Source: Pseudomonadota bacterium (GTDB lineage: Bacteria > Pseudomonadota > Gammaproteobacteria > Burkholderiales > Rhodocyclaceae). From it: a DNA stretch of 64,000 nucleotides. The notes under the pieces were generated by a model. It saw nothing but the letters and a program-made list of their open reading frames with translations, had not been told where the DNA came from and searched no databases. Below are positions 1 to 64,000 of the stretch, piece by piece. The position numbers and the translations under genes were made by a program. Every line of letters begins with the position of its first letter. Position 1 is the stretch's first letter. Location: assembly GCA_018241725.1 (NCBI GenBank), contig JAFEDI010000019.1, positions 1 to 64,000 of the forward strand, given 5' to 3'.

Positions 1-17
1 AAAAACATCTAACTGGC

Positions 18-43
18 AAAAAACCGGGCTCAGAGGAGCCCGG
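18..43 (-). terminator. Rho-independent terminator overlapping the hicA stop
   Basis: An 8-bp perfect stem (ccgggctc/gagcccgg, 4-base loop) is followed on the minus strand by six T residues. The hicA stop codon (30-32) lies inside the hairpin, so the terminator overlaps the end of the gene. Confidence 0.75.
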
Positions 44-212
44 CTTGCCGTCGGATGTTGCTTACTGTCCCAGTAGGAAGGTCCTTTTTCGGGTGCGGCA
101 CCGTCACAAGGCCCTTCTTTATTGGGTGCTTAAAGTGATGGTGGCTACCTGTCGTACGGACCCAGTACCAGCCATCTTCTTCCAACATCCGGATCACAGC
201 CTTTGAATTCAT
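30..212 (-). CDS. hicA: HicA family toxin (mRNA interferase)
   Basis: This 60-residue protein has the HicA double-stranded-RNA-binding-like fold signature: a basic N-terminal helix, GSHHHFKHP carrying the conserved Gly-Ser-His core, then VTVPHP, KDLP and a terminal IRRQAGL. HicA toxins cleave mRNA and are normally neutralised by a HicB antitoxin encoded beside them. ATG at 212 is preferred because it gives the usual HicA length; an upstream in-frame start at 251 would add 13 residues. No hicB is visible upstream, and the gene ends in its own terminator, so it is either orphan or its antitoxin lies beyond the left edge. Confidence 0.85.
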   Translation of the reverse strand: MNSKAVIRMLEEDGWYWVRTTGSHHHFKHPIKKGLVTVPHPKKDLPTGTVSNIRRQAGLL

Positions 213-304
213 GGCGGGGCTCCGTTTGTCTACGGTGTGTATCCTATACACAAAAACTCAGCTGCGCAAGTTTTTTGTGTAGCGGTGTGTATTTTCAAGA
301 GCCA

Positions 305-330
305 AGAAAAAGCCCACTCGGAAGTGGGCT
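305..330 (-). terminator. Terminator of the SLATT-like gene
   Basis: The perfect stem agcccact/agtgggct with loop cgga is followed on the minus strand by a TTTTTCTT tract, about 25 bp after the stop of the gene at 355-948. Confidence 0.75.
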
Positions 331-354
331 CCAGACTGCCGTAAAGCAAACAAG

Positions 355-948
355 CTACCGAACACCAGCGTTCACTTCAAAATCCACCAGCTGAGCCAGC
401 CATCGTTGGTACGCCGGAAGTACAGTCACCTTGTCCAACTGATTCGAGGACACGGCAATGTCGTTCTGGCACAGCACCACAAGCGGTCTCAAGGGCGGCG
501 GCTCCGCGCCCTCAGTCTCGGCAACGCGGGCCAGCCACCCATTAACCTGTGCCTCAGTGAAGTCGTACTCCCCCGCCCGCACAATCTCCGCTTCGATCCG
601 CTTGTAGCTCTCTGCCAGCGCCGCATGTCTGCGCGCCTTTTCGGCACACCCAAACACCAGCGCCATTGCGCCAGCAACAGTTACAGCCAAAGCCGCGACG
701 CTCACCGCAGCCGGATCGGTGGCGGCAGCAAATGCGGCCGAGCCACCAATAAGCGCCACAGCATTGTTCGACTTATCCAGCCAGTCAAAAAAACGCTCCC
801 GCCGCCTGTGATACAGCGCCGAAAGCCGGCACCGGTACAACGCCCGGTGCCGCAGGTCCCACAAGTGGTCTGCTTGCTCGTCCGACATGCCTAACGCTTG
901 GGCCTGGGCGCCGGCGTTGTTTCTCGCTTCACTGGTTCCACGTTCCAT
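355..948 (-). CDS. SLATT-like two-helix membrane protein
   Basis: A 197-residue protein with a basic N-terminal helical part, then two closely spaced hydrophobic segments (roughly residues 62-80 and 84-103: AVALIGGSAAFAAA and VAALAVTVAGAMALVFG). These are followed by an amphipathic helix with EKARRHAALAESYKRIEAEI. This arrangement resembles the SLATT/DUF4231 group of small membrane proteins, which are often predicted to be effectors in nucleotide-sensing conflict systems. The family call rests on topology and pattern only. No SLOG or nucleotide-cyclase partner is adjacent. The gene sits alone among minus-strand cargo genes and has its own terminator. Confidence 0.5.
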   Translation of the reverse strand: MERGTSEARNNAGAQAQALGMSDEQADHLWDLRHRALYRCRLSALYHRRRERFFDWLDKSNNAVALIGGSAAFAAATDPAAVSVAALAVTVAGAMALVFGCAEKARRHAALAESYKRIEAEIVRAGEYDFTEAQVNGWLARVAETEGAEPPPLRPLVVLCQNDIAVSSNQLDKVTVLPAYQRWLAQLVDFEVNAGVR

Positions 949-1106
949 GACCTGCTGACCTCCCTTCGCCTCGATTTCACATCTTGATCGCGGCCCCCTC
1001 TCGACTGAGCCGAACCTGGCCTAGCGCTTGGAGGGTTGTTTTTTTTAACCTTGCCATTGGTCATTCATACACTCCGATAGTTCACTGCAGACACACGCCA
1101 CTACCG

Positions 1107-2525
1107 CTAATCAAAATACCTCGCCACCCACTCCCCTATCGTCCCGCCCTCATCGTCAAACTCGCGGTCCCAGTTGTCGCGGAGGTAGGCCGCCAGTTCC
1201 TTGGCTGAGAACTCCGAAAGCGCAATCCCGTCCTCATCCAGCACGGCCGCCACGCACTTGGTCACCAGAGACCGCGACGCCTGCTTAGCCGCCTCAACGG
1301 ACACCGACTCGCACCACGACCGCACAAAGCTCTCCCACGCGGCCGTGTCCTGCCGAAAGCGCGGCACATCGGGAAACTCGTACCCGTTGACGTAACGCGC
1401 CCGAAAATCCTCGTCCTGCGCCAACGCAATGTCCGTTTCGATCTTGGCGTTGAACCGGTCCGCGTAGAACTCCAAGTTGGGCCCACCATCCGAACGGCCT
1501 TCGAGGTAGTCCGCAGGATTCACCCCTGCCGCCTCCAGGTCTCGCCACACACGGTTCAGCGCATCCAGAAAGTCCTCGCGCTTCGCCCGCTTCCAGTCTT
1601 CGTTCTCGGCGTTCTCAAGCAGCTCGGCCACCTTCTTCGCCCGTGCGTCCGCCGACTTCGTCTTCATCACCTTCGCGTTGCGGCGATAGCACACATCGGA
1701 GATCCAGTCCCCCAGGTGCGTCCACACCGCGTACTGGGCCTTCCAGGGAAGGCGTGATGCCTCATCCTCCTCCTCGTCATTCGCCTCCAGCTCCACACCG
1801 TTCAGATAGCCATACCGCACCAAGTTGCGGTTGGTCTTCTCGGCAAATTGCCGGTTGGCAAAAATCGAGGCCACCATGTCCTGGGGCAGCACCTTCTTCA
1901 GCCGGATAGAGACAGTCAAAAACTGGGGCGCATCCCGGTAATGGGCGGCCAGCACACCTCGCTGCAGCCAGGTATCAAACCCCGACGGTGCCGAGCTTTG
2001 GAGCACAGACACGAAGCGCGGCAGCAACAAGGTCGGCACCTTGCTCAGTTCAACCTCTCGCTCGTCGATCTCAACCGAATCGTTGGTATCGAATGTGGCC
2101 AAGATCTGCTCGAAGTAATCGGCAAGCTCGGAATCCTCACCAATCGCCAGGCGCACATTGGCAATCAACTCCGCATTACGCGCGCCAGAGAAGCCCGCCG
2201 TTGTAGCGTTGGCCGAACCAAACAGCAGTTGGCGCCGCCGCGTGCGGGGCGCTTCTTCACGGGTGTACTCAAGGTAATAGGCCTTCATGTGCACCAAGCC
2301 ACTGGCTCGGCCCAGGCGAACCTCAAGCTTCACATTCCGCCGGCACGCCGCCTTTACTGCATCCAGGTCTTCCTGCCGCACCCCGTCATCCACCAGCAGG
2401 CAAAGCCGCTTTGGCTTCAGCTGCTTCACCAACTTCTTCATAAAGTTGGGGTCGATATACGGCGCAACCACCAAAGCAACCGTGGTTTCAAATCCGTCCG
2501 GCACCTCGAATAAATCAAAGCTCAC
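1107..2525 (-). CDS. Phospholipase D-like (HKD) domain protein
   Basis: A 472-residue protein whose N-terminal ~125 residues form one PLD-type half-site. H79 and K81 in VHMKAYYLEY, then GSANATTAGF around 103-112 and NAEL at 117-120, match the HxK...GSxN pattern of PLD nucleases and phospholipases. PLD enzymes usually need two HKD motifs, so this protein would have to dimerise, as the Nuc and BfiI nucleases do. The remaining ~340 residues are charged and helical and not recognised. Position beside BRCT and OLD-family genes in an integrative element suggests a DNA-targeting defence or conflict role. This is inference. Confidence 0.7.
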   Translation of the reverse strand: MSFDLFEVPDGFETTVALVVAPYIDPNFMKKLVKQLKPKRLCLLVDDGVRQEDLDAVKAACRRNVKLEVRLGRASGLVHMKAYYLEYTREEAPRTRRRQLLFGSANATTAGFSGARNAELIANVRLAIGEDSELADYFEQILATFDTNDSVEIDEREVELSKVPTLLLPRFVSVLQSSAPSGFDTWLQRGVLAAHYRDAPQFLTVSIRLKKVLPQDMVASIFANRQFAEKTNRNLVRYGYLNGVELEANDEEEDEASRLPWKAQYAVWTHLGDWISDVCYRRNAKVMKTKSADARAKKVAELLENAENEDWKRAKREDFLDALNRVWRDLEAAGVNPADYLEGRSDGGPNLEFYADRFNAKIETDIALAQDEDFRARYVNGYEFPDVPRFRQDTAAWESFVRSWCESVSVEAAKQASRSLVTKCVAAVLDEDGIALSEFSAKELAAYLRDNWDREFDDEGGTIGEWVARYFD

Positions 2526-2620
2526 AGCACATTCCCCCTGACAGGCATACCACTACAGGTTTCAAAAAACGGCACGGGATTATTTTTCGGCTCAGCACAC
2601 ACCCTTCTGCGCCATCTCTT

Positions 2621-3133
2621 TCAACCGCCAATCTCAGCAGAAAATGGATCCGGAACCTCCCCCGTTTCGATCATCCGAAGAAAGCCCTCTTCTTCCAGCA
2701 CGATCACGTTTTGTTCACGCGCTTGCTCCATCTTTGCCGGGCCCGCGTTGCCCCCGCCCACGATGAGCGTCAGTCCCTTCGTAACGGAACCAACCACCCG
2801 TAAACCGTGCAAAGCCGCCATCCTCTCCAAATCTGCACGGTGCGCCTTGGCAAATCCAGTGAACACGATTTCTGGCCCTGCAGGAGCCTTGCTCGATTTT
2901 GTGATTACCGGGGGAGCAGGATAAGGATCGTCAAGCAGGGTCGCAGCATCGTTCAGATACTCCAGCACCCGATGTTTGAGGTATGTGCGGAACTGGCCCG
3001 CTTCAACACTGACACCCTGTATGTAGCGCCCCACCTCATTCCAGTTTTTCAGAGTATGGGTGCCCACCTTCCCCGCACCATCTCGATACGTAAAGCTGAT
3101 CGTTCCACCTTCCATTGCTCTGCCCCTCAACAA
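2621..3133 (-). CDS. BRCT domain protein
   Basis: The C-terminal ~85 residues (from EIVFTGFAKAHRADLERMA to FLRMIETGEVPDP) show the BRCT pattern of bacterial DNA ligases: VFTGF, a Gly-rich turn, SVTKGLTLIVGGGNAGPAK and EEGFLRMI. BRCT domains bind DNA ends or phosphorylated partners. The N-terminal ~60 residues (ISFTYRDGAGK...YLKHRVLEYLND) look like a small beta module and are unassigned. The start could instead be the second Met, giving MEGGTISF. No ligase or nuclease domain is fused, so this may be an adaptor for a neighbouring enzyme such as the PLD protein 95 bp downstream in the same orientation. Confidence 0.75.
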   Translation of the reverse strand: MLRGRAMEGGTISFTYRDGAGKVGTHTLKNWNEVGRYIQGVSVEAGQFRTYLKHRVLEYLNDAATLLDDPYPAPPVITKSSKAPAGPEIVFTGFAKAHRADLERMAALHGLRVVGSVTKGLTLIVGGGNAGPAKMEQAREQNVIVLEEEGFLRMIETGEVPDPFSAEIGG

Positions 3134-3382
3134 TCTAAATTTCGCTCGTTACGCCACCGGCCGACAGCTGGCATCAGGTGTACGACTTTGGCATACCCAA
3201 AACACACAAAACAACGAAATCCACATCATTTTTATTGAATGTGAAGCGCATCACTTCGATTGATTGAAACAGGTCACAGCTCCGCACCCGAACCGGGCGC
3301 GACTATCCACAAACAGCGCGACTTCACGTAACACCGTGAAACAATTCCGGCAAAAAGCGGCTTGGGTCGTTACCGTAACGGC

Positions 3383-3634
3383 ATGGAACGCGCAGGACGG
3401 AAACTCGCTGAAGTCATACCAATACACACCAGGGAAGCCAATGCCCTCTATCTGGATCTGCTCAGGCTGGCGGAAGCTGCGCGCCAAGGTGAGATCACGG
3501 GCGTTGCATACACTGTTCTTACGAAGAACGGCTCCACTCGACAAGGAGTTCTTGGCCGAGCGGCCAAAGAGATCCCCCGTGCTCTGCTAGGCGCTCATCG
3601 ATTGACGCGTGACTTGCTCGACGCTGCCCCATAG
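3383..3634 (+). CDS. Small hypothetical protein
   Basis: An 83-residue protein, mostly helical, with the core AEAARQGEITGVAYTVLTKNG followed by GVLGRAAKEIPRALLGAHRL. Short proteins with a 'GEITGVAY' beta segment and a following helix are common in proteobacterial mobile elements and have no known function. ATG at 3383 is chosen; an upstream TTG at 3362 is possible. It ends 91 bp before the start of the membrane/coiled-coil gene and may be co-transcribed with it. Confidence 0.6.
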   Translation: MERAGRKLAEVIPIHTREANALYLDLLRLAEAARQGEITGVAYTVLTKNGSTRQGVLGRAAKEIPRALLGAHRLTRDLLDAAP

Positions 3635-3724
3635 ATGCAGCTGGTTGATCTGTGGCATGACATTGCCAATAGACGTGCTACAACGATAAAGGTCGATCAG
3701 ATCACAACGGTATGGAGGTATGAC

Positions 3725-4408
3725 ATGAGCGCCCCTGAGGAAGGACACAAGCCACTGTGGAACTCACTTGAGGTCACAAAGATCCTAGTTGGCGTGCTTA
3801 CGCCACTATCGATCTTCTTCTTTACGATTGAAAACAACAAGGCAACCACGGAGGCAGCAGAGAAAAAAGCCGCCCAAGAGAAGGTCGAAATCAGAGAACG
3901 AGAACGCTTCGCCCAAGTAGCCAAAGAGCGGATCAGGCTTTGGGCTGAAATATCCCCTCAAATGAATGACTTGTACTGCTACTTCTTATACGTCGGGCAC
4001 TGGAAAGAAATAACGCCAACAGACGTACTTAAAACAAAAAGGTCGCTAGATAAATTGATTTATTCCAACAGCCCATTTTTTTCTTCCGATTTCTTAAGCA
4101 GATACCAGTCGTTTATGAAGGCTGCCTTTCAAACGGAAAATGGGTGGGGAGAAGATGCCAAGCTAAAATCACCTCCAATACGCCCAAAAGACAAGGGGCT
4201 GGAGATGATGTTTTTACATTCCAAAAATGGATATCAAGACAATTCAGATGCGATACATGCCGCGTACTACGCTTGGCTGACTTACGCCGCGACCGAAATG
4301 GATTTAGAGGTGAAAACTCCTCCAAAACCTCGCACACCTAGCACATCTGAAATCCAAGAGCGACTGCCGTCGAAAGACTCTAACAAAGAAATCAGTACAA
4401 CCAAGTAA
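3725..4408 (+). CDS. AT-rich membrane-anchored coiled-coil protein, unknown function
   Basis: About 227 residues. A single hydrophobic segment near the N-terminus (ILVGVLTPLSIFFFTIE, about residues 20-36) is followed directly by a charged stretch likely to form a coiled coil (EAAEKKAAQEKVEIRERERF), then a helical domain rich in aromatic residues and a polar tail. ATG at 3725 has a good upstream TGGAGG, so the longer frame from 3635 is not used. Base composition is clearly more AT-rich than the surroundings, which fits recent transfer. No catalytic motif is visible. It is convergent with the OLD-family gene, so joint transcription is unlikely. Confidence 0.6.
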   Translation: MSAPEEGHKPLWNSLEVTKILVGVLTPLSIFFFTIENNKATTEAAEKKAAQEKVEIRERERFAQVAKERIRLWAEISPQMNDLYCYFLYVGHWKEITPTDVLKTKRSLDKLIYSNSPFFSSDFLSRYQSFMKAAFQTENGWGEDAKLKSPPIRPKDKGLEMMFLHSKNGYQDNSDAIHAAYYAWLTYAATEMDLEVKTPPKPRTPSTSEIQERLPSKDSNKEISTTK

Positions 4409-4428
4409 ATCTCGAGACGGATGAATCT

Positions 4429-6186
4429 TTACCTGTTTGCACGGCGGATCATCTCCACCAAAGACATGATCCGCTTCTCAAGATCCAGGACGCCCAGGTT
4501 CGCCGGACTCTCACATACAGCTTTGGCGACACGGACCTTGTCTATATTATCTGTCTTTGTCTTGCCGTCAGTGGTCTCAAATGGAAGCGTATGGTCGTAC
4601 TGGCCGACACCCACTTGTCGCTCGAACTGAGGATAAACACGCTTCAGAGCGCCAGCCATCATCTGCTCAGAAACGTAGTTTTCTATCTCTCTGCCTTCAG
4701 TAATCCAGGCTATCCCTCCGTGCTCGCTGATCTCGGCTTCAATCCTAAGCTTTGTCGCTCTAATTGACGCATCGTGGCGGTCTTTGTCGCTATCGATCAC
4801 CACAGCCAAATGTCGATTCAGAGTTCGCAGCGCGATCAGCGCTTCGATGTCGTAGCCCTCGTCACCCGCCTCATCATCCGCACTCAAATGGCTCAGGAGT
4901 CGGCCGCCGTAGAACATGATCGAATAGTCAATACCCTCGCGAAGCTCCGGCGCCAGTGAGTGAATCCAGTGCTTGATATAAATCCGATCGGATGGACCCT
5001 CGACCCAGACGATTGCATTTGCCTGGAGGATATCTGAGGCCCGGTAGCCGAGATCGCGGCAGATCTCAAACTTCATGTTTGGTGTCAGTGCTGCTTGAAC
5101 CTTCGTTTCACCGTTCACGTTCCTGACATGAAAAACCGCAGCGCCCGGCGTATCGATGATGCTTGATGAGTGCGTGGCGATAAAGTACTGATTCTCGGTG
5201 TTCTCTTCCAGATACTGGATGAGTCTGCGCTGAAGCAGCGGGTGCAGATGGATTTCTGGCTCTTCGATGCAGACGATCTGTTTCTCCATGAGCGTGCAGA
5301 ACGCCGCGAGCATCACGACCTCATGGATTCCGGTACCAAGCGCATCCAATGGCAAGACCTTTCCATCGGCATGAACAAGAACGTATTCGAGATTGTGCGG
5401 GATTTCTATCCTCGCATCATTTTTCTCTATAACCGTTTGCAAAAATAGGTTAATTTTCTCGAAGATCTGACGTTTATGCCTCTCATCAAAACCTGGGTTT
5501 TGATGTCTTACAAGCTCATCGATTAATCCACGCCCATCCCAAGCATTAAACAGCTCCCCCTTCTTTGATATTTGCCTTATTGCAGGTATCAGGCTAGTTT
5601 GCGGCAATGAGGGTATTATTGAATTGACCAATCTAGTCAATACCTCACGAACCCAATACTGAGGATCTCCACCACTTCGCTGAAACAGACTTACCCAGAG
5701 TCTCTGCCATTGAACAGCCTCCCCCACTTTCATGCACTGTGCAACATCTGGAGGACAGAACGTAAAATTCATATTCCATTCAGGCGATCTATTTAGCCAT
5801 ACAACCTCACCTTTTGAAATGAAATCGACAATGGCATCCAAAAAGGAGGCCAAATTTTTGTTTTCAAATTGCTCTCCGAAAGCCTCTTCAAACCGATATC
5901 GAACAAAATCAACCGAGACCCCAACCCCCATGTGGACCGTTCCGTTTGATCCCTGGCGAACACTTAATTGATCTAACTTTGGTCTCTCGCCAACCCCATT
6001 AAAGTCCATTACGAACGACTTTAAATGGTTCGCAATATAATTCAGAACACAAGACTTTCCAGAGTTATTTGGCCCAATAAAAAAATTAAACCGTCCAAAT
6101 GGAGATATAAACTGAATGTCGCTACCGATGCCGCGATAATTTGACAATGAAACACCGTTTAGATAAACGCAGTCATCTATTGGCAT
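4429..6186 (-). CDS. OLD family ATP-dependent endonuclease (AAA + TOPRIM)
   Basis: A 585-residue protein with an SMC/RecF-like ATPase: Walker A GPNNSGKS at residues 38-45 and Walker B CIEEPEIHLHP near 307, followed by IATHSSSIID. A C-terminal TOPRIM domain follows, with VWVEGPSDRIYI near 394 and VVIDSDKDR near 463. This is the architecture of OLD (overcoming lysogenization defect) nucleases, which act in phage defence. GajA of Gabija has the same layout but needs a UvrD-like partner, which is absent here, so a stand-alone class 1 OLD is the best reading. The N-terminal half of the gene is AT-rich. Confidence 0.88.
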   Translation of the reverse strand: MPIDDCVYLNGVSLSNYRGIGSDIQFISPFGRFNFFIGPNNSGKSCVLNYIANHLKSFVMDFNGVGERPKLDQLSVRQGSNGTVHMGVGVSVDFVRYRFEEAFGEQFENKNLASFLDAIVDFISKGEVVWLNRSPEWNMNFTFCPPDVAQCMKVGEAVQWQRLWVSLFQRSGGDPQYWVREVLTRLVNSIIPSLPQTSLIPAIRQISKKGELFNAWDGRGLIDELVRHQNPGFDERHKRQIFEKINLFLQTVIEKNDARIEIPHNLEYVLVHADGKVLPLDALGTGIHEVVMLAAFCTLMEKQIVCIEEPEIHLHPLLQRRLIQYLEENTENQYFIATHSSSIIDTPGAAVFHVRNVNGETKVQAALTPNMKFEICRDLGYRASDILQANAIVWVEGPSDRIYIKHWIHSLAPELREGIDYSIMFYGGRLLSHLSADDEAGDEGYDIEALIALRTLNRHLAVVIDSDKDRHDASIRATKLRIEAEISEHGGIAWITEGREIENYVSEQMMAGALKRVYPQFERQVGVGQYDHTLPFETTDGKTKTDNIDKVRVAKAVCESPANLGVLDLEKRIMSLVEMIRRANR

Positions 6187-6263
6187 AGCTATACCTAGAC
6201 AAGGGAATTATTGGAACGTCGGGCGACACTGCATCAACCTTGGTAAATCACGCCAAAGGCACT

Positions 6264-6746
6264 CTATCTATCATTCCCGCTAATTTTTTTCGACCAGGGG
6301 ACCTTGGGCGTGATCTCGCCAGGCAGCGTCCCAGCGTTCCCCTCCCCCCGCTTCGCCATCCGCACCGCATCCAACTCAGTCTGCCCGAAGCTCAGGAGCA
6401 CGCCGAACACGGCGCGCTTCAGGTCTTCGGGCACGGCTTCATAGGCGTCAATCAGGTTCTGGTGCTCAGGTGCCATAGCCCCTGACCCTCGCGTACCAGT
6501 CAACAGGTACAAGACGTCAAATCCAAGCGCATTCAGCTCGGCCAAGTAATCTACGTCGGGCGACGTATCGCCGTTCTCATACTTGATCTGCGTAGTCTTG
6601 CCCACGCCCATGTGCGACCTGAGGTCTGTCTGAGAGATACCGAGGCGCTTGCGCTCTTGCACAAGACGGGCACCAAAAGACCCGACTTCGGTTCCAGAGT
6701 CGTTGACTTGTTCAGTATTCGACACCACAATGTACTCATGTTTCAC
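6264..6746 (-). CDS. XRE family repressor
   Basis: A 160-residue protein with a Cro/CI-type helix-turn-helix (about residues 24-60: RLVQERKRLGISQTDLRSHMGVGKTTQIKYE, with ISQTDL as the first helix of the motif), followed by ENGDTSPDVDYLAELNALGFDVLYLLTG. That segment is typical of short XRE regulators in phage-derived elements. It lacks a LexA-like protease domain, so induction probably goes through an antirepressor, and one is encoded in the opposite early operon. GTG at 6746 is the apparent start. Expression is divergent from the early genes across a 20-bp gap holding dyad operators. Confidence 0.85.
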   Translation of the reverse strand: MKHEYIVVSNTEQVNDSGTEVGSFGARLVQERKRLGISQTDLRSHMGVGKTTQIKYENGDTSPDVDYLAELNALGFDVLYLLTGTRGSGAMAPEHQNLIDAYEAVPEDLKRAVFGVLLSFGQTELDAVRMAKRGEGNAGTLPGEITPKVPWSKKISGNDR

Positions 6747-6771
6747 TTATCAGGACATAGTACAACATGAG
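6731..6771. promoter_or_regulatory. Divergent operator region with two interleaved dyads
   Basis: Between the repressor and the first early gene there are two perfect inverted repeats: tgtact (6731-6736) with agtaca (6759-6764), and ctcatgtt (6735-6742) with aacatgag (6764-6771). They overlap both start regions. This is the expected position for repressor operators controlling both promoters. Repressor binding is inferred. Confidence 0.55.
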
Positions 6772-6985
6772 CAATCACGCCCATTCCGAGCTGAAAACCG
6801 GCTCCCGAGACTACGCGCCGAAAGGCGTCGATAAGCGCCGTGTCCCCATCGCGTTAATGCCGCAGGAGCGCAAAGACCTCGAAGCGATGGCCTTGAAAGA
6901 TGGCCGTTCCCTCGCCGCAATGGGCCGCGTGATCTTCCTGCGTGGCCTGCAGGCAATGGCTGCAGAACAGTCCTCCGCTGTCTAA
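6767..6985 (+). CDS. Small early protein, possible DNA-binding (RHH-like)
   Basis: A 72-residue basic protein with RRVPIALMPQERKDLEAMALKDGRSLAAMGRVIFLRGL. The beta strand followed by two helices resembles ribbon-helix-helix or Arc-like folds. As the first gene opposite the repressor it sits where a Cro-like protein would be. The DNA-binding role is inferred from position and predicted fold. Confidence 0.6.
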   Translation: MSNHAHSELKTGSRDYAPKGVDKRRVPIALMPQERKDLEAMALKDGRSLAAMGRVIFLRGLQAMAAEQSSAV

Positions 6986-7000
6986 CGGGAGACTTGCACC

Positions 7001-7660
7001 ATGAAGCACATCACCCTTTGCATCCAATACGCCGGCCTCACGCTACCCATCGTCCAGAACGACCAGGGCGCGGACTGCGTGCCGCTCAAGCCCTTGTGCG
7101 ATCTCTTCGAGCTCAAGTGGGAGCGGCAGCGCTTAAAGGTCTCCGAGCCCTTCTACAAGCGCCACCTGGGCATCTGCGTTCTCAAAGCGCTTGCAGCTAC
7201 CCCCCATAAAGGGGGTGCCTATGGCACCTGCACCCCTGATACCGAGGGTTCAGACGACACCTGCACCCCCCTTATGGGGGGCGCAGGTGAACAAGTGCGG
7301 GACCATACGTGCATCCGCATCGACCGCGTTGCAGCCTTCCTTATGACGATCAACCCGGATCGCGTCCGTGCCGCCGGCAACACCTCCGGCGCCGACTTCC
7401 TCGAAGCCAAGCTCACCGAGTGGGCCGATGCCCTGCATGACTACGAGTCCTTCGGCGTGGCCCACAACCCGCGCCATGCGGATGCCCTGCTGGCCCTGCG
7501 GCGGGCCAACGCCATCGCCAAGGCCTCCTCTATCAAAGATGCGCGGGTGCGCGCCCTGGCGCTGGCCGAGCTGGGCATTAAACCGGCAGCCCCGTCGCCC
7601 GGCGCGACGCCGCCGGCTGCTGGCTCAACCGGCGATCTGTTTCCCCCTGCCGCAGCGTAA
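7001..7660 (+). CDS. Phage antirepressor N-terminal domain protein
   Basis: A 219-residue protein whose N-terminus (ITLCIQYAGLTLPIVQ...CVPLKPLCDLFELKWERQ) matches the P22 antirepressor N-terminal domain (P22_AR_N). It is followed by RIDRVAAFLMTINPDRVR, the usual continuation. Antirepressors bind and inactivate phage repressors, so the adjacent XRE protein or a helper-phage repressor is a plausible target. An in-frame GC-rich palindromic segment (7200-7290) encodes about 30 extra residues (TPHKGGAYG...TPLMGGAGEQ) between the two conserved parts. A Pro/Ala-rich tail follows. GGGAG lies 12 bp upstream of the start. Confidence 0.75.
   Translation: MKHITLCIQYAGLTLPIVQNDQGADCVPLKPLCDLFELKWERQRLKVSEPFYKRHLGICVLKALAATPHKGGAYGTCTPDTEGSDDTCTPLMGGAGEQVRDHTCIRIDRVAAFLMTINPDRVRAAGNTSGADFLEAKLTEWADALHDYESFGVAHNPRHADALLALRRANAIAKASSIKDARVRALALAELGIKPAAPSPGATPPAAGSTGDLFPPAAA
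7200..7290. repeat. Palindromic GC-rich repeat cluster inside the antirepressor gene
   Basis: Contains CCCCC-ATAAA-GGGGG (7201-7215), CCCCCC-TTAT-GGGGGG (7266-7281), which is an inverted copy of the first (cccccataa/ttatggggg), and the direct repeat cacctgcacccc at 7225-7236 and 7258-7269. The reading frame stays open through the cluster. Confidence 0.8.
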
Positions 7661-7715
7661 CCGCAGCTTACGTACGGCCTGTTCTACCCACACCATTTTT
7701 ACCAAGGCAGCCCAT

Positions 7716-8189
7716 ATGACACCCGAAGATGCTTTCCATGCCACGGTGCATGGCTACCCCGGCGGCTGTGAATCCCTGGGCCCGCGCATGGGGATGTCCG
7801 CCGCCATTCTCCGCGCCAAGGCCAACCCCAACGCGGAGCGCAACCACCCCACCCTGGCCGATGCCGACAAGGCCATGGGCCTTACCGGCAACTACGCGGT
7901 GCTGCATGCGCTGGCGTCCAACCACAGCCATGTGTGCATTCCGGTGGATTCCGACGTGGCCCCGTCCGACCTCGCCGTGCTGGAGCTGGTCACCGCCGTG
8001 TGGCGCAGCCATGGGGATGTAGGCGCCGCGGTGGATGCCACCCTGGCCGATGGCCGGGTGGAGGCCCACGAGGTGAGCGAGATCCGCCAGGCCATCTACA
8101 CCCACATCCAGGGCCTGCACCACATGCTCAAGCGCATCGAGCAACTGCAAGAGCCCGCGCCCCGCGCGATGGGCCGCAAGGGGGCCTAG
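7716..8189 (+). CDS. Phage regulatory CII-like protein
   Basis: A 157-residue protein with the sequence pattern of the Phage_CII family found in P2-like betaproteobacterial phages: a variable N-terminal half with LGPRMGMSAAILRAKANPN, HPTLADADKAMGLTG and NYAVLHALA, and a C-terminal helical half (VHEVSEIRQAIYTHIQGL-like). ATG at 7716 removes the frame shared with the antirepressor. These proteins are thought to activate early transcription or control the lysis-lysogeny choice. It lies 56 bp after the antirepressor and two bp before the Ogr-like gene, in one early operon. Confidence 0.75.
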   Translation: MTPEDAFHATVHGYPGGCESLGPRMGMSAAILRAKANPNAERNHPTLADADKAMGLTGNYAVLHALASNHSHVCIPVDSDVAPSDLAVLELVTAVWRSHGDVGAAVDATLADGRVEAHEVSEIRQAIYTHIQGLHHMLKRIEQLQEPAPRAMGRKGA

Positions 8190-8191
8190 CC

Positions 8192-8479
8192 ATGGGTCTG
8201 CACTGCCCCGTGTGCGGCAAGCGGGCCCACATCCGCACCAGCCGCCCCCTCTCCGACGTGGTTACCGAGCAGTACTACGCCTGCCTCAACCCCAAGTGCC
8301 GCACGGTGTTTGTGGGGCTGGTGGAGGTAAGCCGCATCGTGGGTGAGAGCCTGCTGCCCACCGACGTGCAGGCCGAGTTCTCCAAGCAGATCCGCCGCTC
8401 CCGCCGCGCCACCGAGCGCCCGCAGGAAGCGGACCCGCGCCAGATGCCGCTCACCGGCATCCCGGCGCCAGCCAGCTAA
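8192..8479 (+). CDS. Ogr/Delta-like zinc-finger late-gene activator
   Basis: A 95-residue protein with CPVCGKRAHIRTSRPLSD, then YYACLNPKCRTVFVGLVEV. The C-x2-C...C-x4-C zinc site is characteristic of P2 Ogr and P4 Delta. These proteins activate late promoters of P2-type phages; in P4, Delta hijacks helper late genes. The C-terminal tail ends in a Pro/Ala segment. Since the element has no visible structural genes of its own, a role in driving helper-phage promoters is a reasonable inference. Confidence 0.88.
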   Translation: MGLHCPVCGKRAHIRTSRPLSDVVTEQYYACLNPKCRTVFVGLVEVSRIVGESLLPTDVQAEFSKQIRRSRRATERPQEADPRQMPLTGIPAPAS

Positions 8480-8579
8480 GGCCCCACCCCCACCCTACAA
8501 GCAGTGCCCGCCGTACGTGGCAAACCACGTGCGCGGGCCCCCTTACGCCCAAGTTGCGCCCCAGAAGGCCGAGACCGCC

Positions 8580-8831
8580 ATGCCCACCTGCCCCGCCGGT
8601 ATCGAAATCGAGATCGAAATCGCCGTCCGCGTCAGCGCCGATGGCAGCGCCGCGCACATCAAGGCCCCGGCCATGTTCCTCAACGTCGCCGAGGCCGAGG
8701 CCTTCGTCGCCTACCTCAAGGCCGGCCAGCTCGGCCCCGCCGCCGCCCGCGCCCACATCGCCGCCGAACGCATCGAAAACGCCCTTGAGCGCGCTTCCAA
8801 CCTGGTGGCCCTTGTCGGCCGCACTGCCTGA
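8580..8831 (+). CDS. Small phage-element protein, unknown
   Basis: An 83-residue acidic protein: a short beta-rich N-terminal part (GIEIEIEIAVRVSADG) and then an Ala-rich helical C-terminus (AEAFVAYLKAG...AAERIENALERAS). It lies between the Ogr-like gene and the primase in the same orientation. No motif identifies a function. Confidence 0.6.
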   Translation: MPTCPAGIEIEIEIAVRVSADGSAAHIKAPAMFLNVAEAEAFVAYLKAGQLGPAAARAHIAAERIENALERASNLVALVGRTA

Positions 8832-8846
8832 TACCCGCATCCCGTC

Positions 8847-11537
8847 ATGAATCCCCGCCTCTACACCGAAATCAGTCACCGCCTCCACCGGGATTTCCAG
8901 TTCAAGGAAGTCTCGGACTGGCTGCGGCAGGGCACCTGCCCCGACTGCAAGAAGAAGAGCCTGTACACCCACGCTGCCACCCCGTGGGTGATCAAGTGCG
9001 AGCGCCTCAACAAGTGCGGCGCCGAATACCACGTGAAGGAGCTGTACCCGGAGCTCTTCGAGAAGTGGAGCGAGCGCCACCCCACCACGCCGGAAGCGCC
9101 CAACGCGGCGGCGGATGCCTACCTGTCGGAGGGCCGTGGCTTCGATCTGCAGAAGATCGCCGGCTGGTACCAGCAAGAGAGCTACTACGACCCCACGCTC
9201 AAGATCGGCTCGGCCACCGTGCGCTTTGCACTGCCCGGCGGCTACTGGGAACGCCTCATCGATGAGGCGCACCGCTTTGGCGACAAGAAGGCCCACTTCA
9301 AGAAGGGCTCGGCCTACGGCGGCACCCTGTGGATGCCACCCAACCTCGATGTGATGAATGCCGGCGAGCTGTGGATCGTCGAAGGCATCTTCGACGCCAT
9401 CGCCCTGCTCCACCACGACATTGCGGCTGGCTCGGCCATGTCGTGCAACAACTACCCGGAGATCACGCTCAAGGCGATTGCCGAGCAGTGCGCGGCCGCC
9501 GGCAAGCCGCGCCCGCTCCTGGTGTGGGCGCTGGATGGCGACAAAGCCGGCCGGGCCTACACCGTCAAATGGGTCCGGCAGGCCCGGGAAGCGGGCTGGG
9601 AATGCACGGCAGCGCAAATCCCCCAGAAGCGCCGCGGCAAGCTGGACTGGAACGACATGCACCAGCGCGAGCGCCTGGCGCAGAAGGACATTGAGGACTA
9701 TCTGCACTACGGCGCGCTGCTGGTTGCAGGCAGCGCAACGGAAAAAGCGCTGCTGCTCTACAACCACGGCACGGGCACCACCTTCCCCTTCGAGTTCGGC
9801 AGCCGGTTGTATTGGTTCAAGCTGGACCTGGCCAAGTTCGACGAAAAGAGCCGTGAGCTGGAGTTAGAGGGCAGGCTCTCCAATGACGAGATCCGCGAAG
9901 AGGCGGTAAAGGGCAGCCACACCGTTACGGAGATTGCCACCTGCTACCCGCAGGCCTTGTACTTCCAGCAAAACGTCATCACCGACGAGTCCTGGTACTA
10001 CATCCGCGTGTCGTTTCCCTACGGGGGCGAGCCGGTAAAGAACACCTTCACGGCAGCACAGCTCGCCAGCGCCGGCGACTTCAAAAAGCGGCTGCTCGGC
10101 ATGGCGCAGGGTGCCATCTACACCGGCACCACCGGCATGCTCGATGCGCTGTGGAAGCGCCAGCTGCAGGGTATTTCCCGCGTCGAGACCATCGATTTCA
10201 CCGGGTACAGCAAGGAGCACGGCGCCTACATCCTCAGCGACATCGCCGTCGCCAAGGGCCGGTTGCACCAGGTCAATGACGAGGATTACTTCGACATCGG
10301 CAAGCTCTCCGTCAAGAGCCTGAGTGCCTCGCCGCTGCACATCAACGTTTCCGAATCGGCGTTCACCACCGAGTGGGTAGGCCATCTGTGGAAGGCCTTT
10401 GGCGCCAAGGGCATCGTGGCCTTGGCGTTCTGGTTCGGCTCTCTGTTTGCCGAGCAGATCAGGGCCACCGCCAAGAGCTATCCCTTCCTGGAGATCGTCG
10501 GGGAGCCGAACGCCGGCAAGACGACGCTGATCGAGTTCATGTGGAAGCTGGTCGGGCGCGTGGACTACGAGGGCTTTGACCCGAGCAATTCCACGCTGGC
10601 CGGCCGCGCTCGGAACTTCTCCCAGGTGGCCAACCTGCCGGTTGTACTGATGGAGGGCGACCGCAGCAACGACGCCAAGAAGGCGGCGTACGACTGGGAC
10701 GAGCTGAAGTCGTACTACAACGGCCGGGGCATTCGCACTCGCGGCTTGAAGACCAGCGGCAACGAGACCTATGAGCCGCCGTTCCGCGGAACGATTGTGA
10801 TTGCGCAGAACGCGACGGTTGATGCATCCGAGGCCGTCCTGAGCCGGATCGCTCACCTGTACTTCGACCGGGCGTCGCAGAACCCCACGAGCCGCGCCTC
10901 CGCCGAATACCTGGAGCGCATCGAGGTGGAGCGTGTGTCGGGCTTCATCCTCCGCGCCTGCCTGGCCGAGCAAGGCGTGATGAGTAAGTTTCATGATCTC
11001 ACCCCTGGCTGCGAGCAGGTCCTCTCGGCTGCAGACGGCGTCCGCAACGTGCGGATCGTCAAGAACCACGCCCAGCTCATGGCGCTGGTGACCTGCATGG
11101 CCGACGTGATCCCGCTGCAGGACCACCACGTCAGCGCGGCCAATGAGCTCTTGATAGACATGGCCCGCGAACGGCAGCAGGCCATTTCGGCCGATCACCC
11201 GTATGTGTCCGAGTTCTGGGAGATCTACGAGTACCTGGAGTCGGAAGGGTCAGAGCAGGACGAGAGCCTTCCCACGGTCCTCAACCACAGCCGCAACCCT
11301 GCCTTCATCGCCATCAACCTGCCGCACTTCGAGCAGGTGTGCACGGATCGCAAGATCAAGTGCCCCCCGATCCTCGAACTCAAGAAGCTCCTGCGCGCCA
11401 GCCGAACCCACAAGTTCATCGACTGCACGGTGGTGAACAGCCGCATCCACGAGCGCATGAACCGCAGCGCCGACTTCAACAGCAGCTCCAGCCCCCGCCG
11501 CCCAGTCAGCGTGCGCTGCTGGTGCTTCGAGGCCTGA
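8847..11537 (+). CDS. Primase/helicase: zinc finger, TOPRIM and P-loop ATPase
   Basis: An 896-residue replication protein. An N-terminal zinc site (C31, C34, C51, C57) resembles primase fingers. A TOPRIM domain follows with E179 in LWIVEGIFDAIA and the DxD pair D230/D232 in LDGDKAGR. A C-terminal P-loop ATPase has GEPNAGKTT near residue 552, a middle motif VVLMEGD and an IVIAQNA segment, as in DUF927/SF3-like helicases. This is the same job as the P4 alpha protein: origin unwinding and priming for autonomous replication of the element. It is the largest gene of the element and is followed closely by small genes. Confidence 0.88.
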   Translation: MNPRLYTEISHRLHRDFQFKEVSDWLRQGTCPDCKKKSLYTHAATPWVIKCERLNKCGAEYHVKELYPELFEKWSERHPTTPEAPNAAADAYLSEGRGFDLQKIAGWYQQESYYDPTLKIGSATVRFALPGGYWERLIDEAHRFGDKKAHFKKGSAYGGTLWMPPNLDVMNAGELWIVEGIFDAIALLHHDIAAGSAMSCNNYPEITLKAIAEQCAAAGKPRPLLVWALDGDKAGRAYTVKWVRQAREAGWECTAAQIPQKRRGKLDWNDMHQRERLAQKDIEDYLHYGALLVAGSATEKALLLYNHGTGTTFPFEFGSRLYWFKLDLAKFDEKSRELELEGRLSNDEIREEAVKGSHTVTEIATCYPQALYFQQNVITDESWYYIRVSFPYGGEPVKNTFTAAQLASAGDFKKRLLGMAQGAIYTGTTGMLDALWKRQLQGISRVETIDFTGYSKEHGAYILSDIAVAKGRLHQVNDEDYFDIGKLSVKSLSASPLHINVSESAFTTEWVGHLWKAFGAKGIVALAFWFGSLFAEQIRATAKSYPFLEIVGEPNAGKTTLIEFMWKLVGRVDYEGFDPSNSTLAGRARNFSQVANLPVVLMEGDRSNDAKKAAYDWDELKSYYNGRGIRTRGLKTSGNETYEPPFRGTIVIAQNATVDASEAVLSRIAHLYFDRASQNPTSRASAEYLERIEVERVSGFILRACLAEQGVMSKFHDLTPGCEQVLSAADGVRNVRIVKNHAQLMALVTCMADVIPLQDHHVSAANELLIDMARERQQAISADHPYVSEFWEIYEYLESEGSEQDESLPTVLNHSRNPAFIAINLPHFEQVCTDRKIKCPPILELKKLLRASRTHKFIDCTVVNSRIHERMNRSADFNSSSSPRRPVSVRCWCFEA

Positions 11538-11547
11538 GGAGTCCGCG

Positions 11548-11769
11548 ATGCCCACCCGCGACATCACCGACGCCGACCTCAAGTGGCAATACCGCCTCAC
11601 CGGCTGGGCCGCCCGCGGCATCAGCCTGGAGCAGGCCCTTGCCAGCCCCGAACTCGCCGCCGCCCTACGCCTCGGCGCCATCCGCCGCCTGCGCAAGGCC
11701 GACAACGCCACCGCCCGCAACCAAGGCGCCGGCATCGAGCGCAGCCATCCCGATCACCCCGTCCGCTGA
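11548..11769 (+). CDS. Small phage-element protein, unknown
   Basis: A 73-residue protein with a helical core (LKWQYRLTGWAARGISLEQALAS) and RLRKADNATARNQG. It starts 10 bp after the primase stop, behind GAGGAG. No recognisable domain. Confidence 0.55.
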   Translation: MPTRDITDADLKWQYRLTGWAARGISLEQALASPELAAALRLGAIRRLRKADNATARNQGAGIERSHPDHPVR

Positions 11770-11790
11770 ACAACCACCTGGAGAACCACC

Positions 11791-12072
11791 ATGCAATGCG
11801 ACTGCATCACCGACCTGGAAAAGAGACTCGCCGACCACATGAAGCCGCAAGCCGGCGAAACCGCTTCGGCCAAGTGCCTCGGTTCCGCCCTGTTCCTCGG
11901 CGAGAAGTCGTTGGAGTCCGGTTTGAACATCGCCTTCCGCATCACCGGCGACAAGCGCGGCTTCACCAGCGAGAAGGGCAAGGAAATGCCCGTCAAGGCC
12001 AACTACTGCCCCTTCTGCGGCAAGCCTACGGCCAAGCCTGAGACGCCTGCCGAAGCCCCCGCGGCCTCCTGA
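11791..12072 (+). CDS. Small zinc-ribbon-like protein
   Basis: A 93-residue protein ending in YCPFCGKP, a single CxxC knuckle, with another CxC near the N-terminus (MQCDC) that could complete a metal site. The middle has a predicted beta-rich segment (LNIAFRITGDKRGF). CCTGGAG precedes the ATG by the same spacing seen before other genes of this train. Function unknown. Confidence 0.6.
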   Translation: MQCDCITDLEKRLADHMKPQAGETASAKCLGSALFLGEKSLESGLNIAFRITGDKRGFTSEKGKEMPVKANYCPFCGKPTAKPETPAEAPAAS

Positions 12073-12093
12073 TCACCCCACCTGGAGCCGGCC

Positions 12094-12243
12094 ATGCCCA
12101 ACCTCGACCTCACCCGCCTCGGAGCCCACATCGCCCGCCGCCTGGGCCGGCTCCTGTCGCACCGCCGCCAACCCCACAACCGCCAACGCCGCCGCCTGCA
12201 GATCCAGCACCGCGCCGGGCTCAACCTCCACATCCACCTCTAG
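12094..12243 (+). CDS. 49-residue basic peptide, unknown
   Basis: A short Arg/His-rich frame (MPNLDLTRLGAHIARRLGR to the TAG at 12241) preceded by CCTGGAG at the same spacing as its neighbours, and abutting the next gene's ribosome site. This regular pattern is the main support; the composition does not identify a function. Confidence 0.4.
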   Translation: MPNLDLTRLGAHIARRLGRLLSHRRQPHNRQRRRLQIQHRAGLNLHIHL

Positions 12244-12254
12244 GAGTCACCGCC

Positions 12255-12521
12255 ATGGACCCCACCACCGCCCAGGCCATCGCCAAGCACCTCGACGTGA
12301 CCCGCGCCAACCTCAACCTGGCCAGCTACACGCCCGTCGAACTGTCCCTTCCCTTCCTCGAGGACGCCCTCCACAACCTGGAGGCCGCCATCGACACCTT
12401 GCGGCAGGCCCCGGAACAGCACCCCGTTGTCACCGGCATCGACCTCGCTGCCGGCGCCGACACCACTGCCTTCGCTGACCTCACCGCCAGGGGCCGCGAA
12501 TTCATCCACACCACGCTCTAA
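12255..12521 (+). CDS. Small helical protein, unknown
   Basis: An 88-residue, mostly helical acidic protein (LPFLEDALHNLEAAIDTLRQ). TAGGAG sits 11 bp upstream of the ATG and overlaps the stop of the preceding short gene. No known domain. Confidence 0.55.
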   Translation: MDPTTAQAIAKHLDVTRANLNLASYTPVELSLPFLEDALHNLEAAIDTLRQAPEQHPVVTGIDLAAGADTTAFADLTARGREFIHTTL

Positions 12522-12534
12522 CCTGGAGAAAACC

Positions 12535-13107
12535 ATGCCCGATTACAAGCTGCGCTACTTCATCGCTGAAGGCCCCAGAGCCGATCAAATCGCTAACGAA
12601 GGTATTGCCAAGAGAGAACAATGGAATGCTGACCGCGACGCTCTGCTCAATGAAATCGGCGCTGTCGGTATATACGGAAATACCTCCTTTATAAAAGGGG
12701 TGACTTTCGAGAGCAGAGACAATCGACCCGGCTACATCCGTATCAGATCCATCATCGATGGAGGAAAGAAGCTATACGTCTTTTGCCCAGATCAGCGAAC
12801 GGAGATTGGAAAGGAAATTGCCAAGAGAATTAAAGGCTTCGCGATCTTCGATTTCTCCGAATATGTCTGCCATGCCTACAACGTTACTCAGTCGGTAATC
12901 ACGTCACTCAAATCCAAGATAGACATGGTGCATTCAGTCGCGGGTTATATCCACGATCGCCTCGTCTTCAAGATCCCCTTCGGGGGCTACAACGGCTTTG
13001 CTCCCGCTATCGACGTGGAAATCCCGGATGACTTCAAGGAGCTCAGCGAAAGCCAGTTCATTGCATTCGTCCACGAAGGCAAACCGCTCGATCAACTCGT
13101 CGCCTGA
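12535..13107 (+). CDS. Phage-element protein, unknown, AT-richer than neighbours
   Basis: A 190-residue protein beginning YKLRYFIAEGPRADQIANEG, with a central beta-rich part (KLYVFCPDQRTEIGKE) and an acidic C-terminus. The opening resembles phage proteins of the DUF5420 type, but this is only a weak resemblance. ATG at 12535 follows CCTGGAGAAAACC. Lower GC in the middle than in the flanking small genes suggests a separate origin. Confidence 0.6.
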   Translation: MPDYKLRYFIAEGPRADQIANEGIAKREQWNADRDALLNEIGAVGIYGNTSFIKGVTFESRDNRPGYIRIRSIIDGGKKLYVFCPDQRTEIGKEIAKRIKGFAIFDFSEYVCHAYNVTQSVITSLKSKIDMVHSVAGYIHDRLVFKIPFGGYNGFAPAIDVEIPDDFKELSESQFIAFVHEGKPLDQLVA

Positions 13108-13117
13108 GGAGCCCACC

Positions 13118-13354
13118 ATGCCCAACCTAAACCAGATCACCCGCCTCCTCGAGGCGGCCGAAGCGATGACCAGCCTCCTCACCCACCACCAGGCCGAGCT
13201 GGCCAGCGGCCAGGAGCCCCTCGTCTTCACCGCGGTAGATACGTACGTCGAGCTGCAGGAAGCCGCCGTCGAACTGCGCAAAGCAATCGAGCTGGACAGT
13301 GCGCCCCACCCGGAGAACGAACAATCGGGAGTAGAAGATGCCCCGTCCTACTGA
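13118..13354 (+). CDS. Small helical protein, unknown
   Basis: A 78-residue protein made of two helices (ITRLLEAAEAMTSLLTHHQAE and VELQEAAVELRKAIELD) and a polar tail. GAGGAG precedes the ATG. It overlaps the next gene by 17 nt, pointing to translational coupling. Confidence 0.55.
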   Translation: MPNLNQITRLLEAAEAMTSLLTHHQAELASGQEPLVFTAVDTYVELQEAAVELRKAIELDSAPHPENEQSGVEDAPSY

Positions 13355-13646
13355 GCCCCAACTTGCCGCCCTGCAGCGGCTCTGGAAGGTCGCAAACGGC
13401 CACAGCGGTCAGTGCAAATACGTCGCCCGCTTTCTCCTGGGCCTCTACAACGGCACCGACTACCCCTTCGACCTGACCAATTTCCGCTCACTGGACCAGG
13501 GGCTCTTCGAAGACTGCCTGACCGTCCTGGTCATGGACTCCCGCCCGTACCAGGAGGTGCATGTGCTTCTGGGCTGCAACAGCGGTGAGTTCAACCAACT
13601 GGCTGCGGATTGGCGGATTGAACGTACGGCGAGAAATGGGGAGTAG
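13338..13646 (+). CDS. DUF7673-like protein
   Basis: A 102-residue protein with LQRLWKVANGHSGQ, ARFLLGLYNGTDYPFDLTNFRSLD and FEDCLTVLVMDSRPYQEVH. This pattern is frequent in small proteins of proteobacterial integrative elements and matches DUF7673 as I know it. The function is not established. The order of conserved segments and the length agree with the family. Confidence 0.65.
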   Translation: MPRPTEPQLAALQRLWKVANGHSGQCKYVARFLLGLYNGTDYPFDLTNFRSLDQGLFEDCLTVLVMDSRPYQEVHVLLGCNSGEFNQLAADWRIERTARNGE

Positions 13647-13650
13647 AGAG

Positions 13651-13794
13651 ATGAGCAATGTGGCTGTTCTCTTCGCCCGATCAGACAGCATTTACAAGTC
13701 CATTCGTGGCTGCGACGTCTGGGACATCAATCGCGATGCCCGGCTCTGGCCCGGAGTATCCCCAGCTATCGCTCATTTGAGGCCTACCCCATGA
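13651..13794 (+). pseudogene. Truncated remnant of a phage 'SIYK...GCDVWD' protein
   Basis: The 47-residue frame (VAVLFARSDSIYKSIRGCDVWD, then RDARLWPG) matches the start of a longer phage protein family that normally continues with an AHPPC motif. Here the frame reaches 'AHLRP' and stops just as the alpA gene begins. It is probably a deletion remnant, although a short product could still be made. Confidence 0.5.
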
Positions 13795-14045
13795 CACGCA
13801 TCACCATCAACAAGAAGCGCCTGTTGCAGATCGTGCCGCTCTCCTACACGACCATCTACGAGCTGGAGCGCAAGGGGAAATTCCCGACCAGCTTTCTCCT
13901 CACCGAGAAAACCCGCGTGTGGTATCTGGACGACGTGGAGAAGTGGGTGGAGGACCGTCGTAGGGTGCCCGTGGTACAGGACAACCTGCCGGACGTGCGT
14001 AAGCGACGGACAAAGCCTGTCCGGCGCACGGCCGCCGAGGGTTAA
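13791..14045 (+). CDS. AlpA family regulator
   Basis: An 84-residue protein with an excisionase/MerR-like HTH: KKRLLQIVPLSYTTIYELERKGKFP followed by VWYLDDVEKWVEDR. AlpA proteins regulate integrase expression or act as excisionases (Vis) in P4-like elements. It lies at the end of the rightward gene train and is convergent with the integrase, the common arrangement in P4-type islands. A clear terminator follows. Confidence 0.85.
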   Translation: MTRITINKKRLLQIVPLSYTTIYELERKGKFPTSFLLTEKTRVWYLDDVEKWVEDRRRVPVVQDNLPDVRKRRTKPVRRTAAEG

Positions 14046-14058
14046 TCGTCCCCCATGG

Positions 14059-14086
14059 AAGGCCGGGCCCAGTGCCCGGCCTTTTT
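14059..14086 (+). terminator. Terminator after alpA
   Basis: The stem ggccgggc/gcccggcc with loop ccagt is followed by five T residues on the plus strand, between alpA and the convergent integrase. Confidence 0.8.
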
Positions 14087-14090
14087 ACGT

Positions 14091-15317
14091 TCACGCAGCC
14101 CGCATGATGGGCACTACCGCGGCACCGCTGCCGGCGATCCAGCTGTCGACCATGTCGGCCCACTGTTGGAGCATGTCACGGCGCTGTGCAGCGTACTCGG
14201 CCTTGTTGTAGACGGCCCGCACGCCGCGTTGCTCGTGGGCGAGGCATTTCTCGATCCAGTCGCTGTTGAATCCCGCTTCGTGCAGGAGTGTGCTGGCGGT
14301 ACGACGCAGGTCATGCACCGTGAAGTGGGCCAGCGGCAGGGATCGCTCGACAGCCCGGGTGCAGATCAGCTTGGTGACCTGGTTGAGCGTGGCCATGCTG
14401 ATGCTGCGGTCTCCGTCGTAGCGCCCCGGGACGATGTAGGGCGAGGAGCCCGCACAAGTTTGCAGGGCGACAAGGATGTCGAGCGCCTGCTGGCTGAGAT
14501 ACACCAGGTGCGTCTTGCGGCCCTTCATGCGGGCTGCAGGGACTTCCCAGACCGCATCCTTCCAGCGGATCTCTTCCCACTTCGCGCCTACCAACATGCC
14601 CTTGCGGATCATGGTGAGTAGCACCAGGCGCAGGGCAAGGCGGTTGGTGGGCTGAGTGGAAACCTGTTCGAGCAGCCTGAAGGCGACGCCGACTTCCTCA
14701 GGCGACAGAGCCCGCTCCCGGGCCTCAAACGTCGCAATCGAGCAGGGCCGCACAGCGTGGGCGGGGTTGATCGCTTTCTCGCCCTTCAGGTTCGCCCAGT
14801 CGAACACGCCCATGACGATTTCCCGTGCATGCACCGCGGTGGCCGGTGCCCCCCGGGCGACGATCTTGTCGCACAGGGCGCGCAGGTCGACTTCGGTCAC
14901 CTCGGCGAGTTTGCGTTTGTCGAAGGCGGGCAGCAGGTCGCGCTCGATGACGCTGAGGCGCATGGCGCGGGTGCTCTCGGCCATCTTGTATTTGGCGACC
15001 CACTCGCGTGCCCAGTGACCGAAGCTCTTGGCGCTGGCCAGCTGGTCTTTCTTGCGCCGCTTCTCGGCCGCCGGCGATACCCCGGACGCGATCAGCCGCC
15101 GTGCATCGACCAGGCGCCCACGGGCTTCGGCCAGAGATATCCCTGATCGGCCATAGGTGCCTAGCGTGAGCGTCTCGCGTCGGCCGTTGAATCGGTAGTC
15201 GAACCGAAACGAAACCACCCCGCTGGGCAGCACCGCCACATACATCCCGTCCCGGTCGGCGACCTTGTACATCTTCTCGGTGGGCTTGAGCGCCCTCAGC
15301 TTCATCTCGTTGAGCAT
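14091..15317 (-). CDS. int: P4-type tyrosine site-specific integrase
   Basis: A 408-residue tyrosine recombinase. The N-terminus (MLNEMKLRALKPTEKMYKVAD...GTYGRSGISLAEAR) is the DUF4102 arm-binding domain of P4 integrases, followed by a core-binding domain and a catalytic domain. Active-site landmarks are an Arg in LTMIRKGML, HFTVHDLRRTAST (His and Arg), LAHEQ (His) and the nucleophile Tyr in AVYNKAEY. ATG at 15317 is preceded by GGAGG. It points away from guaA, whose 3' end it adjoins, with six arm-like motifs in between. Confidence 0.93.
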   Translation of the reverse strand: MLNEMKLRALKPTEKMYKVADRDGMYVAVLPSGVVSFRFDYRFNGRRETLTLGTYGRSGISLAEARGRLVDARRLIASGVSPAAEKRRKKDQLASAKSFGHWAREWVAKYKMAESTRAMRLSVIERDLLPAFDKRKLAEVTEVDLRALCDKIVARGAPATAVHAREIVMGVFDWANLKGEKAINPAHAVRPCSIATFEARERALSPEEVGVAFRLLEQVSTQPTNRLALRLVLLTMIRKGMLVGAKWEEIRWKDAVWEVPAARMKGRKTHLVYLSQQALDILVALQTCAGSSPYIVPGRYDGDRSISMATLNQVTKLICTRAVERSLPLAHFTVHDLRRTASTLLHEAGFNSDWIEKCLAHEQRGVRAVYNKAEYAAQRRDMLQQWADMVDSWIAGSGAAVVPIMRAA

Positions 15318-15677
15318 CACATCCTCCAAATCCCGCGCCAGCACTGGGCTCCGGCCGCACCACAAAACCTCGATACCGTCACCCCTCCGCCGCAGATACC
15401 GTCACGCGCGCTTGCGCTTCCAATACCGTCAAAAACACCCGCAACCCGCGCCACGACTGGCACAGGCACGTCCTCATCACGTCGCATGCGCCGCTCCCCG
15501 ATGACGGTATCGAGCAGGCCTTGTTGAACCACAGCACCGCATACCGTCGCCTGTACCGTCAGACTTTCCCAAAGCACACCAAACGCATCAGAACGGCCCA
15601 GAAAAGAAAAACCCCGGCAGTGCCGGGGTTCTCGCTGATTTGCTGATCGCTGCCGAACGGTCTCGGCCGGGGAGAAA
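15318..15677. other. Integrase-guaA intergenic region: arm-type motif array, terminator, presumed att junction
   Basis: This 360-bp gene-free stretch holds six copies of a motif with core TACCGTC: gataccgtca at 15372-15381 and 15395-15404, aataccgtca at 15422-15431, an inverted tgacggtatc at 15502-15511, cataccgtcg at 15540-15549 and gtaccgtca at 15553-15561. Position beside a P4-type integrase suggests arm-type integrase or excisionase sites. The guaA terminator lies at the right. The recombination junction should lie between 15561 and the guaA stop. Confidence 0.65.
15603..15629 (-). terminator. guaA terminator
   Basis: The 9-bp stem accccggca/tgccggggt with a single-base spacer is followed on the minus strand by TTTTTCTTTTC, 48 bp after the guaA stop. 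Confidence 0.8.
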
Positions 15678-17240
<1,563 letters not shown>

Positions 17241-18029
17241 AGCGGTTCCGTTGGATGAAAACGAGTAATCGCGAATTATAGCGTCTGAGGCGCCAGGACG
17301 CCCTGCCTGAACGTTGTCGCCTGCGCAATCGAGTACGGCGCTCAGCAAGCCGCGCATGCGCCGCCAATGGGACCCCTCCCAGAACACCCGCCCGCAGCCC
17401 TCGCAGCGGGTGAAGCGTTCGTGCTTCAGGCGAACCGATTCGGGCAGTTGCGACAGCACGTCGGCTTTCCGCACCGGATGCAGCGGCGCATTGCATTCCA
17501 GGCAACGGGAAAACGGCCGACAGGCCGGTGCCAACGGCAGCCGGGTAGCCAACTCGCGGAACTGCGCATCCGGCTCGAGCGCATGTACATAGCAGCCGCG
17601 GGCGATCGCCTTGTGCATCAACAGCGCCCGGTCGCGGGTCAGCACGATGCGCTGCTCATCCTTGGCGATAGCCGCGATTTCGGGATCGGCATAATCGTTG
17701 CGGAACAGGGTATCGAAGCCCGCCATGCGCAGGCGGTGGGCCAGTGCGCCGAGGTGGGCATCGGCGGTGAAGCGCAGCGCGCCTGGTTGCATCGTCGAGG
17801 CATCAGCCGGACACAACCGGACTTCCGCGCCCTCCTCCAGCCTGTCTTCCAGCGCGGCCGGCTTCCCACCCACCCGCACCATGCCGATTTCCGTATGCGG
17901 CACGCCAAGCGCTTCGACGGCATGCTTGAGCGTCGCAGTCGCAACCAGCTCGGCATCCAGCGGGCGCCCCCGCTGCGGCCTCGGCAGAAAGTCATTCAGC
18001 ACACCGAGAAAATGGAAGCGGACGTGCAT
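17241..18029 (-). CDS. Mut7-C RNase domain module, in frame with guaA
   Basis: This part of the 783-residue frame (18029-15678) encodes a ubiquitin-like N-terminal domain ([16 protein letters not shown]...[13 protein letters not shown]) and then a Mut7-C PIN-like RNase domain ([30 protein letters not shown]). It ends in a zinc knuckle (CLECNAPL ... [17 protein letters not shown]). Stand-alone proteins of this type are about 250 residues and normally end here. No stop codon separates it from guaA, so translation would give a fusion unless ribosomes stop or the gene has a sequencing error. The linker (about 27 residues) also contains the guaA promoter-like TATAAT. Confidence 0.75.
17275..17280 (-). 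promoter_or_regulatory. Candidate guaA -10 box (TATAAT)
   Basis: A perfect TATAAT on the minus strand ends 34 bp before the guaA GTG. No good -35 hexamer at 16-18 bp was found. It lies within the open frame that links Mut7-C to guaA. Confidence 0.4.
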
Positions 18030-18035
18030 GATGAC

Positions 18036-18734
18036 TCAGTCGTCCCGCAGATCCCGGGTCAGCGGTACGAAAGTGACGGTCAGCACGTTGCGGCTGGAGA
18101 TGCTGCCATCCACGTGTTTCTCGATGAGTTTCAACGTCTGGAAGGCATGGTTCAAGCCCACCGGAATGACCAACCGCGCACCGGGCTTGAGTTGCTCGAC
18201 CAGAGGCGGCGGCACGGTCGGCGCCGCCGCGGTGACGACGATTCCGTCGTAAGGTGCGTGCTCAGGCCAACCGTCATAGCCGTCGCCATGGCGGACCTCC
18301 ACGTTGGCGTAGCCAAGGCCGGCGAGGCGAGGCACCGCCTCCTGCGCCAGCGCCGCGATGATCTCCACGCTGAACACCTGCCCTGCCAATTCGGCCAGCA
18401 CGGCGGTCTGGTAACCCGAGCCGGTGCCGACCTCCAGGATCGTCTGCCCCGCACGCGGCGCGAGCAGTTCGGTCATCAACGCCACGATGAAGGGCTGCGA
18501 GATCGTCTGGCTGTGGCCGATACCCACCGGTCCGTTGCGGAAAGCCAAGTAGCGCACGTCCTCCGGCACGAAGGCTTCCCGTGGCACCGTCGCCATAGCG
18601 GCCAGCACGCGCGGGGCCAGCGCATCCAGCCCCGTCTCCCAACGGGTGGCCGCCAGTTCGTCTGCGATGTCCGCCAGCATCCGCGCCCGGCCACCCTTGC
18701 CGTAGTCATCCGGAAACCTGGGCATCCGCCGCAC
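18036..18734 (-). CDS. pcm: Protein-L-isoaspartate O-methyltransferase
   Basis: Pcm methylates isoaspartyl residues in damaged proteins using S-adenosylmethionine. The 232-residue protein has VPREAFVPEDVRYLAFRNGP near the N-terminus, the family signature GHSQTISQPFIVALMTELL, SAM motif I ILEVGTGSGYQTAVLA, then GDGYDGW and YDGIVVTAAAPTVP. All are typical of bacterial Pcm. It ends six bp before the Mut7-C start and is probably co-transcribed with it. The first Met in MRRMPRF is one option; the Met three residues later is another. Confidence 0.93.
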   Translation of the reverse strand: MRRMPRFPDDYGKGGRARMLADIADELAATRWETGLDALAPRVLAAMATVPREAFVPEDVRYLAFRNGPVGIGHSQTISQPFIVALMTELLAPRAGQTILEVGTGSGYQTAVLAELAGQVFSVEIIAALAQEAVPRLAGLGYANVEVRHGDGYDGWPEHAPYDGIVVTAAAPTVPPPLVEQLKPGARLVIPVGLNHAFQTLKLIEKHVDGSISSRNVLTVTFVPLTRDLRDD

Positions 18735-18883
18735 CTCCTGCCCGTATGTGGAAAAGATGCAATGCCGCCGTGGATCAGCACCGCCTGCCCCGGTAGACTA
18801 TCGGGTTACGCCAAAAGTTACGCCGAACGGCACAACAGGCACGATTTTCCATCGCCCGCAGACCGGGCGCGTTTTACAAAGAG

Positions 18884-21493
18884 TTGGGTAACAGATTGAC
18901 TACAAAAGAACAAACGGGCAGCCAGAAATCGCTCGAAGAGCTCCTGCAGGGCCACACCCCGATGATGCAGCAGTACATCCGCATCAAGTACGAGCACCCC
19001 AATACCCTCCTCTTCTACCGGATGGGCGATTTCTACGAGCTCTTCTTTGAAGACGCCGAGAAAGCCGCGCGGCTGATGGATATCACGCTGACCACCCGCG
19101 GCAGCTCCGCCGGCCAGCCGATCAAGATGGCTGGCGTGCCGCATCATGCGGTCGAGCAGTACCTGGCGCGGCTGGTGAAGCTGGGCGAGTCGGTGGTCAT
19201 CGCCGAGCAGGTTGGCGACCCGGGCGCCACCAAGGGGCCGATGGAGCGCGCGGTGTCGCGCATCGTCACGCCGGGCACGCTGACCGACGCGGCTCTTCTG
19301 GACGACAAGGCCGATGCGCCGTTGCTCGCCGTCAACCTGCACCGGGGTGTGCTGGGCATGGCCTGGCTCAACCTCGCCAACGGGGATTTCCGCGTGCTCG
19401 AATGCGATGCGCCGCAACTGGCCGCCCAGTTCGAGCGCCTGCGCCCCGCCGAAGTGCTGATCCCCGACGGCCTGCGCCTGCCGCTCCTGGAGAATCTGGC
19501 CCCCAGCTTGCGCCGCCTGGCCGACTGGCAGTTCGACGCGGAAACCGCGCGCCGCCTGCTCACCACCCATTTCGGCACCCGCGACCTGGCCGGCTTCGGT
19601 GCCGACGAGATGCCGGTGGCCCTGGCCGCCGCCGCCGCGCTGTTCGACTACGCCCGCGCCACCCAGCGCCAGGCCCTGGCCCACATCACCGCCCTCGTCG
19701 CCGAGCGGGACAGCGCCTACCTGCGTCTGGACGCCGCCACGCGGCGCAACCTGGAGCTCACCGAAACCCTGCGTGGCGAGGCAGCACCGACCCTGCTGTC
19801 GCTGCTCGACACCTGCGCGACCAGCATGGGCTCGCGCTGGCTGCGCCACGCACTGCACCACCCGCTGCGGGATCGCGCCGCGGCGGCCCACCGCCATGTG
19901 GCCGTCGGCGAGCTGGGCGAAGGCCCGGTGGAACCGGTGCGCCGCATCCTGCGCGGGGTGTCGGACGTGGAGCGAATCACCGCCCGCGTCGCGCTGCGCA
20001 GTGCCCGCCCGCGGGATCTGTCGGCGCTGCGCGACAGCCTCGGCCGCCTGGCCGAACTGCGCGCGGCCCTCGGCACACCGCAGGCGCCACTACTGGTGCA
20101 CATGCTCGACGAACTGGCCACGCCTGACGCAGCCCTCGACCTGCTGACTCGCGCGATCGCGCCGGAGCCGTCCACCGTGCTACGCGACGGCGGCGTGATC
20201 GCCGAAGGCTTCGATGCGGACCTGGACGAGCTGCGCGGCATCCAAACCAACTGCGGCGCCTTCCTGCTTGAGCTCGAAGCCCGTGAGCGCGAGCGCACCG
20301 GCATCGCCAACCTGAAGGTCGAGTTCAACCGGGTGCACGGTTTCTACATCGAAATCTCCGCAGCCAACGCCGCCAAGGGCGAACTGCCGGAAGACTACCG
20401 CCGCCGCCAGACCCTGAAGAATGCCGAACGCTTCATCACACCGGAGCTGAAGGCCTTCGAGGACAAGGCCCTGTCGGCCCAGGAACGCGCCCTCGCCCGC
20501 GAGAAGCTGTTGTACGAAGGCGTGCTGGACCAGCTCGCAGGCGACATTCCGCGCTTCCAGCGCATCGCCCGCGCCTGCGCGCTGCTCGACGGCCTGTCGG
20601 CCTTTGCCGAAGCAGCGGCGCGCTACAACTATGCGATGCCGGCGTTCAGCGAGCAGCCGGGCATCGAGATCGTCGGCGGCCGCCATCCGGTGGTCGAACG
20701 GCAGGTGGAGAACTTCATCGCCAACGACACCCGCCTCGACCCGACCCGCCGCATGCTGCTGATCACCGGCCCCAACATGGGCGGTAAATCGACGACCATG
20801 CGCCAGGTCGCGCTGATCGTGCTGCTCGCCCACGTGGGCTGCTTCGTGCCGGCGAGCGCGGCGCGCATCGGGCCCGTCGACGCGATCTTCACGCGCATCG
20901 GCGCCTCGGACGATCTGGCCTCCGGCCGCTCGACCTTCATGGTCGAGATGACCGAGGCGGCCGCCATCCTTCACGGCGCCACCGACCAGAGCCTGGTGCT
21001 GATGGACGAGATCGGCCGCGGCACCTCCACCTTCGACGGCGTCGCGCTGGCGGTCGCCATCGCCCGCCACCTGCTCGACAAGAACCGCTGCTGGACGCTG
21101 TTCGCCACCCACTATTTCGAGCTCACCCGCCTGGCCCAGGATTACCCGGAGTGCGCCAACGTGCACCTGGACGCCGTCGAGCACAACCACGGCATCGTCT
21201 TCCTGCATGCGCTGGAGGAAGGGCCAGCCAGCCAGAGCTACGGGATCGAGGTGGCCGCGCTGGCGGGCATTCCGTCGGCCGTGGTGCGCGACGCCAAGCG
21301 ACGCCTGCGCGCACTGGAAAATAGGGAGATCAGCGCCGGCCCGCAGGCCGACCTGTTCGCCAGCCTGCCGCCGGAAGAGCCCGAAACCACCGGGCATCCG
21401 GTGCTCGGCGCCTTGGCGAACATCGATCCGGACGCCCTGTCGCCGCGGGAAGCCCTCGAAGCCCTTTACGAACTCAAACGCCTGACCGCATGA
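18884..21493 (+). CDS. mutS: DNA mismatch repair ATPase MutS
   Basis: MutS recognises mismatches and starts methyl-independent or methyl-directed repair with MutL. The protein (~869 residues) has the mismatch-binding [11 protein letters not shown] segment, the connector and lever domains, the Walker [14 protein letters not shown] near residue 630, the Walker [17 protein letters not shown], and ATHYFELT. No ATG precedes the conserved HTPMMQQY, so the start must be TTG at 18884 or, with better spacing from AAAGAG, TTG at 18896. The stop overlaps the next gene by four nt. Confidence 0.95.
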
Positions 21494-22455
21494 AGATCCT
21501 CGCCCTCGCCCTCGCCGGCTCTGCCGCGCTGTTTGCGCTATCGGCCTCCGCCACAGAGCCGTTCAGCTTCGGCCTGTTCGGCGATACGCCGTACAACCGC
21601 TTCGAGCGCCTCGCCCTGCCCGGCCTGATCGCCGAGATGAATGCCGAGCCGCTCAAGTTCGTGCTCCACGACGGGGACATCAAGAACGGCGGCGAGCGCT
21701 GCGACGACGCCTTGTTCGAAGACCGGCTGGCCCTGTTCCAGAGCAGCTTCCACCCGCTCGTCTTCGCCTTTGGCGACAACGAATGGACCGACTGCCACCG
21801 CAGCAGCAACGGCGGTTACGACCCGCTGGAGCGGCTCGCCACGCTGCGCCGGATGTTCTTTGCCGAACCAGGCCGGACACTGGGGCACAACCCGATGAAA
21901 GTGGAGTCCCAGGCGAGCATGCCCGAGCATGCGGCTTACCGCGAGAACCTGCGCTGGCAGATCGGCCCGGTACTATTCCTGTCCCTTAACGTACCGGGCA
22001 GCGAGAACAACTACGGCCGCGGCAGCCAGCCTAGTGATGAGTTCGTGCAACGCAGCGCGGCACTGAAAGCCTGGATTGCCGACGGCTTTGCGCTGGCCCG
22101 CAGCCGGGGCCTCGAAGGCGTCATGCTGGCGATGCAGGCCAACCCGGATATCGAAGAGTTCAGCCAGGGCAAGCCCAACAAGGGCTACCGGGCGCTGCTG
22201 GAGCAGATCCTCGCCGAGACGAAGCACTTTGCCGGCGAGGTCCTGCTGGTGCACGGCGACACGCACTTCCAGCGCATCGACAAACCTCTGCGCGATCCGG
22301 CCAGCGGGGAAGTGGTACAGAACTTCACCCGCCTGGAAACGTTCGGTTCCCCCTTCATGGGCTGGGTGAAGGTGGACGTGGAGCCGGGGCGGCTGCCCCT
22401 GTTCCGCTATACCGTGCTCCCTTACAGCCCGGCCCGGGCAGACAACGCCAACTGA
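21490..22455 (+). CDS. Exported metallophosphoesterase-like protein
   Basis: A 321-residue protein with a clear signal peptide ([21 protein letters not shown]). The mature part has [29 protein letters not shown] and [12 protein letters not shown], corresponding to the metal-binding GD, GDxxxxG, GDNE and GHxH-like motifs of calcineurin-type phosphoesterases. A periplasmic phosphatase is the likely role; substrate unknown. It overlaps mutS by ATGA, so it is translationally coupled, which is probably a convenience of spacing and not a repair function. Confidence 0.75.
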
Positions 22456-22461
22456 AATGCG

Positions 22462-22764
22462 TTAGCGCTGCTGCGGATTCATGCGCCCCATGACCAGTTC
22501 CAGCGCCCGCCGTACACTGTCGGCCGCCGCGTCGACGCCATCGGTCGCCGCGACTTCGCTGACCACGTGATAATGCAGCACCAACAAGCCGCGAAGCTTG
22601 CCCCAGGCAACCGGGTTCTCCGACGGGCACAGGCTCTGGTCGCCGCGTAGCACGGCCTCGGCGATGCCGGGCTCCAGCAGGCTGATGTCGCACAGCTGGG
22701 CCAGGCGGGCGATTTCCAGGTCGATGGACAGAAGTTCCGCGTCGTGGTTTTCGAAGGTGGCCAT
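22462..22764 (-). CDS. Hypothetical protein
   Basis: A 100-residue helical acidic protein (LSIDLEIARLAQLCDISLLEPGIAEAVL). It is convergent with the phosphoesterase gene and divergent from the spermidine-synthase-like gene. No motif identifies a role; conservation could not be tested. Confidence 0.55.
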   Translation of the reverse strand: MATFENHDAELLSIDLEIARLAQLCDISLLEPGIAEAVLRGDQSLCPSENPVAWGKLRGLLVLHYHVVSEVAATDGVDAAADSVRRALELVMGRMNPQQR

Positions 22765-22824
22765 GGTGTAAGGCTCCGCAATGATTTCCAGCCCATCTTA
22801 CCGCAGCGCAACAAACAAATCGTC

Positions 22825-23577
22825 ATGACCGTACCCATCGATATCAGCGAAGAATCCGGCGTCCGCTACCTGCATTTCGGCTCGGTGTGGGTGCAGGGCG
22901 CCATGCGCATCCGCAAACCGGACGCACTCGAACTCGAATACACCCGCGAGATGATGGCTGGCCTGCTGCTTCGGGCCGAACCCTGGCCGGAGCGGGTACT
23001 GCTGATCGGCCTCGGCGCCGGCTCCATCGCCAAGTTCATCCATCGCCACCTGCCCCAGGCACGCACGACCGTCGTCGAGATCGCGCCGGAAGTCCATGCG
23101 GTGGCCAGCCAGTATTTCCGCCTGCCGCCCGAGGACGAGCGCCTGCAGGTGTTGATCGGCGACGGCGCCCATTTCGTCGCCAACGACGACAGCCAGTGGG
23201 ACCTGATCGTCGTGGATGGCTTCGATCGCAATGCCCGCGCCGGCGAACTCGCCAGCCAGGCCTTCTATGAAGCCTGCAAAGCGCGGCTGTCACCCAACGG
23301 CCTGTTGAGCGCCAACCTGTTCGGGCAGATCCGCGGCTTCAAGACCCAGCTCAAGCGCCTGGGCGAAGCCTTCGACGGGCGCATGTTCGCGCTGCCGCCC
23401 TGCCCCAGCGGCAACGTGGTGGCCTTCGCCCACGGCGGCAACCCGGTGGATACCACCCTGGCCGCATTCAGTGAGCGCGTCGCCGAAATCAAGGCGACCA
23501 GCGGCCTCGACCTCAAGCCAACCTTCAAACGGCTGGAGAAGTCGGGACAGCTGCCGGATGGCCGGATCACCTTCTGA
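22825..23577 (+). CDS. Spermidine synthase-like methyltransferase-fold protein
   Basis: A 250-residue Rossmann-fold protein related to Spe[19 protein letters not shown] (the nucleotide-binding glycine loop), [12 protein letters not shown] with the acidic residue at the end of strand 2, IGDGAHFV and DLIVVDGFD. It is shorter than catalytic spermidine synthases and lacks an obvious N-terminal tetramerisation domain. Such proteins in proteobacteria are usually annotated only as synthase-like. ATG at 22825 is chosen over an upstream in-frame Met, which would run into the divergent gene. It shares TGATG with the next gene. Confidence 0.75.
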
Positions 23578-24683
23578 TGGAGCGCGTGGACTGCGTGGTG
23601 ATCGGCGCCGGCGTCGTCGGCTTGGCCTGCGCCCGCGCCCTGGCCCAGGCCGGCCGCGAAGTGCTGATCCTCGAAGCTACGGAGCGTTTCGGCAGCGGCA
23701 TCTCCAGCCGCTCCAGCGAGGTGATCCACGCCGGTCTCTACTATCCGACGAACTCCTGGCGCGCACGCCTGTGCGTCACAGGCCGCCAGGCCTTGTACGC
23801 CTACTGCGCCGAGCGTCCCATTCCCCACCGCCGCACCGGCAAGCTGCTGGTGGCGACGGACTACGCCCAGCTGCCGCAGCTGGATGCCATTGCGAGCCGT
23901 GCCGCGGCCAACGGCGTGACGGGCCTGCGCCGGCTGCACGCCGACGAGGCCATCGCGCTCGAACCGCAACTGCGCTGCGTCGGCGCATTGCTGTCGCCGG
24001 ACACCGGCATCATCGACAGCCACGCGCTGATGCTGTCCCTGCTCGGCGACGCGGAAGCGGCCGGCGCCACGCTGGTGACGCACAGCCCGGTGCTGCGCGG
24101 CGAGCGCAACGGGGATGGTTTTGTGCTTGAGGTGGGCGGCAATGCGGGGATGAAGTTGCGGGCCCGCAGCGTCGTCAATGCCGCCGGCCTGGGCGCAATA
24201 CCGCTTGCCCGCCGCTTTGATGGTCTGGAAGCAGCCCGCCTGCCGAAGGCTCACTTCGCCAAGGGCAATTACTTCATGCTGCAAGGCAAGGCCCCGTTCC
24301 GCCACCTGATCTACCCGATCCCGGAGGCCGCCGGGCTGGGCGTACACCTGACGCTGGACCTGGGCGGCCAGGCCCGCTTCGGCCCCGACGTAGAATGGAT
24401 CGATGCGCCGGACTACGGCGTGACACCGACCCGTGCGGAATCCTTCTACCCTGCCGTGCGCCGCTACTGGCCGGCCCTGCAGGATGGCGCGCTACAGCCC
24501 GCCTATGCAGGCGTGCGACCGAAGATCCACGGCCCCGAAGAGGCCGCCGCCGATTTCATGCTGCTCGGCCCGCGGGAACTCGGCGCGCCCGGCCTCGTCG
24601 AGCTGTTCGGCATCGAATCGCCGGGCCTCACGAGTTGCCTGGCGCTGGCGGATGCGGTGCTGGCCGCGCTGAACCAGCACTGA
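23577..24683 (+). CDS. FAD-dependent oxidoreductase, L-2-hydroxyglutarate dehydrogenase-like
   Basis: A 368-residue DAO-family flavoprotein. The N-terminal dinucleotide-binding motif is [19 protein letters not shown], then [15 protein letters not shown], a signature shared with L-2-hydroxyglutarate oxidase (LhgO/LhgD). Later come [10 protein letters not shown] and a C-terminal FAD-contacting [17 protein letters not shown]. It probably oxidises a 2-hydroxy acid and passes electrons to quinone or oxygen. Substrate is inferred from the family. It overlaps the upstream gene by one base. Confidence 0.8.
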
Positions 24684-24764
24684 GCACCCTCAGGGCCGGG
24701 CTGCGCCCAGCCCGCCTCCCGCGTGGGCGAAGAAACCCGGGATAACCCGACGTCTCCTCGAGTT

Positions 24765-25490
24765 TCAGGCCGCGGGCGCCTCGGCCGGCGCCGGCGGCAG
24801 CCACAGGCACTTGCCCTTGTTGGCCTTGGCAATCTCGCCGAGCACCTTGTCATGGCCTTCGAGCTCTTCCGGCGTTGCCCGCAGCACCTGCAGCGGCGGG
24901 CGCTCGATGGGCCCACCGGCATCTCCGTCGTCCGTCTGGGCAGCCGGTTCGTCGAGCATCATGATCAGGCTCTCCTGACCACGGGTCATGGCCAGGTACA
25001 CGTCGGCGAGCAGCTCCGCATCGAGCAAGGCACCGTGCAGCGTCCGGTGCGTGTTGTCGATCTCGTAGAGGCTGCACAGTGCGTTCAGCGATGCCTTCTT
25101 GCCGGGGTTCTGCTCCTTCGCCAGCTTGAGGGTATCGATCACGCTCGGGCAGATCGCCGTAAGCAGGGGCCGGCGCAGCAGGCTCAGCTCATGGTTCAGG
25201 AAGCCCACGTCGAAGGACGCGTTGTGGATGACCAGCTCGCCATCGGCGACGAATTCCTCGAACTCGGCAACGATGTCCTTGAACAGCGGCTTGTCCACCA
25301 GGAATTCGTTGGTGATGCCGTGCACCGCGATCGCGCCCGCATCGATCTCCCGCTGCGGGTTGATGAACACGTGATAGTGGCGGCCGGTCAGCTTGCGGTC
25401 GATCAGCTCCACACAACCGATTTCGATCACCCGGTCACCGTTCTTCCAGTCCAGGCCGGTGGTTTCCGTATCGAGAACGATCTGCCTCAT
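24765..25490 (-). CDS. dnaQ: DNA polymerase III epsilon subunit (3'-5' proofreading exonuclease)
   Basis: The 241-residue protein opens [15 protein letters not shown] (ExoI motif DTE), continues with [16 protein letters not shown] (ExoII) and ends its exonuclease domain with [17 protein letters not shown] (ExoIII, His and Asp). The C-terminal tail, which carries the site for the alpha subunit in E. coli, is Pro/Ala-rich. ATG at 25490 overlaps the rnhA stop by four nt, the familiar rnhA-dnaQ pairing, here in the same direction and probably one transcript. Confidence 0.95.
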
Positions 25491-25957
25491 GCTGCTGCTC
25501 CTGTATCCACTATCTTTCCAGTCTTTCGCACCGCCTCGACGCCGCGCCGGGCCAGAGCATCGGCCCGTTCGTTCTCCGGGTGGCCGGCGTGGCCCTTGAC
25601 CCACAGCCAGCGCAGCTGGTGGCGGGCGGCCTCGCTGTCGAGGGCGCGCCACAGGTCTTCATTCTTGACCGGCTCTTTGGAGGCGGTCTTCCAGCCCCGC
25701 GCCTTCCAGCCGTGGATCCACTCGGAGATGCCCTTCTGCACATACTGGGAGTCCGTATAGATCTTCGCCGCAACCGGGCGCTTGAGCGCCTGCAGGGCGC
25801 GGATCACCGCCAGCAGCTCCATCCGGTTGTTGGTGGTGGCGGGCTCGCCGCCCCATAGCTCCTTCTCGTGGGGACCGGCGCGCAGGATCGCGCCCCAGCC
25901 GCCCGGGCCCGGATTGCCCGAGCAGGCGCCGTCCGTATAAATATCAATCTCGTCCAA
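25487..25957 (-). CDS. rnhA: Ribonuclease HI
   Basis: RNase HI removes RNA from RNA-DNA hybrids. The 156-residue protein has [18 protein letters not shown] with the first catalytic Asp, [13 protein letters not shown] (Glu), [10 protein letters not shown] (Asp) and [15 protein letters not shown] (His and Asp). TTG at 25957 gives the standard RNase HI length; the frame continues upstream but would overlap the methyltransferase gene much more. Confidence 0.95.
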
Positions 25958-26714
25958 AATCTTTCTCGACCAGGGTTTTCTGCGAGCCCTCCCGACGAGG
26001 GCCCGCTTTCTGAATGAGGGGCGCCAGCGCACGCGATGCTGCCTTGCGCTCCCACTTTGGCATGATCAGCCGCATGCCCTGCACCCGCTTGATGGCGTGG
26101 ATGATGTACACCCCGCCACCAATCGGCCACCAGCGGTCGCCTGCACCATCCATGAAGGCCAGGCGCTCAATCCATTTCTCCTGCTCCATCGCCGGCACGA
26201 AACAGCCCGAGGCCTGGCAATTGGCCTCGAAACTGAGCAAGGCCAGCCAGTCCTTGATGCGCCGCAGGGAGAGGTACTGCCCATGCCATGGGTAGGCACA
26301 GGTCTCCCTGACCAGCAGGCGCTTCATGCCGAACAGGCTGAGTGGATTGAAACCGGCGATCACCACATGCCCTTCCGGCACCAGTACCCGCTCCACCTCC
26401 CGCAGCACCTGGTGCGGGTTGGCGGCGAACTCCAATACATGCGGGAGCACGACCAGATCCAGGCTGCCTGCGGCAAAGGGCAGCGCCGCATAATCGAGCT
26501 CCACCTGCACCTCGCCCGCCCCGGCGCGGAAACGGAAAGGCATCCGGTTGGCCTGCAGCAGATCGAATTCAGGCAGTCCCAGTTGCACCGCGTGGTAGCC
26601 GAAGATGTCCGCCACCAGCATGTCGAAACGCGCCTTCTCCCACGCCATCACGTAGCGTCCCAGCGGGGTCTCGAGCCACGCGTGCAGCCCGGGGAAGGAT
26701 TCGGGAGGGGACAT
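25944..26714 (-). CDS. Class I SAM-dependent methyltransferase
   Basis: A 256-residue protein of the type found upstream of rnhA in many betaproteobacteria. It has a degenerate SAM site, [39 protein letters not shown], which is the motif III/IV region of methyltransferase-11 proteins. The N-terminal glycine loop is poorly conserved ([14 protein letters not shown]), so catalytic activity is not certain. It overlaps rnhA by 14 nt and is divergent from gloB with a 36-bp gap. Confidence 0.75.
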
Positions 26715-26750
26715 TATCGGATGCGGACCTGGAACGACTACAATGACCGG

Positions 26751-27512
26751 ATGCAGATTATCCCTCTTCCCGCGTTCCGCGATAACTATATCTGGGTCCT
26801 TCGCACCGAGAGTCACGCCGTCGTCGTGGACCCGGGCGACGCCGAGCCGGTGCTCCGCTACTTGGCTGACGAAGGCCTGAGCCTCGAAGCCATCCTCGTC
26901 ACCCACCACCATTCCGACCACGTCGGCGGCCTGCCGGCACTGCTCGCCGCTTCGCCGGTGCCCGTGTATGGGCCGGCGCGGGAGAGCATCGCCGGCATCA
27001 GTCATCCGGTGGCAGAAGGAGGAGAAATCCGCCTGCCGGGCATCGGTGCGTCCTTCAAGGTACTGGACATTCCGGGTCACACCGCTGGCCACGTGGGCTA
27101 TTACGGTGAAGGTGCCCTGCTCTGCGGCGACACGCTCTTCGCCGCGGGCTGCGGACGGCTCTTCGAAGGCACGCCGGCCCAGATGTACGCCTCCCTCAAC
27201 AAGCTGGCCGCCTTGCCGGGCGACACGCGGGTCTATTGCACCCACGAGTACACGCTGTCGAACCTGGCTTTTGCAGCGGCCGTCGAACCGGGCAATACGG
27301 CCGTCACCGCACGCATCGCCGCCAGTCAGGCACTGCGTGCAGCAGATCAGCCTACCGTTCCTTTCCTGCTGGCCGGCGAGTTCGACACCAACCCCTTCCT
27401 GCGCAGCGACGCACCGGCAGTCATCCGCCAGGCCGAAGCTCAAGCCGGACACGCCCTCACGACGCCGGTCGAGGTTTTCGCGGCGATCCGGGAATGGAAG
27501 AACCGCTTTTAG
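26751..27512 (+). CDS. gloB: Hydroxyacylglutathione hydrolase (glyoxalase II)
   Basis: GloB hydrolyses S-lactoylglutathione to lactate and glutathione, the second step of methylglyoxal detoxification. The 253-residue protein carries the metallo-beta-lactamase motif THHHSDHVGG, then DIPGHTAGHVGYY, LLCGDTLFAAGCGRLFEGT and CTHEYTLSNLAFA, all conserved in glyoxalase II. The length fits the family. Confidence 0.95.
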   Translation: MQIIPLPAFRDNYIWVLRTESHAVVVDPGDAEPVLRYLADEGLSLEAILVTHHHSDHVGGLPALLAASPVPVYGPARESIAGISHPVAEGGEIRLPGIGASFKVLDIPGHTAGHVGYYGEGALLCGDTLFAAGCGRLFEGTPAQMYASLNKLAALPGDTRVYCTHEYTLSNLAFAAAVEPGNTAVTARIAASQALRAADQPTVPFLLAGEFDTNPFLRSDAPAVIRQAEAQAGHALTTPVEVFAAIREWKNRF

Positions 27513-27520
27513 GCGTCAGC

Positions 27521-28477
27521 CTACGGTAGTGTGACGGCCGCCGCCGCGGCGATACGATTCCGCCCGCTCTGCTTGGCCTGGTAAAGCGCGTCGTCGGCGG
27601 CCTTGACCAGCATCGCCGAGTTGATATCGCCGCGCCCGGGCACCACCGACGCAGCGCCGATGCTGATGGTCACCACGGAGTTTGCACGGGAATAGCGGTG
27701 GGTGATGGCCAGGCCTTCCACCGAAGACCGCATGGCTTCTGCAACCTGCAGCGCACCAGCAATGTCGGTGTCCGGCAGGATCACCGCGAACTCCTCGCCG
27801 CCATAACGGGCCACCAGGTCGGCCGGGCGGCGCAGGCTGCCTTTCAGCATGCGAGCCACCGCCTTCAGACATTCGTCGCCCACCTGATGCCCGTAGCCGT
27901 CGTTGAACTGCTTGAAGAAATCCACGTCGCAGAACAGCAGCGCCAGCGGACGCCCCTGCCGACAGGCACGGCGCCATTCGGACTGCAGCGTGTCGTCGAA
28001 CTGGCGGCGGTTCGGAATGGCGGTCAGGCCATCGAGGGACGACAGCCGGGTGAGCTCCTGGTTAGCCTCGTCCAGCTTACGGGTCAGTACCAACAGCGAA
28101 TAACGCATCTGGGCGATGCGCTGCATGGCCCGCACCTTGGCCGCCAGCACGGTTTCCGACACCGGCTTGATCAAGTAGTCGTCACCGCCGACGGCAATCC
28201 CCTTTTCCAGGTCTTCGTCGCTGGTACGGGCGGTCAGGAACAGGATCGGCGTCCATTCGCCGGCTTGCTCCAGCTGGCGGATACGCCGTGCCACCTCGAA
28301 ACCGTCCATGCCCGGCATGATGATATCGAGCAGAACGAGGTCCGGACGTTCCTGCTTGAACATCTCGATGCCCTTCTCGCCATTGCGCGCGACGATGGGC
28401 TCGATCCCGATCTTGCGCAGTTGATGGGACACCAGCGTCGCACTGGTCAGGGTATCCTCGATCAACAACGCTTTCAC
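27521..28477 (-). CDS. PleD-like response regulator diguanylate cyclase
   Basis: A 318-residue cytoplasmic protein: an N-terminal receiver domain with the acidic pair E7/D8, phosphoacceptor D51 in LLDIIMPGMDGF and Lys in DDYLIKP, then a GGDEF domain with an intact active site GGEEF and an upstream RxxD inhibitory site (RPADLVARYGGEEF). It should make cyclic di-GMP when phosphorylated and be product-inhibited. No histidine kinase is adjacent. It is divergent from mltD with a 213-bp gap. Confidence 0.92.
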   Translation of the reverse strand: MKALLIEDTLTSATLVSHQLRKIGIEPIVARNGEKGIEMFKQERPDLVLLDIIMPGMDGFEVARRIRQLEQAGEWTPILFLTARTSDEDLEKGIAVGGDDYLIKPVSETVLAAKVRAMQRIAQMRYSLLVLTRKLDEANQELTRLSSLDGLTAIPNRRQFDDTLQSEWRRACRQGRPLALLFCDVDFFKQFNDGYGHQVGDECLKAVARMLKGSLRRPADLVARYGGEEFAVILPDTDIAGALQVAEAMRSSVEGLAITHRYSRANSVVTISIGAASVVPGRGDINSAMLVKAADDALYQAKQSGRNRIAAAAAVTLP

Positions 28478-28690
28478 TGAACGCTCTCGGACTATAAGTT
28501 GGGAATCAAGTCGAAAAGGAGCCGGGCACGGTTCCTTGCAGGCGGATTGTGCCCTAAATGGGCTGGCAATGGCGTTCCCCCAACCCTACAGTGCGCAAGG
28601 ATTTGTTGCGGAATGGCGCGGCGCGCGGTTTGACCCCCTTACGCACCGACAGCTAGAATCCCGCCTTTGTTTTTTGCGCGACGAATCCTG

Positions 28691-30385
28691 ATGTCCCCAA
28701 GAGTTATCGCGCTGCTCCTTTCTCTAGCCTGGGTTGCGCCCTCGCTTGCTGCCGACAACAGCCAGGCGCCGCAGCAACTGGCCCAGGCCCCGTCGCTGCT
28801 CGATGCGAACGGCGCGTCGCCCACGACGCAGACCTTCGAGATCCGGGATCAGCACGTCAAGGTGCCCACCATCGACCTGACGGTGGAACCCGACGACCTG
28901 TGGGAACGCATCCGCCGCGGCTTCTCGATGCCGGACCTCAACACCGACCTGGTGACCGACCGGCAGATCTATTACATCAACCGCCCCGCCGCCCTGCGCC
29001 AGATCTTCAGCCGCGGCCAGCGCTACCTCTACTACATCGTCGAGGAACTGGAGCGCCGCGGCATGCCCACCGAACTGGCCCTGCTGCCGATGGTGGAGAG
29101 CGCCTTCAACCCGATGGCCCTGTCCTCCGCCCAGGCGTCCGGCCTGTGGCAGTTCGTGCCGTCCACCGGCAAGACCTACCGGCTGGAGCAGAACTGGTGG
29201 GTGGACGAGCGACGCGACGTGATCGCCTCCACCAACGCCGCGCTGGACTACCTGCAATACATCTACGAGATGCACGGCGACTGGCAGCTCGCCCTCGCCT
29301 CCTACAACTGGGGCGAAGGCGCGGTGGGCCGGGCGGTGGCCAAGAACAAGGCCGCCGGCCAGCCGACCGAGTACCAGTACCTCAACATGCCGGGCGAAAC
29401 GCGCTACTACGTGCCCAAGCTGCAGGCGCTGAAGAACATCGTGGCCCAGCCGGAGCTGTTCGGCATCACCCTGCCGTCGATTCCCAACCGGCCCTATTTC
29501 GCCACCGTCGAGAGCCGCGTGCCCCTCGACCTGGCGACGGCAGCCCGCCTGGCCGAGACGCCGGTGGAGGAAATCCTCGCCCTCAACCCCGGCTACAAGC
29601 GCCCGGTGCTGCCGACCAACGGCACCCAGTCGCTGATCATCCCCGCCAACAAGGTCGACGTCTTCCTCAGCAACCTCGAAAAGCACGACCCGGCCAGCGC
29701 CAGCTGGAAGACCTACGAACTGCAGGAAGGCGAAGCCCTCGAAGGCGTCGCCGACCGGCTGGGCATCTCCGCCAGCCGCCTGCGCCAGGTCAATGGCCTG
29801 TCACCGCGGGCACGCATCGGCACCGGCTACACGCTGATCGTGCCGTCGGAAAGCGACGGCGAGCGCATCACCCTCGCCAACATGCTGCCGACCAAGCCCC
29901 AGGCCGGCGCCGTCGAGCCCCCCAGCTTCATCGTCCAGCGCACCGTCGTACGCGGCCGCAACGGCAGGGCGACAGTGATCGAACGCAAGGTGCCGGTCGG
30001 CGGATCGCCGATCAAACCGTTCGCCCATGGCAGGGCCGAAGCCACGCCCGCCAAGGACAGGGAACAGGAGAAGGAAGCCCCGCACAGCAAGCACGGGAAG
30101 AACAAAGGCGCCGACAAGCAGGACGAAAAGCCCGCCTCCGAAAAATCCGCCACAAAAGACAAATCCGCTTCGTCTGCAAAGGAAAAGGACTCCGGCAAGG
30201 ACAAGCCCTCCGCCAAGGAGAAGCCAGCCACCCACGAGAAATCCCAAGGCAAGGAAAAAGCCGCCGGGAAGGACAAGTCCGCGGACAGCAAGGCGGAAGG
30301 TGGCCACAAGGCCGACAAGAAGGACGGTGGCAGCAAGTCCAAGGACACGAAGGACAGCGCCGGCAAGGACAAAAAGCATCACTGA
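28691..30385 (+). CDS. mltD: Membrane-bound lytic murein transglycosylase D
   Basis: MltD cleaves peptidoglycan glycan strands. The 564-residue protein has a signal peptide (VIALLLSLAWVAPSLA), a goose-lysozyme-type SLT domain with the catalytic Glu in LLPMVESAFNPMA (about residue 135) followed by SSAQASGLWQFVP and ASYNWGEGAVGRA, then a LysM-like domain (YELQEGEALEGVADRLGIS). There is an unusual C-terminal tail of about 120 residues made almost only of Lys, Asp, Ser, Ala, Gly and Glu. The cysteine for a lipobox is not evident, so it may be soluble or membrane-associated through the basic tail. Confidence 0.92.
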   Translation: MSPRVIALLLSLAWVAPSLAADNSQAPQQLAQAPSLLDANGASPTTQTFEIRDQHVKVPTIDLTVEPDDLWERIRRGFSMPDLNTDLVTDRQIYYINRPAALRQIFSRGQRYLYYIVEELERRGMPTELALLPMVESAFNPMALSSAQASGLWQFVPSTGKTYRLEQNWWVDERRDVIASTNAALDYLQYIYEMHGDWQLALASYNWGEGAVGRAVAKNKAAGQPTEYQYLNMPGETRYYVPKLQALKNIVAQPELFGITLPSIPNRPYFATVESRVPLDLATAARLAETPVEEILALNPGYKRPVLPTNGTQSLIIPANKVDVFLSNLEKHDPASASWKTYELQEGEALEGVADRLGISASRLRQVNGLSPRARIGTGYTLIVPSESDGERITLANMLPTKPQAGAVEPPSFIVQRTVVRGRNGRATVIERKVPVGGSPIKPFAHGRAEATPAKDREQEKEAPHSKHGKNKGADKQDEKPASEKSATKDKSASSAKEKDSGKDKPSAKEKPATHEKSQGKEKAAGKDKSADSKAEGGHKADKKDGGSKSKDTKDSAGKDKKHH

Positions 30386-30736
30386 AGACGGGCGCCCACA
30401 AAGCTTGGCGATGTCTGCCTCAAAAAGGGGATGCACCAGACCCGGCAGGAGAGCCGAAGATCCATGACTGGATTCCTGCATATCTTCCAAGCAGTGGAAT
30501 GCCCAGTAACGGCACGGCTGAAGGAAACCTGGGGCAACCGGTTGTGTGTTGCGGCCCGCCAGCGCCCGACTCTCGCTGCCCGCTACCGACCCAAAGCGGA
30601 AGTAGCCTTCACAGAAAAGCGAACTCTCAAGAACATCTGAACTCACCGGCCTGGTGCAGCTTGCCGCGACAGGTCCGGTGGAATAATGGATTTGGCCACA
30701 TTTAGCTTCCTCCGAAAATTCGTCGAAGGGCAGGCA
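30386..30736. other. Gene-free spacer after mltD
   Basis: This 351-bp stretch has no convincing gene. It contains the first copy of a degenerate ~100-bp repeat (30586-30683) whose second copy lies beyond the DUF6745-like gene. Confidence 0.5.
30586..30683 (+). repeat. Degenerate flanking repeat, copy A
   Basis: Aligns by hand in direct orientation with 31994-32085. Shared blocks are ccgaccc, tctgaa-tca and the exact 13-mer caggtccggtgga (30670-30682). Confidence 0.5.
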
Positions 30737-31714
30737 TTAGACCAACCACCCATCGCGCCACCGAATCACTGGCGCCGCATAGCGTTCTTCTAGCGACTTG
30801 CTCTGGACCTGCGTGGGATAGTCCATGCTGGCTTCGTCCATCATTTGCGGAAAATCCGAGACCAAGCAAAACTCCGGATGAAGATAGCGATATCCGCCGT
30901 TGACTGAGCACAACTCCCAGACCCTGAAGTTGCGATGTTCTGGCAAGTTCAGTCCGAAAAGATCACGCGCTGCAATTATGCAGACCGTGTCGTAGAGCCA
31001 ATTGTTGCCAGCCTGTGAATGCTGCCACCAATTCGCGGCTTCGTGGATAGCACGCTGTGCATCAGGTGTGTCGCCGAAAAGCGCAACCGCGAGTGGCTGC
31101 GCCCACTCCTGTGCAGCCTTTACCATCATTTCCGTTGGCATCGGGTTACCGAAACTGTCACGCATGGCGTCGCGTATGCATTCGTTCCAATAATTCAATG
31201 CCTCCATTTCCGCGACTGCGTCACGAATCTTCCTCCAGATTTTCAAGTCAAGCGCATTGACTGTTGCAATGTCCGCAGGGCTGTAGGTAGCCTCAAATAC
31301 TGGACGGGAAACTTCGCAATTCGGATTACGGACGGGATGGTGATGCGGCGGAAGTGCCGTAGCGGCCTGCAACGCCCGTAAAGTGGCACTCGCGATGGCT
31401 TTGCAGCTTGCGGGAATGGTCAGAACGTCGGCAATGCTGCTGGCTGGATCGAAGGTCGGATTCGTATTGCGTCTCGCCCAAATCTCAGCTGCAAACGTGC
31501 CCGCAAAGGCGAGAACACCCGGACTCGGCACGATGATGACGCGGGGCTTTTCAAAGCCGGCGAGTCTGTAGATATCCTCGATAGCCGGAACGATTTCGGC
31601 CGGCTCAATCGGCGCGGTTCGGAGCGCGGTTCCAACCCACTGCCCGGCGAAGCGACCCCAGTTGTCCCCAAACAAGTTCTGCATGCGTTGAATTTGCTCA
31701 TTGGCTGTGCTCAT
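30737..31714 (-). CDS. DUF6745-like hypothetical protein
   Basis: A 325-residue protein with an N-terminal pattern seen in DUF6745 proteins (PIEPAEIVPAIEDIYRLAG, then a Pro-rich IIVPSPGVLAFA) and a C-terminal IRWRDGWLV. In that family the C-terminus usually runs on after 'RDGW', so this copy looks slightly truncated. GGAGAG precedes the ATG. The gene lies between two degenerate direct repeats, in a patch less GC-rich than its surroundings, which suggests horizontal acquisition. Function unknown. Confidence 0.55.
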   Translation of the reverse strand: MSTANEQIQRMQNLFGDNWGRFAGQWVGTALRTAPIEPAEIVPAIEDIYRLAGFEKPRVIIVPSPGVLAFAGTFAAEIWARRNTNPTFDPASSIADVLTIPASCKAIASATLRALQAATALPPHHHPVRNPNCEVSRPVFEATYSPADIATVNALDLKIWRKIRDAVAEMEALNYWNECIRDAMRDSFGNPMPTEMMVKAAQEWAQPLAVALFGDTPDAQRAIHEAANWWQHSQAGNNWLYDTVCIIAARDLFGLNLPEHRNFRVWELCSVNGGYRYLHPEFCLVSDFPQMMDEASMDYPTQVQSKSLEERYAAPVIRWRDGWLV

Positions 31715-32110
31715 TGGCTCTCCAAATACTGCGCTCTAACAGCTATTCAACGGCCCCAGCGGTACGCATATTGATTACCGGAAAACATGCCCGTTCAAAG
31801 TAATCGCTTGATTCACTGCGGACAGCCTCTGGCAGATCATTGGCATATGCCACGATATTTTAGACCTGCGAACGCTTGCCATGCCAATACCAATAACATT
31901 TCGACGAATGGCTGATGTGGAGGAAAGGCTTGAGCGGCAGCCTGTGGCCGAGGCTGCCTGATGCCGCCTGCTTGTGGTATCGAAGGACAGGTGCCGACCC
32001 GGAGCCGCCCCTGAGGTTCGAGGAAAACAGTTACTCAACGTCTGAATTCAATGACTTGCGCCGTTTTGCGCGCAGGTCCGGTGGATTGCAGGGGTGGGCA
32101 TCATGACGAA
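31715..32110. other. Gene-free spacer with repeat copy B
   Basis: No convincing gene in 396 bp. It contains the second copy of the degenerate repeat at 31994-32085. Confidence 0.5.
31994..32085 (+). repeat. Degenerate flanking repeat, copy B
   Basis: Direct-orientation partner of 30586-30683, sharing ccgaccc, tctgaa-tca and caggtccggtgga (32073-32085). Confidence 0.5.
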
Positions 32111-32455
32111 CTACAGCGAGCGACCGTCGAATTGCTTAACGGGAAGCGACGACAAGTCGACATCTTCAAGACAACGGACGTTGACCATGACCATTGACCT
32201 GCCAGAGAGAACACCTTCGGCAAACGTATGAATCCCGCACGTTGGGCAGAAGCGATGCTTAATGGTCTGCCCGCCGAATGTGTAGGTGGCTACCTTTTCC
32301 GAAGACGTGAGCAGGTGAAAACTTGTCGGTGAAACGCCCCACTGAAGCGCGCCCTTCTTTGAACAAATTGAACAGTTGCACTCTATTACCTGCGTAAGTT
32401 CGCCCTCGACATCGAAGGCTACTTGACCGCAGTGACAGCTACCTTTGTATTTCAT
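32111..32455 (-). CDS. GFA family protein (formaldehyde-activating enzyme-like)
   Basis: A 114-residue zinc protein with CHCGQVAFDVEG, CNCSICSKKGAL and HRFCPTCGIHTF, the metal-binding cysteines of the Gfa-like (CENP-V) fold. Proteins of this family are named after glutathione-dependent formaldehyde-activating enzyme, but most have no proven activity. ATG at 32455 is supported by GGAGCC upstream; the longer frame to 32521 is not used. Confidence 0.85.
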   Translation of the reverse strand: MKYKGSCHCGQVAFDVEGELTQVIECNCSICSKKGALQWGVSPTSFHLLTSSEKVATYTFGGQTIKHRFCPTCGIHTFAEGVLSGRSMVMVNVRCLEDVDLSSLPVKQFDGRSL

Positions 32456-32758
32456 TTGTGGGCTCCTTTTTATATTGCAAACAGCGGCGGCAAGATGAGC
32501 CGCGTGAATGATGACGCCCAATTTTTTCTGGCGACAGTTCTGCCGGACAACACGGCCGGCAGGTTGTTTTTCAAAATTTCAGGCCATGCCAAACGCAAAT
32601 TAACACAGCAGAAAAAGCCACGCCATCCTATCGAAGCCGCGAGCCAGCCGGATTGATCGCTGCCTCGTCTTTGCGCCCATCGCGCGGCGAAGACCTGCAC
32701 GTCGGGCATGCTTGCCTTCACTCGTCTCCCCGCCGCGTGGGCCCGTCTCCCCATCGGA

Positions 32759-33079
32759 GGTACTCGCGACCTCCTCCGGGGTACTCGCGACCATCCCGGA
32801 GGACCTCGCGACCCCCGCCGGGATAGTCCGTCCTATATCGGAAGCCCTCGCTTGAATGCGGGGGATAGGATGGGACTGTCTCCGAGCTGCTCGGCACCCT
32901 CTCCCGGACAGTCGGCCCCTATCCCGATGGGCCTCGCGAGCAGCTTCCGGATAGCGCAGGAGTATCGGCGGGATAGGGCCGGCCTGTCCCTGAGGGGCTC
33001 GCGAGAGCTTCCCGGACAGGGCAGGACATTCGCCGGGCTCCTCACGAGGAGCTTCCGGATGGTCGGGACGGGTTCGGGG
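32759..33079. repeat. Degenerate tandem array with a 21-bp period
   Basis: Fifteen consecutive units: thirteen of 21 bp and two of 24 bp (starting at 32927 and 33035). Units begin with forms such as ggtactcgcgacc, ggacctcgcgacc, gataggatggg and ggacagtcggccc, and many carry a ctcgcgag-like palindrome or tccgg. The first three units are the most alike. One 24-bp unit contains the hairpin gctcct-cacg-aggagc. The rest of the gap (32456-32758 and 33080-33118) shows no gene. A frame of 148 codons runs through the array on the plus strand but has the look of a by-product of the repeat. Confidence 0.75.
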
Positions 33080-33118
33080 GCTGCTCAGTCCCGCGCCTCG
33101 GTACCTCAGTCCCTTTTT

Positions 33119-35143
33119 TCAGTACAAATGACAGCGTACGACCCGGGTCGGTGACTGTCGGGTCTCCCCCGGATAGGTCTGACGGCACACGTCCATGGCG
33201 TGGCTGCAGCGGGGATGGAAGTGGCAGCCGGCGGGCGGTGCCAGCGGCGACGGCAGATCTCCGTGATTGGCCCCGGCGCCGGCGGCGACATCGGCCTCGC
33301 GGCCATCGACCCGCGGCACTGCCGCCAGCAGCATGCGCGTGTAGGGGTGGCTGGGCGCTCTCAGCACCTCCTCCACACTCCCCTGCTCGACGATCCGCCC
33401 CAGGTACATCACCGCCACATGGTGTGCGAGGTAATCCACCACGGCCAGGTTGTGGGTGATGAACAGGTAGGACAGGCCGTATTCGGCCTGCAGCTCCCGC
33501 AGCAGGTTGAGGATCTGCGCCTGCACCGACACATCGAGGGCGCTGGTCGGTTCGTCGCAGACGATCAGCTTCGGCGATACGGCCAGTGCGCGGGCAATGG
33601 CGATGCGCTGGCGCTGCCCGCCCGAGAATTCGTGAGGAAAGCGGTCGCGCATCGCCGGGTCCAGGCCCACCCGCTTGAGCAGGGCGTCGATCCTGGCCGC
33701 GCGCGCTTCGGCGGTCTTTTCCACCTTGAGGGCTACCATCCCCTCCTCCAGGATCTCGCCGACCCGCATGCGCGGATTGAGGGAGCTGAAGGGGTCCTGG
33801 AAGATCATCTGCAGATCCCGCCGCAGGGGCTGCCACTCACGGGGGCTGAGTTCGAGCAGTTCGTGGCCGCCATAGCGGGCCGAGCCTCCGGTGGCCGGCA
33901 GCAGGCTGAGCAGCGCCTTGCCCGCGGTAGTCTTGCCGCAGCCCGACTCGCCGACGAGGGCCAGGGTTTCCCCGGCCGGTACTTTCAACGACACCCCGTC
34001 CACGGCCTTCACGTGGCCGACAACCCGGCGGAACAGGCCCTTTCGCACCGGGAAATGGACTTGCAGGCCTTCGACCTCCAGTGCCCCGCCGGCCGTGGCC
34101 GGGCCCGTGGCGCCGGATTCGATGCCGGCCTGCGATTCCTGCAGCCAGCCAATCGGCGCGGCCGGATCGTACAGATGGCAGCGCACGGTCTGGTGGCCGA
34201 CGGTGTACATGGCGGGCTCCACCTGGCGGCACAGGTCTTGTGCCTGGGGGCAGCGGTCGGCAAAGCGGCAGCCCTGCCGATGGGTGCCGAGGCGCGGCAC
34301 CTGGCCGCGGATGGTTTCCAGCGCTTTGCCCCGCTGGGCCTGGGTGGGCAGGGCCGCGAAGAGTTTGCGGGAATACGGATGCAGCGGCGCGCGGAAGAAG
34401 TCCTCCCGTTCGCCGGTCTCCACCAGTTCGCCGGCGTACATCACGCCGACCCGGTGCGCCATGCGCGCCACCACGCCCAGATCGTGGGTGATCAGCAGCA
34501 TGCCCATGCCGCGCCGGGCCTGCAGGTCGGCGAGCAGGTCCAGCACCTGGGCCTGGATGGTCACGTCCAGCGCCGTGGTGGGCTCATCGGCGATCAGCAC
34601 CTCCGGGTCGCCCGCCAGCGCAATGGCGATCATGACGCGCTGCTTCATGCCGCCAGACAGCTGGAAGGGGTATTCCGCAAGACGTCGGCGCGCGTCGGGG
34701 ATGCCGACCGCGTCGATCAGGCGCTCCGCCTCGTCCCAGGCGGGCTTGCCGTGCATGCCCCGGTGGCGGACCAGCACCTCGCCGATCTGGTCGCCGACCG
34801 TCATCACAGGATTGAGGCTGGTGGCCGGCTCCTGGAAGATCATCGCCAACCGGCGGCCCCGGATGTCGCGCATCCGTACTTCGGGCAGGCTCTGCAACGC
34901 TTCGCCGCCGAGCCTGACGCTCCCGTTCGAGATCCGGCCTCCGCTCGGCAACAGCCGCATGCAGGCCAGCGCGGTCATCGACTTGCCACAGCCGGATTCG
35001 CCGACCAGTGCCAGCGTACGCCCCGCCGCCACCTCGAAGCTGATGCCATCCACCGGGCGGACGCGCTTGCCGGCGTTCCGCAGTTCGACCTGCAGGCCAT
35101 CCACCTGCAACAGCGCCTGATTGTCCGAGTCCAATCCATTCAT
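33119..35143 (-). CDS. Dipeptide/oligopeptide ABC transporter, fused double ATPase
   Basis: About 674 residues with two complete ABC ATPase domains of the OppD/DppD and OppF/DppF types. Both have Walker A GESGCGK. The first has [10 protein letters not shown] and LSGGMKQRV; the second has [10 protein letters not shown] and FSGGQRQRI. Each ends with the oligopeptide-transporter C-terminal domain and its Cys-containing motif ([14 protein letters not shown] and [14 protein letters not shown]), which in some homologues binds a cofactor. GsiA and YejF have this fused layout. No permease or binding protein is adjacent. The ATG lies four bases after the T-run of the slyD terminator. Confidence 0.88.
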
Positions 35144-35146
35144 TCC

Positions 35147-35174
35147 AAAAAAAACGGACCGCAGAGCGGCCCGT
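35147..35174 (-). terminator. slyD terminator abutting the ABC gene start
   Basis: The 9-bp stem (one mismatch, acggaccgc/gcggcccgt) is followed on the minus strand by eight T residues. The next gene starts four nt later. Confidence 0.75.
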
Positions 35175-35233
35175 TCAGCGAGTTCAGGTTGGCCGGCACC
35201 GGAATGCACCCGGCGCGCCGACCACCGGGCTCA

Positions 35234-35713
35234 TCAGTGGTGATGGCCGCCTTCGCCATGGACGTGGCCATGGCCGATTTCTTCGGCGCTGGCTGCACGC
35301 ACGCTCTTGACAGTGATGTCGAAGACCAGCGCAGTGCCGGCGAGGGGATGGTTGCCATCCACCACGACCTTGCCGTCGGCGATGTCGGTGATGCGGTAGA
35401 CCATTTCGTCCTCGCCATCTTCGCCGACGCGCTCGAAGGACATGCCGACCTCGATGTTGTCGGGGAACAGGCTAGCCTCTTCCACCAGCACCAGCTCTTC
35501 GTCGTATTCGCCAAAGGCATCTTCCGGCTGCAGCTTGACCTTCAGGCTGTCGCCGACGTTCTTGCCGTGCAGGGCTTCCTCGATCACGGTGAAGATGCCG
35601 TCGTAACCGCCGTGCATATACACCAGCGGGTGCTGGCCGTCGTCGATCACGTTGCCATCCGGGTCGGTAACCTTGTAGTCAAGCGTGACGACCGTGTTCT
35701 TGGCGATTTCCAT
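35234..35713 (-). CDS. slyD: FKBP-type peptidyl-prolyl isomerase SlyD
   Basis: SlyD is a proline isomerase and chaperone that also binds nickel. The 159-residue protein has the FKBP core with the inserted flap domain (YKVTDPDGNVIDD, YMHGGYDGIF, PEDAFGEY, DGNHPLAG) and ends in a short His-rich tail (GHGHVHGEGGHHH), shorter than in E. coli. It overlaps the upstream peroxiredoxin gene by 35 nt. Confidence 0.93.
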   Translation of the reverse strand: MEIAKNTVVTLDYKVTDPDGNVIDDGQHPLVYMHGGYDGIFTVIEEALHGKNVGDSLKVKLQPEDAFGEYDEELVLVEEASLFPDNIEVGMSFERVGEDGEDEMVYRITDIADGKVVVDGNHPLAGTALVFDITVKSVRAASAEEIGHGHVHGEGGHHH

Positions 35714-36272
35714 TTACATTCCTTGAGTTGAGTTGCTTTATCAGCTGGAAGACTTCGGCGGCATGGCCGCGCGGATTCACATCGTGCAGCACATGCTGCA
35801 CCACCCCGTCGCTGGAGATGATGAAGGTCGAGCGACGCACGCTGCGCTTGGCGACCCCATCCACCACCGCCGACAGCCACACACCGTAAAGCCGGCAGAC
35901 CTCGCCGTCCTCGTCGGACAGCAATTCCACCGACAGGCCGTGCTGGTCGCGGAAATCGGCATGGGTCAGGCAGTCGTCGGGACTGATGCCGATCACCATG
36001 CAGCGTTCCTGCTCGAAGTCGGCATCGTGGTCACTGAAATCGATGGCCTGGCGCGTGCAGCCGGGAGTGTTGTCACGGGGATAGAAGTACAGGACTACGT
36101 GTCTGGAACCCAGCGCCGACGCCAGATCGAACATCTCCATGTCGGCATCGGGGAGGGAAAAGAGCGGAGCGGGCGAGCCTTCGGAAGGCGACGCGGGCGA
36201 GTCGGAGGATTCTAACCGAGCAGCGCTGAGAACTCTACCCGAAGCGTGTTGCGGGGTGACGAACATGGGCAT
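35679..36272 (-). CDS. Peroxiredoxin, BCP/PrxQ-like
   Basis: A 197-residue thiol peroxidase. The peroxidatic Cys is in FYPRDNTPGCTRQA; the usual BCP resolving Cys five residues later is replaced by Ile, so this is a one-Cys or atypical two-Cys enzyme (other Cys follow at ERCMV, DDCLT and GEVCRLYG). A 35-residue polar N-terminal extension precedes the fold. GGAGGAGAG before ATG at 36272 supports that start, with the Met two codons on as an alternative. The C-terminal 35 nt overlap slyD. Confidence 0.85.
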   Translation of the reverse strand: MPMFVTPQHASGRVLSAARLESSDSPASPSEGSPAPLFSLPDADMEMFDLASALGSRHVVLYFYPRDNTPGCTRQAIDFSDHDADFEQERCMVIGISPDDCLTHADFRDQHGLSVELLSDEDGEVCRLYGVWLSAVVDGVAKRSVRRSTFIISSDGVVQHVLHDVNPRGHAAEVFQLIKQLNSRNVNGNRQEHGRHA

Positions 36273-36578
36273 CTCTCCTCCGGGGGCTGGGCTCTCGCGA
36301 ACCCGTTCAGGTTGGGATGAAATCTATCTATAAGGTGCGTCTTGTCTACGAAATCTGTTGGCTGGCGTCCGGATGCCAGATTGCCACACCTGCATCAATC
36401 AGGAGAAGGCATGCTCTTGAATGGATAGTCCACCGGGGGCGGAGGCTCAAGTCATTTATGCCCGGAGCCTGCAGTTTGTCACGCTTCCCGAGGCCCGGCT
36501 CCCGGTCGGCAAAGGCACGCGTGGCTTGCCATCCGCCGCAACCTGTATAAAATTACACAAGACTCACAGGAGCCCTCA
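36273..36578. other. Peroxiredoxin-lexA divergent intergenic region
   Basis: This 306-bp gene-free stretch holds the lexA promoter with its LexA box near the right end and presumably the divergent peroxiredoxin promoter. No other structure is evident. Confidence 0.5.
36543..36558 (+). promoter_or_regulatory. LexA operator (SOS box)
   Basis: ctgtataaaattacac matches CTGT-N8-ACAG with one mismatch at the last base. It lies 20 bp upstream of the lexA ATG and should autoregulate lexA-imuA-imuB. Confidence 0.75.
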
Positions 36579-37181
36579 ATGTCCGACAATCTCACCCCCC
36601 GCCAACAGGAAATCCTCCAGCTGATCCGCGACACCGTGGAGCAGGAAGGGCGTCCGCCGACCCGGGCCGAGATCTGCACCGCCTTCGGCTTCCGCTCCCC
36701 CAACGCGGCGGAAACCCATCTGCGCGCCCTGGCCGCCAAGGGCGTCATCTCCCTGGAAGAAGGCCGCGCCCGCGGTATCCGCCTGAAAGAAGCCCTCGGC
36801 CTGCCGCTGATCGGGCGGGTCGCCGCCGGCAGCCCCATTCTCGCCGCCGAGCACGTGCAAGGCCGCTACCAGGTGGATCCGGGCCTGTTCTCCCCGCGCG
36901 CCGATTACCTGCTGATGGTGCGCGGCCTCAGCATGCGCGACGCCGGCATCCTCGACGGCGACCTGCTGGCCGTCCATCGCACCACCGAAGTCCGGGACGG
37001 GCAAATCGTCGTCGCCCGCGTGGAGGACGAAGTCACCGTCAAGCGCCTGGCCCGCAAAGGCCCCATCGTCGAGCTGCTGCCGGCCAATCCGGACTTCGAA
37101 CCCATCGTCGTGGACACCCGCAACGACCAGCTGGAGATCGAAGGCATCGCCGTCGGCCTGATCCGCAACGACAGTTTCTGA
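36579..37181 (+). CDS. lexA: LexA SOS repressor
   Basis: A 200-residue repressor of the DNA-damage response. The N-terminal winged helix ([19 protein letters not shown]...[17 protein letters not shown]) binds operators. The self-cleavage domain has the scissile A83-G84 in VAAGSP, the nucleophile S118 in [13 protein letters not shown] and K155 in EVTVKRL. An SOS box sits upstream. It heads an operon with imuA and imuB. Confidence 0.96.
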
Positions 37182-37206
37182 CCACCGGCATCGCCTGAAC
37201 CACGCC

Positions 37207-37971
37207 ATGGCCGCCCCCGCCCTATCCCTGCTGGACAACCTTGTCTGGCGCGGCGACCGGCTGGCCACGCCGGCCCTGCAGGGGCGGCCGACCGGCCATG
37301 CCGCACTCGACGCAGTCCTGCCCGGTGGCGGCTGGCCCCTCGCCGCGCTGAGCGAACTGCTGCTGCCCCGCAATGGCGTCGGTGAACTGGGGCTGTTGCT
37401 GCCCCTGCTCGCCAACGTGCCGGCAGGGCGCTGGGCGGCCTGCATCGCCCCGCCCGGCCTGCCCTATGCGCCGGCCCTGGCGGCGGCCGGGGTTCCCCTC
37501 GAACGCCTGCTCATCGTCCAGCCCGAGAGCCCGGCCCACGCCCGCTGGGCGGCCCGCCAGGCCCTCGACTCCCGCAGCTGCGAGGTGGTCCTGCTATGGC
37601 TGGTCGACGCCGACATGGGTGCGCTACGCCGCCTGCAACTGGCCGCCGAGGAAAGCGGCACGCCGCTGATCCTGCTCCGCCCAGAAAGCGCGGCCCATCA
37701 GCCCTCGCCGGCCGTCCTGCGGCTGGCGCTCAGCCCCTGCCGCGGCGGCCTCGGGATCCGCATCCTCAAGCGCCGCGGGCCGCAACTGACCGAGCCCCTG
37801 GCGCTCGAACTCCCGTGGCCGGGTGGCGGCCCGCGCCCCGACGGTGGCCTCGAGCCCCCTTCGACGGCAACCGGCGATCCGCAGCCCTCCTCCCCCTCCG
37901 GCAAGCATGCTCTGGTGCGCCCTTTACCTCCCCGATCTGCCCCTTCAGGTCTTCACGCGGGGGCGCAGTGA
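37207..37971 (+). CDS. imuA: Translesion synthesis-associated protein ImuA
   Basis: A 254-residue RecA-like/SulA-like protein: LDAVLPGGGWPLAALSELLLP at the N-terminus, then GELGLLLPLLANVPAGRWAACIAPPG, a degenerate P-loop fold without a normal Walker A. ImuA works with ImuB and DnaE2 in the SOS mutasome. It starts 26 bp after lexA and overlaps imuB by 65 nt. The C-terminal ~60 residues are Pro/Ser-rich and variable. Confidence 0.88.
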   Translation: MAAPALSLLDNLVWRGDRLATPALQGRPTGHAALDAVLPGGGWPLAALSELLLPRNGVGELGLLLPLLANVPAGRWAACIAPPGLPYAPALAAAGVPLERLLIVQPESPAHARWAARQALDSRSCEVVLLWLVDADMGALRRLQLAAEESGTPLILLRPESAAHQPSPAVLRLALSPCRGGLGIRILKRRGPQLTEPLALELPWPGGGPRPDGGLEPPSTATGDPQPSSPSGKHALVRPLPPRSAPSGLHAGAQ

Positions 37972-39361
37972 GGCCGCCCCGCTTGCGGTCCTCGATGGCC
38001 ACCCTCGCCGGCGGGTGGTGGCCGCGGATCCGGCGGCAATGGCGCGCGGCGTGGAGCCAGGGCTTGGGCGGGCCAGCGCACTGGCCATAGCACCGGAGCT
38101 GTGCCTGGTCGACCGGCAGCCCGCCCTCGAGCACGCGGCGCTGATCGACATCGCCACCTGGGCCGGACGTTTCACCCCGGCCATCAGCCTCGACCCGCCC
38201 CACGCCATCCTGCTGGAGGTGGAAACCTGCCTGCGCCTGTTCGGCGGGCTCGTTCCACTGGGCCGGCAGATCACCAAGGGCATCGAGGAACTAGGTTTCC
38301 ACGCCCGCCTGGCGGTTGCACAGACACCGCTGGCGGCCCGCTGGCTGGCCCGTTTCGGCGCCGGGGATGACGCCGGAAAAGCACTGGCGGCGCGGCTCGA
38401 TCCGCTGCCGCTGATCGCCCTCGCCGACGGCACGCCGGTCGGCCCCGACAGCCTGGACCTGCTCACCGGTACCGGCCATGCCAGCCTGGGAGAGGTGCGC
38501 CGCCTGCCGCGCCATGGACTGGCCCGGCGCCACGCCCAAGCGGTCACCGACGCCCTCGACCGGGCTTACGGGCGCATCCCCGATCCGCGTCCGTGGTTCT
38601 CTCCGCCCGAACGCTATGCGTCCCGCCTGCCGCTGCCGACTCCGTCCGATCAGGTGGACACCCTGCTGTTCGCCGCCCGCCGCCTGCTCGCCGGCCTGGC
38701 AGGCTGGCTGGACGCCCGCCAGGCCGGCATCGAACGCTTTACGCTGGTCCTGGAATTCGAGCGCAACAGCCAGGCGCCGGAAGCGCCGCTGGAAATCGTG
38801 CTGGGCACCCTCTCCCAGGACATGCAGCGCTGCCAGCTGCTGGCCCGCGAGCACCTGAACCGCCTGCCCCTGCCGGCCGCCGTCGACGCCCTGCGCCTCA
38901 CCGCGGACGAACCCCATCCGCTGGCACCGCCCGCCGGCGAACTCTTCCAGGGCGATGACGGCCAGCCGGGCGATGCGGGCCTGTTGCTGGCCACCCTGCG
39001 GGCCCGTCTCGGCGACCAGGCCGTGCGCTGCCTCACCTCCCATCCCGACCACCGCCCCGAGAAAGCCTGGCGCTGGGTCGAACCCCAGCCGCCGGACCGC
39101 AGCCGCGGCCGACAAGAGCCGCCGCTGCCGGCTTCGCCGCGCCCCTTATGGCTGCTGCCGGAGCCCCGACCGATTCCGGCCCCGCCGCCGTGGACGCTCC
39201 TCACCGGTCCGGAGCGCATCGCATCCGGCTGGTGGGATGGGCCCGAGGCCACGGTACGCCGGGACTATTTCGTCGCCCGCAGTCAGGATGGCGGCCTGGC
39301 CTGGGTTTTTCGGGACGGCGTCGCGCCCCATTACTGGTATCTCCACGGCCACTTCGCCTGA
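37907..39361 (+). CDS. imuB: ImuB, Y-family polymerase-like protein
   Basis: A 484-residue Y-family relative (DinB/UmuC fold): LWCALYLPDLPLQVF at the N-terminus where active polymerases have a catalytic Asp, then VVAADPAAMARGVEPGL and a helix-hairpin region GHASLGEVRRLPRHGLARRHAQ. The catalytic acidic residues appear missing, as in characterised ImuB, which acts as a hub linking the beta clamp, ImuA and DnaE2. No dnaE2 follows, so the polymerase must be elsewhere in the genome. The start at 37907 gives an overlap of 65 nt with imuA. Confidence 0.9.
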   Translation: MLWCALYLPDLPLQVFTRGRSEAAPLAVLDGHPRRRVVAADPAAMARGVEPGLGRASALAIAPELCLVDRQPALEHAALIDIATWAGRFTPAISLDPPHAILLEVETCLRLFGGLVPLGRQITKGIEELGFHARLAVAQTPLAARWLARFGAGDDAGKALAARLDPLPLIALADGTPVGPDSLDLLTGTGHASLGEVRRLPRHGLARRHAQAVTDALDRAYGRIPDPRPWFSPPERYASRLPLPTPSDQVDTLLFAARRLLAGLAGWLDARQAGIERFTLVLEFERNSQAPEAPLEIVLGTLSQDMQRCQLLAREHLNRLPLPAAVDALRLTADEPHPLAPPAGELFQGDDGQPGDAGLLLATLRARLGDQAVRCLTSHPDHRPEKAWRWVEPQPPDRSRGRQEPPLPASPRPLWLLPEPRPIPAPPPWTLLTGPERIASGWWDGPEATVRRDYFVARSQDGGLAWVFRDGVAPHYWYLHGHFA

Positions 39362-39397
39362 GAGCCGTCGACACGGCTGGGCTAGACTACGCGGCTC

Positions 39398-40750
39398 ATG
39401 AAATCGCCCTCCTCATCCTCCCTCGCCCGGCGCATCCTCGAGCTCGCCTGGCCGGTGCTCGTCGCCCAGTTGTCGTCCATGACCCAGATGGTCAGCGACA
39501 CCGTCCTGAGCGGCCACTATGGCACCACCGATCTGGCCGCCGTCGCCGTCGGCAGCGGCATTTACATCTCCATCGTGATGCTGCTGGTCGGCATCCTGCA
39601 GGCCGTCTCCCCTACCGTCGCCCATCACGTCGGCGCGGCGCGCCACCAGGACATCGCCCCGACCCTCCAGCAGGGCTTCTGGCTGGCCCTGCTGCTGGCC
39701 GTTCCCGGCGTGCTGCTGCTCACCCGGCCGGACTGGCTGATGCAGTTCAGCGAGATGAGCCCCGAGATCGAAGCCCGCGCCCGCGCCTACCTGGGCACCA
39801 TCGCCTGGGGCCTGCCGGCGGTGCTGCTCTACCGCACCTTCTATGCCTTCACCAACGCGCTGGGGCACAGCCGGGTGCTGATGGTGATCAGCCTGGTCAC
39901 CACCACGGTGCACATCCCGCTGTCGTGGGCGCTGGTCAACGGCCATCTCGGAATGCCTCCTCTGGGCGGCACCGGCTGTGCGGTATCCAGCGCGGTCGTC
40001 GGCTGGCTGGCGCTCTCCAGTGCCCTCTTCCATATGACCAGATCTCCGGCCTATGCCCGCTACCGGCTTTTTGCCCACTGGCAGGCGCCCCATCCGCGGG
40101 TGCTCTCGGACCTGCTGCGACTGGGTCTGCCGATGGGCTTCTCGAGTTTCGTGGAGATCACCGCCTTCACCCTGATCGCCCTGCTCGTTGCCAAGCTGGG
40201 CGCCTCGGTGGTGGCCGGCCACCGCATCGTCGGCAACCTGGGGGCGCTGATCTACATGCTGCCGCTGGCCCTCGCCATCGCCACCCTCGTGCTGGTCGGC
40301 CAATCCGTCGGCGCCCGGGATGGCAAGGGTGCCCGGCATGCGGCCAAGGTCGGCGTCATCCTGGCGGCAGGACTGTCGACCACGGTGGCCACCCTCATCT
40401 GGCTCGCCCGCGAACCGATCTTCGCCGCCTACACCTCCGACCCGCAGGTGCAGCAACTGGGCATTTCCTTGCTGATCTACATCTGGCTCTACCAGCTCTT
40501 CGACGCCATCCAGACGGTGGCCGCCCACGCGCTGCGCGGCTACAAGATCACCTTCGGCCCGATGCTCGTGCACACCCTGTGTTTCTGGGGGATCGGCCTG
40601 GCCGGCGGCTACGGTCTGGCCTTCCACGGCATCGGCAACATGCTGCCGCCCCAGGGCGTAGCGGGTTTCTGGCAGGCCACGGTGCTCAGCAACATCGCCG
40701 CGGCCCTGCTGTTCGGCGCCTACCTGTACCGCGTGGCGCGGCGCCTCTGA
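39398..40750 (+). CDS. MATE family multidrug/Na+ antiporter
   Basis: A 450-residue membrane protein with about 12 helices in two repeats. It begins ILELAWPVLVAQLSSMTQMVSDTVLSGHYGTTDLAAVAVGSGIYI, a NorM-type start, and the second repeat has LLRLGLPMGFSSFVEITAF. It exports cationic drugs or metabolites in exchange for Na+ or H+. No local regulator is visible; it follows the SOS operon by 36 bp. Confidence 0.92.
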   Translation: MKSPSSSSLARRILELAWPVLVAQLSSMTQMVSDTVLSGHYGTTDLAAVAVGSGIYISIVMLLVGILQAVSPTVAHHVGAARHQDIAPTLQQGFWLALLLAVPGVLLLTRPDWLMQFSEMSPEIEARARAYLGTIAWGLPAVLLYRTFYAFTNALGHSRVLMVISLVTTTVHIPLSWALVNGHLGMPPLGGTGCAVSSAVVGWLALSSALFHMTRSPAYARYRLFAHWQAPHPRVLSDLLRLGLPMGFSSFVEITAFTLIALLVAKLGASVVAGHRIVGNLGALIYMLPLALAIATLVLVGQSVGARDGKGARHAAKVGVILAAGLSTTVATLIWLAREPIFAAYTSDPQVQQLGISLLIYIWLYQLFDAIQTVAAHALRGYKITFGPMLVHTLCFWGIGLAGGYGLAFHGIGNMLPPQGVAGFWQATVLSNIAAALLFGAYLYRVARRL

Positions 40751-40772
40751 GCGAAGGGAGCGCGCTGCACGC

Positions 40773-42560
40773 TCAGACGGCGGCCGTCAGCCAGGCCTCG
40801 CGCAAGGCCTTGGCCTGGCCCGAGCTGCGCTCCGCAAAGGTCAGTTTGGCGGTGTCCGCCGGCACGGCCTGAAGCTCCACCTCGAACTCCATCAGCTCGT
40901 CGCGCCGGAAGGCGTGCACATGCATCGTCTCGCCGGCCAACCGGCGGGCCAGCAGCTTGTCCAGGTTGGCGTTGGTGACGCGGAGGCCATCCAGCGCGAC
41001 CAGCACATCCCCCGCCGACAGGCCCGCCGCCTGGGCGGCACCGCCATCGTAGACATTGGCCAGCTTGACCGCATCGCCGTCGGCCGTGGTGCGCACGCCC
41101 AGGCCCGGGCTGCTGTTCGGCGCCTCCCACGTCAGGGTCAGGCCGAGCCGCTTGAGCCAGACATCCAGCGGGAGCTCATCGGTGCCTTCGACCAGTTCCC
41201 GCAGCCAGCGCCCCAGCGCCGGCCCGCCGAGTTCTGCCGCCAGCGCGAAGATGCCATCCTCGGCCACGCCGACGCCGGTGAGCCCGTGGCGCTGCCACAA
41301 GGTGCGCATCAGGTCGTCCAGGCTGCGGGCGCCCTTGCTGTCTGCGCGCAGGCGCAAGTCGAGCAGCAAAGCCACCAGCGAACCCTTGGTGTAATAGCTG
41401 ACGATGGCGTTGGGGCTGTTCTCGTCCTGGCGGTAATACTTGGTCCACGCCTCGAAGGAGGAGTCCGCCACGCTCTGCTTGCGACGGCCGCTGCCCTTGT
41501 GCACCTGCGTGACGGTCTTCGACAGCAGCGCCAGGTAATCCTTCGCGGAGATTCGCCCGCTGCGTACCAGCATCAGGTCGTCGTAGTAGGACGTGAAGCC
41601 TTCGAAGGCCCACAGCAGGCGTGTGTAGCCTTCCTGCGTCAGGTCGTAGGGCACGAATGCCGCCGGCTTGATGCGCTTGACGTTCCAGGTGTGGAAATAC
41701 TCGTGGCTGCACAGGCCAAGGAACTGCCGGTAGCCCTCGGTCGCCTCGTCCATGCCGGCGTAGGGAAGATCGTTGCGGCTGCACAACAGCGCGGTGGACG
41801 CCCGGTGCTCGAGGCCGCCGTAGCCGTCGCCCACCGCCATGGTCAGGAACACGTAACGGTCCATCGGCGCCGGCTCGCCGAACAGGCGGATCTGTGCCTC
41901 GCAGATCGGCTTGAGATCACTAACCAGGCGCGTCATGTCGCAATCGTGGCGTCCGGTGATGGCCACCGCATGGGGCACGCCGCAGGCGTCGAATTCGGCG
42001 AGCGAAAACGTGCCCATCTCGACCGGATGGTCGATCAGCTCGTCGTAATCCCCCGCCCGGTACAGACCGAAGCCGTAACGCTCCGCCGCGCCGGCTTCCC
42101 CGGCCGCTTCTGGCAGGCTGGTGGCCACGCGCCAGCCTGCATCCTTCAGGCCCCGTGGCGGACGGATGTCCACGAAGTGGGGCCGCGCCTCGCAGCCATG
42201 CACCTTCAGGAAGACGCTGGTGCCATTGAAGAAGCCGTGGGTCTGGTCCAGGTGTGCGGTGCGCACCGATAAATCCCACGCATACACCGTGTAGTTCACC
42301 GTCACCGGTTCGTCCAGCCCCGCCGGTAACACCCAGGTGTGCTTGTCCCGCTTGACCACCGCCAGATGGCGGGCGCCCGCCTTGGCGCTCAGGCTCACGA
42401 TGTTTTTGGCGAACTCGCGGATCATGTAGCTACCGGGAATCCAGGCTGGCAGGCTGAGAACCTGCCCTGCCGGGTCCGGGCGCTCGATGCGCAGGGTGAT
42501 GTCGAACAGATGGGCGGCCGGCTGTGCGGCCTGGATGGTGAACCGGACGGAGCAAGGCAT
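40773..42560 (-). CDS. M61 family metallopeptidase with PDZ domain
   Basis: A 595-residue cytoplasmic glycyl-aminopeptidase-type protein. The N-terminal beta domain is followed by a thermolysin-like domain with the zinc motif HEYFHTWNVKRIKP and the downstream Glu of FEGFTSYYDD. A GGLEHRAS motif precedes it. The C-terminal part has a PDZ domain (GLGVRTTADGDAVKLANVYDGGAAQAAGLSAGDVLVALDG). ATG at 42560 is chosen because it begins the conserved fold; an upstream Met adds 17 residues. Confidence 0.9.
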   Translation of the reverse strand: MPCSVRFTIQAAQPAAHLFDITLRIERPDPAGQVLSLPAWIPGSYMIREFAKNIVSLSAKAGARHLAVVKRDKHTWVLPAGLDEPVTVNYTVYAWDLSVRTAHLDQTHGFFNGTSVFLKVHGCEARPHFVDIRPPRGLKDAGWRVATSLPEAAGEAGAAERYGFGLYRAGDYDELIDHPVEMGTFSLAEFDACGVPHAVAITGRHDCDMTRLVSDLKPICEAQIRLFGEPAPMDRYVFLTMAVGDGYGGLEHRASTALLCSRNDLPYAGMDEATEGYRQFLGLCSHEYFHTWNVKRIKPAAFVPYDLTQEGYTRLLWAFEGFTSYYDDLMLVRSGRISAKDYLALLSKTVTQVHKGSGRRKQSVADSSFEAWTKYYRQDENSPNAIVSYYTKGSLVALLLDLRLRADSKGARSLDDLMRTLWQRHGLTGVGVAEDGIFALAAELGGPALGRWLRELVEGTDELPLDVWLKRLGLTLTWEAPNSSPGLGVRTTADGDAVKLANVYDGGAAQAAGLSAGDVLVALDGLRVTNANLDKLLARRLAGETMHVHAFRRDELMEFEVELQAVPADTAKLTFAERSSGQAKALREAWLTAAV

Positions 42561-42642
42561 GGAATCGATCTGGGCGGAAATGTGACGGAGCCGTGATTCT
42601 ACTCGCCACACGGCGCCGGGCGCGCCTTCAACGCCCCCGTCA

Positions 42643-43569
42643 TCAGGGGATGAAGGGCAGGTCGATCAGGTCGCTGCGCGCGGCGCCGGCCGTCATCTGC
42701 CGGCACAGGGCGATGAACTCGCGCATGCCGGCGGTCACGTACTTGCGCTTGTGGGTGACAAACTGGAACTGGCGGCGCAGGTCCAGTTCCGGCGTCTCCA
42801 CCGGAACGAGACTGCCGCGCCGGAAGGCCTCGCGCAGCGCCAGGCGGGAAATGCAGCCGATGCCTACACCACTTTCCACCGCCCGCTTGATCGCCTCGGT
42901 GTGCTCCAGCTCCAGGCGCACCTTGAGCTCACCGTTGAAATGGCGCAGCGCCTGATCGAAGGTTTCCCGCGTCCCCGAGCCGCTCTCGCGCAGAATCCAG
43001 TCCTGGCCGGCCATCTCGTCGAGACTGATGCGCCCCGCCTTCGCCAGCGGATGCGACGGCGCACAGAAAACCACCAGTTCGTCCTCCACCCACGGCTCCA
43101 CCAGCAGGTCGGCGTGCCGGCAGGTGCCTTCGATCAATCCCAGGTCGAGTTCGTAATGAAGCAGCTGATCGACGATGGTCGTCGAGTTGTGCACCTTCAG
43201 CTTCACTTGCGCGCTGGGGTGGCGGCGCAGGAAATCGGCGGCGATCAGCGTCGCCAGGTAGTTGCCGACGGTCAGCGTCGCGCCGATCTGCAGGGGCCCG
43301 AAATCGGTCTGCCGGGCCAGCAGGGATTCGATCTCTACCGCGTGTTCGAGCAGCTGCACCGCGTGGGGCAGCAGCACCTGCCCCAGCTCGTTGAGGCGCA
43401 GGGACTTGCCGATGCGGTCGAACAGCTGGGTGTCGAACTGGCGCTCGAATTCACCGAGTGCCGTGCTCGCCGCCGACTGGGACAGGGCCAGTTCGTCCGC
43501 TGCCCGCGACACGCTTTCCTGGCGCGCCACCGCAACGAAGATCTCCAGCTGACGTAAGGTGTATTTCAT
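42643..43569 (-). CDS. finR: LysR-type regulator, FinR-like
   Basis: A 308-residue LysR regulator: HTH FVAVARQESVSRAADELALSQSAASTALGEFERQ and a substrate-binding domain. It is divergent from fpr with a 101-bp gap, as FinR is from fpr in Pseudomonas, where it activates fpr under redox stress. The intergenic AT-rich stretch (43570-43620) probably contains its binding sites. The name is assigned mainly by context. Confidence 0.8.
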   Translation of the reverse strand: MKYTLRQLEIFVAVARQESVSRAADELALSQSAASTALGEFERQFDTQLFDRIGKSLRLNELGQVLLPHAVQLLEHAVEIESLLARQTDFGPLQIGATLTVGNYLATLIAADFLRRHPSAQVKLKVHNSTTIVDQLLHYELDLGLIEGTCRHADLLVEPWVEDELVVFCAPSHPLAKAGRISLDEMAGQDWILRESGSGTRETFDQALRHFNGELKVRLELEHTEAIKRAVESGVGIGCISRLALREAFRRGSLVPVETPELDLRRQFQFVTHKRKYVTAGMREFIALCRQMTAGAARSDLIDLPFIP

Positions 43570-43670
43570 ATCTGCAAAACAGAATATGTATATAGATACA
43601 ATCCATTTTACTGATCTTACAGGCAGGTTAAAATTGCTGCACTACCGCAATCCAATCCATCATCGCCGCC

Positions 43671-44447
43671 ATGAGCAAACTGAGCACCCAGACCGTCCTT
43701 TCCGTCCATCACTGGAACGAATCCCTGTTCAGCTTCAAGGTCACCCGTGACGCCGGCCTGCGCTTCGACAACGGCCAGTTCGTGATGATCGGCCTGGAAG
43801 TGGAAGGTCGCCCGCTCACCCGCGCCTACAGCATTGCCAGCCCCAACTACGAGGAGCATCTGGAGTTCTTCAGCATCAAGGTCCCCAACGGCCCGCTGAC
43901 CTCCCGCCTGCAGCACCTCCAGCCGGGCGACCCGATCGTGATCAGCAAAAAGCCCACCGGTACCCTGGTGCTATCCGACCTGCTGCCGGGCCGTAACCTC
44001 TACCTGTTCTCCACCGGCACCGGCCTCGCTCCGTTCATGAGCGTGATCCAGGATCCGGAAACCTACGAGCGCTTCGAAAAGGTAATCCTGCTGCACGGCG
44101 TGCGCTATGTGTCCGAGCTGGCCTACAGCGAGTTCATCGAGCAGGAACTGCCGCAGAACGAATTCTTCGGCGAGGAAGTGCGTAACAAGCTGGTGTACTA
44201 CCCCACCGTGACCCGCGAGGAGTTCCGCAACCAGGGCCGCGTGACCGAAGTGATCACCACCGGCAAGCTCTTTGAAGACACCGGCCTGCCGACCATCGAC
44301 CCGGCCCAGGACCGCGCGATGATCTGCGGCAGCCCGGCCATGCTTGACGACTGCTGCAAGATGCTCGACGGCCTCGGCTTCAAGATCTCCGAGCACATCG
44401 GCGCCCCCGGTGACTACGTGATCGAACGGGCCTTCGTCGAAAAGTAA
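43671..44447 (+). CDS. fpr: Ferredoxin/flavodoxin-NADP+ reductase
   Basis: A 258-residue flavoprotein moving electrons between NADPH and ferredoxin or flavodoxin. RPLTRAYSIASPNYEEHLEFF is the FAD-binding RxYS motif, STGTGLAPFMSVI is the NADP motif, and ICGSPAMLDDC is the C-terminal nicotinamide-side motif. The final VEK matches bacterial Fpr of the subclass IA type. It is likely controlled by the divergent LysR protein. Confidence 0.95.
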   Translation: MSKLSTQTVLSVHHWNESLFSFKVTRDAGLRFDNGQFVMIGLEVEGRPLTRAYSIASPNYEEHLEFFSIKVPNGPLTSRLQHLQPGDPIVISKKPTGTLVLSDLLPGRNLYLFSTGTGLAPFMSVIQDPETYERFEKVILLHGVRYVSELAYSEFIEQELPQNEFFGEEVRNKLVYYPTVTREEFRNQGRVTEVITTGKLFEDTGLPTIDPAQDRAMICGSPAMLDDCCKMLDGLGFKISEHIGAPGDYVIERAFVEK

Positions 44448-44470
44448 TAACAAGCACGCCCAACCCCAGC

Positions 44471-44496
44471 AAAGTCCGGCCCCGGCCGGACTTTGT
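44471..44496 (+). terminator. fpr terminator
   Basis: The inverted repeat aaagtccggcc/ggccggacttt is directly followed by a short T-containing tail, between fpr and the convergent depolymerase gene. Confidence 0.6.
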
Positions 44497-44499
44497 CGT

Positions 44500-45537
44500 T
44501 TACCGCCCTGCCGGTTCGGCCAACCGGGTGAGCATGCGCCGCACCGCGATCATCTGCGGCCCCTTCTGCGTCGCGTAATCCGGCGATCCGTAGCCCCACC
44601 AGTCCCAGCACCCCTTCGGGTTGTAGAGCCAGCGCCAGGAACCCGAGGCCAGGCCGCTACGCGCCGCCACCTGCGGATACAGCACGATCAGACGGTTCGC
44701 CTCGGCCCACTCGTTGTAGCCGGCCCCCTCGACGAAACGCCGGCCGATCTGGTCTTCGCCCTGCAGGCAACCGTGGAAAGCCACATGCACAGCACAGCCG
44801 CCGGCCCGGCAACTGCGCGGCACATAGGCATAGCCTTGCTCGGCCAGCCCCGCATCGACCGCGGGGCCGTCGATGAAGGGACGCTGGTCGAAGGCCTGCA
44901 GCGCCGCGGCGTCCGCCCGGACGCGCGGCTGCAGCGGCCCCAGCAGGCTGCGCAGCAGCTCGCCGGGCGCGTCGAAATCGCCACAGCGGTTGATGTAAGG
45001 CGGCTCCGACGTCGCACAGGCATTCGGATGGGCATCAGCGACGGAGATCATCGCGTGCCCCGCGTTCGGCAGGCTCACCACCTGTAGCGCCGCGGCCGGC
45101 ACCCACTGGCGGTAGAAGGCCACCAGCGCATCGACCACCGGACGGGCAACAGTCCGATCCCCGCCGCCACTGAACACCCACACCTTGTCGTCGGCAAGCC
45201 CCGCCGGTGGATCGATCAGACCGCCGCGGGCACGGGCCTCCATGCGCCCGCGACTCTCGGCAAGCGTCGGCGGCGGCGCCCAACCCTGCGGCGACATGCA
45301 GTTGATCAGCGCACGCCGAATACTCCCTTCCGCGCAGTCATACGGCCCCGCCGCCAGGATGCCAGCGCCCTTGACGAGCCGCGACCAGGCCACCTGGAAC
45401 TGCACCGCCATGTAGCCGCCGGACGAGATGCCCGACACCGTGACCGCGTCCGCCTTTGCGCCAACAGCAGGCAATGGCGGAGCTGCCAGCAAGACAGCGG
45501 GCAACGCCGATCCAAGGACCGCTGCTGCAAGCTTCAA
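44500..45537 (-). CDS. Extracellular short-chain PHA depolymerase-like (type 2 catalytic domain)
   Basis: A 345-residue exported alpha/beta hydrolase. A signal-peptide-like start (KLAAAVLGSALPAVLLAAPP) begins at TTG 45537, one base after the stop of the MAPEG gene. GISSGGYMAVQFQVAW is the lipase box near the N-terminus as in type 2 PHB depolymerases, followed by GAGILAAGPYDCAEG. A later His comes from AGHAM and an acidic residue from the LIVLYPQ segment region. It probably degrades extracellular polyhydroxybutyrate or a related ester. The longer frame to 45717 would overlap the MAPEG gene. Confidence 0.8.
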   Translation of the reverse strand: MKLAAAVLGSALPAVLLAAPPLPAVGAKADAVTVSGISSGGYMAVQFQVAWSRLVKGAGILAAGPYDCAEGSIRRALINCMSPQGWAPPPTLAESRGRMEARARGGLIDPPAGLADDKVWVFSGGGDRTVARPVVDALVAFYRQWVPAAALQVVSLPNAGHAMISVADAHPNACATSEPPYINRCGDFDAPGELLRSLLGPLQPRVRADAAALQAFDQRPFIDGPAVDAGLAEQGYAYVPRSCRAGGCAVHVAFHGCLQGEDQIGRRFVEGAGYNEWAEANRLIVLYPQVAARSGLASGSWRWLYNPKGCWDWWGYGSPDYATQKGPQMIAVRRMLTRLAEPAGR

Positions 45538-45538
45538 C

Positions 45539-45940
45539 TCAGGCACCCAGCAGGCTCCGCAACACGCCGCCACCAGCAGCCAGCCCCAACGCGCCAAAGG
45601 CCAGCGCCCCGATGGTGAAACCGCCAGCCCGCTTCTCCGGCGCCCGCGCATAGCCCACCGCATACCAGATGCGCCCGACGATCCACACGCCGCCAAGGCC
45701 CGCCGCCAGCGCGTCACTCACATAGGCGGCGCAGATCCACAGGCACGGTAACGTCATCACCGCCCATTCAAGAGTGTTCATCTGCACGCGATACAGTCGC
45801 TCGAACACCGGGTGGCCGGTCACCGCCGGCGCCTGGATGCCGTACTTGTGGCGCCCCTTGCCGACGGCGAAACCCGTCCCGAACATCAACAACACAATCA
45901 GCAGCGTGACACCGGCCGTCAGAGGCGAGGCAGACAACAT
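45539..45940 (-). CDS. MAPEG family membrane protein
   Basis: A 133-residue protein with four hydrophobic segments and the MAPEG signature FERLYRVQMNTLE (E-R-x-x-x-x-N). MAPEG proteins include microsomal glutathione transferases; bacterial members are poorly defined. It is upstream of, and probably co-transcribed with, the depolymerase-like gene. Confidence 0.88.
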   Translation of the reverse strand: MLSASPLTAGVTLLIVLLMFGTGFAVGKGRHKYGIQAPAVTGHPVFERLYRVQMNTLEWAVMTLPCLWICAAYVSDALAAGLGGVWIVGRIWYAVGYARAPEKRAGGFTIGALAFGALGLAAGGGVLRSLLGA

Positions 45941-46034
45941 GGCAGGAACATTTTCCGTGAATGAAGTGCCCTAGCTTACCGGGCAATCACGCCGCCACCT
46001 ACAATCCCGTCGATCCTCCCGCCCTCTCTTCGCC

Positions 46035-47789
46035 ATGCCCGCTTCCCAGCCCAAGCCGCTTCACCCCGCCCGCGCCCTGCTCCAGCTCCTCGCCCCCTAC
46101 CGCCGCCGGGTGCTCATCGCAGCCATCGCACTGGTGGTTGCCGCCGGTGCCATGCTGGCCGTCGGCCAGGGCTTGCGGGCGGTCATCGACAAAGGCTTCT
46201 CGGCCGGCGACCCGGCCTGGCTCGACCGTACGCTGGCGGCGATGTTCGGCGTCATCGCGCTGCTCGCCACTGCCACCTACCTGCGCTTCTACAACGTGTC
46301 GTGGCTCGGAGAGCGCGTCACCGCCGACCTGCGCCGGCGCGTCTTCGACCACCTGCTGAGTCTGCCGCCGTCGTGGTTCGAGGCCGGCCGCACCGGCGAA
46401 GTGATCTCCCGCCTCACGTCGGACACCACCCAGATCGAGAACGTCGTCGGCTCCAGCCTGTCCATCGCGCTGCGCAACGCGCTACTGCTCACCGGCGGGC
46501 TGGCAATGCTGTTCACCACCAGCCTCAAGCTCACGCTGCTGACCCTCGCCGGCGTACCGCTGGTGGTGACGCCCATCATCCTGTTCGGCCGTCGCGTGCG
46601 CCGCCTGGCGCGGGAGAGCCAGGACCGCGTGGCCGAGCTCGGCAACCGCATCGACGAGACCATCCACGAGATCCGCATCGTGCAGGCCTACAGCCACGAG
46701 GACGCCGACCGGCGCGACTTCGGCCGGCTGGTGGAGGCCAGCTTCGGCACCGCGCGCCAGCGCATCGCCAACCGCGCCCGCCTGGTGGCAGCAGTGCTGG
46801 TGCTGGTCTTCGGCGCGATCGCCTTCATCCTGTGGATCGGCGGCCACGACGTGCTGGCCGGCCGCCTCAGCGCCGGCGAACTGTCGGCCTTCGTGTTCTA
46901 CGCGGCCATCGTCGCCGGCAGCGTCGGTGCGCTGTCTGAGGTGTGGGGCGACTTGCAGCGGGCCGCCGGTGCCACCGAGAGGCTGATGGAAATCCTCTCT
47001 TCCATCCCGACCATCCAGGCGCCCAAGACTCCCATGACGCTGCCCAGCCCTGCCGAAGGGCGCATCGGCCTGGATGGCGTGCGCTTCCATTACCCCACCC
47101 GGCCGGACGCCCCGGCCCTCGACGACTTCGACCTGCAGGTGCGGCCCGGCGAGACCGTTGCGCTGGTCGGTCCGTCCGGCTCCGGCAAGAGCACCGTTTT
47201 TCAGCTCCTGCTGCGTTTCTACGACCCGGAACGGGGTCACATCAGCATCGACGGCGTCGACCTCACGACCGCTGACCCACTGGCCCTGCGCCAGCGCATC
47301 GCGCTGGTCTCCCAGGACGCGGTGATCTTCGCCGGGAGCGTGACCGACAACGTGCGCTACGCCCGTCCCGACGCCCGCCTCGACGACGTGAAAGCCGCCT
47401 GCGTTGCCGCCTTCGCCCACGACTTCATCGCCGAGTTGCCCGAAGGCTACGACACCGACCTCGGCGAGCGCGGCGTGCGCCTGTCCGGCGGACAGCGCCA
47501 GCGCATCGCCATTGCCCGCGCGATCCTGGCCGACCGCCCCATCCTGCTTCTCGACGAGGCCACCTCGGCGCTCGATGCAGAGAGCGAACGCATGGTCCAG
47601 TCGGCCCTCGACGGCCTGATGCGCCAGCGCACCACCATCGTCATCGCCCACCGTCTCGCCACCGTACAAAAAGCCGACCGCATCGTCGTGATGGACAACG
47701 GCCGCATCGTGCAGCAGGGCAGCCACGCCGAACTCGTCTCCCAGGAGGGCCTCTACGCCCACCTCGCCAAGCTGCAATTCGTCGCCTGA
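46035..47789 (+). CDS. MsbA-like ABC exporter (fused permease and ATPase)
   Basis: A 584-residue half-transporter: a six-helix transmembrane domain (about residues 20-310) and one ATPase domain with Walker [10 protein letters not shown] near residue 380, a Q-loop [17 protein letters not shown], the signature [15 protein letters not shown] and Walker [13 protein letters not shown]. It works as a homodimer. Lipid A core, other lipids or drugs are possible substrates; no lipid A gene is adjacent, so msbA is not assigned. Confidence 0.9.
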
Positions 47790-47859
47790 GGGCAGCGCCC
47801 CGCGCCTGCATCGGGTAAAGTCTCGCCTTTGATTTTTTGCATCTCCGGAAAGTACCCCG

Positions 47860-49524
<1,665 letters not shown>

Positions 49525-49572
49525 TCCATGCACGCCCCGTAGGGCGCCAGCCATTTGGCCCCACGAAAAGAA

Positions 49573-49602
49573 GAAGCCCCCGGCAGTGTGCCGGGGGCTT
49601 CT
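49573..49602. terminator. Bidirectional terminator between ettA and the porin gene
   Basis: A strong stem (gaagcccccggca/tgccgggggcttc) with a T-run on one side and an A-run on the other serves ettA and the convergent cytochrome operon. Confidence 0.85.
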
Positions 49603-49625
49603 TTGTTTGGCGCTTCAGGAAACGC

Positions 49626-51755
49626 TTAGAACGAATGCAGCAGCGACAGGCCGATTATCTGCGTGACCTGATCCGGCTTCACGAAGACCTTGGTGCCGTC
49701 CGCATACACCCACTGGGACCAGGTGTAGTCGTCCATCTTGCGCAGGTCGTAGATGTAGTCCAGGCGCACGCGGGTTTGCTTGCTGACCGGGTAGGTTGCG
49801 TTCAGCTTGAGGGTGTTCTGCGTGTACTTGGTATCCGGCAGCACACCCATGCCCGACGCCACGACCCCTGTCGTCGTGCAGGTTGCGTTGGTGCAGGTGG
49901 TAGCCGGCAGGTTGCCGATCAACTGCTTGTTGGTGTCCTGGGAGTACAGGAACTGGGCACCAACATCCACCATCTTCACCTTGCCATTCACACCCAGACC
50001 GAACTGGTCGGAGTTCTGCTTGAGCGTCGCATCCCATTGAATGAGCGTGCCGGTGCGGAAGGTATTGACCGTGCAGTTGCTGTTGTTGCCCGTGGTACAC
50101 GCCGCGCCCTGCATGTTCTGGGACGACTCACCCAGTTGCTTCGAGTACCAGGCGTTCAGCTTCCAGATGTCACTGACTGCATAGGTACCGTCCAGGGACA
50201 GCACCTGCCCCTTGCCCTTGTCGAGGCCGTAGGTGCTCTTGCGGTAGTCGTCGAAATAGGCTTCATACGCAAGCTGCAGGTTCAGGCTCTCGGTCGCGCT
50301 CCAGTCGAGCATGCCGCGGACCTTGTCGCGATTGCGGTCGGCCAGGTACACCGGATAGATAGGAGGCGCGCTGGCACCGAGCCAGTCCGACCCCGTGCGC
50401 TCGGAGTGGGCCAGCGACAGCGTGCCATTCACCGTCTCGCTCATGGTCTTGCGCAAGGCCAGGCGAGACGTGGTTTCGGAAACCCGGTGGCGCTCCCACT
50501 CGAGGCTGCTCTTGTCGTAATAATCGAAACCGGCGGTCACGCTGTAGCCGCCACCGATCCGGTAATCCGCTTCGAGCTTGCCCCAGTTGGCCACGTGGGA
50601 CTCGGGGTTGTTGTAGTAATTGGTCGTCACGCCGGCGCTCGTGGTGGTGGCGAACAGGCGAATCGGCGTCTTGTCCTGCCGGTCCTCGTAGCGCCAGGAG
50701 GCCAGCAGCTTGAGGTCCTTGTTGATCCGCGAGGTGATCGACGAGAAGACTTCGGTGGTCCGCACCACACCCATCAGGTTTTCACCGATGCCCGGCAGGG
50801 TCGCCTGCCCGCTCAGGAAGGTGTCGTCCTGGCGGCCTTCGGAGTAGGACACCTTCAGACTCGCCCGCGTGTCCTTCGTGAAGTTGTAGGCGCCATTCAC
50901 GTAGAACTGCTGCACCGAGTTGTCCGGCGCCAGCGCGATCGGCGACAGGCCCGTCGCCACCAACGCCGTGTTGGTGCCCGGCACCACGGTCAGCGAACTG
51001 TACTTGGTGCTCAGGAAGCTGCCGTAATAACCACCGGTGAGCTGGTACTTTTCGGTGGTGTAATCGACCGTGGCCTCGAACTGCTTGTGGTTCTGGTCGA
51101 TGGGCTCCGGCGAGAACAGGAAGCCGCTGTACAGGTTGGGCGTTCCAGAGCCAGCCACGCCGCGCACGCCGTCCATGCGCGTACCGGTCTTGTCCTCGTT
51201 CTTGAACGAAAAACCCAGCTTGAGCCCCTCGGCAACGAACTTGCTGGCGGTCAGCGTGGTGATGTCGCGCTCGGTCTTGAGGGTGACGTCGTAGGCGTTC
51301 GGATTGTTGGCGGACACCGCCGTGCTGGCGATGTTGGGCTGCACGATGGTGTTGCGGCCGACGCCCTGCACCGCCGTCGTCACGTCATAAGGAGCGTAGC
51401 GCGGGATCTGGTCATAGCTGAGGCCCAGTGACCAGTCGCCCTGCTTCTCGTAGCGGATGCTCAGCTCCTGGGTGCGCAGGCCGAGATTGCGGGCGTTCAG
51501 TTTGAACCACTTGGCTTCCTCGTCGCGGCGCACCACGTCGATGTCCACATTGCCGTTGAAGCCCTCGTTGTTCACGCCGCTGTACTGGCGGTACAGCGGG
51601 TTCACCGCGCTGTAGTACGGCAGGTTGAGCGCCGCCTCGGTCTTGTTGGGGCTGGTCAGCTCCTCGACTTCATCCGCCCACACGCTGGCGACCGGAAACA
51701 CCGCCGACAAGGCCATGACGATGGCGGTCTGCCGGAAATTCAGATGCTTGCTCAT
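49626..51755 (-). CDS. MtrB/PioB family decaheme-associated outer membrane porin
   Basis: A 709-residue outer-membrane beta-barrel with a signal peptide (QTAIVMALSAVFPVASVWA) and a C-terminal aromatic residue (SLLHSF) as in barrel proteins. The mature N-terminus (ALNLPYYSAVNPLYRQYSGVNNEGFNGNVDIDV) and alternating amphipathic strands match the MtrB/PioB/MtoB family. These porins sheath a decaheme cytochrome to carry electrons across the outer membrane. The N-terminal CxxC of Shewanella MtrB is absent. ATG at 51755 has GAGGAGG upstream; the Met two codons earlier sits too close. It is the last gene of the operon. Confidence 0.92.
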   Translation of the reverse strand: MSKHLNFRQTAIVMALSAVFPVASVWADEVEELTSPNKTEAALNLPYYSAVNPLYRQYSGVNNEGFNGNVDIDVVRRDEEAKWFKLNARNLGLRTQELSIRYEKQGDWSLGLSYDQIPRYAPYDVTTAVQGVGRNTIVQPNIASTAVSANNPNAYDVTLKTERDITTLTASKFVAEGLKLGFSFKNEDKTGTRMDGVRGVAGSGTPNLYSGFLFSPEPIDQNHKQFEATVDYTTEKYQLTGGYYGSFLSTKYSSLTVVPGTNTALVATGLSPIALAPDNSVQQFYVNGAYNFTKDTRASLKVSYSEGRQDDTFLSGQATLPGIGENLMGVVRTTEVFSSITSRINKDLKLLASWRYEDRQDKTPIRLFATTTSAGVTTNYYNNPESHVANWGKLEADYRIGGGYSVTAGFDYYDKSSLEWERHRVSETTSRLALRKTMSETVNGTLSLAHSERTGSDWLGASAPPIYPVYLADRNRDKVRGMLDWSATESLNLQLAYEAYFDDYRKSTYGLDKGKGQVLSLDGTYAVSDIWKLNAWYSKQLGESSQNMQGAACTTGNNSNCTVNTFRTGTLIQWDATLKQNSDQFGLGVNGKVKMVDVGAQFLYSQDTNKQLIGNLPATTCTNATCTTTGVVASGMGVLPDTKYTQNTLKLNATYPVSKQTRVRLDYIYDLRKMDDYTWSQWVYADGTKVFVKPDQVTQIIGLSLLHSF

Positions 51756-51770
51756 GATCATCCTCCTCGC

Positions 51771-52754
51771 TCAGCGGAAGAAGCGGAACGGGCCGCTGGA
51801 CGTCGCATTGCTGGGGCTGTTGCTGCCATGGATGTTGGTATGGCAATTCATGCAGCCGCGTGCCTGGGCCATGCCCGGACCGATATTGGTGCTGACCGCG
51901 TTGGGCATGTTGCTGCGCACGCCCGGGATGTTGCCTGGGTGCGAGGATTCGCCGTGGCACTGCTGGCACAGGAAGGGCTGGCGTGCCTTGAGCATCGCGT
52001 CCGCCGTGGTGCCGTGCGGGTTGTGGCAGTTGCCGCAATCCTCGACGACCGGCTGGTGGTTATGCACGAAGGGGCCGCGCTTCTCGGCGTGGCAGGTGTA
52101 GCAAGTGGCGTTGGTGGAGTCCTTCACCAGCATCTTCGGACCGGCGGAACCGTGCGCATTGTGGCAGTCCGAGCAGGTCATCTTGCCTTCGGGGATCGGG
52201 TGGTGCGACGGTTTGTTGGCCTCGGCGCGCTGCTGCTTGTGGCAGGTGTAGCAGACTTCCGCCTGAGTACGCTTGTCGCGGACCTTGTCCTTGCCGGCAT
52301 GGACCTGGTGGCAGGAGGTACACGAGACATCCCGGTTGGCGTGGGCGCTGGTATTCCAGTTGATGTGCTTGCCGCCCTGGTGGCAAGTGATACAGGCTGC
52401 GCTCTTCTCATCGGCGCTGAGCTTCGAGGACTTGCCGAAGCTGCGGTCGGTGGCCGGGCGTTCCTTCAGTTTTTCGGGGTTGTTAACGTGCTTGTCGCTG
52501 TCACCGTGGCAGCTGGTGCAGCTCGGCGTACGGCCGTCGGCCAGACTGCCGTGCTTGGTCTTGCCAATGTGGAGCAGCTTGGGTTCGTCGCTCTCGTCGT
52601 GGCAGGACGTGCATTTGGCATCGCCCTTCAGCACGAGATCCTTGGCGGGCGGCTTGCCGCCGCTCGTCGGGGCATCGGCCGCCAGCACGGCGGTGCTGCC
52701 CGCCAACGCCCCAAGCACCATGCATGAGGCGATCAGCTGTCGCAGAAATTTCAT
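51771..52754 (-). CDS. DmsE/MtrA-type decaheme c-type cytochrome
   Basis: A 327-residue periplasmic protein with a signal peptide ending near VLAADA and exactly ten CxxCH heme motifs: CTSCH, CTSCH, CITCH, CTSCH, CYTCH, CSDCH, CYTCH, CGNCH, CQQCH and CMNCH. Length and heme number match DmsE, MtrA, MtoA and PioA-core cytochromes, which insert into an MtrB-type porin. It is followed 15 bp later by that porin gene, so the two make a porin-cytochrome conduit. Direction of electron flow is not set by the sequence. Confidence 0.95.
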   Translation of the reverse strand: MKFLRQLIASCMVLGALAGSTAVLAADAPTSGGKPPAKDLVLKGDAKCTSCHDESDEPKLLHIGKTKHGSLADGRTPSCTSCHGDSDKHVNNPEKLKERPATDRSFGKSSKLSADEKSAACITCHQGGKHINWNTSAHANRDVSCTSCHQVHAGKDKVRDKRTQAEVCYTCHKQQRAEANKPSHHPIPEGKMTCSDCHNAHGSAGPKMLVKDSTNATCYTCHAEKRGPFVHNHQPVVEDCGNCHNPHGTTADAMLKARQPFLCQQCHGESSHPGNIPGVRSNMPNAVSTNIGPGMAQARGCMNCHTNIHGSNSPSNATSSGPFRFFR

Positions 52755-52764
52755 GTTGTTTCTC

Positions 52765-52822
52765 CCTGGTACTACCTGGTACTACCTGCGTTGTCCGGGA
52801 TGCCCTGCAAGTCGGGCATCCC
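52765..52822 (-). promoter_or_regulatory. Tandem 11-mer and hairpin upstream of the decaheme gene
   Basis: Plus-strand cctggtactac is repeated twice in tandem (about 52765-52786), just upstream of the decaheme gene's GGGAG, followed by a 9-bp perfect stem GGGATGCCC/GGGCATCCC (52797-52822). No T-run follows, so it may be an mRNA-stability or partial-termination element inside the operon. Confidence 0.4.
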
Positions 52823-52833
52823 ACCCGAACGGT

Positions 52834-53184
52834 TTACTTGCCGAGGGACAGGATCCAGTCGGTCAGATTCTTGATCTCGGCCTTGTCCTTGGTCTTGAGG
52901 ACCTTGTGTTCCTCTTCCTTGCCATCATCGAACTTGACCATCTCGCCGGAGGTGAGGTGATGCAGCAGCTTGGCTTCCGCATCCGGTTTGCCCTTGAAGG
53001 ACTTGGAGATTTCGGTCAGGGACTTGGCCTCCTTCTTCTTGTCCACCGCGTGGCACTTGGTACAGCCTTCCTTCTTGGCCAGGGCCTGGGCGGCATCGGC
53101 ATCGAAGGCGAAGGCTTGGGCGGACAGCATCAGACCGGATGCGCAAAGGCCGGACACCAGCACTGCAGTCAGTTTGGATTTCAT
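52834..53184 (-). CDS. Periplasmic monoheme cytochrome c
   Basis: A 116-residue protein with a signal peptide (VLVSGLCASGLMLSAQAFA) and one heme motif CTKCH near the start of the mature chain. The distal Met ligand probably comes from the SGEMVKFDD region. This is a class I cytochrome c of about 10 kDa, suited as a diffusible shuttle between the inner-membrane cytochrome pair upstream and the decaheme protein downstream. AAGGAGAG precedes the ATG. Confidence 0.9.
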   Translation of the reverse strand: MKSKLTAVLVSGLCASGLMLSAQAFAFDADAAQALAKKEGCTKCHAVDKKKEAKSLTEISKSFKGKPDAEAKLLHHLTSGEMVKFDDGKEEEHKVLKTKDKAEIKNLTDWILSLGK

Positions 53185-53231
53185 GTGCGACTCTCCTTGA
53201 GGATGTTTATTGCTTGAGTTGGAACGGGAAA

Positions 53232-53846
53232 TCAGTGTTCGTACCAGCCGCTGATCATCATCTTGAACAGGCTGGAAACCTTGGGCCCCATGGTGCCCAG
53301 GTAGATGTGGCTGACCGCGAACAGCACGATCGCCGCGGCGCCGAGGTAATGGACCAGGGCGATCGGCAGCAGGCCGTCGAGGCCGAACAGGCGGTCGGGG
53401 GCGAACTGCGGGTATAGGAAGATCAGCCCGGTGGCGATGACCACCGGCAGCACCAGGTACATGATCGACCAGTAGGTGACCGCCTGCAGCGCGTTGAAGT
53501 TGACCTCGGGGGTCGGCGGGAAGGGCTCCTTCTCGCCCTTGAAGATGCCTGAACCGTAGTACTGCATCTGCTTGAGGCAGCGGCCGATGATGCCGGGCGG
53601 CTTCGGCACGTACTGCCACCAGTTGCCGGTGACGATATTGCCGACCACGAAGACCACGTACAGCCCGGCCAGGCACACACCAGCCACGTTGTGGATGCGG
53701 GCAGCCAGAGAGAACTCCACCAGCGGGAGGTCGGGGTTGGAAAAGTGCAGGCTCACCCCGGTCACCGCCAGCACGATGATCGCCAGCGCATTGCTCCAGT
53801 GCCACAGGCGGATCCACAGGGGCAGCATGAAAACGCGATTAGTCAT
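53232..53846 (-). CDS. Inner-membrane b-type cytochrome (HydC/FdnI-like)
   Basis: A 204-residue protein with about four membrane helices and four well-placed His residues: H16 (LWHWSN), H52 (RIHNVAG), H166 (LVHYLG) and H180 (VSHIYLG). This pattern allows two b hemes as in the cytochrome b subunits of Ni-Fe hydrogenases, formate dehydrogenase and thiosulfate reductase. It probably exchanges electrons with quinone. It overlaps the heptaheme gene by eight nt, pointing to a complex of the two, similar in parts to Geobacter CbcL (multiheme c plus b in one chain). Confidence 0.88.
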   Translation of the reverse strand: MTNRVFMLPLWIRLWHWSNALAIIVLAVTGVSLHFSNPDLPLVEFSLAARIHNVAGVCLAGLYVVFVVGNIVTGNWWQYVPKPPGIIGRCLKQMQYYGSGIFKGEKEPFPPTPEVNFNALQAVTYWSIMYLVLPVVIATGLIFLYPQFAPDRLFGLDGLLPIALVHYLGAAAIVLFAVSHIYLGTMGPKVSSLFKMMISGWYEH

Positions 53847-54807
53847 GGTTCTTGCTCCTGCGCATGCGGGTGGTGATGATGCGGACCAGGCCGTGGCCGA
53901 TCACGCCGACGACGATGGCGACGAACAGGCCGATCACGATCCAGTCGATGGACGGGTTGCGGGTCGCTCCCACCACATACGAATTGCTGAGGATCACGCT
54001 GTTGAGGAAGCCGTACTTGTTCTGCTCTTCTTTAGCCAGGTGGCGGTAGAGGCGCGCATTCAGCGACGTGTTGGCGCTGTGGCAGGTGGCGCACTTCTTC
54101 TCGGCCTTGTCCTTGTTCAGGATCTCGTGGGACAGGGACAGCTTGTCTTCCGTCGGTGTGTGGCATTCGATGCAGCGCACGGCCTGCCAGTGCAGACGGG
54201 TGTTGGGCAGCCAGCTGTGGATCTCGTCGATGGGCGGACGCTTTTTCTTCTCCGGTGCGATCTTGGCGAAGGCCAGGTCGGAATCGTGGCAGTCCAGGCA
54301 GATCTTGTTGTCCTGGGCCACGATCTTGTGCGGGTCGCGCAGCTTGGCAGCCAGCGTCATCACGTGCGGATCGTGGCAGGTCGAGCAGGTGAAGCTGTCG
54401 CTGAGATGCTCGGCATGCACGGACTTGTCGAACTGGCGCTCGATGCGCATCGCCTTGCGGGCGTGGCAGTCCTGGCATTCACTCAGACCTTCCTTGGCCT
54501 TGGCGTCGTGGGGATGCTTGTCATAGCCATCGCCATGACACTTGCTGCATGCCATCTGCCCGTGATCGGATGCCGTAAAGGTATCCGGATCGACGAGGTA
54601 GTTACGCAGCTTTTTGAGATCCAGCCCTTCCTTGGGTGGCTTCTTGAGCCCTGCTTCCGAGTGACAGGTCAGGCACTCGGCATTGGCCGTCTTGATCTTG
54701 GCCAGCTCTTCCGGCGTTGGGGGGGGATCGTCGGCAAATGCCGTGGCAGTCAGCATGACCAGCAAGGCCAAGGCGCCGCACAGCTTGTTCTTGAAATTGG
54801 CAAACAC
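53839..54807 (-). CDS. Heptaheme c-type cytochrome with C-terminal membrane anchor
   Basis: From GTG at 54807 (AGAGGAAA upstream) the protein has 322 residues and a signal peptide (LCGALALLVMLTATAFA). It has seven CxxCH motifs: CLTCH, CSKCH, CQDCH, CSTCH, CLDCH, CIECH and CATCH. A single membrane segment near the C-terminus (WIVIGLFVAIVVGVIGHGLV) is followed by basic residues. So the heme domain is periplasmic and anchored from its C-terminus, unlike CymA/NrfH proteins, which use an N-terminal anchor. The overlap with the cytochrome b gene suggests a quinol:cytochrome complex. First gene of the operon, behind an FNR box. Confidence 0.9.
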   Translation of the reverse strand: MFANFKNKLCGALALLVMLTATAFADDPPPTPEELAKIKTANAECLTCHSEAGLKKPPKEGLDLKKLRNYLVDPDTFTASDHGQMACSKCHGDGYDKHPHDAKAKEGLSECQDCHARKAMRIERQFDKSVHAEHLSDSFTCSTCHDPHVMTLAAKLRDPHKIVAQDNKICLDCHDSDLAFAKIAPEKKKRPPIDEIHSWLPNTRLHWQAVRCIECHTPTEDKLSLSHEILNKDKAEKKCATCHSANTSLNARLYRHLAKEEQNKYGFLNSVILSNSYVVGATRNPSIDWIVIGLFVAIVVGVIGHGLVRIITTRMRRSKNHD

Positions 54808-55003
54808 GTGATTTCCTCTGAATTCCGACCGTCGAATTATCGGTGCGTCCCGTTTTGTCAGAACATTTCGATACACATGAAATGCACTCACCTTGATCAA
54901 GATCAAGGTCTGGCGCGACTCTGTAAGCATTTATGCGACACCGGCATGCTCTCCGGAATAGGTGTTTCCCCACCCCCTTGTCAAGTTTTCTCCATGACAT
55001 CCG
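54808..55003. other. Promoter region of the cytochrome operon
   Basis: This 196-bp gene-free stretch carries the FNR/ANR site and, downstream on the minus strand, a TGTGTATCGA sequence that could act as an extended -10 at about the right distance for an activator centred near -41.5. Confidence 0.5.
54893..54906 (-). promoter_or_regulatory. FNR/ANR-type anaerobic activator site
   Basis: TTGATCAAGATCAA is a perfect match to the FNR consensus TTGAT-N4-ATCAA. It lies 86 bp upstream of the GTG of the first operon gene, so the cytochrome operon is probably induced when oxygen is low. Confidence 0.8.
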
Positions 55004-55804
55004 TCACTCGAGAATCTCGACCGGCATGCCAACCTGCAGGTCGGCATGCCCCTCGGCGATCACGTTCTGTCCGAAGATCACCCCGGCCGGCGTCCGCCGA
55101 TACTGAGCCAGCGTACGCAGGGGTTCCTGGTCCAGCCCCTTCCGCCCGGTGTGCGGATCGACGGTGGTGAACACACAGCGCTCACAGGGCTTGGCGATGC
55201 GGAACATCGCCCCGCCGATGCGGAGACGTGTCCAGCCGTCCTCCGCAAAGGCATCACACCCCGTTACCACCAGGTTTGGCCGGAAGCGCTCCATCTCAAG
55301 CGGACGCCCGACCCGTGCGGACAGATCGTCCAGCGAGGCTTGAGTGGCCAGCAGCAGCGGAAAGCCGTCAGCAAATGAAAGCGGCACGTCTGCGTCATTT
55401 CTTAAATGCCGGGACGTCTCGGCACCGATCCACAGGAACTTCAGCCGCGCGCCCACGTAGGCCGAGATCCAGTCGTCGGCCTCGTCCGCACCGTGCCATG
55501 CCGAAAATGTATCGCTCCACACCGTCGCCGGATGCGGCTTCGTGAAAGCCGTATTGGGGACGAATAGCGGCTCATACCCAGGCGCCGACAGGCGGACGCC
55601 GTCCGCCGCTGGTGCAGCGTCGATCAACACCAGCTCGGGATACTCTCGGCCGGTCATCAGGCGCCCATTGGGATCGCCGATCATCCAGTTGCGGTCGAAA
55701 GGCAGGCCGATCGGGCTCACCGGACTGACGTCGAGACGCTCGCCACGCATGGACTTGACCGGGTAACGATAGAGGGCGGACAGGATCAGTGGATTGTCGG
55801 TCAT
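55004..55804 (-). CDS. MOSC domain protein (molybdenum cofactor sulfurase-like)
   Basis: A 266-residue protein with the MOSC N-terminal beta-barrel (LSALYRYPVKSMRGERLDVSPV, GLPFDRNWMI) and a MOSC domain (MERFRPNLVVTG, then KPCERCVFTTVDPHTG with the conserved Cys, ending VGMPVEIL). YcbX, YiiM and mARC proteins of this family bind molybdenum cofactor and reduce N-hydroxylated compounds. ATG at 55804 removes a poorly conserved 39-residue lead. It is upstream of, but separate from, the cytochrome operon. Confidence 0.9.
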   Translation of the reverse strand: MTDNPLILSALYRYPVKSMRGERLDVSPVSPIGLPFDRNWMIGDPNGRLMTGREYPELVLIDAAPAADGVRLSAPGYEPLFVPNTAFTKPHPATVWSDTFSAWHGADEADDWISAYVGARLKFLWIGAETSRHLRNDADVPLSFADGFPLLLATQASLDDLSARVGRPLEMERFRPNLVVTGCDAFAEDGWTRLRIGGAMFRIAKPCERCVFTTVDPHTGRKGLDQEPLRTLAQYRRTPAGVIFGQNVIAEGHADLQVGMPVEILE

Positions 55805-55993
55805 GATGTTTTCTCTCTGTTGGACTTGGATACCCGGATTGCGGGATCGGAATGGCAGGCCGTCGAAGCGGCCTGTCGGCGGATCGCGCCGATTATCCCG
55901 GCTGCACTCCTGCAGCGGCAATCGGACACGGATCGCCCGGGCGCTTTAAAATAGCGGCCCGTAACCGATTGCCGCCCAGCGGCCCCGCCTCCC

Positions 55994-56242
55994 ATGACCT
56001 ACGAAGAACACCTGGACGAAGTCGCCACCCTCCTCTTCGAGCGCTACAAGCTCACCGAACAGGCCGCCATCCAGCTGGTCATGAAGGCCCAGGCCGACGG
56101 CTACTTCAGCGGCCACGACGACGATCCCTCCATCTGCACCCAGCTGCGCGCCGAGCAGGATGCCAAGCGCGTCTTCAAGGAATACAGCAAGCCGGCTCCC
56201 GCGAAGCCCTTCACCCCGCCCCGCGGCCGCGCACGCCGCTGA
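55994..56242 (+). CDS. Small conserved hypothetical protein
   Basis: An 82-residue protein, helical N-terminal half (HLDEVATLLFERYKLTEQAAIQLVMKAQ) and a basic Pro-rich tail. No known domain. Confidence 0.6.
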   Translation: MTYEEHLDEVATLLFERYKLTEQAAIQLVMKAQADGYFSGHDDDPSICTQLRAEQDAKRVFKEYSKPAPAKPFTPPRGRARR

Positions 56243-56313
56243 CGGATGCGGGAACCAAGTGCATGGGCATAGGCTCTGCATGAACACGACATCCAACACC
56301 TTGCCTTGATCCC

Positions 56314-57573
56314 ATGACGCCCAGCTCCATCCAGCTCATCGGCGCAGCCCTCTTCGCGGTCGCCATCCTGCATACCTTCTCCACCCGCTTCTTCGAGCAC
56401 CTCGCCCATACGCGCCCCGCACACGCGGGCATCTGGCACCTGCTCGGCGAGGTAGAGGTGGTGTTCGGCTTCTGGGCCATGGTCCTGATCATTGCGATGT
56501 TCTCCATTGACGGTGCCCACCCGGCCATCGCCTACATCGAATCGCGCAATTTCACCGAGCCGATGTTCGTCTTCGCGATCATGGTCATCGCCGGCACGCG
56601 CCCCATCCTCCACGCCGCCAGCGGACTCGTCCGCATGACGGCCCGCGCCGTGCCGCTGCCCGGCCCGGCGGCCGGCTACTTCACGGTGCTCGCACTGGTA
56701 CCGCTGCTCGGCTCCTTCATCACGGAACCCGCAGCCATGACGCTGGCGGCGTTGATGCTGCGCGACGAATTCTTCAGCCGCGGCCTGACGACACGCCTCA
56801 AGTACGCGACCCTTGGCGTGCTGTTCGTCAACATTTCCATCGGCGGCACGCTGACGCCCTTCGCAGCACCGCCGGTGCTGATGGTCGCTGGCAAATGGGG
56901 CTGGGACACGCATTTCATGCTGAGCCAGTTCGGCTGGAAGGCCGCCCTCGCCGTCGGCATCAATGCCCTCGGCGCCACTCTGGCCTTCCGCCGGGAACTG
57001 GCTGCCCTCCGCCCCGCGGCCAGCGACGCCGGCGTGCAGAGCGTTCCCATGGCACTGACGCTGGTGCACCTGCTGTTTCTGTGCGGCGTCGTCGTTTTCG
57101 CCCACCACCCGGCGATCTTCCTGGGCCTGTTCCTGTTCTTCCTGGGGGTCTCCGACGCCTACGCCCGCCACCAGGATCGCCTGATCCTGCGCGAAGGCCT
57201 GCTGGTGGCCTTCTTCCTGGCCGGTCTGGTCGTGCTTGGCGGACAGCAGCAATGGTGGCTGCAGCCCCTGCTGATGAGCATGAGCAGCGACGCAGTCTTC
57301 GTCGGCGCGACCGCCCTCACCGCCGTTACCGACAACGCCGCGCTGACCTACCTGGGGTCCCTCGTCGATGGGCTCAGCGACACCTTCAAGTACGCACTGG
57401 TCAGTGGCGCAGTAACTGGCGGTGGCCTCACCATCATCGCCAATGCCCCCAACCCGGCTGGCAGTGCCATCCTGCGCGGCAGCTTCGACGACGAATCGAT
57501 CAACGCCGGCGGGCTGTTCATGGCTGCGCTACTGCCGACGCTGGTGGCCGGCAGCGCCTTCCTGTTGCTGTAA
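56314..57573 (+). CDS. Putative Na+/H+ antiporter
   Basis: A 419-residue membrane protein with about 11-12 hydrophobic segments. Segments such as LLGSFITEPAAMTLAALMLRDEFF and ISIGGTLTPFAAPPVLMVAG (about residues 130-195) and TDNAALTYLGSLVDGLSDTFK are typical of the Na_H_antiport_2 group, related to NhaD-type ion transporters. The ion and direction are inferred from the family. Confidence 0.85.
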   Translation: MTPSSIQLIGAALFAVAILHTFSTRFFEHLAHTRPAHAGIWHLLGEVEVVFGFWAMVLIIAMFSIDGAHPAIAYIESRNFTEPMFVFAIMVIAGTRPILHAASGLVRMTARAVPLPGPAAGYFTVLALVPLLGSFITEPAAMTLAALMLRDEFFSRGLTTRLKYATLGVLFVNISIGGTLTPFAAPPVLMVAGKWGWDTHFMLSQFGWKAALAVGINALGATLAFRRELAALRPAASDAGVQSVPMALTLVHLLFLCGVVVFAHHPAIFLGLFLFFLGVSDAYARHQDRLILREGLLVAFFLAGLVVLGGQQQWWLQPLLMSMSSDAVFVGATALTAVTDNAALTYLGSLVDGLSDTFKYALVSGAVTGGGLTIIANAPNPAGSAILRGSFDDESINAGGLFMAALLPTLVAGSAFLLL

Positions 57574-57740
57574 GCGCAATCCTGCGCGCCGAATAAGCTT
57601 CCACGTTTTTCTTGGTTCAGTCTGCCGCCGCTGCTGCCTAGACTGCCCCCATCCCATAAAACGTGACACAGGCAGCAGAATGCGGGCGAAGTGGCTCTCA
57701 AGCCGCTCCGCCCGCGCCGTTCTGCACCGGAAAGCGCTCC

Positions 57741-58403
57741 ATGCACCACACCACCCTCATCGTTCCCGGCTTCCACGGCAGCGGCCCAGCCCACTGGCAG
57801 ACCTGGCTGGAGACCCAGCTTCCCGACGCCCGCCGTGTCCGTGGCATCGACTGGGAAAGCCCGGTCCTGGCCCGCTGGGCACAAACCGTCCGCGACGAGA
57901 TCGACGCCTCCCCCGGCCCGGTCTGGCTCGTCGCCCACAGCTTCGGCTGCCTCGCCTCGGTCGTCGCGGCCAGCGACCGCCTCAACCAGGTGGCCGGCCT
58001 GCTGCTCGTCGCACCGGCCGATCCCGAACGCTTCACGCCCTTCGGCCTGCGGGATGAGGACAGCTATCCGGAGGACGAAGGCCTGGGCCGCTGGATTCCC
58101 CGCGAAGCCCTCGGTGCGCCAAGCATCGTCGTCGCCAGCACCAACGATCCGTGGGTACGCCTGTCCTCCGCCGCCTACTGGGCCGACAGCTGGGGCAGCC
58201 ACCTGGTGGAGATCGGCGCCGCCGGTCACATCAACGTTGACTCCGGCCACGGCCCGTGGCCGCGCGGCCTCGAACTGCTGCACGCACTGAAAGCCTCCGC
58301 CGAAGACCTGCCCCTCGGCAGCATCGACGACATCAGCCTCGTGCGCCGCGGCCGCCAGGGTGCCCTCGCCCGCCTGCGCCACGGCACACGCGGACGCCCT
58401 TAG
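57741..58403 (+). CDS. RBBP9/YdeN family alpha/beta hydrolase
   Basis: A 220-residue serine hydrolase: IVPGFHGSGPAHWQTWLE with the oxyanion region, VAHSFGCLASV with the nucleophile Ser, an acidic residue in ASTNDPWV and His in AAGHINVDSG. The substrate is unknown. ATG at 57741 starts the conserved fold; the upstream 26 residues in frame look unrelated. Confidence 0.88.
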   Translation: MHHTTLIVPGFHGSGPAHWQTWLETQLPDARRVRGIDWESPVLARWAQTVRDEIDASPGPVWLVAHSFGCLASVVAASDRLNQVAGLLLVAPADPERFTPFGLRDEDSYPEDEGLGRWIPREALGAPSIVVASTNDPWVRLSSAAYWADSWGSHLVEIGAAGHINVDSGHGPWPRGLELLHALKASAEDLPLGSIDDISLVRRGRQGALARLRHGTRGRP

Positions 58404-58414
58404 CCCGGAAACGA

Positions 58415-58446
58415 AACAGCCCCGCACGCAGCGGGGCTGTTTCTTT
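58415..58446 (+). terminator. Hydrolase gene terminator
   Basis: The 9-bp perfect stem cagccccgc/gcggggctg is followed by TTTCTTT on the plus strand. Confidence 0.8.
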
Positions 58447-58475
58447 GCACCGGCAATCCATCGGAATAGCCGGAA

Positions 58476-59423
58476 TCAGAACTCGCCGGCGTAGCCATCC
58501 TTCTCGGGCCGCAGGGCCGAACGCACCACGCTCTCGGTCAGCTCCTCCGAGCACAGCTCGATGAAGCGGTACGCGAAGCCGCGCAGGAAGTGGCCGCGGC
58601 GCACCGCGATGCGCGTCACGTTCTCCTCGAACAGATGGCTGCTCGGCAGCATCTTGAGGCCCTGGTCCCGATGGCCGTCATAAGCCATCGACGCCACGAT
58701 ACCGACGCCCAGCCCCAGCTCCACGTAAGCCTTGATCACATCCGCGTCCAGCGCAGACATCACCACGTCCGGCGTCAGGCCAGCCTTGGCAAAGGTCTCG
58801 TCGATCTTCGCGCGGCCGGTGAAGCCTTCGTGATAGGTGATGACCGGGTACTCGGCCACCGCCTCCAGCGTCAGCGGCTCGACAGACTCCAGCGGATGAC
58901 CGGCCGGCACGATCACCGAGTGATGCCAGCCGTAGTAAGGAAAGGACACGAAATCCGCCACGCCGGCCAGCGACTCGGTGGCGATGCCGATGTCGGCGCG
59001 GCCGTCCTGCAGCATCGTGACGATTTCCGTCGGGCTGGCCTGGTGCAGCACCAGATGCACCTTCGGAAAAGCCTGCTTGAACTGGGTCACCACTCGCGGC
59101 AGCGCGTAGCGCGCCTGGGTATGGGTGGTGACGATGGTCAGCTGGCCGTGGTCCTTGTTGCTGAACTGATCGGCGATGCTCTTGATGTTGCGGGCGTCCA
59201 TCAGCATGCGATCCACGATATGGACCAGTTCCTGCCCCGGCTCCGTCAGGCCGAGCAAGCGCTTGCCCTTGCGGATGAACAGTTCCAGACCCAGTTCGTC
59301 TTCCAGATCCTTGATGTGCTTGGACACCCCCGACTGGGAGGTGAACAGCGCATTGGCCACCTCCGTCAGGTTGAAATTGCGGCGCACCGTTTCATGAATG
59401 ATGCGCAGTTGCTGGAAATTCAT
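58476..59423 (-). CDS. cysB: CysB-like LysR regulator of sulfur assimilation
   Basis: A 315-residue LysR regulator very close to CysB/Cbl in pattern: [45 protein letters not shown] and ARYALPRVVTQFKQAFPKVHL, a segment around the N-acetylserine or sulfate site. It is the last gene of the sulfate uptake cluster, overlapping the cysA stop by one base. It should activate the cluster when sulfate is scarce. Confidence 0.92.
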   Translation of the reverse strand: MNFQQLRIIHETVRRNFNLTEVANALFTSQSGVSKHIKDLEDELGLELFIRKGKRLLGLTEPGQELVHIVDRMLMDARNIKSIADQFSNKDHGQLTIVTTHTQARYALPRVVTQFKQAFPKVHLVLHQASPTEIVTMLQDGRADIGIATESLAGVADFVSFPYYGWHHSVIVPAGHPLESVEPLTLEAVAEYPVITYHEGFTGRAKIDETFAKAGLTPDVVMSALDADVIKAYVELGLGVGIVASMAYDGHRDQGLKMLPSSHLFEENVTRIAVRRGHFLRGFAYRFIELCSEELTESVVRSALRPEKDGYAGEF

Positions 59424-60532
59424 CAGATCACCCAGTTGGGCGCCTGTTCGGCGCCATTTTTATCTGCATTGCGTTCAAAAACCCGCAGGCGCGAGGGTAC
59501 CAGACGAACCGTCTGCCCTTCCTCCAGGCCGAGGCGCTCCACCTCGTCGCGGGTTACTTCAACTTCGAACAGCTGGCCGGTCGAACCGTTGAGCCCGTCG
59601 AGCTCCACGCGGGCCGTCACGCCGAAGGCCAGGATGCGGCTGATCTTTGCCGCTACGCCGCCCGCCTCCTGCGGATTGACGACGATGTTCAGCTCGTGCG
59701 GACGGGCAAACGCAAACACCTCGGAGCCGTGGGCCAGATCCACCTTGCCCGGCGCCAGCACGTCGTCGCCCACATGCACCTTCTGGCCATCCACGCGACC
59801 GTGGAACAGGTTCACCGAACCGAGGAAGCCATACACGAAGGGCGACGCCGGATGGCGGTACACCTCTTCCGGCGTGCCCACCTGCTCCACTTTGCCGTGG
59901 TCCATCAGCACCACCCGGTCGGCCACTTCCAGCGCTTCTTCCTGGTCGTGGGTCACGAAGATGGAGGTGATGTGCAGCTCGTCGTGCAGGCGACGCAGCC
60001 AGCGGCGCAGCTCCTTGCGCACCTTGGCATCAAGCGCGCCGAAAGGCTCGTCGAGCAGCAACACGCGGGGTTCCACCGCCAGCGCACGGGCCAGCGCGAT
60101 CCGCTGGCGCTGGCCGCCGGAGAGCTGCGACGGGAAGCGGTCCGCCACCCAGTCGAGCTGCACCAGCTTCAGCAGTTCGGTCACCTTGGCCTTGATGGCG
60201 CTTTCCGACGGACGCTGGCCACGCGGCTTCATGCGCATGCCGAAAGCCACGTTGTCGAACACCGTCATGTGGCGGAACAGCGCGTAATGCTGGAACACGA
60301 AGCCCACCTGGCGCTCGCGCACATGAGTGTCGGAGGCGTCGGCACCATCCAGCAGCACCTTGCCGCTGTCCGCCGACTCCAGCCCGGCGATGATGCGCAG
60401 CAGCGTTGTCTTGCCGCAGCCGGACGGGCCGAGCAGCGCCACCAGTTCGCCGGTGGGAAAATCCAGCGACACGTCGTTGAGGGCAGTAAAGCTGCCGAAT
60501 TCCTTGCGGATGTTCTGAACCTGGATGCTCAT
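59423..60532 (-). CDS. cysA: Sulfate/thiosulfate ABC transporter ATPase
   Basis: A 369-residue ATPase: [21 protein letters not shown], Walker [10 protein letters not shown], signature [16 protein letters not shown], Walker [21 protein letters not shown] and a C-terminal TOBE-like domain. It energises CysW/CysT. Confidence 0.95.
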
Positions 60533-60536
60533 GATC

Positions 60537-61430
60537 TCATTCCTCGGATTGCTGGCTCGACTTGCCGGCCTGATGCTCCACCCAGGTCTTGATGACCAGG
60601 GTCACGAGCGCCAGCAGTGCCAGCAGGGAGGCCACCGCAAAGGCGGCGGCGAACTGGTATTCGTTGTAAAGAATCTCCACGTGCAGCGGCATCGTGTTGG
60701 TCTGACCGCGGATGTGGCCGGACACCACGCTCACTGCGCCGAACTCGCCCATCGCGCGGGCGTTGCAGAGAATCACGCCATACAGCAGGCCCCACTTCAC
60801 GTTGGGCAGGGTCACGTACCAGAAGGTCTGCCAGCCCCGCGCGCCGAGCACCACGGCGGCCTCTTCCTCGTCGCGCCCCTGGGCTTCCATCAGCGGAATC
60901 AACTCGCGGGCCACGAAGGGGAAAGTCACGAAGACCGTAGCCAACACGATCCCCGGCACCGCAAAGACCACCTTCATGTCGTGCTCCGACAGCCACGGCC
61001 CGAACCAGCCTTGTGCACCGAAGACCAGCACGTAGATCAGGCCCGACACCACTGGCGACACCGAGAACGGCAGATCGATCAGGGTGATCAGCAGATGCTT
61101 GCCGCGGAACTCGAACTTGGTGATCGCCCACGCCGCGGCCACGCCGAACACCAGGTTGAGCGGCACAGAGATCGCCGCGGCGGTCAGCGTCAGCTTGATC
61201 GCCGCCCACGCATCGGGCTCGATCAACGCGGCGAAGTACACATCCCAGCCCTTGCGCAGCGCCTCCACGAACACCGTGATCAGCGGCAGCAGCAGGAAGA
61301 TGCCGAAGAAGGTCAGCGATACCGCCAGGATGCCCCACTTCACCAGCGCCGGCTCGCGCGTGGCGGCCTTCGACTCGAATCGGGCGGCGTGATCCGCCGA
61401 CCCATGCAATACAGCAGCAGCGCCGGACAT
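60537..61430 (-). CDS. cysW: Sulfate ABC transporter permease CysW
   Basis: A 297-residue permease with six membrane helices and the EAA loop ([21 protein letters not shown], positions about 190-210). ATG at 61430 overlaps the cysT stop by one base. Confidence 0.94.
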
Positions 61431-62266
61431 CAGCGTTCCCTCCCGGTACGTTTGGCAGTCCATGCCTGCAGACCGTTGATGATCAGCAGCAGCACGAACG
61501 AAATCAGCAGCATGACCACGGCAATGGCGGTCGCGCCGGCGTAGTCGTATTGCTCAAGCTTGGTAATGATCATCAGCGGCGTGATCTCGGACACCAGCGG
61601 AATGTTGCCGGCGATGAAGATCACCGAACCGTATTCCCCCACCGCGCGGGCAAAGGCCATCGCAAAGCCGGTCATCAGCGCCGGCAGCACGGTCGGAAAG
61701 ACCACGTGTCGGAAAGCCTGCCAACGGTTGGCCCCGAGGCTCACCGCCGCCTCCTCGTACTCGGTATCCAGATCCTCGAGGATCGGCTGCACCGTACGCA
61801 CCACGAAGGGCAGACCAATGAAGATCAGCGCCACCAGCACGCCCAGCGGCGTGAAGGCCACCTGGATGCCCAGCGGCTCCAGCAGCTTGCCGACCCAGCC
61901 GTTCTTGGCATACAGCGCGGTCAGCGCGATACCCGCCACCGCCGTCGGCAGCGCGAACGGCAGATCCACCAGCGCATCAACCAGGCGCTTGCCGGGGAAG
62001 GAATAACGCACCAGTGCCCACGCCAGCATCAGACCGAAGACGGTGTTGATCAGCGCGGCGATCAGCGACGCACCGAAGGTCAGACGATAGGACGCCAGCA
62101 CCCGCGGCGACGACACCGCGGCGATGAAGTGATCGGCGCCGAGGGAACCGGCCTTCAGGAAGACCGCCACCAGCGGAATCAGCACGATCAGCGACAGCCA
62201 GCTCAGCGTATAGCCGAGGCTGAGGCCGAAGCCCGGCAGTACCCGGGTCGAATTCGACGCAGCCAT
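61430..62266 (-). CDS. cysT: Sulfate ABC transporter permease CysT
   Basis: A 278-residue permease: [23 protein letters not shown] at the start, [14 protein letters not shown] and the EAA loop [15 protein letters not shown]. It shares one base with both the sbp stop and the cysW start. Confidence 0.94.
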
Positions 62267-63279
62267 CAGCGTTTCACCACGATCTGGTCATACACGCCAC
62301 CGTCGGCGAAATGGGTCCTCTGCACCGCATCCCAGCCACCCAGCTTGCCTTCCACCGTAAAGGTCTTCACAGCCGGGAAACGGCTGGAATACTTCTTCAG
62401 GATTGCCGGATCGACCGGGCGGAAGTGGTGCTTCGCGATGATCTCCTGGCCTTCCGGTGAGAACAGGAAGTTCAGATAAGCCGTGGCCTGCTTGCGCGTG
62501 CCGCGCTTGTCCACCACCTTGCTCACCACGGCCACCGGCGCGGCGGCTTCGATGGACAGGGACGGATAGACCACGTCGAACTTGTCGCCGCCCACTTCCT
62601 GGTCGATCAGCACCGCCTCGTTCTCGAAGGTGATCAGCACGTCGCCGATGTCACGCTGCGTGAAGGTCGTCGTCGCGCCGCGGCCACCGCCGTCCAGCAC
62701 CGGCACGTTGGCGAACAGCTTGGTCACGAAATCCCGCGCACCGGCGTCGCTACCGGTCTTCTGCAGCGCATAGCCCCATGCAGCCAGATAGGTGTAGCGG
62801 CCGTTGCCGGAGGTCTTGGGGTTCGGCACGATCACCTGCAGGCCCGGACGGACCAGATCGGACCAATCCTTGATGCCCTTCGGGTTGCCCTTGCGTACCA
62901 GGAAAATGGTGTTCGTGGTGTAAGGCGCCGCGCCGTGCGGGAAGGCCTTCTGCCAATCGGCGGCAACCAGGCCCTGCCTGGCCAGCACGTTGATGTCCGG
63001 CGTCTGGTTCATCGTCACCACGTCCGCCTCCAGGCCCGACGCAACCGCCTGCACCTGCTTGCTCGAACCGCCGTGGGACTGGTTGATCGTCAGCTTCTCC
63101 TTCGCCGTGCGCTGCCACTGGGCGATGAAGGCCGGATTGATGTCCTTGTAAAGCTCCCTCGACACATCGTAGGAAACATTCAGAAGCGTGGCATCGGCCA
63201 GGGCCGGCACCGCCGGCAAGACCATCAGGCCAGCCAGCAAGGTCAATACAGGACGCAGCGCGGCACGGGTCGGGGACAT
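62266..63279 (-). CDS. sbp: Periplasmic sulfate-binding protein
   Basis: A 337-residue exported binding protein: signal peptide (VLTLLAGLMVLPAVPALA), then LLNVSYDVSRELYKDINPAF, INQSHGGSSKQVQAVASGLEADVVTMN and TFTQRDIGDVLITFENEA, all conserved in Sbp/CysP and lining the sulfate pocket. First gene of the cysTWA-cysB cluster. Confidence 0.94.
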   Translation of the reverse strand: MSPTRAALRPVLTLLAGLMVLPAVPALADATLLNVSYDVSRELYKDINPAFIAQWQRTAKEKLTINQSHGGSSKQVQAVASGLEADVVTMNQTPDINVLARQGLVAADWQKAFPHGAAPYTTNTIFLVRKGNPKGIKDWSDLVRPGLQVIVPNPKTSGNGRYTYLAAWGYALQKTGSDAGARDFVTKLFANVPVLDGGGRGATTTFTQRDIGDVLITFENEAVLIDQEVGGDKFDVVYPSLSIEAAAPVAVVSKVVDKRGTRKQATAYLNFLFSPEGQEIIAKHHFRPVDPAILKKYSSRFPAVKTFTVEGKLGGWDAVQRTHFADGGVYDQIVVKR

Positions 63280-63654
63280 GGAATTCTCCTGTTTATCGAG
63301 TCAGGACCCGAGTCTAGGGAGGAGTCGCGATGCACCAAACCAATAAAAATGGCTTTGTATATTCCTGAGAGTGCAATAAGAACGGAAGAGACAGATTTGT
63401 GCGTTATAAAGAAGCACGCACAAGGCCTTGCCTTGGATCTCTGATCCTCGCCATGACACGGGGCAACGCCGGCGCTGTTTTCCGGCGCATGGATGCGGCC
63501 TCTAATCCCATGAGCGCGCGTAAATCCACCGTTCGGCCTCAATCCACGAGAGTTCTAAAACCACGGAATTACAATTACTCATCATTGTAAAGCGCATGCT
63601 GTAGAGGCACAGGCCTAGAATTTCAATCAAGCCAACGAACAACAGGAGACCGGC
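63280..63654. other. Divergent promoter region of sbp and the downstream small gene
   Basis: No gene in 375 bp. An AT-rich stretch at 63340-63400 is the likely sbp promoter and CysB target. No exact motif can be assigned. Confidence 0.4.
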
Positions 63655-63912
63655 ATGCCTGCCCCGAGATTAATTCTCTCGACCCTTACCGTTGGCTGCA
63701 TGTTGGTCTCTGCGGCGTTGCCGTCTGTCTCTTTTGCCGACGAAAGCCCTGTACCTCAGGGGCCCGCACGCACTTTCTCCCATCAAGACCAGGCTCAGTG
63801 GGGCAACAAGCGTCTGGAACATTGGCGGGACCTGCCGCATCGGCCAGGACAAAAAACTGAATCCCTTTTTACGGTTGCCCCATGCCGGACACACGTCCGA
63901 TGGGGTGTTTAG
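63655..63912 (+). CDS. Small exported protein, unknown
   Basis: An 85-residue protein with a clear signal peptide (LILSTLTVGCMLVSAALPSVSFA) and AGGAGA upstream of the ATG. The mature part (PVPQGPARTFSHQDQAQWGNK) has no recognised domain; the last ~25 residues may be read-through into an imperfect dyad (63878-63905), so the gene could be shortened by a frameshift. Confidence 0.45.
   Translation: MPAPRLILSTLTVGCMLVSAALPSVSFADESPVPQGPARTFSHQDQAQWGNKRLEHWRDLPHRPGQKTESLFTVAPCRTHVRWGV
63878..63905 (+). other. Imperfect dyad before the last gene
   Basis: ccccat pairs with atgggg and cggac with gtccg, with a 2-base bulge and a 4-base loop; no T-run follows. It could be an attenuator or just part of the small gene. 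Confidence 0.35.
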
Positions 63913-63939
63913 CTGTTCAACGCTAGCGGGTAGCTTCAA

Positions 63940-64000
63940 ATGAAAACTCTCAAACTGCTTGCCGCACTGGTTGTGCTTGGCGCCGCCAGCGCGAATCCGG
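63940..64000 (+). CDS. Start of an exported protein (cut by window edge)
   Basis: The frame begins MKTLKLLAALVVLGAASANP, a signal peptide, and runs off the window. Next to a sulfate cluster it may be another periplasmic binding protein, but this cannot be told from 20 residues. Confidence 0.5.
   Translation, partial: MKTLKLLAALVVLGAASANP

Follow-up and report, generated by a model that had tools for sequence, protein, structure and literature searches.

A heptaheme–b cytochrome pair ahead of MtoD and MtoAB in Zoogloea: a likely anaerobic route for electron export

Five contiguous genes in a genome of Zoogloea, a denitrifier of sludge and freshwater, raise the question of whether they connect the quinone pool to the cell exterior and in which direction electrons would travel. 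The reading favored here, with a probability of about 0.6, is that they encode an anaerobically induced, modular conduit that oxidizes quinol and exports electrons to extracellular acceptors, which would give the genus a defined and testable electron-export operon. What is new is that the heptaheme–b cytochrome pair at its inner end is not tied to a porin, and that heptaheme, b cytochrome and MtoD behave as one unit behind which mtoAB has been exchanged.

The operon and its promoter

The window, that is, the whole 64 kb stretch of DNA analyzed, contains the operon on its minus strand, in the order heptaheme c, b cytochrome, monoheme c, decaheme MtrA/MtoA and MtrB/MtoB porin:

54893-54906, FNR/Anr box TTGATCTTGATCAA (minus-strand reading), exact match at a conserved position
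54836-54841, minus strand, -10 element GATAAT
53839-54807, minus strand, heptaheme c-type cytochrome, 322 aa, 7 CXXCH, one C-terminal membrane helix
53232-53846, minus strand, FdnI/PhsC-like b-type cytochrome, 204 aa, four long helices
52834-53184, minus strand, monoheme c-type cytochrome, MtoD homologue, 116 aa, homology to PDB 4XXL
51771-52754, minus strand, decaheme c-type cytochrome of the MtrA/MtoA/DmsE family, 327 aa, 10 CXXCH, TIGR03508
49626-51761, minus strand, MtrB/PioB-family outer-membrane porin, 711 aa, PF11854 and TIGR03509

The earlier note had described exactly this, five genes in this order behind a perfect FNR box, and gene content also agrees with its proposal of a full quinone-to-outer-membrane path in a genome of Rhodocyclaceae type; the FNR-type promoter ahead of it is conserved. 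The b cytochrome gene overlaps the heptaheme gene by 8 bases. The latter starts at the GTG at 54807, behind GAGGAAAT, a start kept in relatives; the ORF finder's choice, an ATG at 54930, falls upstream of the box and was rejected. Two ABC-type genes and one MOSC gene are the neighbors of the operon.

The exact FNR box occurs once in the window, and its centre is ~70 bases ahead of the predicted start of transcription. Taken alone, it is not beyond chance at one mismatch, where 2 matches stand against 0.67 expected and at least 2 were found in 19 of 100 shuffles. The box is convincing because its position is conserved across the genus: with 0–1 mismatch (6 exact, 7 with one mismatch), it is found at -99 to -104 relative to the start of the heptaheme gene in all 13 readable loci, the 14th (L006) being incomplete, against a chance expectation of 0.12 loci over all 47 tested, from shuffles that preserve base composition only. 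Moreover, GATAAT or CATAAT lies 57–58 bases from the box centre in 14/14 sequences, the window included. A box at a fixed distance from the promoter, as found in the window and these 13 relatives, is what is expected of an FNR regulon member, and the operon is probably switched on without oxygen via FNR/Anr.

Protein families of the outer and inner units

The decaheme protein, with its 10 CXXCH, exceeds the curated cut-off of TIGR03508 (DmsE family; 284.4 bits, cut-off 192.2) and matches 6r2q_A at E 2.9e-71, and is thus a member of the MtrA/DmsE/MtoA family. The porin belongs to the MtrB/PioB family by a near full-length match above cut-off (PF11854 MtrB_PioB, E 4.5e-127, 425.7 bits, cut-off 23; TIGR03509, 332.9 bits, cut-off 240.05). 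The monoheme protein, previously thought to be of a new kind, turned out to be a homologue of Sideroxydans MtoD (PDB 4XXL, E 3.8e-30; named MtoD in the text of PMC4412085), and the distal half is therefore an Mto-type conduit; mtoD-mtoA-mtoB followed by an MtoC-like gene recurs in 8 of 19 family loci with mtoA relatives, hand-picked from genome search matches. No surface MtrC-like cytochrome is encoded in the operon, which holds five genes only and so lacks the decaheme MtrC that stands beside mtrAB in MtrCAB; nor does the cluster contain the dmsA or dmsB of DmsEFAB. Absence of MtrC next to mtoAB is also the MtoAB layout in Fe(II) oxidizers. A 9-heme protein on contig C46, considered as a surface partner, passes the PF22113 cut-off, yet it is present in only 3 of 23 genus genomes and was set aside.

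The b cytochrome (PF01292, E 5.1e-23) shares with FdnI of formate dehydrogenase-N the fold, the four heme-ligand His positions and the N..Q motif; its best NCBIfam model is PhsC, scored below the cut-off. Two b hemes are expected in it, and it is a candidate quinone site, which in FdnI lies on the cytoplasm side. FdnI and PhsC are partnered by Fe-S and molybdenum subunits, whereas the partner here is an anchored heptaheme c, the putative inner-membrane electron exit, whose membrane helix carries an invariant His and Arg and whose predicted structure is poor (pLDDT 60). Geobacter sulfurreducens CbcBA likewise consists of separate genes and has seven c hemes, but its partners differ from those of the Zoogloea pair.

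For the idea that the pair is a split MtoC, BLAST and profile evidence was insufficient. The heptaheme protein reached MtoC by BLAST at best at E 6e-8, nearly equaled by the control comparison of MtoA with MtoC (2.7e-7), and its hhalign probability of 98.4% comes without an MtoA-type control. The b protein is at best 22% identical to the MtoC b half (E 4e-5 for the strongest match, with most of the 8 MtoC scoring less well), and its profile matched none of 8 MtoC by hmmsearch and gave 14.8% by hhalign.

The pair in relatives and the exchange of mtoAB

In the genus, counted with L002 (G094) and L003 (G232), the pair is present in 13 of 21 genomes, and pair and mtoA are jointly present or absent in all 21; mtoD, mtoA and mtoB come after the pair in 14/14 loci, and heptaheme identity is 80–98%. 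The L008 mtoA is split into two pieces in different frames. In L156 the site is empty and the genes on either side are ~78 bases apart. Beyond the family, the pair was found in 1 of 399 genomes of the order, namely the window's own, and the named genome collection yielded one relative (L020; 43%), from an uncultured Rhodobacteraceae MAG, three weak matches (L021–L023) standing outside all counts. L016/L054, L018/L081 and L019/L082 are same-genome copies.

Outside the genus, 26 genomes carry the heptaheme gene. Within the fetched stretch, 9 have an MtrA/MtrB pair and 11 an EB_dh protein without a porin, and 6 are other or incomplete stretches. An ArrA-like enzyme adjoins the pair in 3 of the 11 EB_dh genomes (L065 scores 909.9 bits where the ArrA cut-off is 1600). 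At E 1e-30 over the whole genome, no mtoA relative was detected in 10 of the 26; among genomes with the usual EB_dh gene, 4/10 have one elsewhere. The gene-neighborhood search for the pair with DmsE/MtrB thus gave the outcome that the earlier note had named beforehand as speaking against it, and the pair can no longer be regarded as dedicated to a porin. Extracellular transfer as its role in Zoogloea is not refuted by this result; because the pair also stands beside EB_dh without a porin, it is a more general quinone module.

Trees were built from L002–L018, L054–L076 and L117–L135 above minimum lengths (45 rows for mtoA, 45 for mtoB and 41 for the heptaheme). The heptaheme tree forces two changes of mtoAB, as does the joint tree of heptaheme, b and MtoD with all rows; without L015, the joint analysis forces 1 change, the best tree needing 2 and 2% of bootstrap trees 1. 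The L015 row comes from an 11.9 kb MAG contig whose heptaheme match is spread over two frames. Given this short contig and broken match, we regard a single exchange as firm; repeated exchange was dropped as a firm result, the second forced change being lost with L015, and mtoAB was perhaps exchanged more than once. As judged from these trees, heptaheme, b cytochrome and MtoD behave as one unit, and there has been at least one in-place exchange of mtoAB within Zoogloea. Replacement of the outer-membrane conduit while the inner module stays the same is a natural experiment on which contacts in the chain matter.

Direction of electron flow and comparison with known systems

Gene content, order, homologies, the conserved promoter and the modularity seen in the trees are established here; the quinone reaction and its side, the direction, the shuttle route and the acceptor are inferred. 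In the absence of oxygen, FNR/Anr would activate the operon, and the b cytochrome would oxidize quinol. The site of this reaction most likely faces the cytoplasm, as in formate dehydrogenase-N working in reverse, and the quinol is probably ubiquinol. By way of two b hemes, electrons would then move on to the heptaheme c anchored in the membrane and, through the MtoD-like monoheme c or directly, to MtoA, the decaheme protein enclosed by the MtoB barrel. From there they may reach an outside acceptor, for which humics, chelated Fe(III) and an electrode are examples. Heptaheme–b–MtoD, the inner unit, would serve as a general quinone module and MtoAB as its exchangeable outer unit; MtoD could also be fed by a bc1 complex. 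Ubiquinone is likely the quinone made, as the genome has no MqnA and its MenA and MenD matches are below the cut-offs.

A more far-reaching version is offered only tentatively: heptaheme–b–MtoD would be a portable quinol-oxidizing module, in which membrane potential drives electrons outward through the FdnI/PhsC-like b subunit, and the pair would be joined to MtoAB, MtrCAB or EB_dh/ArrA-like devices, the outer device of Zoogloea having been exchanged at least once and the inner module kept. If the membrane-potential drive is true, it would explain how ubiquinone-based bacteria reduce extracellular acceptors of lower potential than ubiquinol.

The evidence leans towards export rather than Fe(II) oxidation. 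Electron uptake, in which electrons from Fe(II), a mineral or a cathode would enter through MtoAB and be used by the pair to reduce quinone during denitrification, as proposed for Sideroxydans Mto, is unlikely: with an FdnI-like quinone site, predicted to be on the cytoplasm side, inward flow would run against the membrane potential, and donors whose potential is close to that of ubiquinone would provide little drive; moreover, the genome gives no RuBisCO match, although it does have nap genes. Its mtoD-mtoA-mtoB order without an adjacent MtrC is the Mto layout, and CbcL/MtoC-type modules are thought to be bidirectional (according to portions of PMC6295460); yet related pairs adjoin ArrA-like enzymes, and the sole growth observation, in the excerpted text of PMC8258643, is from an anode. 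Still less probable is a redox valve that disposes of excess electrons to soluble extracellular oxidants (humics, flavins, iodate) at low oxygen without supporting growth. The patchy occurrence in the genus (13/21) and the empty site suggest a dispensable trait, and MtrAB without MtrC would suit soluble acceptors, but the conserved promoter and the high heptaheme identity suggest regular use. That the pair mainly serves another periplasmic reductase, with mtoAB as an operon passenger, fits the 11 EB_dh genomes (3 with an ArrA-like enzyme) and the exchange of mtoAB, but is very improbable given the invariant gene order and co-occurrence in the genus and an exchange that replaced one mtoAB with another.

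The preferred reading, electron export, has a precedent in gene content. The same five kinds of genes, a combination that had been supposed uncharacterized, have already been reported, from a Zoogloea MAG with 720-fold enrichment on an anode, three of the five being without a characterized homologue (excerpts of PMC8258643, Biofilm 2021;3:100054); this evidence is one enrichment, not a mutant. For that cluster, the excerpted text describes neither a promoter nor an FdnI-type fold, does not assign the monoheme to MtoD and does not say how relatives use the pair, and excerpts of the open-access literature yielded no other description of the pair with MtoAB.

Mto of Sideroxydans lithotrophicus ES-1 likewise keeps mtoD, mtoA and mtoB together and has a decaheme and a porin, but with a tetraheme CymA/ImoA where Zoogloea has a heptaheme c and a b cytochrome; the FNR-type promoter and the lack of a RuBisCO match are on the Zoogloea side. 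No CymA/ImoA (NapC/NirT) is encoded in the operon, and the single NapC/NirT match in the genome is NapC-like and within the nap cluster. In ES-1, MtoD showed no interaction with MtoA or ImoA (as excerpted from PMC13390432), and therefore the Zoogloea monoheme may be no shuttle either. The mtoD-mtoA-mtoB-mtoC clusters of the family share the outer unit and the monoheme, and their quinone module, too, joins a multiheme c and a b-type cytochrome; MtoC of Dechloromonas aromatica is of the CbcL/MtrH/MtoC type (excerpts of PMC6295460). However, MtoC is one protein of ~580–670 aa behind mtoB, fused in the 8 chosen relative loci, whereas the Zoogloea pair is two separate genes before mtoD, and the Zoogloea mtoD is in another clade (99/98) than that of mtoC clusters. 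In this operon, the heptaheme–b pair stands in the place of CymA/ImoA or fused MtoC. It points to a quinone module distinct from CymA, from ImcH and from fused CbcL/MtoC, one that searches based on these markers would miss.

Operon structure and promoter

The operon occupies 54807 to 49626 on the minus strand as five closely packed genes, and family scans back the gene kinds, in the order that the earlier note had given.

Genes of the operon, in order
Minus strand, 322 aa: heptaheme c, seven CXXCH motifs, single C-terminal membrane helix
Minus strand, 204 aa: b-type cytochrome, start overlapping the heptaheme stop by 8 bases
Minus strand, 116 aa: monoheme c
Minus strand, 327 aa: decaheme c
Minus strand, 711 aa: MtrB/PioB porin

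The two outer-membrane proteins, decaheme and porin, match chains A and B of 6r2q, the MtrABC complex of Shewanella baltica. The heptaheme starts at GTG 54807, a start kept in relatives, and the ORF-finder start at 54930 falls upstream of the promoter. Near the end of its membrane helix lie an invariant His 304 and Arg 308 (321-aa numbering, 53839-54807), which may make contact with the b cytochrome or with a quinone. A perfect 15-bp G+C-rich hairpin, read from the sequence at 49571-49603 between mtoB and a converging ABC gene, is probably a two-way terminator. Across the five proteins, identity is 97-100% to the closest relative, a MAG (L002), and 91-97% to the closest named one, Zoogloea sp. 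LCSB751 (L004); the window genome is therefore assigned to their genus.

The perfect FNR box noted earlier in front of the operon (54893-54906) is exact and the sole exact one within the 64-kb window, a single occurrence that chance could by itself account for. Its placement is nevertheless kept: all 13 readable genus relatives have a box with 0-1 mismatch (six exact) at -99 to -104 relative to the heptaheme start, and one stands in the same reach in two of the remaining 34 loci (L063, L072), with a chance expectation of 0.12 over all 47 loci tested. Outside the genus, L063 alone has the box at this position. An alignment of 14 upstream regions shows TTGAT unchanged in one half of the box, ATCAA or GTCAA in the other, and variable flanks. 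All 14 also have GATAAT or CATAAT downstream, 57-58 bases away from the centre of the box. This puts the box at about -70 relative to the predicted transcription start, a distance near that of class I FNR/CRP promoters.

An Mto-type cluster with a separate quinone module

The monoheme is by homology an MtoD. Among solved structures it matches 4xxl_A best (E 3.8e-30), described as the bis-His MtoD of Sideroxydans, at +155 mV (PMC4412085), and mtoDAB recurs in other loci of the family. Among 19 mtoA loci chosen from the family, eight have mtoD-mtoA-mtoB and then a single protein of 582-668 aa that carries 7-8 hemes and is predicted to have 4-5 membrane helices (some starts uncertain), read as the MtoC described in PMC6295460. 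The window thus holds an Mto-type cluster with a different quinone module in front, as two genes before mtoD, whereas clusters with MtoC have one quinone protein after mtoB. In L117, L118 and L122, a b cytochrome of 267-268 aa (checked against PF01292 in L117) adjoins mtoDAB without a neighbouring multiheme quinone protein and is possibly another quinone partner.

Across the family, the heptaheme gene occurs in 39 of 395 genomes and an mtoA relative in 106. Within the genus, 13 of 21 genomes have both and eight neither; G782, a genus genome beyond those sampled, also has the heptaheme. Partners in the 26 heptaheme-bearing genomes outside the genus were counted within the fetched stretch. MtrA and MtrB relatives are present in nine, four of which, from another genus (L058, L059, L063, L064), have heptaheme-b-mtoD converging with mtrA, mtrB and a 10-heme gene of 715-846 aa, MtrC-like by position and heme number alone. 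In ten, an EB_dh protein (~320-362 aa; identified by Pfam in L072 and by 59-79% identity to that protein in the rest) follows the b gene and no porin is in the stretch; G335 has mtoD plus a different EB_dh (Pfam). The other six have another arrangement or are stopped by contig ends. An mtoA relative lies elsewhere in four of these ten EB_dh genomes (G151, G211, G286, G320) and is absent, at E 1e-30, from ten of the 26. The heptaheme-b pair is, judged by these neighbourhoods, a general module; the view that it is dedicated to the porin fails on the 11 of 26 genomes where it stands with EB_dh and without a porin in the fetched stretch.

Three EB_dh loci (L065, L070, L073) continue into an ArrA-like enzyme, which scores 909.9 bits in L065, below the ArrA cut-off of 1600; the enzymes of the other two are 85-86% identical to that of L065. 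All three carry RGRY, given in PMC6549141 as ArrA-type, with GRGWG as ArxA-type; heptaheme-b, EB_dh and this enzyme may form an arsenate respiration system without CymA. In L020 and L076, a different molybdopterin protein and an Fe-S protein adjoin heptaheme-b. Upstream of heptaheme-b-EB_dh in L072 (5873-8982) lie a sensor kinase (~580 aa) and an NtrC-like regulator (~455 aa), named by reading the sequences, with similar gene lengths in L066, L067, L070, L071, L074 and L075. The window's own genome also encodes a 614-aa 9-heme cytochrome (L116:8764-10608, contig C46), found in 3 of 23 genus genomes.

Exchange of the outer unit

Depending on the species of the genus, the same heptaheme-b-mtoD genes are followed by one or the other of two distant mtoAB types. 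The genus contributes 15 rows to the mtoA tree. They form two groups, each of them one clade at 100/99, and other genera lie between the two: ten of the window type (the window, L002-L004, L009-L013, L015) and five (L005-L008, L014) that share 61-64% identity with the window in mtoA and 30-32% in mtoB. These five also group at 100/100 among the rows listed in the mtoB tree. The heptaheme tree joins all 15 in one clade (99/100) with the types mixed, L014 standing beside L015 at 100/98 despite their different mtoAB. The same flanking gene kinds, judged by length and place, surround both types where the locus reaches. Within the genus, mtoAB has thus undergone at least one exchange in place, heptaheme and b being kept; a second exchange, dependent on L015, is not firm.

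The mtoD tree separates 27 rows beside heptaheme-b from 15 beside MtoC or other partners without exception (99/98, 100% of bootstraps), and the 27 include rows with MtrCAB or EB_dh replacing MtoAB. Within this half of the heptaheme family, MtoD therefore goes with the inner unit; the ten EB_dh loci showed no mtoD following b. L156 lacks the operon and has its MOSC and ABC flanking genes side by side, ~78 bases apart, and five other operon-free loci show no such ABC gene inside the 1.5 kb viewed.

Direction of electron flow and known systems

The sequence itself is silent on direction, and we infer export. MqnA was not found in the genome and neither MenA nor MenD matched over cut-off, which suggests ubiquinol as donor. 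Quinol would be oxidised at the b cytochrome, whose putative b hemes are supported by four invariant His, and electrons would pass through the heptaheme and the putative MtoD step to MtoA, presumably seated in MtoB as in its family. Export is favoured by the FdnI-like quinone site, where membrane potential would pull electrons outward by analogy with PhsC. It is also favoured by the FNR-type control, by related pairs adjoining ArrA-like enzymes, by the lack of a RuBisCO match in the genome and by a Zoogloea MAG carrying genes of these kinds, whose share of the reads grew from 0.01 to 7.2% on an anode held at +400 mV, as reported in PMC8258643, which also cites earlier Zoogloea-AQDS links. Against it, Fe(II) oxidisers have this arrangement of MtoAB without MtrC, and the MtoD of ES-1 is described as interacting with neither MtoA nor ImoA (PMC13390432).

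The combination had been called uncharacterised, but the same cluster is already described in Zoogloea (PMC8258643) and is thus not a discovery. The present analysis adds that the monoheme is an MtoD, that the b cytochrome has an FdnI-like fold, that the promoter is conserved, that the pair is used with other partners and that the outer unit has been exchanged. The nearest functional analogue is Geobacter CbcBA (PMC10553843, PMC6148476 and PMC12307469).
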